Source: a virus. From it: 30,035 bases of DNA. A program made the translations under genes and the position numbers. Every line of letters starts with the position of its first letter. The stretch's first letter is position 1. Of this stretch, positions 1-30,035 are shown piece after piece. The notes beneath the pieces were generated by a model. The model was not told where the DNA came from. It ran no database searches and worked only from the letters and a program-made list of their open reading frames with translations. The stretch covers positions 1 through 30,035 of IMG/VR virus record IMGVR_UViG_3300020141_000417; one strand, given 5' to 3'.

Positions 1-3000
1 AATAAACAATATTTTGTTGGTCAAACTGCGAAAAGAATAAAAGAATTTATTGCTGATCCAGAGAAAAAAAGAAAGGCATTAGAAGATTTAGCAACTTATT
101 CTGCTGATTATTTTGGTAGTTTGGAAGATTTAGAAGATAAAAAGAATAATCCTATTAGCCCTAATATAAATGAGGAACAATCAGTTGCATTAAATTATTT
201 AGAGCAAATAGATCCAGATAAGGCGGCTTTTTATAAGAAATATTTAGATGTAGATAAAAATGAATTAAGAAAATTTGAGTATAAAGGTTACCAACAGATT
301 TTCAAAGAACTAGATGAAATTGGCTTAAACTTATCTATAAACAGCGCTCAAAATGAGATAAAGCCATTAGTAGATTTAGCAAAAGAACAAGGAGGTAGGT
401 TAGATCCTGCAGATTATGAAAAATATAATAAATTACTAGAAACAATAAATTTAGCTAGTACAAGACTTGCTAAAATAGACCTATTATACCCGGGTACGGA
501 AAATCTTGATCTTGAGTCAATAGCTCAAGATTTAGTAGGCGGAAGAACTTCTATGTTAGGAGTAGCAGGCAGAAAATTAATGTATGGACTTGGTGCAACA
601 GCTAAAGGTATTGTTGATTTAGCTGCTGCTCCTTTAAGAACTAAAGAGCAAAATGACAACGCTGCTATGGAAGCTTTAGGATTTCAAAATTATATAGCTC
701 CTACAACTACCCCTACATCAAAGAATAGTCTGACTGCAAGAGGACAAACAGAATTAACACCAGAATTAGAAAGCCAAAGACAATCTATAGAAAAAGATTC
801 ATCTCTTTCTCAGGATCAGAAGGTAGATAAGATGATTGATTTGCTTAGAAGAAATCCTGATCAATACAAACTCCCGAGTAATGAAACGAGTTGGAATGTA
901 GGATTTTTCCCTATAGTTTCGTCTTTATTAAATTTTAGTGCTGATATTGCTCCATTTATAATATTAGAAACCCTTACTGCCGGTGGAGCTACTCCTACAG
1001 CTGGATATGGTTTAGTTAAATCTTTCGGTAAAATGTTTGCTAATGTAGCTGCTACATCTTATACTAATGAATTAGCTACACAATTAAAAGAAAAGAATCC
1101 TAATCCAGAGCAAGCTGCTTATGGAAATATAGTAATTAATACAATAGCTTATAAAGTAGCTGGCGCTAGTGATATGGTAAAAGCTATTAGAGGTGCATCA
1201 AAAGAATTTGGGGGGGTGGTTGAAAAAGTAATAAGCAAATTAGATGATAAAGCTATTTTAACTGCATTAGAAAAACCTAATCCAACATTAAAAAGTTTTC
1301 TTTCAGATTTTGCTAAAACAGCAGGAGTAGGCGCACAAAAAGGTTTTAAATCAGGTGCTGCTTTTGAAACAGTAATAGGAGCAAAAGAAGCTTTAGAAGG
1401 AGAAAAAGTAGACTCTGAATTTATAAAAAGACGCGTAGTTGGACTTTTAAATTTTACATTGTTTAATGTTGCTACAAAATCCATTTTAGGCGTTCCTAAG
1501 ATAGATAAGCAATCTAAAGAAGCTTTGTTTCTGGCTGCTACCAACAAAGATGAAGTATTATATCAAGCAGAAAAATCATTTGCTAATAAAGAAATATCAG
1601 AATCTGAATATAATCAAATAAAGAATAATGTAGATGCTGCTTCTAAAGTACTGGAAAGAGTACCAATGGTAAATGGTAAAGGAGAGCAGTTAAGCAGAAA
1701 AGAAGCCACTGAATTAATGTATTTGAAGATACAAGAACAATTCATTGAGGATAAGATAAAAAAAGATTTACCAAAAGAAGTTCAAGAGAAAATAACAAAA
1801 GAACTAGCTGATGTACAAGATAAAATAGATAAAGTATATAAAGGTACGTTCATAGAGGATGCAGGTAAACCATTTGCTGGGCTAGAAGATAGAGAAGCAA
1901 AAAGAAAAATAAAAATAGAAGAACCTGTTGAAAAAGAATCTGTATTAACCGAAACAAAACCTACAGAAGTAAAAGTATCAGAAGGGATAGAATCCAAAAA
2001 AGCTGATATAGAAAAAAGAAGGCAAGAAGAATTAAGTAAACTTTTTAATAATGGTGTTTTATTTACAGACGATAGTGGTAAAATCATAAGGACTCTAGCA
2101 GGAGATGAAGTTGATGCCAAATATGACGCAGAACTATCTGCTTTAGAAACCGGTAAACCAGATGTTAAACCAACTGAAATCAAAGTAACAGAAGAAGTTA
2201 AGCCAACTGAAGTTAAATTAACAGAAGAAGTTAAGACAGCTCAATTACCAATAACTAAAGAAATACCAGAAGTAACCGTAGAGGGAACAAGACGTGGATA
2301 TGAAGTTATTGAAGGTAATGAGGCTAATTCTATAGGTGATATAAGACAAGAAGCCGCTGAAAGAAGAAATAGTGGTGAAAAATTCTATATTAAAGAAACT
2401 GTTAAAGATGGTAAAAAAATATTTACACTAGTTGATACAACAGTTTATGATGAATTTGGAAGGCCGGGATTCAAATCTGCCTCAGTTGAGGTTCCTGAAA
2501 ATTCTAGGTTAAGTGCTGATGCATTGATGGGAAAATTAAAAGATGCCCTAGGTGTAACTGATAAAACTAGCCTTCAAGAATTAAATAAGATTACTTCTAA
2601 GATGAAAGAATCGGAAGTAGATGTTGCTCCTACTGAAGTTAAAGTAACAGAAGAAGTTAAACCTACGGAAATTAAACCAACTGAAATTAAACCAACTGAA
2701 ATTAATTCTGTAGAACAATTAAGAAAACAAGAGCAGGCGGAACTTGATTCGCGAATAGCAAATGCAGAACAATATAGGGTAGATGGTAAAGTAGATAGAA
2801 CTAAGCTAACTAATGAAGCAGATAAAAAGGCATATGATGAAGTTTGGGAAAAATACGATAAGTTAATATCTCCTTTATTAGAAAAGGGGAAAAAAGATGT
2901 TAAACCTACTGAAGTAATAGAGGAAGCTCCAATTACGGCACCAGATGTTGAAATACCTGTAACAGGAGAAGTAAAACCTACTAAAACTCCAGAGGAAGTA

Positions 3001-6000
3001 GCTATATCTAAAAAGGCATTAGGTGATAATTATGGCTTTAGTAAAGATTTTGATGTTAGAGGAGGTGATATTGTAGCTACAGATGTATTAAGTTCTTTAA
3101 ACAAAAAAGCAGAAAAGAATAAAGTTGACTTACCTACACAAATAGCTAATGAAGTTGATTCAATGGTAAAAAAAGGTATTGAGCCAACGGAATTTAATAT
3201 CATAACAGCTGGTTCTCATTTATTAAATATTGACAAAAAAATAGCAGAAGCTCAATCAAGAGGTGATTTATTGGAATTTGAAAATTTAAATGAACAAAGA
3301 ACACAGGTTTTAAGTGTGCTAAGAACATTAGGTAATAAGGCAGGTAGAAACTTAGGATTATTCAACCTTGTATTCCAAGATGTTGATGCAAGCGAAATAA
3401 AAACAACTAGAAATTATCTTAAAAAGGTTCTTAAAGTAGATGAAGTTCCTGAAACAATTGCTGATTTAAATAAGAGCGACTTAACAGCGGAACAAAAGAA
3501 AATAGTAAAACCTTATGTTGAAAAAATTGAAAAAGTAAAAGCTCAATTTGATGCAGTTGAGAAACAAGTAGATAAGAATTTAGTAGAAATAAATAATGAA
3601 GAAGTAAATGCTGCAATTGAAAAAGCTCGTGCAGAAGGTAAAAAGGAAGGTATTGAGGAAGGTATGAAGTCTGCATCTACCGAAGTAAAACAAAAGAAAT
3701 CAAAGAAAATTAAGGATTTGGCTGCTCAGATAAGAAGATCCGATGAATTTGATAAATTCTTACAAGGCTCTGGTCCGTTAGGTGACGTTAAGAAAGCAGG
3801 TGTTGTTGATTTAGGTAGCTATAAAGAAATAGTAGCAAATGTTTTAGAAGCTGTGGCTAAAGCTGTAGAGTTAGGAGAAAATGTTACAGAAGCCATAAAA
3901 AAAGCTTCTCAGAAATTTGCTGATGTTGATCAAGGTAAATTAATTAGTGATGTTAGAACTATAATATCTAGAGCTGCATTACCTAGTAAGAAAGAAGCAA
4001 TGGATAAAATATCTGAAATTGCTAAGGCACAAGGAGTTACTGGTATTACCAAAGAAATGTCGGATCAAGGATTAATTAAGGATGTTGTAAATTCTTACTT
4101 AGGAACAGATTTAACAAATGACAAAATATTAGAAGCTGCAACAAATGATTTAAAATCTATTTTACCAAGTATTACAAGAGAAAACGTATCTAATGCTTAT
4201 GTTGAAAGAGGTGAATTTAAAAAGGAAACAAAGGCTAAAATTCAAAATAAAATAGATGAAAATAAAGCTGATGTAAAAAGATTAGCTATTAAAGAAGCAA
4301 GATTACAAGCTTTAGAAGCAGCTGATGATTATCATTTAGAAGAAACAAAAGAAGGTAAACAAAAAGTTAAATCTGATTATGAGAAAGAGCTAGATGATAA
4401 AATAAATGCTTTATTAAAAGAAAAAAAAGACATTCAAAAAGAACAAAAGGTAAGTAAAGCTCCTAAGACAGAACAAGATAAAATAGATGAAATTAATAGA
4501 GAAATTGAATATGTAAAGCAAACAAAATCTGTTTATGAGCAAGCTATTAAAAATCCTAAAAAAGCAAGTGAAGCTTTAATTGCTGCTAGAAAAGAAAGAG
4601 ATGAAACTTATGCATCTTATGGTTTAAAACTAGAAAAAAATGCAAAATCTCCAATTTTAGTAGAAAGGGATTACCAAGAAGCTGTAAAAGAAATAGAAAA
4701 TAGTAATTTGTCTAATTCTGAAAAGAATAGCAAAATAGAAGAATTAACAGCTCAGAGAGATTTAGATTTACAAGGAACCAAACAAGGTGTTGTTAGTTTA
4801 TTGTCTGATGATATTAGTAATTATGTAAAGTCTAATTTAGAAAATGCTGACTTAAATAATAATTTAAAATCAATTTTAAGTGGTTTAGAACCTACAGGTG
4901 AAAAACTTGATGATCAAATAAATAAAGCTTATACTAAATTAACAAAATTACTTGATGATAAATCTTTAAGCAAAGAAGAAATAAAGTCTATAAATAAAAT
5001 AATAACTGATTTAGAAAATAATAATCAATTATCATCTGATCAATTATCTGCTCAAAGATTAAAAAATCAATGGGAAAATGAAATAAGAAAAGCTGAAACA
5101 GATATAGCTTCAGGTAATTTTACTAAAATACCTAATAATACTTATGATTATAGAAGAAATGATCAATTAGTTATTTTAAATAAAGCTAGAGAAAACAAGA
5201 CTGGACAGTACAATAGATTGGTAGCAGATGCAAAAGAAAAACAAAGAACAGGAGCAGAAAAAGCTCTTGATTTAAGTACTAAATTCTTGGTTAGTGGTGT
5301 ACACACTGCGTCTAAAGTACTAGAAGCAGCTACATTTAAGCCTTTCATGGATTCTATGGTTGATTTAACAGCAGGAAGAGTTGCGTCATACTTAACAGGC
5401 GCTCCATATACTAGCTTGTATTCTGTTAAAAAAGGTTATAAAACCTTTGCTGCATTTAAAAATAAAGAATCTGCACAAAAATACATACAAAAATTACAAA
5501 ATGATAGAGATGTAGCTTTGGCTAGATTGCAAGAAGCTAATGAAAGCGGTAATCAAAGTGATATTAAAAAGGCAGATAAGGAATTTAAAAAAGCAGATTT
5601 AGAGTATGCGGTTTCAACATTATATAATAGTATTGAAACAAATGTTTTAAATTCTTTCTGGCAATACATGAAACATGGAGCTACTGATTATGATGTAAAC
5701 ATTGGTAAATCTTCTAAAAAAGATATATCTGATTATAGAACCGTATTAGGTAAAACAGGATATGTATTAGATGGTTGGATTAGGATGCACGGAGCCATGA
5801 AATCTTCTTTATCAGCAAGACCAGAAATGATGAAAGTATTTTCATCTACTTTGAAGGATTTCCAAAATAAAGGCAAAGAGTTAACTCCTGAAAACATTAG
5901 TTTAGCTATGGTTTTAGCGGCTGATGCTTATGAGGCAGGTAGATTGACTAATAAAACTGCCTTATCTAAAATGATTTCAAGAGGTAAAGGTAGTGAGAAA

Positions 6001-6936
6001 TATCTTGGTGTAAGATTGTTAACTAAAGGTATTATGCCTGTATCAACAATTGCTGTAAACTTAGCTAAAAGAGGTATAGATTATTCAACTTTAGGAGCCG
6101 AGGGTTTTGTTAGGTTAGCTAATGAAACGAGGAAAGGAATGAGATTAAATGAGGTGGAAGGTAAAACTTATGATGGTATAGTATCAAGAATAAAAGATGG
6201 CTGGAATCAAATACCTCTTAAAGAAAGAGCTTATGTTAATGGTGTTATTGGAAGAGGTCTTTTCGGAAGCGCAATGATGCTTTTAGCTGCTTATGGATTA
6301 CAAAACGGAATGATAAAGTATGGTGGTACTTTTGAAGATCAAAAGAAGCGTAAAATAATGGGAACTGATGGCGAGCAATTAAAAGCCGGAGAATGGGAGT
6401 TCTTTGGTGAAAGGATGCCTAAAGCTGCAAGTTTATTCTTAAATCACTTACCTGAATTTTTAGCATTATCTTTAGTAACTGATAACTATCAAATTAATCA
6501 AATGGGTGGTACAGGTGCAGAAAAATTTGAAACTACTATTGATGAAATACAATCAAGATTGCCATTCCAAACCTTAGCTGGCATTTTTGTACCGGGTAGA
6601 AGGGTAAATACATTGGTAGATAGATTTACTAGAATACCTATTGCAGCAGAGGCAGCTACACTATTTGATAAAAAAGCTGAATTTAGAGATAAGTCTGACT
6701 TTATTAATAGAATTAGAGGTAATATTGGACTAGGATTCCTAAATGCAACTAAAGAGCAACAAAAGCAAATTGATAAAATCAAAAAATCTTTAAGGAAATT
6801 GCCAATAGGAACACTAACTCCGGAAGATGAAAAAGCAATAGATAGTGTTATAGAGGATATTAAAAACATAGATTTTGGAGAACTTGAAACCAAAGAGGCT
6901 ATGGAGCAAATGAAAAAAGAATTAGAAAAACAATAG
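1..6936 (+). CDS. Giant virion-associated protein, putative ejection/polyvalent-type (5' partial)
   Basis: The frame is open from the first base, so the gene starts upstream; 2311 residues are visible and the stop is TAG. Visible parts: a helical N-terminal part; a Gly/Ala-rich hydrophobic stretch at residues 300-350; low-complexity Pro/Thr/Glu/Val/Lys linkers at about 645-760, 875-905 and 965-1000 built from repeats such as EVKPTEIKPTEIKP; a long charged, coiled-coil-rich middle (about 1000-1730); and a C-terminal region (1750-2310) with a further hydrophobic segment near 2080-2105 (GLFGSAMMLLAAYG). Giant alpha-helical proteins of this type beside tail genes are usually internal virion or DNA-ejection proteins, and the C-terminal part recalls large polyvalent phage proteins. 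I see no catalytic motif. The virion assignment rests on size, composition and position before the fibre genes. It could also be a polyvalent protein delivered into the host. Confidence 0.6.
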   Translation, partial: NKQYFVGQTAKRIKEFIADPEKKRKALEDLATYSADYFGSLEDLEDKKNNPISPNINEEQSVALNYLEQIDPDKAAFYKKYLDVDKNELRKFEYKGYQQIFKELDEIGLNLSINSAQNEIKPLVDLAKEQGGRLDPADYEKYNKLLETINLASTRLAKIDLLYPGTENLDLESIAQDLVGGRTSMLGVAGRKLMYGLGATAKGIVDLAAAPLRTKEQNDNAAMEALGFQNYIAPTTTPTSKNSLTARGQTELTPELESQRQSIEKDSSLSQDQKVDKMIDLLRRNPDQYKLPSNETSWNVGFFPIVSSLLNFSADIAPFIILETLTAGGATPTAGYGLVKSFGKMFANVAATSYTNELATQLKEKNPNPEQAAYGNIVINTIAYKVAGASDMVKAIRGASKEFGGVVEKVISKLDDKAILTALEKPNPTLKSFLSDFAKTAGVGAQKGFKSGAAFETVIGAKEALEGEKVDSEFIKRRVVGLLNFTLFNVATKSILGVPKIDKQSKEALFLAATNKDEVLYQAEKSFANKEISESEYNQIKNNVDAASKVLERVPMVNGKGEQLSRKEATELMYLKIQEQFIEDKIKKDLPKEVQEKITKELADVQDKIDKVYKGTFIEDAGKPFAGLEDREAKRKIKIEEPVEKESVLTETKPTEVKVSEGIESKKADIEKRRQEELSKLFNNGVLFTDDSGKIIRTLAGDEVDAKYDAELSALETGKPDVKPTEIKVTEEVKPTEVKLTEEVKTAQLPITKEIPEVTVEGTRRGYEVIEGNEANSIGDIRQEAAERRNSGEKFYIKETVKDGKKIFTLVDTTVYDEFGRPGFKSASVEVPENSRLSADALMGKLKDALGVTDKTSLQELNKITSKMKESEVDVAPTEVKVTEEVKPTEIKPTEIKPTEINSVEQLRKQEQAELDSRIANAEQYRVDGKVDRTKLTNEADKKAYDEVWEKYDKLISPLLEKGKKDVKPTEVIEEAPITAPDVEIPVTGEVKPTKTPEEVAISKKALGDNYGFSKDFDVRGGDIVATDVLSSLNKKAEKNKVDLPTQIANEVDSMVKKGIEPTEFNIITAGSHLLNIDKKIAEAQSRGDLLEFENLNEQRTQVLSVLRTLGNKAGRNLGLFNLVFQDVDASEIKTTRNYLKKVLKVDEVPETIADLNKSDLTAEQKKIVKPYVEKIEKVKAQFDAVEKQVDKNLVEINNEEVNAAIEKARAEGKKEGIEEGMKSASTEVKQKKSKKIKDLAAQIRRSDEFDKFLQGSGPLGDVKKAGVVDLGSYKEIVANVLEAVAKAVELGENVTEAIKKASQKFADVDQGKLISDVRTIISRAALPSKKEAMDKISEIAKAQGVTGITKEMSDQGLIKDVVNSYLGTDLTNDKILEAATNDLKSILPSITRENVSNAYVERGEFKKETKAKIQNKIDENKADVKRLAIKEARLQALEAADDYHLEETKEGKQKVKSDYEKELDDKINALLKEKKDIQKEQKVSKAPKTEQDKIDEINREIEYVKQTKSVYEQAIKNPKKASEALIAARKERDETYASYGLKLEKNAKSPILVERDYQEAVKEIENSNLSNSEKNSKIEELTAQRDLDLQGTKQGVVSLLSDDISNYVKSNLENADLNNNLKSILSGLEPTGEKLDDQINKAYTKLTKLLDDKSLSKEEIKSINKIITDLENNNQLSSDQLSAQRLKNQWENEIRKAETDIASGNFTKIPNNTYDYRRNDQLVILNKARENKTGQYNRLVADAKEKQRTGAEKALDLSTKFLVSGVHTASKVLEAATFKPFMDSMVDLTAGRVASYLTGAPYTSLYSVKKGYKTFAAFKNKESAQKYIQKLQNDRDVALARLQEANESGNQSDIKKADKEFKKADLEYAVSTLYNSIETNVLNSFWQYMKHGATDYDVNIGKSSKKDISDYRTVLGKTGYVLDGWIRMHGAMKSSLSARPEMMKVFSSTLKDFQNKGKELTPENISLAMVLAADAYEAGRLTNKTALSKMISRGKGSEKYLGVRLLTKGIMPVSTIAVNLAKRGIDYSTLGAEGFVRLANETRKGMRLNEVEGKTYDGIVSRIKDGWNQIPLKERAYVNGVIGRGLFGSAMMLLAAYGLQNGMIKYGGTFEDQKKRKIMGTDGEQLKAGEWEFFGERMPKAASLFLNHLPEFLALSLVTDNYQINQMGGTGAEKFETTIDEIQSRLPFQTLAGIFVPGRRVNTLVDRFTRIPIAAEAATLFDKKAEFRDKSDFINRIRGNIGLGFLNATKEQQKQIDKIKKSLRKLPIGTLTPEDEKAIDSVIEDIKNIDFGELETKEAMEQMKKELEKQ
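2640..2705 (+). repeat. Short tandem repeats encoding a PTE(I/V)K linker
   Basis: Units of about 15 bases reading gaaattaaaccaact occur back to back and encode EIKPT; related EVKPTEVKVTE units lie near 1950-2240 and 2900-2990. They form flexible acidic/basic linkers inside the giant protein. This is visible directly in the DNA. Confidence 0.75.
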
Positions 6937-6938
6937 AC

Positions 6939-7103
6939 ATGCCATACAAATCAAAGGCTCAAGCTGCCTATTTTAACATACATAAAAAAGAGCTTGAAAA
7001 AGAAGGAGTTGACGTAGATGAATGGAACCGAGAGAGCAGGGGGATGAAGCTCCCCAAAAAAGCTAGTAAATTAGCAGCCATGAAGAAAAGAAAAAAGGGC
7101 TAA
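6939..7103 (+). CDS. Small basic phage protein, 54 aa, function unknown
   Basis: ATG lies two bases after the stop of the giant gene and the frame ends with TAA. The product starts MPYKSKAQAAYFNIHKKELE and is rich in Lys at its end (MKKRKKG). The opening PYKSKAQxxYFxxH resembles a widespread small phage family found near virion genes (typically SKAQxxxxxxxHPE...). Its role is not known to me. Tight spacing to the upstream gene suggests translational coupling, and the next gene has its own promoter box. The call rests on family resemblance, spacing and an intact frame. Confidence 0.65.
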   Translation: MPYKSKAQAAYFNIHKKELEKEGVDVDEWNRESRGMKLPKKASKLAAMKKRKKG

Positions 7104-7120
7104 TATAGCTATATTTTTCT

Positions 7121-7128
7121 TATATTTG
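7121..7128 (+). promoter_or_regulatory. Bacteroidota-type -7 box TATATTTG
   Basis: An exact match to TAnnTTTG ends 19 bases before the ATG at 7147, in the 43-base gap after the 54-aa gene. No clear TTG/TTTG -33 element is present at the usual distance. It would drive the fibre region. Unlike the other promoters in this window it lacks the TTAATTTAATTAA element. Confidence 0.5.
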
Positions 7129-7146
7129 GTGTAAAATTTAAAGCAA

Positions 7147-7665
7147 ATGCCTCTTGTACCTAATTTTACGGCCAGTCAATTTAGTGGCACTCCGTCAGTT
7201 ATTACATTAACCGATACAAGTACGGGAAGTGATGTAGCCATTACTTCTCGCAGAGTATATTTATTACAAGCTAATGGTACGTTTCTAGTACCGGCTGGAA
7301 CAACTACAGATTATGTAGTTTGGAGTTTAGTTGATACAAGCATTGATTTAGATGTGTTATCTCAAGATTCTGCATTAAGCATTACTGTACAATGGATGAG
7401 CAGTACAAATACCGTAGTCACTTCAAAGACTATATCATTCGCATTTACAGCATATAATGAAACTTTTTATTACGGCTTAACTGAAAGTCAAGTTGCAAAT
7501 TCTAATTTATCTGCAAGCACCAACTGGTACCAAACGAAACTAGTATTACGAGTTGAAATTGATAGTGCAGATCAGGCAATTACATTTGCTTCTGATATTT
7601 ATTCAGCACAGGCTGCATTAAACAGAGCGACATACATATCTACTAACCAAGCTTTATTCTTCTAA
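7147..7665 (+). CDS. Putative virion structural protein, beta-rich, 172 aa
   Basis: ATG start 19 bases after a TAnnTTTG box. The sequence alternates hydrophobic and Ser/Thr residues throughout (for example VITLTDTSTGSDVAITS and LVLRVEID), which predicts a beta-sandwich. It has no signal peptide, no membrane segment and no Cys. Its place between a giant virion protein and the fibre gene suggests a tail, neck or fibre-attachment component. I do not recognise the family, so the structural role is inferred from composition and neighbours. Confidence 0.6.
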   Translation: MPLVPNFTASQFSGTPSVITLTDTSTGSDVAITSRRVYLLQANGTFLVPAGTTTDYVVWSLVDTSIDLDVLSQDSALSITVQWMSSTNTVVTSKTISFAFTAYNETFYYGLTESQVANSNLSASTNWYQTKLVLRVEIDSADQAITFASDIYSAQAALNRATYISTNQALFF

Positions 7666-7667
7666 AC

Positions 7668-8192
7668 ATGACACCACAAGAAGTAGTATCTATAGCAGAA
7701 ATTTCACAATATTTATGGAATGATTCTATTCCAAAGCAAAATGCTTTCTTCAATGGAAGTATTGATCCTCGTAAGGCTCAACAACTTTACCTAGAAAGAA
7801 AAGCTTTGCAATATGGTATTAACCAATCATTATCAGGCATACCCGGAACTTCTAATTATGTTTATGCACTATGTGGTTCTAAATTACAAGTGGCAATAGA
7901 AATATTAGGAACTGGAACTGGTGGTGGTGGTGTAATCCCCGGCGGCGGTGGTAATTTTAGTGTATTTGAATATTCTAATAATGCAACTTTAGGTTCATTT
8001 ACAATATACTTCCCAGAAGCAATTGGTAAAAGATGTGTTAACGCATTTAGACAAGGTAATAATATCGGAGCCATATTAACTTCTGGTACTCCAACAGGAA
8101 ACCAAGTTGTATGGGATAAAACAACTGGATCATTAACAGTGGCAGTTGCGTTTTACAGTAATGAATTTGTGAGAGTAGTTGTTCAACAATAA
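7668..8192 (+). CDS. Putative virion structural protein with Gly-rich linker, 174 aa
   Basis: The ATG lies two bases after the previous stop. An N-terminal alpha-helical part (residues 1-85: MTPQEVVSIAEISQYLW..., with an Arg-Lys-Ala-Gln stretch) is joined by a linker of Gly, Thr and Pro at about 83-100 (GTGTGGGGVIPGGGGN) to a beta-rich C-terminal domain (100-174) ending in FVRVVVQQ. This two-domain layout fits a virion anchor plus an exposed domain, but I do not recognise the family. The neighbours are a beta-rich protein and the giant fibre, so it may be an adaptor or decoration protein. Confidence 0.55.
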   Translation: MTPQEVVSIAEISQYLWNDSIPKQNAFFNGSIDPRKAQQLYLERKALQYGINQSLSGIPGTSNYVYALCGSKLQVAIEILGTGTGGGGVIPGGGGNFSVFEYSNNATLGSFTIYFPEAIGKRCVNAFRQGNNIGAILTSGTPTGNQVVWDKTTGSLTVAVAFYSNEFVRVVVQQ

Positions 8193-8203
8193 AAATATTT
8201 AAG

Positions 8204-11200
8204 GTGGCAATACAGAATTTAATCAGCGGTGACTTAAAACTAAGAGATGAGAATGGTATATTAGTTGCAGTAAATGGTATTGTCGCTGCTGATACTTCGG
8301 GTACAATTGGTACATCAGGCAGTAGTGGTACTAGTGGTAGCAGTGGTAGTTCTTCTACTTCTGGTACTAGTGGTACATCAGCAACAAGTGGTTCTGGTGG
8401 TACTTCGGGTACTAGTGGTACTTCGGGTACTTCGGCCACAGCAGGAACAAGTGGATCTTCAGGTAGTTCGTCTACCTCTGGCACTTCTGGTAGCTCAGGA
8501 ACAACTGGCACCAGTGGTACAACAGGTACATCTGGAAGCTCTGGTACTTCAGCAACGTCTGGTACTTCTGGTACATCTGCTACATCAGGAACTGATGGTA
8601 CGGGTGGAACTAGTGGAACTTCTGGTACGTCAGCAACAAGCGGTACTTCTGGTACAACAGGAACTAGTGGCAGCTCTGGGACAAGCGGAAGCAGTGGCAC
8701 TTCGGGTACAACAGGTACTTCGGGTACTTCTGCTACTTCAGGTTCTAGTGGCACTTCTGGTACTGATGGCACAGGTGGAACTTCTGGAACAAGTGGCACT
8801 ACGGGTACTTCTGGTACCGATGGTACGGGCGGTACAAGTGGAACAAGTGGTACTGATGGCTCAGGTGGCACAAGCGGAACTTCTGGTACTTCGGGTACAG
8901 ATGGAACCTCTGGCACAAGTGGAACGTCAGGCACTTCTGGTACAACCGGAACTTCTGGTACGTCAGCTACTTCTGGAACTAGTGGGACTTCTGGTACGGA
9001 TGGTACTGGTGGTACATCTGGTACAAGCGGCACTTCTGGTACTTCGGCAACTTCAGGAACTTCTGGTACATCTGGAAGCTCAGGAACTACAGGTACTAGT
9101 GGTACAACTGGCACAAGTGGATCTTCTGGAACATCAGGAACCACAGGTACATCTGGTACTTCGGGTGTGAATGGTGTGTCTGGAGGTCTTATATATTATC
9201 TAAATCAATCGTTAAATACTAGCAGTGCATTTGGCACTCCTACATATAAGCAGTGGTCTGGCGTTCCTACAGGTGGACCTCAGCAAACAGTAACAACAAG
9301 TATACCGGGAAGCACAAGGACTTTATTTGCAACATTTGCTACAGATTCTAATGTGCCAAATGTAACGAATTTGCCTTCTGGTCTTTGGGCATGGATATTA
9401 CATTTTTCAATGAACGTAAATGATACCTTGAAGGTAGATGTGGAGTTCTACAAATGTAATTCTACAGGTGGAAGCCCAGTGTTTCTTGGAGTTACTAATA
9501 TTGATACTGAATCAATGACAGGTGGAGTGGTAAGAGAGTTCTTTATGGACTTATTCCTTCCTCAAACTCCAATGTTAGCTACAGATAGACTTTATTGTCA
9601 AATTTATGTTGAGCATGCTGGTGTATTAAGTAGAAATGTAACTTTCTATACAGAAGGAACAAGTTATTATTCATACGCACAAACTACATTCACCCCTCCT
9701 AGTGGTACATCTGGAACATCAGGTACATCAGGTGTTGGTGGAACTAGTGGTACAAGTGGAACAACTGGTACTTCTGGAACTAGTGGTGTAAGTGGAAGTA
9801 GTGGAACAGATGGCACTTCTGGTACAAGTGGTACTAGCGGAACTTCTGCAACAAGCGGTACATCTGGTACAAGTGCAACTGATGGTACTGGCGGTACAAG
9901 TGGTACAAGTGGTTCTACTGGAACTTCGGGGACGTCTGGCACAACTGGTACAAGTGGATCTAGTGGGACTTCGGGTTCTAGTGGATTTGATGGAAGCAAT
10001 GGAACTTCTGGAACGTCAGGTTCTAGCGGTGTGAGTGGTTCAAGTGGAACTAGTGGTTCAAGTGGTGTTTCTGGTTCTAGCGGAACTTCAGGAACATCTG
10101 GTACAAATGGCTCAGGTGGTACTTCTGGTACTTCAGGTTCAACTGGAACGAGTGGTACTTCTGGAACTACTGGTACGTCAGGTTCAAGTGGAACGTCTGG
10201 AACTAGTGCAACAAGTGGAACTACCGGTACTTCTGGTACTTCTGCGACAAGTGGAACTAGTGGAACGACAGGAACATCTGGAACCGCTGGTTCAAGTGGA
10301 ACTTCGGGAACTGCCGGTTCAAGTGGTTCTTCTGGTATAAATGTTGGTTCTAGTGCTGTTATTATATTAGGAGCAGGTACATTATCATCTGTTAGATGTG
10401 GGGTAAGTAACACTGCATCAGGAGCATTTAGTGCTGCATTAGGTGGTACAGGAAATACTGCTTCAGGACATACTTCAGTAATAGGAGGAGGAGGTTCTAA
10501 CCAAGCTACTTCTTGTTTTTCAACAGTGGCAGGAGGTAGAGAAAACGTTGCTTCAACAAACTTTTATGGTTCTATAATAGGTGGTTATGGTAATACCTCA
10601 TCAGGTTATGGTTCAACAATTGGAGGTGGTTTCTTTAATACAGCATCAGGAGCAGCATCAACAATATCAGGAGGAAGAGCAAACATTTCATCAGGGGCTT
10701 GTAGCTTTGTAGGTGCAGGATGTGCTAATACAGCATCAAATATATACTCTGTAGTTGTAGGTGGTGAATTAAATCAGGCTACAGGAGGAAGAGCATTTGT
10801 AGGCGGAGGTCTTTTTAACTGTGCAATAGAAAGTCATAGCAGTGTAGTTGGTGGACAATATGTAAAAGCTACAGGGGTATTTTCTTTTGCAGGAGGTGGA
10901 TGTGTAAACACAGCTTCAGGGGCTTGTTCTACAATAGGTGGTGGTGGAAGTAACTGTGCAAATGGTACTTGGTCTACTGTAGCAGGAGGTGTTAGTAACT
11001 GTGCTTGTGGTGATAGGTCAGCTATAGTAGGAGGTAATGGAAATTTAGCTTCCGCTTATATATCTTTTGTAGGCGGAGGTCTTTCAAATACTGCATCAGG
11101 CTATCAAGGCACAATAGTAGCAGGAGTAAGTAATACTGCATCAGGTGCAAGAGCTTTCGTAGGTGGTGGTAATACAAATACTGCGTCAGGAGCTTGTTCA

Positions 11201-14116
11201 GCAGTGGTGGGTGGTCAAAGCAATATTTCAGCAGGTGCTTTTAGTTTTGTAGGAGGGGGATGTGGAAACTGTGGAAATAATTCATATTCTACAAGCATTG
11301 GAGGTCAAGCAAACGTGGCTGTTGCAAATTTTGCTACAACATTAGGAGGATATAATAACTCAGCAAGTGGATATAATTCAACTGTTGGAGGTAGAAGTAA
11401 TACATCAAGTGGAAACTATTCAGGAATATTTTCAGGCAAACAGAACTCATCATCTGCTCTTTATTCAGCAGTATTAGGTGGACGTTTAAACGTAGCATCA
11501 GGAAATTGTGCAACTTTAGGCGGTGGTCAGCAAAACACTGCTTCAGGAGGGTTTTCTTTTGTTGGGGGAGGTCAATCTAACTCAGCTTCAGCTGAAAGAA
11601 GTACAATTAGTGGTGGATGTTTAAACACTGCATCTTGTGTTCATGCTACTGTTAGTGGTGGTAGAGCAAACACAGCTTCAGGTGCATACTCTTTTATTGG
11701 AGGTGGGTTAGCTAATGAAGCAGCAGCAAATGGTGGTTCAACAGTTAGTGGTGGTTATTTTAACCAAGCGTTAGGATTGGGAGCAGGAATTAGTAGCGGA
11801 TGTAAAAACTACGCAAATGCTTTTGTTGGTTTCATTGGTGGTGGTAACTGCAATAACGTATATAATGCAACATCAGGTTGTTTAGCTTATGGTGCAGTGG
11901 TAGTTGGTGGTGTTGGTAATAATACTACAGGTGGTGCTTGGTGCTTAAGTACTTGTTCTTTCACCTCAGCACCAACATTTTGTAACGCAGGTCAATACTC
12001 TTTCATAGGAGGAGGATTTCAGAATAGAGCAACAGGATTAATTTCTGTTGTTTCAGGGGGACAGAATAATATAGCATCTAATACAAGGACAACAGTAGGC
12101 GGTGGTATTAATAATACAGCATCAGAATTTGCTGCCACTATATCAGGAGGACAATCTAATACAGCATCTAATAACTACACAGTTATATCAGGAGGTCTTT
12201 CAAATGCAGCTACAGGGTTCACATCAACCGTTGGTGGTGGAAGAACTAATACAGCTTCTTCAGATGATGCTACAGTAGGTGGTGGATTAGGAAACACTGC
12301 TTCAGCATATAGAGCTACTGTTTCGGGTGGTAGAAGTAATACAGCAACAGCAGTTCACGCTACAGTGGGTGGGGGATATTTAAACTGCGCTCAGGCTTGC
12401 AATACTTTTGTAGGTGGAGGTATTAGCAATAGTGCGTCAGGATTAAATTCCACAATTAGTGGTGGTTGTGCAAATCAAAATACAGGTTCATGGGGATTTA
12501 TTGGCGCAGGAGCTTGTAACAGAATTTGCAATGCAGGTGGAACTTTCTATGCAACTTTAAGTGGTGGATATTGTAATACTGTAGTAGATTATGGTTCAAC
12601 CGTAAGTGGTGGTTTATATAATGATGCAGTAAGTCAATATTCTACAATTGGTGGTGGTTATGATAACTGTACTACAGGATATATGGCAACAGTATCAGGG
12701 GGCAGAATAAACCTTGCAAGTGGATGTTATGCAGCTGTAGGTGGGGGTTGTGCAAATACTGCTTCAGGATATGGCTCATCTGTTGGAGGTGGTCTTTCTA
12801 ATGTTTCTCCAAGTTCATATTCCACAGTTTCAGGAGGTTTAAATAATAGAGCTTGTCGTATTTATGCCACAATAGGAGGTGGAGGTAATAACTTAGTTGC
12901 TGTTGGTGATTATGGAACTATAGGTGGGGGACTTAGTAACTGTATATGCGGAACAGGTGGAAACGGAGGTATACATTCTGTAATTAGTGGAGGCTCAGGT
13001 AACTTAATAAATGGTGCTTTTGGTATTGCAATTGGTGGTGGTACATCTAATACAGCTTCAGGATATTATTCTACTATAACAGGGGGTAGAAGTAATAATG
13101 CTGCCGCAACATCCTCAGCAATTGGAGGAGGTAAAAACAATACATCTTCAGGTGGGTACTCTTCTATAGGAGGTGGTGCAGGAAATGGGAGTTCAGGTGG
13201 TTATAGTACAGTGGCAGGTGGAGAACAAAACATTGCAAGTGGATGTCGTTCTGCTATTGGTGGTGGTTCAGGTAACCAAGCAACTTGTTGTTTTTCAACT
13301 GTAGCAGGAGGTAGAGATAACGTATCCTCAACAAACTTCTATGGTTCAATAATAGGTGGATATAGTAATACATCATCAGGGTATGCAGCAACTATAGGTG
13401 GAGGATTTGGTAATATAGCTCAGGCAAACTATTCAGTAGTTGGTGGTGGTAATCAAAATACAGGTTCAGGAGAAAAAAGTTTTGTTGGAAGTGGTCAAGC
13501 TAATGTAGCTTCAGGTGCAGTAAGTGTAATTGGTGGTGGGTGTGGTAATACTGCGTCAGGAGCTTGTTCTTTCATAGGAGGTGGTAGAGGTAATACAGCA
13601 TCAGGAGCTTACACATTTATAGGCGGTGGGTATTGCAACTTAGCAAATTCATGCCTTTCAAGTGTACTTGGTGGATGCTGTAACTCAACTAATAGTGCCA
13701 TAAATGCTCATGTTATTGGTTCTTGTATACCTGCTGTAGCAAACAACTTTACATTTGTAAACAATCTATGTCAATGGGGTGGTGGTATATCTGATTGCAG
13801 AAGAAAGAATACCATTCAAGATACAGGCTTTGGTCTATCAGACATTGTTAAGCTAAGACCTGTAAGCTACTGTTGGAATGGTGATATTTCTTGCCATAAA
13901 AAGTATGGCTTCATAGCGCAGGAAGTACAGCAAGCAATGGCTTGTGTTGTAGAAACCAATCCAATAGCAAGAGTTGATGAGAACGGTTTAGAAGTAATAC
14001 TTGAACAAGGTGGTAGTCCAATCTTGCAATTTGAGAAAGATGCCATCTACGCTTCTTATGTAAACGCTTTCAAAGAGATAAATGAAAGATTATTAAAATT
14101 AGAAAATAAATCATAA
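8204..14116 (+). CDS. Giant phage fibre: collagen-like, YadA-like beta-roll, S74 chaperone
   Basis: 1970 aa with a GTG start 11 bases after the previous stop. In order: a short N-terminal anchor (1-32); collagen-like Gly-Thr-Ser triplets (about 33-327); a Cys-containing globular beta domain (328-499); a second collagen-like stretch (501-711); a long series of 15-residue turns of the form NTASGxxSxVxGGxx (about 725-1850, roughly 70-75 turns), typical of YadA-like left-handed beta-rolls; and a C-terminal peptidase S74 domain. In the last, SDCRRKN places Ser1863 and Lys1868 five residues apart, as in the self-cleaving endosialidase chaperone, and is followed by a GFIAQEVQ block near 1906. S74 domains guide trimer folding and then cleave themselves off. 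The product should be a trimeric receptor-binding or decorating fibre. It is unusually rich in Cys in the beta-roll (about 45). The long chain of Ser/Thr makes it a plausible glycosylation target. Confidence 0.93.
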   Translation: MAIQNLISGDLKLRDENGILVAVNGIVAADTSGTIGTSGSSGTSGSSGSSSTSGTSGTSATSGSGGTSGTSGTSGTSATAGTSGSSGSSSTSGTSGSSGTTGTSGTTGTSGSSGTSATSGTSGTSATSGTDGTGGTSGTSGTSATSGTSGTTGTSGSSGTSGSSGTSGTTGTSGTSATSGSSGTSGTDGTGGTSGTSGTTGTSGTDGTGGTSGTSGTDGSGGTSGTSGTSGTDGTSGTSGTSGTSGTTGTSGTSATSGTSGTSGTDGTGGTSGTSGTSGTSATSGTSGTSGSSGTTGTSGTTGTSGSSGTSGTTGTSGTSGVNGVSGGLIYYLNQSLNTSSAFGTPTYKQWSGVPTGGPQQTVTTSIPGSTRTLFATFATDSNVPNVTNLPSGLWAWILHFSMNVNDTLKVDVEFYKCNSTGGSPVFLGVTNIDTESMTGGVVREFFMDLFLPQTPMLATDRLYCQIYVEHAGVLSRNVTFYTEGTSYYSYAQTTFTPPSGTSGTSGTSGVGGTSGTSGTTGTSGTSGVSGSSGTDGTSGTSGTSGTSATSGTSGTSATDGTGGTSGTSGSTGTSGTSGTTGTSGSSGTSGSSGFDGSNGTSGTSGSSGVSGSSGTSGSSGVSGSSGTSGTSGTNGSGGTSGTSGSTGTSGTSGTTGTSGSSGTSGTSATSGTTGTSGTSATSGTSGTTGTSGTAGSSGTSGTAGSSGSSGINVGSSAVIILGAGTLSSVRCGVSNTASGAFSAALGGTGNTASGHTSVIGGGGSNQATSCFSTVAGGRENVASTNFYGSIIGGYGNTSSGYGSTIGGGFFNTASGAASTISGGRANISSGACSFVGAGCANTASNIYSVVVGGELNQATGGRAFVGGGLFNCAIESHSSVVGGQYVKATGVFSFAGGGCVNTASGACSTIGGGGSNCANGTWSTVAGGVSNCACGDRSAIVGGNGNLASAYISFVGGGLSNTASGYQGTIVAGVSNTASGARAFVGGGNTNTASGACSAVVGGQSNISAGAFSFVGGGCGNCGNNSYSTSIGGQANVAVANFATTLGGYNNSASGYNSTVGGRSNTSSGNYSGIFSGKQNSSSALYSAVLGGRLNVASGNCATLGGGQQNTASGGFSFVGGGQSNSASAERSTISGGCLNTASCVHATVSGGRANTASGAYSFIGGGLANEAAANGGSTVSGGYFNQALGLGAGISSGCKNYANAFVGFIGGGNCNNVYNATSGCLAYGAVVVGGVGNNTTGGAWCLSTCSFTSAPTFCNAGQYSFIGGGFQNRATGLISVVSGGQNNIASNTRTTVGGGINNTASEFAATISGGQSNTASNNYTVISGGLSNAATGFTSTVGGGRTNTASSDDATVGGGLGNTASAYRATVSGGRSNTATAVHATVGGGYLNCAQACNTFVGGGISNSASGLNSTISGGCANQNTGSWGFIGAGACNRICNAGGTFYATLSGGYCNTVVDYGSTVSGGLYNDAVSQYSTIGGGYDNCTTGYMATVSGGRINLASGCYAAVGGGCANTASGYGSSVGGGLSNVSPSSYSTVSGGLNNRACRIYATIGGGGNNLVAVGDYGTIGGGLSNCICGTGGNGGIHSVISGGSGNLINGAFGIAIGGGTSNTASGYYSTITGGRSNNAAATSSAIGGGKNNTSSGGYSSIGGGAGNGSSGGYSTVAGGEQNIASGCRSAIGGGSGNQATCCFSTVAGGRDNVSSTNFYGSIIGGYSNTSSGYAATIGGGFGNIAQANYSVVGGGNQNTGSGEKSFVGSGQANVASGAVSVIGGGCGNTASGACSFIGGGRGNTASGAYTFIGGGYCNLANSCLSSVLGGCCNSTNSAINAHVIGSCIPAVANNFTFVNNLCQWGGGISDCRRKNTIQDTGFGLSDIVKLRPVSYCWNGDISCHKKYGFIAQEVQQAMACVVETNPIARVDENGLEVILEQGGSPILQFEKDAIYASYVNAFKEINERLLKLENKS
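8300..9186 (+). repeat. Collagen-like Gly-X-Y triplet repeat region 1
   Basis: About 295 residues with Gly at nearly every third position and Thr/Ser at the others (GTSGTSGSSG), broken in places by ATSG, SSTSG and DGTGG. The codons for the same tripeptide vary widely (ggtacttct, ggaacaagt, ggcacttcg), so the DNA is much less repetitive than the protein. No Cys is present. Confidence 0.95.
9701..10334 (+). repeat. Collagen-like Gly-X-Y triplet repeat region 2
   Basis: About 210 residues of the same Gly-Thr-Ser type after the globular domain, with more GSSGVSGSSG and AGSSG units than region 1. It leads directly into the beta-roll through GINVGSSAVIILGAGTLSS. Confidence 0.95.
10380..13770 (+). 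repeat. YadA-like 15-residue beta-roll repeats
   Basis: Units of about 45 bases encode N-T-A-S-G-x-x-S-x-V-x-G-G-x-x. A few units are longer, notably NVASTNFYGSIIGGYG and the Cys-rich part at about 11870-11990. Conserved Asn, Ser and Gly positions fit turns of a trimeric left-handed beta-roll, as in YadA heads. About 45 Cys are spread through the region. Confidence 0.9.
10496..10639 (+). repeat. Beta-roll block duplicated at 13271-13414
   Basis: Residues 765-812 (SNQATSCFSTVAGGRENV...) match residues 1690-1737 (GNQATCCFSTVAGGRDNV...) at 40 of 48 positions by eye, including the one-residue longer turn STNFYGSIIGGY. The two copies use different synonymous codons, so the duplication is not recent. 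Confidence 0.8.
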
Positions 14117-14138
14117 TTTTACACAAAACAATATTACT

Positions 14139-14471
14139 ATGGCAAATTCATGGAACACACTCCATATTTTTGGATTCGGTACAGTTCAGGCAATCTCTGA
14201 TACGCAAAATGTACAAGCACCAGTTTCAGCTTTTCAGGCAGAAGTAGATGCAGTAGTTGATAACGTATGGGCAGGTAAACCTGAAGGTTATACTGGTCCT
14301 AAAACATATCACGCTATCAATAACTTCAATACATTGTTCTCTGATTGGCTTCCTAATGAACCAAATGCTCAATCATTTAGAGTTCAAGCTGCTGATTTAG
14401 ATCAAGCTTTATTAGATGAGTTAGCATTAGCAGTTTTGGCTTATGTACCTCCTCCAGCGCCGTTAAAATAA
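14139..14471 (+). CDS. Small protein after the fibre, 110 aa, unknown
   Basis: ATG 22 bases after the fibre stop. It starts MANSWNTLHIFGFGTVQAI and ends with a Pro-rich tail (YVPPPAPLK). The middle is helical and acidic. It has no signal peptide, membrane segment or Cys. It is the last gene of the late structural block, because an AT-only hairpin and a new promoter follow. Small genes right after a fibre are often fibre assembly helpers or minor virion parts, but I do not recognise this family, so the role is left open. Confidence 0.6.
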   Translation: MANSWNTLHIFGFGTVQAISDTQNVQAPVSAFQAEVDAVVDNVWAGKPEGYTGPKTYHAINNFNTLFSDWLPNEPNAQSFRVQAADLDQALLDELALAVLAYVPPPAPLK

Positions 14472-14473
14472 TT

Positions 14474-14502
14474 TTATTAAATTAATTTTTTTAATTTAAT
14501 AA
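14474..14502 (+). terminator. AT-only perfect hairpin (12-bp stem, 5-T loop)
   Basis: TTATTAAATTAA at 14474-14485 is the exact inverted partner of TTAATTTAATAA at 14491-14502, separated by five T. It lies just past the structural block and could end its transcripts, although an all-A/T stem with no T-tract after it is a weak terminator. Its right arm is also the conserved element of the next promoter, so it may instead be a protein-binding site. Confidence 0.35.
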
Positions 14503-14518
14503 ATACATACTACTTTTG
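14491..14518 (+). promoter_or_regulatory. Promoter of the GT9/sulfation operon
   Basis: TTAATTTAAT (14491-14500), 10 bases, then TACTTTTG (14511-14518), an exact TAnnTTTG box ending 16 bases before the ATG at 14534. The same arrangement occurs at 21596-21623 with identical spacing, at 26240-26266 with a 9-base gap, and on the minus strand near 21587-21606. Confidence 0.65.
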
Positions 14519-14533
14519 AGTAAAATCAAGAGT

Positions 14534-15409
14534 ATGAATGTAATATTTCAAATAAACGGTGGTATTGGGAAGTGTATTTTAGCCACTTCGGTATGCAAAC
14601 AAATCAATAAGCAGTACCCTGATTCACAACTAATCGTAATCAGTGGTTACCCAGAAGTGTTTCTAAATAATCCTTACGTCCATAGGTCTTTTGCTTTTGG
14701 GCAGGCTAGTTATTTCTACCAAGACTTCATTGAAGGCAAGGATTTCAAGTTCTTCGGACATGATCCATATTTAGAAGCAGGACACTTAAAACAAACAGAG
14801 CATCTATCTCATACATGGTGCAAGATGTTTGGCTTAGATGTACCAGAAAGCACCAATCCAGAATTATTTTTAACAGATAGAGAAATACAATTCTTTAGCA
14901 AAAAGTTTGTTTCTGACAGATCTATTTTGCTATTGCAGACCAATGGTGGCGCTGCTCAACAAGAATTAAAGTATTCATGGGCAAGAGATATTCCTTTCCA
15001 TGTAGTTAATAGAGTTATCCAAGAGTTTGCAAACGAATACAATATCGTGCATATTCGCAGAGATGACCAACCAGCATTTGAAGGAACCATCCATGTAAGT
15101 GATAACTTCAGAGCATTGGCAGTATTAATTGAGCTTAGTTCAAAAAGATTATTAATGGATAGCTTTGCTCAGCATGCCGCAGCTGCTATGGGTAAAAAAT
15201 CAACAGTTTGCTGGGTAGCCAATACTCCGGTAGTTTTTGGTTATGATGTTCATGATAATATTTTAGCGAATCCATTTACAAAGAAGCCAGAGCTTCGTCA
15301 TTCATTCTTACAGAAGTTTGATATTTCAGGTAACTTATTAGAGTTTCCATACGCAAACGAAGAAGAAATATTTGATGTAGAAAAAATAATTGAATCACTA
15401 AAATCATAA
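14534..15409 (+). CDS. GT9-like (heptosyltransferase-type) glycosyltransferase
   Basis: 291 aa. I chose ATG 14534 because the upstream in-frame TTG at 14516 lies inside the promoter box. The N-terminus MNVIFQINGGIGKCILATSV fits the GT9 (ADP-heptose:LPS heptosyltransferase) opening that normally reads G-x-I-G-D. Near residue 209 there is LLMDSFAQHAAAAMGKK, the counterpart of the GT9 donor site (DSxxxHxAAAxGKP). Such enzymes transfer a sugar from a nucleotide donor in the cytoplasm. The usual catalytic Asp of the GD pair is Lys13 here, so donor, acceptor or mechanism may differ. It is the first gene of an operon with a sulfotransferase one base downstream, so it likely builds a glycan that is then sulfated. 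Fold call fairly sure; substrate unknown. Confidence 0.7.
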   Translation: MNVIFQINGGIGKCILATSVCKQINKQYPDSQLIVISGYPEVFLNNPYVHRSFAFGQASYFYQDFIEGKDFKFFGHDPYLEAGHLKQTEHLSHTWCKMFGLDVPESTNPELFLTDREIQFFSKKFVSDRSILLLQTNGGAAQQELKYSWARDIPFHVVNRVIQEFANEYNIVHIRRDDQPAFEGTIHVSDNFRALAVLIELSSKRLLMDSFAQHAAAAMGKKSTVCWVANTPVVFGYDVHDNILANPFTKKPELRHSFLQKFDISGNLLEFPYANEEEIFDVEKIIESLKS

Positions 15410-15410
15410 A

Positions 15411-16229
15411 ATGGATAATATATTTTATCAAAGCTCACTTCCAAGAAGTGGCAGTACACTTTTACAAAATATACTAGCGCAGAATCCAGATGTTTACGCG
15501 ACACCAACGTCAGGGGTATTAGAATTAGTATTTGCTGCAAGAGGTAATTACACAGACTCTCCTGAGTTTCAGGCACAAGATCCAGAGGTAATGAAAGCAG
15601 CATTTAGAGCCTTTTGTAAAAATGGTATGGATGCTTATTACAATGCTATCACAGATAAAAAGTATGTAGTAGATAAGAGTAGAGGTTGGGGCATACACTA
15701 TGACTTCTTAAATTTCATTCAGCCTAATCCAAAGATTATTTGCATGGTTAGAGATTTAAGAGATGTGTTTGCATCAATGGAAAACAATTACAGAAAGAAT
15801 CCAGACAAGGCAAATGCTATTCTTAACTGGGCGCAAATGCAAGGAACAACAGTTCCAAAGCGTGTAGATATATGGGCGCAGTCACAACCAGTTGGTTTGG
15901 CTATTGAAAGGTTGCAAGAGATATTTAGATTGGGGATAGATTCCAAAATGCTATTTGTAAAGTTTGAAGATTTATGTCTTTACCCTGATACAGAGATGCA
16001 AAGAATATATCAGTACCTAGAAATACCATACTACCAACATGACTGGGATAACATAGAGCAAGTAACCAAAGAAGATGATGAAGTGTATGGAAGCTTTGGT
16101 GACCATGCCATTCGTAAGAAGTTAGAACCAGTTCCATCAAGAGCAAAGCAATTGCTGGGCAAAGATGTTACAGGTTGGATATGGGATAATTATCAATGGT
16201 TCTTTCAACAATTTAGATATTCAAAATGA
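15411..16229 (+). CDS. PAPS-dependent sulfotransferase
   Basis: 272 aa; ATG one base after the previous stop. The 5'-phosphosulfate loop is LPRSGSTLL at residues 10-18, and the 3'-phosphate site is RDLRDVFASMENNYR at 114-128, with Arg114 and Ser122 as expected ligands. Length and order fit the Sulfotransfer_1/3 families, which move sulfate from PAPS to a hydroxyl of a sugar, protein or small molecule. No signal peptide, so it acts in the cytoplasm. Its stop overlaps the start of an APS kinase (ATGA), the enzyme that makes its donor. The acceptor is unknown; the neighbouring glycosyltransferases suggest a glycan. Confidence 0.87.
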   Translation: MDNIFYQSSLPRSGSTLLQNILAQNPDVYATPTSGVLELVFAARGNYTDSPEFQAQDPEVMKAAFRAFCKNGMDAYYNAITDKKYVVDKSRGWGIHYDFLNFIQPNPKIICMVRDLRDVFASMENNYRKNPDKANAILNWAQMQGTTVPKRVDIWAQSQPVGLAIERLQEIFRLGIDSKMLFVKFEDLCLYPDTEMQRIYQYLEIPYYQHDWDNIEQVTKEDDEVYGSFGDHAIRKKLEPVPSRAKQLLGKDVTGWIWDNYQWFFQQFRYSK

Positions 16230-16660
16230 TTATAGTATTATTTGGCCAGCCACATTCTGGCAAGACAACATTAGCAAAAGAAATTTATGAAAATCGTATG
16301 TTTATTGATTTCCATATTGATGGGGACGATTTAAGAGAAGTGTTTAATAATAAAGATTACAGTAGAGAAGGTAGGATTAAAAATTTAAATAAAGCTAGTG
16401 ATATATCTGCATATTTAAATAATCAAAGTTATGATGTTATATTGTCTTTAGTATATCCATATAAAGAAGCAAGAGATTATCTTAATAGCTTGGTATCAGA
16501 TGTTAAGTGGATTTACCTTACTTACACAGAACCAAGAGGTAGAGAAAGCTTCCATGTTGCTGATTTTGAAGAGCCGGAATTGGAAAATTTCATGCAAATT
16601 AATACCGACAATCAATCAATTGAAGAAACAATAAATAAAATAATTCAATATGTGGGATAA
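16226..16660 (+). CDS. Adenylylsulfate (APS) kinase, short form
   Basis: 144 aa, overlapping the sulfotransferase stop by 4 bases. The P-loop is GQPHSGKTT (7-15); HIDGDDLREVF (30-40) is the CysC D-G-D substrate motif; SREGRIKN (46-53) corresponds to the DREENIRR block; LSLVYPYKEARD (73-84) to the (V/I)SPYRxxR block; and FEEPELENFMQINTD near 114-128 to the late YExPxxPDLxIxT block. It should phosphorylate APS with ATP to give PAPS, the donor for the upstream enzyme. It is shorter than usual CysC proteins (170-200 aa) and lacks their N-terminal extension. The gene symbol cysC would fit but the phage form is divergent. Confidence 0.82.
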   Translation: MIIVLFGQPHSGKTTLAKEIYENRMFIDFHIDGDDLREVFNNKDYSREGRIKNLNKASDISAYLNNQSYDVILSLVYPYKEARDYLNSLVSDVKWIYLTYTEPRGRESFHVADFEEPELENFMQINTDNQSIEETINKIIQYVG

Positions 16661-17048
16661 AAAAGTACACGTTAAAAGCTCAATGGAGGGTAAGGATAAT
16701 CAATGGTCTTTATTTATTGGACGTTGGCAACCTTTACATAATGGTCATAAAGAAATGTTTCAGCAAGTACTTGATAATGGAGGAAGGGTATGCATTGCTG
16801 TTAGAGATGGAGAGGTTAATGAAAAAAATCCATTTACTACAAAAGAAGTATTTACAAACATATCAAAAGAGTATTGGGATAATGAAAACGTACAAGTTAT
16901 TATTGTTCCTGATATTTCTTCCGTCAACTTTGGTAGAGGAGTTGGCTATGATATTATAGAGCATATACCACCCACAGAAGTAGCACAAATTTCAGCAACC
17001 AAGATAAGAGAAGAAATGTATGGTACAAGCCAAAAGACACATAGCTAA
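16650..17048 (+). CDS. Small HxGH nucleotidyltransferase (cytidylyl/adenylyltransferase-like)
   Basis: 132 aa from ATG 16650, which overlaps the APS kinase by 11 bases; ATG 16683 is an equally good start. FIGRWQPLHNGHKEMF (22-37) carries the HxGH motif (His30, His33) and ISATKIREE (114-122) the ISxTxxR motif of the nucleotidyltransferase superfamily. These enzymes join a nucleoside triphosphate to a phosphate or acid group and release pyrophosphate. From memory, close relatives (GRWQPFHxGHK...KNPF...ISAT) occur beside or fused to APS kinases in bacteria, so it may act in sulfate activation, perhaps in place of ATP sulfurylase; that is inference. An NMN- or CTP-type activity is the alternative. 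Confidence 0.75.
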   Translation: MWDKKVHVKSSMEGKDNQWSLFIGRWQPLHNGHKEMFQQVLDNGGRVCIAVRDGEVNEKNPFTTKEVFTNISKEYWDNENVQVIIVPDISSVNFGRGVGYDIIEHIPPTEVAQISATKIREEMYGTSQKTHS

Positions 17049-17241
17049 AACAATAAGCTATAGAATATTAAGTACAACAATAGGATTCATTGCCATGTGG
17101 TACGTTACTGGTTCCGTAAAAGTTGGAGCCGCCTTTGGAGTAGCTGAACTGGTTTATAAGCCAATTCAGTACTACATCCATGAGCGTGTATGGTATAAGT
17201 GGATTAAATACGGTCTTAAAAATAACGATCAATTTTACTGA
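17020..17241 (+). CDS. DUF2061 family small membrane protein
   Basis: 73 aa, overlapping the nucleotidyltransferase by 29 bases in another frame. KRHIAKTISYRILSTTIGFI (5-24), then MWYVTGSV, an Ala/Gly-rich membrane part and the family-typical YYIHERVWYKW near 51-61 identify DUF2061. Two membrane helices are likely. Function unknown; its place at the end of a sulfotransferase, APS kinase and nucleotidyltransferase operon suggests a link with sulfate activation or use. The 3' end overlaps the convergent minus-strand gene by 26 bases. Confidence 0.8.
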   Translation: MVQAKRHIAKTISYRILSTTIGFIAMWYVTGSVKVGAAFGVAELVYKPIQYYIHERVWYKWIKYGLKNNDQFY

Positions 17242-19267
17242 TTACCATCTCTGCGGTAATTGATGTCTGGCACTCAAAGTGTTTATTGTAAGGACACCAA
17301 TTCCAGTCCCCTTTATCAAATTTTATGTCACGTTTATTCCAACATCCGTGACATACTTTATCATTTGTGATTCGTATGCAGTTGCTAAGGAACTCGTGGT
17401 CATACTCAGTAAAATTACTGATTAGTACTACTTGTTTACCTAAAGCCCATGCCAACCAGCTAAGACCGGAACTAAGCCCTACAAAGAAGGTACTATGGTA
17501 TATCCAATCCATTGTTGATTCCATTGATGTATCTGGTATCTGTGGGCAATTGTCAAATGGGTTTACTTCTTTGGAAACATTGTATACCTTATATCCTTGT
17601 TCGGTATAATGGTTAATTAGCTTCTGCCATTCCTCTCTTACCCAAAACTTGCAGCCAGTAGTTGAATTAGTCGCAATGGTGATGTATTTGCTATGTTCTG
17701 GACATTCTCTCTTGGTAAATAATTTGGGGCGAATTTCGGTATACTTTAAGCCCAAAATATTAGTAGCCGCCTTTTGTAGTGGTATTGTGTTTGGTAATTC
17801 TGGTTCTCTGCTGCTATCGTAATGCCAGCCAATCTTATACATGGCATAGCAGTTTACAGAGCTGCCGGGTTCCACTAATTCAAGTTCAGGATAGTCCAGT
17901 ATTTTATTATGAAAAGTGGACAACACAACATTGCATCTATGCTTCTTTTGGAACTCTAAAGCATACGGAACCCATGCAATCGTATCTCCCAAAGCTTTGC
18001 TTTCTATTGATATGAATACCTTTTTATTATGTAGATCCAATACGTTCTCATAGATAAGCTCACCATCTTGATAGACATAGGTTTTCCATTTGGTATAGTA
18101 TTGTCTATTGAGCCTTACCCAGCTATTGCTTTTGATTGTGTTTTGGTAATGGCATACATCATTTTCATCATAAAATCTAACCTCAAAATCACTATCGCTT
18201 TCTCCTTTGATTTCAAGGAAAGGGTGGTTAATGAAATGTTGTATAACACGAACCTTCTGTACCTGTGCTGGAAGTTCTAATATCTTTTCATAGGCTTCCT
18301 GATGTTTCAGTGCGAAGTGAATAGATTTGTTGTCCTTTGGTACAACATAAGTATTAGGGTATTTGGCTACTAATTCCAAGTCCGTATTGATGTCATATAG
18401 GAAATCATCATACATTCCGGCATACTGCGGAAGATTCCGCGCAACAATAGGTAGCCCATGTCCAATGGCCTCACGAAGCACTAATGGGTTACATTCCCAT
18501 GTAGAGTTGAACATGAATATATCTGATGCTGTCATGAAGTTGTGAATATCAGTTCTTTCACCCCATACCCATACGTTTGCTGGTAAATCCTGCATCAATG
18601 GTTCCCAATAGCTTTTGAAGTTTCCGGCTTGATTACCAACAAAGTGAAACATCATATCAGGGTACTTACGAGCTATTTCAAGTCCTTCCTTTTGATTCTT
18701 GCCCGGGGTCCATAAGCCTACATTCAGTACATGCTTTTTGTTTCTATCAAATTTAAGTTCATCTTGACATATCGTTTGGAACTTTTTAAGGTTCTGTTCT
18801 TCTATTGGATAAAGTATTGTAACATACTTTGATTCCAAGTCTGCAAATGTTTCTTCATGGTATGGAGTACAAAAAGAATATAGGTCTGGGTGAAATACTT
18901 TACTATTCGGATCAAACGAGATGTCATGACACGTTTCTACTATTCTGTACTTTCTATCTGGGTTGTATAGCTTCTTTACCATCTCCCTGTCTAATCTTTC
19001 AGACATTTCATCTATATGGATTATGTCAGGTTGGAAGTATTCTAGCACATCAAATAGGTGCATTTTATTTTCGTAAAGGGTAGTAAAATTACTACCAATC
19101 AGTTCCCTTATAGTATTCCTTTGGACCACATAATCTAATCCATGGCACTGATATTCTACTACATAGTATTGATTATCAGTATGGTTTCTCATGCTCTCTA
19201 ATCTCTTTAATACGAATTGAGGGCAGCCACCTGTACTAAGATGCGGAGTTAAAAATAATATTCTCAT
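17216..19267 (-). CDS. GT4 glycosyltransferase fused to TibC-like O-heptosyltransferase
   Basis: 683 aa. The N-terminal half is a GT-B enzyme of GT4 type: MRILFLTPHLSTGGCPQF at the start, VLNVGLWTPGKNQ near 180-191, and STWECNPLVLREAIGHGLPIV near 255-275 with the expected E-x7-E pattern. After a beta-rich linker (about 355-412) comes a TibC/BAHTCr-like half: ESKALGDTIAWVPYALEF (422-439) with probable catalytic Asp428, TTGCKFWVREEWQKL (536-550), VGLSSGLSWLAWALGK (596-611), and four Cys at 639, 642, 658 and 666 (C-x2-C-x15-C-x7-C) matching the iron-finger pattern of TibC. TibC adds heptose to Ser in repetitive autotransporter adhesins. The fusion suggests two sequential sugar transfers. The start overlaps the upstream 67-aa gene by four bases. 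The real sugar and target are unknown; the phage fibre is the most tempting candidate. Confidence 0.82.
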   Translation of the reverse strand: MRILFLTPHLSTGGCPQFVLKRLESMRNHTDNQYYVVEYQCHGLDYVVQRNTIRELIGSNFTTLYENKMHLFDVLEYFQPDIIHIDEMSERLDREMVKKLYNPDRKYRIVETCHDISFDPNSKVFHPDLYSFCTPYHEETFADLESKYVTILYPIEEQNLKKFQTICQDELKFDRNKKHVLNVGLWTPGKNQKEGLEIARKYPDMMFHFVGNQAGNFKSYWEPLMQDLPANVWVWGERTDIHNFMTASDIFMFNSTWECNPLVLREAIGHGLPIVARNLPQYAGMYDDFLYDINTDLELVAKYPNTYVVPKDNKSIHFALKHQEAYEKILELPAQVQKVRVIQHFINHPFLEIKGESDSDFEVRFYDENDVCHYQNTIKSNSWVRLNRQYYTKWKTYVYQDGELIYENVLDLHNKKVFISIESKALGDTIAWVPYALEFQKKHRCNVVLSTFHNKILDYPELELVEPGSSVNCYAMYKIGWHYDSSREPELPNTIPLQKAATNILGLKYTEIRPKLFTKRECPEHSKYITIATNSTTGCKFWVREEWQKLINHYTEQGYKVYNVSKEVNPFDNCPQIPDTSMESTMDWIYHSTFFVGLSSGLSWLAWALGKQVVLISNFTEYDHEFLSNCIRITNDKVCHGCWNKRDIKFDKGDWNWCPYNKHFECQTSITAEMVISKIDRYF

Positions 19268-19467
19268 TTGTTATAAGTTTCGTTGTAATATTGTTCTGCA
19301 TCATCTTCAATAAAGTTATAAGGATCTGCTATTCCAAATTCAAATGCTCTTTTTATCTGCTTTTTTTCTTTTTCAAGACATTCATGTACTTTATCAATAA
19401 ACTCCCTATTAACCATAAATTCTGTTTCTTCCATCCATTGCATTAGTTCTTGCATTGCTGTTTTCAT
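19264..19467 (-). CDS. Conserved small phage protein, 67 aa
   Basis: MKTAMQELMQWMEETEFMVN starts a short, acidic, helical protein ending EQYYNETYNK. I know this pattern (an xxAMQxL helix, a helix with EKEKxQI, then a final EQYYNETF/Y) as a frequent small protein in Bacteroidota phages, without a known function. Its stop overlaps the next gene's ATG (ATGA), so the two are probably translated together. Confidence 0.7.
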   Translation of the reverse strand: MKTAMQELMQWMEETEFMVNREFIDKVHECLEKEKKQIKRAFEFGIADPYNFIEDDAEQYYNETYNK

Positions 19468-19474
19468 AGTTTAT

Positions 19475-19654
19475 TTATTTTTTGTTAAATATTTCGTCTA
19501 CCCATTCAATTCCTTCTCTTCCATCAAATGAGTTATGAACTACTATCATTTCTGCATTTGGTTGTATTATTACTTCTGGATTGCATTTACAGGTATTGCC
19601 TGAATCAGAAAGGTCATGCTCTTCTGTATCATCTAATGGGCTAACATGAATCAT
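19475..19654 (-). CDS. Small acidic phage protein with CxC motif, 59 aa
   Basis: ATG 19654 to TAA 19475. It begins MIHVSPLDDTEEHDLSDS, has a CKC motif at residues 22-24, then MIVVHNSFDGREGIE near 36-50. I recall the same order (IHVxPxxD, CxC, IIxHNxFDGRE) as a small family of Bacteroidota phages, function unknown. The ATG is preceded by AACCT, as in the two upstream genes. It sits 12 bases after the HNH-like gene and 7 bases before the 67-aa gene. Confidence 0.65.
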   Translation of the reverse strand: MIHVSPLDDTEEHDLSDSGNTCKCNPEVIIQPNAEMIVVHNSFDGREGIEWVDEIFNKK

Positions 19655-19666
19655 AGGTTGATTGAT

Positions 19667-19969
19667 TTAATATCTTTCAAAAAGGAATCTACCATTGAAT
19701 GGGTGGATTTTAACCATTCCATAATTTCTCATAATTTTTACAACATCATCAGGTTGTAATGATTGATGTAAATTTTTGACTATCTCTCTGAATGATTCTA
19801 AATCATTATCTTTTTTTAAATTTTGACAATCTTCGCAAATAGGCATCAGGTTTTCAAATTCCATTGATTCAGGTTCCATTTGGTCAACTTTAACTTCTTC
19901 TATGGTAATTCTTTGGCCACAATAAGCGCAAAGACCATCATATTTTTCGTATATTTTTTCTATGTTCAT
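19667..19969 (-). CDS. HNH-type protein lacking the key His, 100 aa
   Basis: The order YDGLCAYCGQ (10-19), VDQMEP (28-33), ENLMPICEDCQNLKK (39-53) matches the phage HNH endonuclease layout (CxYCG, VDHxxP, NLxPxCxxCN). Zinc-binding Cys14/17 and Cys45/48 are present and Asn40 is kept, but the VDH motif reads VDQ (Gln30), which removes the catalytic His, and the CN after the last Cys pair is shifted (CQN). The C-terminal part (LHQSLQPDDVVKIMRNYGMV, then a GRFLFERY end) also matches the family. It may be an inactive nuclease kept for DNA binding. A sequencing error is unlikely, since the frame is intact. Confidence 0.75.
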   Translation of the reverse strand: MNIEKIYEKYDGLCAYCGQRITIEEVKVDQMEPESMEFENLMPICEDCQNLKKDNDLESFREIVKNLHQSLQPDDVVKIMRNYGMVKIHPFNGRFLFERY

Positions 19970-19972
19970 AGG

Positions 19973-20209
19973 TTATTTGGTTTTTATATTTGATAAAATC
20001 ATTTCTTTTAATTCATCAAACTCTATTTCAGTATGTGGTGAATTATAACATTCAAATAATACATCATCTTGTGTGTTTTCTGAACTTCTAAAAGTAAGCA
20101 CATGATAATCTTGGCTTACTGGATGCCCTTCAAATCCATCTAAAACTGATCTTAATTCATTATCACTTGTGTATAAAGGTAATCTTACTACAAATATTGG
20201 TTTGCTCAT
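19973..20209 (-). CDS. Hypothetical protein, 78 aa
   Basis: MSKPIFVVRLPLYTSDNELR begins a small alternating beta/alpha protein with an acidic middle (FRSSENTQDDVLFE) and a C-terminal helix. No signal peptide, membrane segment or motif that I recognise. The stop-to-start junctions on both sides are TAA-CCT-ATG, so it is translated as part of the minus-strand operon. Confidence 0.6.
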   Translation of the reverse strand: MSKPIFVVRLPLYTSDNELRSVLDGFEGHPVSQDYHVLTFRSSENTQDDVLFECYNSPHTEIEFDELKEMILSNIKTK

Positions 20210-20212
20210 AGG

Positions 20213-21568
20213 TTATTTGTTTAGTTGGTTTATAAATTCTTTAATCTTTTCAATGTTCTTTTCTCCATGATAAAATAACAAATGCTCTTTATGTGAAGGT
20301 ACTTTAATCCATGGCCCTATTAAATTATCATGTCCAGTAAATTCTAATTCTTTATGTAGTCCATTGATGTAACAATATGGTAATCCTCCAAAAGCTTTGC
20401 GCTTATATAGTAACGCTTGTAGTACGGTTTCCTCGTGGAAGGGTGCATAGTGGTTATGGTTCTTTAAAATTTTAGGGTGGTTGCACATCCAGTGCCATTC
20501 CTCCAAGAAATCAATAGTATTTTGCCCTGCTACATAATATCCTGTTTGCCTGTACCTGTTGCGTACATACTGGTTGATGTTGAATAGGTCACAGGCTGGT
20601 GCTTCCAATGTAGTGCTTAAATCCGTCCTACTTTCAGCGCCACCTCTACCATTGACCATAAGGTATTCATATATACCCTCTGTAAAAAATGGGTAACTTG
20701 ATTCGTAATTATAGAAAGTAAAGATATTGTCAACGTTTGGGCTTGCCACAGAATCAGAGTCAATATAAGCAATCGTTTCTGCATAGTTTTCAAGTGCGTG
20801 TTTGGTTATTAAAGGTCTTTGTATAAGTAATTTGTAAATGCTCTTATTGGATCTATCAATGTATTCGGACCTTTGTTTCAGGTGCTTCACATCACAATCC
20901 CATCTAATTGTTTTGGTATCTTCTATTCCGTTAATCTTCTTATCAGAGTTGAGCATGTAAACTAATATTGGTACTTCACTGAACTTACGGATAGATTCAG
21001 CGCATACTTGGACCAAATCAAAATAAGATTCATCAGCGTACAATAGGTAGGCTTTCTCGTGCTTTTGGGTTTTGTTTACATAGTAACCATAATACTGGTT
21101 AGCGTAAAGTAGTTTAAGTTCTGGGTATCTGGTTTCCATAACTGCCGGAGTCAAGTCAGGCTGCAAATGTGTTTCATGGACGTTCCCTTCATGCTCTCCC
21201 TGTTCCATAAGGTATGGTACTGCCACCAGACATTGCTTACCGCTATTGACTATCTTTCTGATAATACTTTGCGCATCTTCCACAGACAAGTGTTCAAGCA
21301 CATCACCCATGATAATAAACTCGTAATAGTCAAAATGGAAACCAACTACGCTTTGTATGAATACATTGTTGTACTTCTTATCTAATTGATAGTTAACTAC
21401 ATAAGGTTCGTATATCTCTACGCAATCCATGTAGTAGCCATAGTTTTTTAGCATATCAGCATAGGTGCCAATACCAGCACCCACATCTAATATCTTTTTA
21501 TTTATGTCTACATTATCTACTATGTAATCCCTTACCTCTTGTTTGAAGAATTGAAAGCTGGTTGGCAT
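20213..21568 (-). CDS. Methyltransferase-glycosyltransferase (GT-A) fusion
   Basis: 451 aa. Residues 1-165 are a class I SAM methyltransferase: ILDVGAGIGTYADML (26-40) is motif I, and FIIMGDVLEHL (84-94) the post-II/III region. Residues 170-451 look like a GT-A glycosyltransferase: KAYLLYADESYFDLVQVCAE opens the fold, IAYIDSDSVASPNV (266-279) has a D-S-D metal motif at 270-272, and FHEETVLQALLYK lies further on. Such fusions can methylate and extend the same glycan. It is the first gene of the minus-strand operon that ends with the GT4-TibC fusion. Its promoter is divergent from that of the DUF6165 gene. Substrates unknown. Confidence 0.8.
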   Translation of the reverse strand: MPTSFQFFKQEVRDYIVDNVDINKKILDVGAGIGTYADMLKNYGYYMDCVEIYEPYVVNYQLDKKYNNVFIQSVVGFHFDYYEFIIMGDVLEHLSVEDAQSIIRKIVNSGKQCLVAVPYLMEQGEHEGNVHETHLQPDLTPAVMETRYPELKLLYANQYYGYYVNKTQKHEKAYLLYADESYFDLVQVCAESIRKFSEVPILVYMLNSDKKINGIEDTKTIRWDCDVKHLKQRSEYIDRSNKSIYKLLIQRPLITKHALENYAETIAYIDSDSVASPNVDNIFTFYNYESSYPFFTEGIYEYLMVNGRGGAESRTDLSTTLEAPACDLFNINQYVRNRYRQTGYYVAGQNTIDFLEEWHWMCNHPKILKNHNHYAPFHEETVLQALLYKRKAFGGLPYCYINGLHKELEFTGHDNLIGPWIKVPSHKEHLLFYHGEKNIEKIKEFINQLNK

Positions 21569-21570
21569 AA

Positions 21571-21608
21571 AATTAATTTAATTAAGCAAAAGTAATTAAT
21601 TTAATTAA
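21571..21608. repeat. 15-bp direct repeat in divergent promoter
   Basis: AATTAATTTAATTAA occurs at 21571-21585 and 21594-21608, 23 bases apart, about two turns of the helix. The unit is nearly palindromic. It lies between the divergent starts at 21568 (minus) and 21639 (plus), so one protein could control both directions. Confidence 0.8.
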
Positions 21609-21614
21609 ATAAAT
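21587..21614 (-). promoter_or_regulatory. Promoter of the minus-strand glycosylation operon
   Basis: On the minus strand TACTTTTG (21587-21594) is an exact TAnnTTTG box ending 19 bases before the ATG at 21568. Upstream by 9 bases reads TTATTTAAT, a one-base-shorter form of the TTAATTTAAT element. It overlaps the plus-strand promoter. Confidence 0.6.
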
Positions 21615-21623
21615 ATATCTTTG
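21596..21623 (+). promoter_or_regulatory. Promoter of DUF6165 gene and probably the lysis cluster
   Basis: TTAATTTAAT (21596-21605), 10 bases, TATCTTTG (21616-21623), ending 16 bases before ATG 21639. Spacing is identical to the promoter at 14491-14518. Confidence 0.65.
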
Positions 21624-21638
21624 CCTAAAATAATTATT

Positions 21639-22016
21639 ATGAAAATAGAAGTAAGCATTGGCGAGATAGCCGACAAGTACACCATCTTAACCATAAAATC
21701 ATTTGAAATTTTAGACGAGGAAAAGCAAGCCAACATTAAAAAGGAATGGAAGTACATTAACCAAGTAATCAAAGAGAACTTTAAGGAGCTGGCAGCAGAC
21801 AAGCTAACACACAGGCTTCTGGATATAAACAGGCAGTTATGGGTGGTAGAAGATTCGCTCAGGGATTGCGAAAATGACAGGGAATTTGATAAGCTATTTG
21901 TCTTTTTGGCAAGACAGGTTTATAGGCTAAATGACCAGAGAGCAGCCATCAAGAAAGAGATTAACATTAAATACAAGTCTGAGATAGTGGAGGAGAAATC
22001 ATATAACGCTTATTAA
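21639..22016 (+). CDS. DUF6165 family protein
   Basis: 125 aa from ATG 21639; the in-frame TTG at 21621 belongs to the promoter box. MKIEVSIGEIADKYTILTIK (1-20), NRQLWVVEDSLRDCE near 71-85, FLARQVYRLNDQRAAIKKEI near 91-111 and the closing VEEKSY match DUF6165 closely. The family is small, helical and soluble; from memory it tends to occur with LPS and glycosyltransferase genes in bacteria and phages, but its reaction is not known. Here it faces a divergent glycosylation operon through a shared promoter region, which supports a role in the same process. Confidence 0.82.
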   Translation: MKIEVSIGEIADKYTILTIKSFEILDEEKQANIKKEWKYINQVIKENFKELAADKLTHRLLDINRQLWVVEDSLRDCENDREFDKLFVFLARQVYRLNDQRAAIKKEINIKYKSEIVEEKSYNAY

Positions 22017-22052
22017 TTTATAAAAATAGAGCAGAATTTGGCAGAAAAAAGT

Positions 22053-22060
22053 TATTTTTG
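22053..22060 (+). promoter_or_regulatory. Possible -7 box TATTTTTG before the u-spanin gene
   Basis: An exact TAnnTTTG match, but it ends only 4 bases before the ATG at 22065, so a transcript would be leaderless or nearly so. A TTTG at 22037-22040 is too close to serve as a normal -33 element. Confidence 0.3.
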
Positions 22061-22064
22061 GTAG

Positions 22065-22502
22065 ATGAATAGACTCGCTATCATAATGATTTTTTTCTGT
22101 AGCTGCGCTTCGGTTAAGAAAACCGAGAGGAGAATGGACAGCACAGTTGTAAGATCCATTGATAGTGTGAGAGTTACGTTTTATGACAGCGTTACAAAGG
22201 TCATAGAAAAAGAACAATACTTTACTAAAACAATAACATACTACGATACCTTATGGGTAACCAAAGATAGTATGATAACCATTCCAAAATACACAGAAGT
22301 ATTTACTTCTGGTACACGCGAAAAGCAATCTGAATCCAAGCTAACCAAAAAGGATTCTGCCAATATTTCAAAGGCGGAAGAAATCACAAAAACCATAGTT
22401 GAAAAAGATAAGAAGAAAATGGCCAATAACTTTTATAAGTTCTTGTTATTCATTCTTATTGCCCTACTTGTTATTTACATTTATACAAAGATCAAAAAAT
22501 GA
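22065..22502 (+). CDS. Candidate unimolecular spanin (u-spanin)
   Basis: 145 aa. MNRLAIIMIFFCSC is a lipoprotein-type signal with Cys at 12 and 14 (FCSC is the best lipobox). Residues 20-120 are hydrophilic, Ser/Thr/Lys/Glu-rich and beta/coil-like. Residues 122-141 (FYKFLLFILIALLVIYIYTK) form a C-terminal membrane helix followed by KK. A lipid anchor at one end and an inner-membrane helix at the other is the layout of u-spanins such as T1 gp11 (131 aa), which bridge outer and inner membranes and fuse them at lysis. The gene heads a cluster of small membrane genes before the endolysin. A lipoprotein of another role cannot be excluded. Confidence 0.65.
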   Translation: MNRLAIIMIFFCSCASVKKTERRMDSTVVRSIDSVRVTFYDSVTKVIEKEQYFTKTITYYDTLWVTKDSMITIPKYTEVFTSGTREKQSESKLTKKDSANISKAEEITKTIVEKDKKKMANNFYKFLLFILIALLVIYIYTKIKK

Positions 22503-22585
22503 AACGTATAAATCATAATATCAAAGGGTATGTATTCGCTTTAGTTTACGTTATTATTATACTCTTAATATCATTATTTATATGA
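22499..22585 (+). CDS. Tiny membrane peptide, 28 aa
   Basis: ATG overlaps the u-spanin stop (ATGA) and its own TGA overlaps the next ATG (ATGA), so it is coupled on both sides. MKRINHNIKG is a basic start, and the rest (YVFALVYVIIILLISLFI) is one membrane helix. Basic cytoplasmic end plus one helix could be a pinholin-like or regulatory lysis peptide. The double ATGA overlap and the membrane helix support a real gene; the function is a guess. Confidence 0.5.
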   Translation: MKRINHNIKGYVFALVYVIIILLISLFI

Positions 22586-22842
22586 AAAAATTATTCAATT
22601 GGGTAGCAGGGTTTTTCTCAGCAGATAGCCCAAATTCAAGCAAAAGATTAGTAGGAATTGTTGGTGCCGGTTTCTTATACTGGACACTTTATTCAAATTC
22701 ACATAGTGAAAGTCATGTAGTTCCAGCCGAATCATTGGTATGGGGTACCGTGGTTTTAGTATGTACCTCATTAGGTTTAGCTTCTGTAAAGGAGATAGGA
22801 GATTTAATTGGAAACTTTAAAGGCAACAAAACATCTGAATAA
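22582..22842 (+). CDS. Putative holin
   Basis: 86 aa. MKKLFNWVAGFFSADSPNSS is followed by two membrane helices, about 22-39 (RLVGIVGAGFLYWTLYS) and 50-67 (ESLVWGTVVLVCTSLGLAS), and a charged C-terminus. Small size, two helices, and a position in the lysis cluster upstream of the endolysin fit a class II-type holin, and I know similar proteins with SSKRxxGxxG in Bacteroidota phages. No experimental family is named from the sequence alone. Confidence 0.6.
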   Translation: MKKLFNWVAGFFSADSPNSSKRLVGIVGAGFLYWTLYSNSHSESHVVPAESLVWGTVVLVCTSLGLASVKEIGDLIGNFKGNKTSE

Positions 22843-22843
22843 A

Positions 22844-23104
22844 ATGGAAGCAACAATTGAAAAGCAAGTTGATCGTACTTGGCAATCAAAAACATCTTTA
22901 ATTGTACTCGTCCTCACAATATTAGGTGGCTACTATGCGTTAACTGGTAAATTTGAAGATGATGGTAAGAAGTATGAAAACCATGAGGTTCGTATCGGCC
23001 AGTTAGAAGCTGATAAGAAAGAAATTAGAGATGATATTAAAGACATCAAGAGGACCAATGAGCAGATTCTAATATTATTACAAAATAAAGCAGATCGTAA
23101 ATAA
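22844..23104 (+). CDS. Membrane-anchored coiled-coil protein, 86 aa
   Basis: The start is ATG 22844, just after the holin stop; an in-frame TTG 36 bases upstream would read into the holin gene. One membrane helix near 17-33 (SLIVLVLTILGGYYALT) is followed by a charged coiled coil (KKYENHEVRIGQLEADKKEI...). This resembles, with reversed order, XhlA-type holin helper proteins. It probably acts in lysis together with its neighbours. Confidence 0.6.
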   Translation: MEATIEKQVDRTWQSKTSLIVLVLTILGGYYALTGKFEDDGKKYENHEVRIGQLEADKKEIRDDIKDIKRTNEQILILLQNKADRK

Positions 23105-23397
23105 TGGCAAAAGCAGTAAGAAAAAAAGCAGAAGAGTCGGAAGGCTTAAAGATAGGAGCTAACCCGTTACCTATTTCATTCAAAGAGTTTAGCAAGAATC
23201 CAGTTGTTGGAATGTTATTTTTGTGCATTTGCGGTATCAGTTATTTATATATTGACAACGCAAAAAGTAACGAAAAGCAAGATGACAAGATAGGTGCTTT
23301 GTATGAAATGGTGCGTAAAAGCGATAGCAGTAATGCAGCAAGCACGGCTCGTTTAGAAATGGCGGTGGATTTAAAAGCTCTTAAAAGCTTTAAGTAA
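23104..23397 (+). CDS. Small membrane protein of lysis cluster, 97 aa
   Basis: Start and stop share bases with its neighbours (TAATG on both sides). A Lys/Glu-rich N-terminus (MAKAVRKKAEESEG) leads to one membrane helix near 34-50 (VVGMLFLCICGISYLYI) and a charged helical tail. I do not recognise the family. Its place among holin and spanin candidates suggests a lysis or membrane role. Confidence 0.55.
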   Translation: MAKAVRKKAEESEGLKIGANPLPISFKEFSKNPVVGMLFLCICGISYLYIDNAKSNEKQDDKIGALYEMVRKSDSSNAASTARLEMAVDLKALKSFK

Positions 23398-23690
23398 TGC
23401 GTTATTTATTACTGGTTGCATTGATAGGTTGCGGAACTAAAACCGACAACAAGATCAAAGAGCTGCAAGACAAGGTAAAGGAAAGCCAAGCGCAAAGTGA
23501 TTCGGTGCAAGTGATGGCATCTGAGGATAACAAGAAGGTAATTACAAAGACAGTTGAAACGATAGTTACTTTAAAAGAAGAAGTAAAAGAATTAAAAACA
23601 GAACTAAATGAAGTTAAGGCTAAATTGGACTCTGCTAATTCTGTTGATACTAATAGTACCAAGTTTAAGTTTCGCCCAATCGGTAGTTAA
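23397..23690 (+). CDS. Putative o-spanin-like lipoprotein with coiled coil, 97 aa
   Basis: MRYLLLVALIGCGTK carries a good lipobox (LIGC, Cys12). The rest is a coiled coil (residues 18-80, heptads of Lys/Glu/Val/Leu: KELQDKVKESQ, LKEEVKELKTEL). A small outer-membrane lipoprotein whose 3' end overlaps the next membrane gene by 83 bases in a different frame recalls the Rz/Rz1 arrangement. The order here is reversed: the lipoprotein comes first. Confidence 0.6.
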   Translation: MRYLLLVALIGCGTKTDNKIKELQDKVKESQAQSDSVQVMASEDNKKVITKTVETIVTLKEEVKELKTELNEVKAKLDSANSVDTNSTKFKFRPIGS

Positions 23691-24051
23691 AAAAATAGGT
23701 GGCGAAGAAAAGATTGTAATTAGTAGAGCAGAAGGCGAAAAGATAAACGCTGCGTTTGATAGCGTGAGCAATTTAGTTACATTAAGAGAAGCTCGTATTG
23801 ATAGCTTATTAAGGGCAAACATCAAGACAAGGGATAGTTTACGCATTGATTTACTTACTTTAAAAGATACTCTTGCCCAGCGCAATAAAGTTGTGATTGA
23901 TACGTTAAACGATTATCGCAATAGATACTATAAAAACATAGCAATATACGAAAAATACGAAAAGGCAGTAGATTTTGAAATAAAACTACATAGGCTTAAC
24001 TCGGTTCTGTTTGCTATGCTAACTTTATTTTTATACTCTCAAATAAACTAA
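23608..24051 (+). CDS. Putative i-spanin-like periplasmic/membrane protein, 147 aa
   Basis: The start lies inside the preceding gene, because MKLRLNWTLLILLILIVPSL plus SFAQ forms a coherent signal or membrane segment. The body is periplasmic coiled coil (EARIDSLLRANIKTRDSL...), and a second hydrophobic segment ends the protein (LNSVLFAMLTLFLYSQIN). An 83-base overlap with the lipoprotein gene in another frame and a place just before the endolysin support a spanin-pair role. If the first segment is cleaved, the protein would be held by the C-terminal helix. Confidence 0.55.
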   Translation: MKLRLNWTLLILLILIVPSLSFAQSVVKKIGGEEKIVISRAEGEKINAAFDSVSNLVTLREARIDSLLRANIKTRDSLRIDLLTLKDTLAQRNKVVIDTLNDYRNRYYKNIAIYEKYEKAVDFEIKLHRLNSVLFAMLTLFLYSQIN

Positions 24052-24052
24052 A

Positions 24053-24652
24053 ATGAAATTAGAAGCGTTATCTAAAAAACTTCCAATAAGCGTAATGGAA
24101 GAAATCCCTTTAATCATTGAAAAATTTGGTATTGATGGTCCATTGAGATTATCTCATTTCCTTTCTCAATGCGCTCATGAAAGCGGTAACTTTAAGTTTT
24201 TAAGAGAAAACTTGAATTACTCTGCTGATGGCCTTCGTAAAATATTCCCTAAATATTTCCCAACATTAGAAGCAGCAAATAAGTATGCAAGACAACCTGA
24301 AAAAATTGCCAACAAAGTTTATGGCAGCCGCATGGGTAATGGTGATGAAGCTAGTGGAGATGGTTTTAAGTTCAGAGGTCGTGGTTATATCCAGCTTACT
24401 GGTAAGGATAATTACGCAGCGTTTGATAAATTTGTAGATGATGATATTATGGCCGATCCTGATTTAGTGGCTACCAAATATCCACTAACGTCAGCAGCCT
24501 TCTTTTTCCATAAGAATAAATTATGGGACGTATGCGACAAAGGTCATGGTGATGATATAGTGTTGGCAGTTACAAAGCGTGTAAATGGTGGTACTCATGG
24601 TTTGGCTGATAGGCAAGATAAATTTGATTTATTCCATAGCACATTAGCTTAA
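24053..24652 (+). CDS. GH19 (chitinase-type) endolysin
   Basis: 199 aa. LSHFLSQCAHESGNFKFLRE (33-52) contains the GH19 catalytic Glu43 and the second acid Glu52; NKVYGSRMGNGDE and then FKFRGRGYIQLTGKDNY are the family core; KRVNGGTHGLADRQ is the C-terminal substrate loop. GH19 phage lysins cut peptidoglycan glycan strands. No signal peptide, so release depends on the holin candidates upstream. It starts one base after the previous stop and its stop overlaps the next start (TAATG). Confidence 0.9.
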   Translation: MKLEALSKKLPISVMEEIPLIIEKFGIDGPLRLSHFLSQCAHESGNFKFLRENLNYSADGLRKIFPKYFPTLEAANKYARQPEKIANKVYGSRMGNGDEASGDGFKFRGRGYIQLTGKDNYAAFDKFVDDDIMADPDLVATKYPLTSAAFFFHKNKLWDVCDKGHGDDIVLAVTKRVNGGTHGLADRQDKFDLFHSTLA

Positions 24653-25650
24653 TGCCAAATCAACACACAGGCCCAACAGTTAAGAATAAAATAATTAGGG
24701 GGCTTTTATTAGATTTCCCTAATAGCTCTAAGGCCAACTTGGGAAAGATAGCATTTGAAAGATACCCTCATCTGTTTGATAGTCCAGAAGTTGCTAGAAC
24801 AATGATTAGAACTATTACTGGGGCAATGGGTGGGAAAAATAGAAAACTTACAAGAAACATGATGGAACACAAACCACAATTACCTCCTTCAAATTGTAAG
24901 GAAAGAGAATTTCAAATTCTGCCCAAAGAGTGCAATAACATTCTTTGGCTTTCTGATGTTCACATACCTAACCAAGACAATGAAGCTATTGAATTAGCCG
25001 TTGAGTATGGTAAAAAGAATGATGTCAATTGCATTGTTCTGGGAGGTGATATACTGGATAACACTCCGTTTACAAGCCATGATGCGCCACCGCCGGGCCT
25101 AGATGATGTTAGAACGTGGTTCCAGTATGCAAAACAATTTATAGAATATCTAAAATATCAATTCCCAAAAGCCAAATTCTATTGGATTGAGGGCAATCAT
25201 GACGCGTGGATTAAACGATACCTAATCAAGAAGGCCCCAATCTTATTCAGTGATGAGTATTACCACTTGCCACAAAGAATGAAGCTTGATGAGTTGGGCG
25301 TTAAATTCTTTGCGGAGCATGTAGTTTTAATGGCCGGTAAGTTGCAGATGCATCATGGCCATACAATGATTCGTGGGGTATTTGCCCCAGTTAACGCAGC
25401 CAGAGGATTATTCTTACGCGTTAAATCAAATGCAATTATAGGTCATGTGCATACTACCAGCCATCACGTTGAAAAGACATTGAAAGGGGAAACAATTGGC
25501 ACATGGTCGGTAGGTTGTCTTTGTACACTGGCTCCTGACTATGATCCACATGGCACAAAGCATAATTTAGGGTTTGCCCATATTTTAGTAGAAAAGAATG
25601 GTAACTTTAAAGTTAACAATATAGCTATTCATGAAGGAAGAATCATCTAA
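24652..25650 (+). CDS. Calcineurin-like metallophosphoesterase
   Basis: 332 aa. The N-terminal 80 residues are helical and basic (KANLGKIAFERYPHLF...), possibly a small DNA-binding or helix-turn-helix-like part. The phosphoesterase follows with its five blocks: SDVH (101-104), GGDILDN (131-137), EGNHD (180-184), MHHGH (233-237) and GHVH (264-267). All metal ligands are present. It may act on nucleic acid or on a phosphodiester. Such genes are common in phages without known substrate. The 3' end overlaps the DUF3310 gene by 20 bases. Confidence 0.87.
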   Translation: MPNQHTGPTVKNKIIRGLLLDFPNSSKANLGKIAFERYPHLFDSPEVARTMIRTITGAMGGKNRKLTRNMMEHKPQLPPSNCKEREFQILPKECNNILWLSDVHIPNQDNEAIELAVEYGKKNDVNCIVLGGDILDNTPFTSHDAPPPGLDDVRTWFQYAKQFIEYLKYQFPKAKFYWIEGNHDAWIKRYLIKKAPILFSDEYYHLPQRMKLDELGVKFFAEHVVLMAGKLQMHHGHTMIRGVFAPVNAARGLFLRVKSNAIIGHVHTTSHHVEKTLKGETIGTWSVGCLCTLAPDYDPHGTKHNLGFAHILVEKNGNFKVNNIAIHEGRII

Positions 25651-25852
25651 GGTAGACCACCCAGCACATTATAACGCTGGAAATATAGAGTGCATAGAAG
25701 CAATAGAGGAAGCAGTAAAAGGATTAGATGGTAAAGAAGCATTTGCTACTGGTAACGCAATTAAGTATCTTTGGAGATGGAAACGTAAAGGTGGTAAGGA
25801 AGATTTAAAAAAGGCAGTTTGGTATATTAACAGACTAATAAATGAGGACTAA
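25631..25852 (+). CDS. DUF3310 (SaV-like) protein
   Basis: 73 aa. DHPAHYNAGNIECIEAIEEA (9-28), FATGNAIKYLWRWKRKGG (38-55) and DLKKAVWYINRLI (58-70) match the DUF3310 family of small phage proteins, often placed with nucleotide or replication genes. Molecular role uncertain. Overlaps both neighbours. Confidence 0.88.
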   Translation: MKEESSKVDHPAHYNAGNIECIEAIEEAVKGLDGKEAFATGNAIKYLWRWKRKGGKEDLKKAVWYINRLINED

Positions 25853-26208
25853 TGAAACTAACATCTATACTGAAAATATCTACCTATGGTTGCAAGGTGG
25901 TACTTATTATTACAGATTCATTAATAAATGAAGCTAATAAAGTATACAAAAAGCATAAAATGGGGCAGATGTTTGAAGGAGATGCAGAAGGTACGGTTAT
26001 CACCCCAGATATAGATGTTTACTACATGATTATAGAGCAAAAGTATTTAAGCCACAATACCCTATCACATGAAAATTATCACATAGTAAATGTAATAAAA
26101 AGTGACAGAGGTATTGTAGATGATGAAGCTGGAGCATGGTTATCAGGTCACATAGCTGAGTTTATCTACAAATTCATAGACAAGAAGCAGCTAATAGTTA
26201 AGCACTAA
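25852..26208 (+). CDS. Small HExxH zincin-like protein, 118 aa
   Basis: LSHENYHIVN (71-80) holds an HExxH motif (His73, Glu74, His77), and Glu92 in VDDEAGAWLSGH is a good third zinc ligand. The helix IAEFIYKFI follows. Small phage proteins of this type (HExxH then E-A-x-A/W-L-x-G-x) are known to me as uncharacterised putative metallopeptidases. No signal peptide or propeptide. It could be an active protease or a zinc-binding relic. Confidence 0.65.
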   Translation: MKLTSILKISTYGCKVVLIITDSLINEANKVYKKHKMGQMFEGDAEGTVITPDIDVYYMIIEQKYLSHNTLSHENYHIVNVIKSDRGIVDDEAGAWLSGHIAEFIYKFIDKKQLIVKH

Positions 26209-26239
26209 TACATAGCCAATATTCCAAAAAAATAATTTT

Positions 26240-26266
26240 TTAATTTAATTAACTCGTTTAACTTTG
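26240..26266 (+). promoter_or_regulatory. Promoter of the downstream glycosyltransferase operon
   Basis: TTAATTTAATTAA (26240-26252) is the same 13-mer as at 21573-21585 and 21596-21608. From its first 10 bases, 9 bases lead to TAACTTTG (26259-26266), an exact TAnnTTTG box ending 12 bases before ATG 26279. Confidence 0.65.
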
Positions 26267-26278
26267 GAAAAAAAATAC

Positions 26279-27205
26279 ATGAAGTTAAGATTCATCTGCG
26301 CTCAACCAACTTCCCTTTATTACGCATGGCAGGTAGAAGTTATGATAAATAACTTTATTGAAATGGGCATCAACCCCAACATGATTGATATTGTTTGCTG
26401 GAAGATTAACAATGTGATACCGGAAGAATGGACCAAACTCGCGGCTAATTATCCAGCTCGTTTCTTTTTTTATGATGATACCAGAGAAAGCAGACACTAC
26501 ATATCCTCAATACGTCCAAACATATTAAAGCAGCATTTTGAAGCAAATGATTTGAATGGTGAAGCTATTCTTTATCACGATTGCGACATTGCTTTTACCA
26601 AAAAGATAGACTGGGACCAATTCTTACAAGATGATAAGTGGTACGGATCCGATTGCCGTTGGTACATAGCACATAGCTACATATTAGGCAAAGGACAAGA
26701 CGTAATAGATAAGATGTGTGAGATAGTGGAAATACCTGAATCACTTGTAAAAGATAATGAACTAAACTCAATCGGAGCGCAGTACCTAATGAAAGGTATT
26801 GATGCTCAGTTTTGGGCGGACGTTGAAAGAGATTGCGAAAGATTGTTTTATGAAGTAACGCACCTAAATAATGAAAAGAAACAATTAGATCCGACACATC
26901 ATGAATTACAGATATGGTGTGCAGACATGTGGGCGGTGCTATGGAATGGCTGGAAGCGTGGAGCAGAAACCATTTGTCACCCAGAACTAGAATTTTCATG
27001 GGGTACGAGTACCGAAGCGGATTGGGATAGGCTCAATATATTCCACAATGCCGGTGTCGTTACATCTGCCGGTGGCTTATTCTATAAAGCAGAGTACATG
27101 AACGAGTTGCCTTATAGTGCAACATTGAATATAAACGAAGGAACCGCCAGTAAGAAATACTGGGATATTATACAAGAAACAGCAAAAAAATCAGTTTTAT
27201 TATGA
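26279..27205 (+). CDS. GT-A-like glycosyltransferase, 308 aa
   Basis: ATG 26279; the in-frame TTG at 26264 lies in the promoter box. MKLRFICAQPTSLYYAWQVE begins a GT-A-type fold; residues 96-107 (AILYHDCDIAFT) have a D-C-D metal motif at 101-103 after a hydrophobic strand; the C-terminal part has a WCADMWAVLWNGWKRG helix and an IFHNAG block, where His is a likely metal ligand. It probably uses a nucleotide sugar. Donor and acceptor unknown. Next gene overlaps by four bases. Confidence 0.65.
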   Translation: MKLRFICAQPTSLYYAWQVEVMINNFIEMGINPNMIDIVCWKINNVIPEEWTKLAANYPARFFFYDDTRESRHYISSIRPNILKQHFEANDLNGEAILYHDCDIAFTKKIDWDQFLQDDKWYGSDCRWYIAHSYILGKGQDVIDKMCEIVEIPESLVKDNELNSIGAQYLMKGIDAQFWADVERDCERLFYEVTHLNNEKKQLDPTHHELQIWCADMWAVLWNGWKRGAETICHPELEFSWGTSTEADWDRLNIFHNAGVVTSAGGLFYKAEYMNELPYSATLNINEGTASKKYWDIIQETAKKSVLL

Positions 27206-27714
27206 CAACAAAAGTAGTAGAGTCGGAAAATCCATTAGAGCATTGGAACGACATCAAAGACGTAGAAGGTAAAGTAGTTTTAGATTTAGGTTGTGGGTGG
27301 TTGTTCCAGCCATTTGAGTCAACTCCTCAATACTTTATAAACAGAGGAGCTAAAAAAATAATTGGTGTAGATGCATCATGCGGAGAGATTGAAAAGTTAA
27401 ATGAAACTTTCCCTGACCATACTTTCATTTGCAAAACCATTTCTAATTTTGATGATTTACTTGGCTTAATTACAGATCATAAACCAGAGTTAATCAAAAT
27501 GGATATAGAAGGCCATGAGCAACACATGAAGGATATTACTGCTGAGCAATTTGAATCAGTAAAAGAAATAGCAGTTGAATACCACAACCCTACATGCAAA
27601 GAGATACTAGAAAATAAGTTAACTGAACTAGGTTTTGAGATATTTGCAACTAATCAATTTGGTTGGTTCTGTACAGATATTAATCAAATGGGTATCATGC
27701 ACGCAAAAAGATAA
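27202..27714 (+). CDS. FkbM-type SAM methyltransferase
   Basis: 170 aa. VVLDLGCGWLFQPF (25-38) is the SAM motif I, KKIIGVDASCGEIEKL the motif II region, and LIKMDIEGHEQHM (96-108) the FkbM hallmark DIEGxE. FkbM-type enzymes methylate hydroxyls, often on sugars. It is shorter than most members. It lies between two glycosyltransferase-like genes, consistent with methylation of a glycan. Confidence 0.8.
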   Translation: MTTKVVESENPLEHWNDIKDVEGKVVLDLGCGWLFQPFESTPQYFINRGAKKIIGVDASCGEIEKLNETFPDHTFICKTISNFDDLLGLITDHKPELIKMDIEGHEQHMKDITAEQFESVKEIAVEYHNPTCKEILENKLTELGFEIFATNQFGWFCTDINQMGIMHAKR

Positions 27715-27715
27715 T

Positions 27716-28576
27716 ATGATCATAAATAAAGCAACATACGGAGGTCAAGATTGTACTCAATTGATTAAGGATAAAGTAGTATCAGATAAGCTTGTAGTAA
27801 GGGCCAATAACGATATTATAGGGGATCCAGCCGTTGGGGAGGTGAAGTATCTGGAAATGGACATAGACGGCACTATTTTCAGCGTTAGGGAAGGTAGTGT
27901 ATTTGTATACCCTAAGTCAAAGAGCAGAAAATTGGGCATATTCTATTCCAATAACAACAATAAAAAGATATGGCCGTCAATCTACCAATCCTTAAATAGT
28001 ATTAAGCAAGCAAGCGAGGGGGTGGCAGACATTGTAACTTGTATGTGGGAGCCTATGCCGGAAAACCCTTTTTACCAAGTTAGAAGCTGGTATCAGTCGC
28101 AATCGCACCTCAATCAGTTGCTCCAAATTATGCAATGCCTTTATGCTGCAAAAGAAACCGGCGAATATGATTACGTTTCCTTTTTAGAGCATGATGTAAT
28201 GTACCCAAAGGGTTACTTTGACTTCCCTGAATTTGATAGAGGTAACGTGCTTACCAATATGAATTACGGGGGCGTTTGTATCAATGGCTGGCAAGAGAGA
28301 GGCCAAGATGATGAGCCGTTCCACCAAATGACCATGAGATTTGATGATGCCATTGAGCATTGTTTGGCCATTTTACCCAATGCCTTGCGTACAAATAGCG
28401 GCATGATTGAAACTCAAACAATGAAACGGATCCAATGGAATAGCGAAAATCAGGCTATTCATATCAACCATGGAATACATTTCACCAGCCATAACTCAAT
28501 ATATCGCAAAGATAATTTATCTTTAAGTCATAATTATTGGGGCAACCACTCCGATTATACCAATTTATTCGTATGA
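27716..28576 (+). CDS. Two-domain protein: DUF3395-like module plus GT-A-like domain
   Basis: 286 aa; ATG 27716 is one base after the previous stop. Residues 1-66 contain ATYGGQDCTQLIKDKV (6-21) and a GDPAVGEVKYLEM block (36-48), like the small beta domain ATYG...GDPxxGxxKxL that I associate with DUF3395-type proteins. Residues 70-286 look like a glycosyltransferase: LGIFYSNNN, SFLEHDVMYPKGYFDF (155-170, E-H-D 158-160 in DxD position), and GIHFTSHNSIY near the end. The small domain may bind glycan or protein. Domain calls are moderately sure; no substrate can be given. Confidence 0.6.
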   Translation: MIINKATYGGQDCTQLIKDKVVSDKLVVRANNDIIGDPAVGEVKYLEMDIDGTIFSVREGSVFVYPKSKSRKLGIFYSNNNNKKIWPSIYQSLNSIKQASEGVADIVTCMWEPMPENPFYQVRSWYQSQSHLNQLLQIMQCLYAAKETGEYDYVSFLEHDVMYPKGYFDFPEFDRGNVLTNMNYGGVCINGWQERGQDDEPFHQMTMRFDDAIEHCLAILPNALRTNSGMIETQTMKRIQWNSENQAIHINHGIHFTSHNSIYRKDNLSLSHNYWGNHSDYTNLFV

Positions 28577-28604
28577 ACAAGTTAAAAGGCAAATGGCAAA
28601 ACTG

Positions 28605-28763
28605 ATGAAAACGTATCGCATCTTTTTTGAGAAGGACGGAACCAAAATGACTAAGCTGGTTTATGCCGTTTCAATGTCTGATGTGCTACAAAAATATAAG
28701 GACCTTAAAATATTATCTGTTGTTCAGATTGACCTCGCGCCTCCCGAAGATGAAGATGAATAG
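28605..28763 (+). CDS. Small hypothetical protein, 52 aa
   Basis: MKTYRIFFEKDGTKMTKLVY starts a small alpha/beta protein ending in a very acidic tail (PPEDEDE). ATG 28593 would add four residues. A 10-codon frame (28573-28605) overlaps the preceding stop by ATGA and this start by TGATG, so ribosomes could be passed on. The 3' end overlaps the convergent minus-strand gene by 51 bases. Function unknown. Confidence 0.5.
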   Translation: MKTYRIFFEKDGTKMTKLVYAVSMSDVLQKYKDLKILSVVQIDLAPPEDEDE

Positions 28764-28871
28764 CTCCTTTATTGCAAAGGTTACTACAATTGCCCCGTAA
28801 AGCAAGATAAAGGCTGGTATGCCAACCAAAAAGAAAAAGACTACTTGAAAGATCCCAATTAATTTTTTCAT
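28713..28871 (-). CDS. Small membrane protein, 52 aa
   Basis: MKKLIGIFQVVFFFLVGIPA begins a protein with one or two membrane helices (about 5-38) and a basic end (FGRREVNLNNR). The ATG is 10 bases after the stop of the preceding minus-strand gene, which also encodes a membrane protein. Its 3' end overlaps the plus-strand 52-aa gene. The overlap makes one of the two less certain, but each reads like a protein. Confidence 0.5.
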   Translation of the reverse strand: MKKLIGIFQVVFFFLVGIPAFILLYGAIVVTFAIKELFIFIFGRREVNLNNR

Positions 28872-28881
28872 GTTTTATTGT

Positions 28882-29121
28882 TTATTCGGTTTCATTAAAT
28901 GCTTTTTGTACTTCTGGATTTGTGCTTAACTGATCATAAATGAACTCATACCGCTGGTTTTGAAATTTCAATGGTACAATTTCATCATACAGACTATCTG
29001 ATTTTGACTGCATTTCAGCCATTTTTATTTGCATGTTGTTCTTCTGCTCTATCATGGCAGCTATAACCACAATTAATGCGCCTATAACCCATAATAGAGC
29101 AATGATAATTAATGTTCGCAT
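28882..29121 (-). CDS. Membrane-anchored coiled-coil protein, 79 aa
   Basis: One N-terminal membrane helix (3-22: TLIIIALLWVIGALIVVIAA) followed by a Gln/Lys/Glu-rich helix (IEQKNNMQIKMAEMQSKSDS). No lipobox. It resembles an FtsL-like or spanin-like small bitopic protein but no family is clear. It lies downstream of a palindrome-rich gap that may control it. Confidence 0.6.
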   Translation of the reverse strand: MRTLIIIALLWVIGALIVVIAAMIEQKNNMQIKMAEMQSKSDSLYDEIVPLKFQNQRYEFIYDQLSTNPEVQKAFNETE

Positions 29122-29145
29122 GTTATAAGTTTACATAATTAGAGG

Positions 29146-29157
29146 GTAAAATTTTAC
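29146..29157. promoter_or_regulatory. Perfect 12-bp palindrome GTAAAATTTTAC
   Basis: It lies 25 bases upstream of the minus-strand start at 29121, where a repressor could block transcription. The sequence is its own reverse complement. Role inferred from position. Confidence 0.4.
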
Positions 29158-29188
29158 GAAATATGTAATAAAGTGTGGGGTTGATTTG

Positions 29189-29266
29189 GAAATATATTTC
29201 TAAAAAGTAGTAATTATACTACCAATTATATGCAAAAAGGTAACAATTAGAAATATATTTCTAATT
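29189..29266. promoter_or_regulatory. Two copies of palindrome GAAATATATTTC flanking a hairpin
   Basis: GAAATATATTTC is at 29189-29200 and 29250-29261, 61 bases apart; the second copy extends to a perfect 22-bp palindrome (29245-29266). Between them GTAGTA-ATTA-TACTAC (29207-29222) forms another inverted repeat. The 167-base gap 29122-29288 holds these and no gene. The gap separates the XRE-domain gene from the membrane genes downstream, so they are candidate operators for that regulator. Confidence 0.55.
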
Positions 29267-29288
29267 TTAAAGTTCTAAATTAACATTA

Positions 29289-29819
29289 CTATTCTTTACA
29301 AACATCAATAGTGCAACCAAACATTTTTAATACTTGAATCAAACTTTTAATATTATAATTTGTTTTTTGTTGCTCAATTTTTCTAATAACAGTCAAGGCA
29401 ACCCCAGCCTTTTCTGCAAATTCTACTTGCGTTAATTTTACTTGCTTTCTTTTTTCTTTTACAAATTTAGATAATCTTCCCATTAATTCGCCTTTACCTA
29501 ATAATTCATCTATATTATGTTTTACAAGTATTGGGCTTACTAAATTAATATTTAAAAGAAGTGCATTTTTATTTACATAATATTGTATCCAATGCTTTTC
29601 TTTTGCATCTAAATTATCTTCAATAGATACAGATTCAATAATTTTAACAATGGGAGCATAGCCAATATTTTTTAAATCATCAACCCATTCCTTAACTTTT
29701 ACAGAAGTACTTTGTGATATATGTTGCAAAGGCCTTGTCATTCCATTAGTTGTTTTACCTATGTAATGTATATCATTTGTAAAAGGACAACATAATGCGT
29801 AAATAAATCTTTTTTCCAT
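29289..29819 (-). CDS. GIY-YIG nuclease domain fused to XRE/HipB-type HTH
   Basis: 176 aa from ATG 29819; the in-frame TTG at 29840 lies in the promoter box. N-terminal GIY-YIG: RFIYAL (4-9), HYIGKT (18-23), Arg29 and Glu74 in AKEKHWIQYY are the expected catalytic residues, with Asn90 following. C-terminal HTH (about 117-172): VKEKRKQVKLTQVEFAEKAG then VIRKIEQQKTNYNIKSLIQVL, like HipB-type XRE domains. It could cut DNA at sites chosen by the HTH, or be a regulator with a relic nuclease fold. It stands next to a palindrome-rich gap and has its own promoter. Single minus-strand regulatory-looking gene at the block border. Confidence 0.82.
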   Translation of the reverse strand: MEKRFIYALCCPFTNDIHYIGKTTNGMTRPLQHISQSTSVKVKEWVDDLKNIGYAPIVKIIESVSIEDNLDAKEKHWIQYYVNKNALLLNINLVSPILVKHNIDELLGKGELMGRLSKFVKEKRKQVKLTQVEFAEKAGVALTVIRKIEQQKTNYNIKSLIQVLKMFGCTIDVCKE

Positions 29820-29837
29820 ATTATATGTTATTTGATA

Positions 29838-29845
29838 CAAATATA
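29838..29845 (-). promoter_or_regulatory. -7 box TATATTTG for the GIY-YIG/XRE gene
   Basis: An exact TAnnTTTG on the minus strand ends 18 bases before ATG 29819. A TTG at 29858-29860 is only 12 bases upstream, shorter than the usual -33 spacing. Confidence 0.5.
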
Positions 29846-29891
29846 ATAAATAATAGTCAATTTATTAATATTAATATCTATAAGCATATAA

Positions 29892-30035
29892 TTAACCCAA
29901 AAAGATTTTAAGCGTTTTACCCCCGTCTTGATAAGATAATTCTATTACTTTAAAATCTCCCAACTCTTGATATAGCGTTAATATTCTACCTACTGCCATA
30001 TCGTTTTTAGCGTGGTTAATTACTTCTAATCTTGT
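29892..30035 (-). CDS. Conserved phage protein, C-terminal end (5' partial)
   Basis: The minus frame is open to the window edge and gives 47 residues ending in TAA at 29892-29894. It begins TRLEVINHAKNDMAVGRILT and ends with a SYQDGGKTLKIFLG strand. I recall small phage proteins with TRLEVIDHxxR near the start and LQDxGRTLKIF near the end. Most of such a protein would be visible here, so only a few residues are missing. Function unknown. Confidence 0.6.
   Translation of the reverse strand, partial: TRLEVINHAKNDMAVGRILTLYQELGDFKVIELSYQDGGKTLKIFLG

Follow-up and report, generated by a model that had tools for sequence, protein, structure and literature searches.

We found that a phage genome fragment encodes an intact, TibC-like fusion glycosyltransferase, and that this type of enzyme, whose nearest characterised relative glycosylates bacterial adhesins, travels with Gly-Thr-Ser repeat proteins across viral and bacterial genomes, so that the phage probably sugar-coats its own tail fibre. 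The fragment, referred to here as the window, is a 30,035-nt stretch of viral DNA (IMG/VR record IMGVR_UViG_3300020141_000417). We consider it probable that the protein is a two-domain O-glycosyltransferase that glycosylates the phage's own collagen-like GTS/GSS fibre, with the GT4 half, and the product of a neighbouring gene, extending or capping the sugar. The relevant features are collected in Table 1.

Table 1. Features of the window discussed in the text, in order of position.
Feature	Position	Strand	Basis or remark
Tail fibre, 1970 aa, likely acceptor	8204..14116	+	PF01391 in 7 stretches, PF13884, PHROG tail fibre
GTS/GSS collagen-like stretch 1, aa 33-335, likely acceptor	8300..9208	+	59.7% Ser+Thr
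GTS/GSS collagen-like stretch 2, aa 499-740, likely acceptor	9698..10423	+	55.4% Ser+Thr
β-roll-type repeat, aa 741-1830, spacing 14-16 residues	10424..13693	+	Not the co-occurring feature
GT-B/GT9-like protein	14516..15409	+	By sequence only, no Pfam match; recurs with sulfotransferase
Sulfotransferase	15411..16229	+	PF13469, E=2.3e-20; tracks β-roll fibre type
P-loop kinase-like protein (APS-kinase family)	16226..16660	+	PF01583
Nucleotidyltransferase-like protein	16650..17048	+	PF01467
GT4 + TibC-type fusion glycosyltransferase (clade II, BAHT-related)	17216..19267	-	683 aa, ATG start
C-terminal TibC-type O-glycosyltransferase domain, residues 345-683	17219..18235	-	TIGR04414, TibC 4RAP
Iron finger Cys639, 642, 658, 666	17270..17353	-	TibC Cys339/342/358/370
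Thr585 replacing TibC Arg286 (adenine contact)	17513..17515	-	Alignment
Catalytic base Asp428 (TibC Asp110)	17984..17986	-	Alignment
N-terminal GT4 (GT-B) domain, residues ~1-338	18254..19267	-	PF00534; GT4 structures among Foldseek matches
GT4 EX7E motif, E258-E266	18470..18496	-	Alignment A1
Methyltransferase domain (N-terminal) + second domain, GT-A-like by sequence	20213..21568	-	Weak Pfam methyltransferase match

The fusion gene is uninterrupted, with no internal stops across its 683 codons. In the N-terminal half, PF00534 (Glycos_transf_1) matches residues 170-283 with E=2.3e-10, and the EX7E glutamates are well kept in alignment A1: of the 42 rows that cover these positions, 41 have E258 and 39 have E266. 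The C-terminal half is recognised over residues 359-681 by the NCBIfam model for autotransporter strand-loop-strand O-heptosyltransferases, TIGR04414, at 226.7 bits, above the curated cut-off of 200 bits; the same model was matched by 14/14 members of A2 (E≤1e-10), and phmmer aligned the fusion with TibC (4rap) over residues 381-677 at E=1.3e-40. When an AlphaFold model of the fusion (pLDDT 90.2, pTM 0.63) was searched with Foldseek, TibC 4RAP was the best PDB match (E=3.9e-27, rmsd ~3 Å), with GT4 enzymes ranking next. Superposition on TibC, a check proposed in an earlier note on this DNA, gave a TM-score of 0.80-0.81 normalised by TibC, and the predicted C-terminal half adopts the TibC fold, a β-barrel plus GT-B. 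The GT4 and TibC-like fusion claimed in that note is thus borne out for both halves, and it is nearly certain that the phage enzyme is intact and TibC-like.

The C-terminal half aligns with TibC across Asp428 and the iron finger, a point on which the earlier note had made its reading depend, and the sequence features that it listed, ALGDTIAWVPY, GLSSGLSWLAWALG and Cys 639, 642, 658 and 666, are all present. In TibC the catalytic base is Asp110 and the iron ligands are C339, C342, C358 and C370 (PMC4358343). All 91 viral and all 86 bacterial domains have an aspartate at the Asp110 position, and the four iron-finger cysteines are all present in 87/87 viral domains with sequence there. The last cysteine spacing of the predicted finger is x7 in the window enzyme, compared with x11 in TibC. 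Thr226, Lys230 and Trp305 of TibC are matched by Thr536, Lys540 and Trp604; the Lys230 and Trp305 equivalents, like Asp110 and the iron-finger cysteines, are kept throughout the complete viral domains.

Two features of TibC have been lost in the phage clade. Arg286, which contacts adenine in TibC and whose alanine mutant is inactive or nearly so (PMC4358343), is Arg in 60/64 classical bacterial domains and Thr in 71/86 viral domains. The β-hairpin thumb, required for the TibC dodecamer (PMC4358343), corresponds to a segment of 20 residues in the window enzyme, compared with 30 in TibC and in 59/64 classical enzymes, and no thumb hairpin was found in the AlphaFold model. With Thr585 in place of Arg286 and the thumb missing, neither a heptose donor nor a TibC-like dodecamer can be assumed; the label O-heptosyltransferase in the earlier note therefore holds for a TibC-type O-glycosyltransferase, and does not extend to heptose as the sugar. 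Residue P300 of TibC corresponds to Ser599, and AAH likewise has Ser there, a residue that would be compatible with either heptose form; we rejected a donor assignment on this basis as it is undercut by R286T at the nucleotide. A phage-encoded heptose supply was likewise set aside, with gmhA over its cut-off in 1/50 enzyme records and rfaE domain II in 0/50. The single gmhA, a heptose-synthesis gene, belongs to a 636-kb phage (LR756504, 430182-430640) and lies ~27 kb from that phage's single-domain TibC-type gene.

No autotransporter was found among the window proteins scanned, and the partner of the enzyme is the GTS tail fibre. The earlier note described this protein as a 1970-aa β-roll fibre rich in Ser/Thr; this is borne out in part, as the length holds and one region resembles a β-roll, whereas the Ser/Thr-rich part consists of collagen-like triplets. 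The repeat at residues 741-1830 fits a β-roll and has 22.5% Ser+Thr, with 153 Ser in 1090 residues. The C-terminal end of the fibre is an S74 chaperone.

We counted viral loci, with near-copies removed, in which a Gly-X-Y ORF rich in Ser/Thr begins no more than 8 kb from the enzyme. A GTS fibre lies 3′ of the enzyme in 27 of the 38 loci with enough flank, compared with 1/22 on the 5′ side, and every 3′-side repeat ORF (44/44) is convergent with the enzyme. Across whole records, the repeat pattern occurs in 37/50 enzyme records versus 1/44 random viral records; reciprocally, the enzyme exceeds its cut-off in 15/50 repeat records versus 0/44 random ones, while 34 of the 50 repeat-bearing records, many of them fragments, have no enzyme. 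Random loci yielded neither (0/120 for the enzyme and 0/120 for the repeat). Within one phage lineage, delimited with a different, unrelated window gene, the repeat is found in 11 of 15 records with the enzyme and in 1 of 29 without it (p=1.9e-6, a value that overstates independence as the loci are kin). The 15 loci collected with the sulfotransferase as the starting point follow this trend: a GTS repeat is present wherever the enzyme occurs and the flank reaches a fibre, and none was seen where the enzyme is absent. Of 7243 triplets, 75% have Ser at the third position; by ETD-MS, TibC modifies Ser and not Thr (PMC4358343).

The earlier note had proposed that the enzyme may decorate the phage's own β-roll fibre, and had suggested a test for co-occurrence with such fibres. 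Decoration of the fibre agrees with the co-occurrence of the enzyme with Ser/Thr-rich fibres, but the partner is a collagen-like GTS/GSS repeat and not the β-roll. On the β-roll version, this region would serve as acceptor as the TibA β-helix does for TibC. TibC does recognise a β-helix (PMC4358343), and the window fibre offers a long β-roll-type region with many serines. Most enzyme-linked fibres, however, have the GTS repeat and lack a β-roll. Two loci, L002 and L032, encode TibC-type domains 91-94% identical to that of the window and adjoin GTS fibres without one. The β-roll type follows the sulfotransferase cassette instead (9/12 versus 2/147 in other phages), the three exceptions having fibre ORFs of only 274-478 aa, two of which are truncated at a contig end, and bacterial partners of the enzyme are bare GTS/GSS-repeat proteins. 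We therefore rejected the β-roll as the main reading and regard it as an unlikely acceptor; by comparison, the GTS repeat of the fibre is the likely one.

The bacterial relatives closest to the phage enzyme come from Methylobacter, other Methylococcaceae, Polaromonas and gammaproteobacterial MAGs, among others. A GTS/GSS-repeat ORF lies nearby in 16/22 of these nearest loci versus 1/57 of the others, those of autotransporter-type enzymes (p=5e-11), although the loci are kin, so that the p-value overstates independence, and some counted ORFs are distant or doubtful, such as one 5 kb away at L415. The bacterial partners are small exported proteins with (GTS/GSS)n tails, often lipoprotein-like. 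At a few loci, in Flavobacteriales, Winogradskyella and Rickettsiaceae assemblies, the GTS ORFs are long and fibre-like and may be from phage contigs. A tree of 137 domains resolved two clades (SH-aLRT 99). In the TibC clade, 0/52 bacterial rows are repeat-linked, compared with 62/84 rows of the other clade, part of whose viral rows came from the repeat-pattern scan itself. The 84-row clade contains all phage enzymes, placing the window enzyme, by sequence, in a sister clade of the autotransporter heptosyltransferases.

These distributions bear on two further explanations of the gene. GT4 and GT9 enzymes are common in LPS building, and the enzyme could alter the host surface, either LPS or a surface protein, and thereby block superinfection. 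That phage glycosyltransferases can change host serotype, as cited in PMC12619734, would fit such a role; the domain, however, falls in the protein-modifying TIGR04414 family, and in phages and bacteria alike the enzyme is linked to a specific structural repeat, which makes a host-surface target quite improbable. The linkage could also be positional and uninformative on the acceptor if glycan genes tend to accumulate at fibre regions in general, since other such genes cluster at the fibre region of the window and fibre modules recombine. Against this, the pairing recurs in bacteria beside small exported GTS/GSS proteins and is missing from the sister clade, and we consider a purely positional origin very unlikely.

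Glycosylation of the GTS fibre would involve a conserved enzyme architecture. A scan of IMG/VR for the TibC-type half gave 180 relatives; in the best 80 of these 180, the ORFs span 382-1475 aa and the TibC-type half is C-terminal in every one. The GT4 domain is present in all fusions checked, immediately before the TibC-type half in those from IMG/VR, and some viral fusions have extra N-terminal modules (methyltransferase, pyruvyl transferase or GT2). The search for the fusion in other phages that the earlier note had suggested thus found it in most viral relatives. By tblastn, GenBank phages gave four records only. An isolated phage, Microcystis phage Mel-JY01 (PP395634), encodes a 1226-aa protein, annotated as 'methyltransferase FkbM', with GT4 and TibC-type domains; just upstream, on the same strand, is an open GTS-rich frame that spans at least 1016 aa (2-3052 of locus L083). 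Over part of this frame the record places CDSs on the opposite strand, a probable misannotation. Elsewhere, three phage ORFs (L054 11454-21029, L064 11447-20800 and L029 11744-21028) have 458-919 consecutive Gly-X-Y triplets, with Ser/Thr at 82-95% of X and Y positions.

Neighbouring genes in the window may contribute to the same glycan. The 451-aa methyltransferase/GT-like protein shares 66% identity across 446 aa with the N-terminus of the L015 fusion, and in other phages its homologues make up the N-terminal part of proteins that continue into GT4-TibC. It is thus the unfused form of one such module, which suggests that the parts belong to one pathway. Between it and the fusion gene is an HNH endonuclease ORF (19667-19969), possibly a homing endonuclease. 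The cassette at 14516-17048, comprising the GT9-like, sulfotransferase, kinase-like and nucleotidyltransferase-like genes, tracks the β-roll separately from the pairing of enzyme and GTS repeat, and may modify the β-roll or the glycan. Two of its ORFs, the kinase-like and the nucleotidyltransferase-like one, each correspond to a different half of phrog_10255 and may represent a split or fused pair.

In the mechanism that we propose, the TibC-type domain would act in the infected cell, either ahead of fibre assembly or in the course of it, and place a first sugar on Ser of the Gly-(Thr/Ser)-Ser triplets of the fibre. The GT4 domain would then extend or cap this sugar, a putative but plausible step, and the methyltransferase/GT-like protein encoded alongside would probably do so too. 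The outcome would be a densely glycosylated fibre stalk, and the glycans could stabilise a near-proline-free triplet repeat, or shield it and tune attachment. Several observations count against this proposal: the TibC substrate, TibA, is a β-helix and not a collagen-like repeat; with Arg286 and the thumb lost, activity on the donor of TibC is not assured; and most of the repeat-bearing records lack the enzyme.

To our knowledge, few systems of phage virion glycosylation are known, and our literature search found no phage BAHT or fibre-glycosylating system of this kind, in agreement with the earlier note. Compared with the TibC/AAH bacterial autotransporter heptosyltransferases (BAHT; TIGR04414; PDB 4RAP, 4RB4), the phage enzyme is alike in fold (TM 0.81), catalytic Asp, iron-finger Cys, phosphate-binding Thr and Lys, and sugar-binding Trp, and its gene likewise adjoins a repetitive Ser-rich surface protein. 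It differs in its sister-clade position, GT4 fusion, Arg286 to Thr exchange and 20- rather than 30-residue thumb segment, and in having a collagen-like GTS fibre, not an autotransporter, as partner. Mycobacterium phages also bear glycans on their own proteins, namely capsid and tail tube subunits (Freeman et al. 2023, Cell Host Microbe, as cited in PMC12619734), but the available excerpt of that source mentions neither a TibC-type enzyme nor a GTS fibre. BclA of Bacillus spores is a glycosylated Gly-X-Y repeat protein whose glycans are thought to aid hydration and stability; it differs in its location on the spore surface, in that the excerpted text mentions no TibC-type enzyme, and in that BclA-type repeats are Pro- and Thr-rich whereas the phage GTS/GSS repeats are nearly Pro-free (PMC8968730, in excerpt).

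On balance, and with less assurance than for the window itself, we favour the broader view that a separate TibC-like clade, with members in both phages and free-living bacteria, is specialised for O-glycosylation of (Gly-Thr/Ser-Ser)n repeats, perhaps using a different sugar from ADP-heptose, and that the phage GT4, methyltransferase and other modules form a fibre-glycan pathway with optional parts, such as the sulfotransferase cassette, matching fibre modules. Some of the proteins that TIGR04414 labels 'autotransporter O-heptosyltransferase' would then form a clade acting on another substrate, and bacteria are predicted to have a group of glycosylated lipoprotein-like proteins that has gone unstudied. 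The enzyme can serve as a marker gene, and the repeat as a predicted acceptor sequence, in searches of any virome, and as the isolated phage Mel-JY01 carries both enzyme and repeat, the question is testable. Glycosylation is a possible reason, itself open to experiment, why many aquatic phages can have Gly-Thr-Ser triplets by the hundred and almost no proline in them and, if phage fibres are glycan-coated, it would bear on host range and adsorption.
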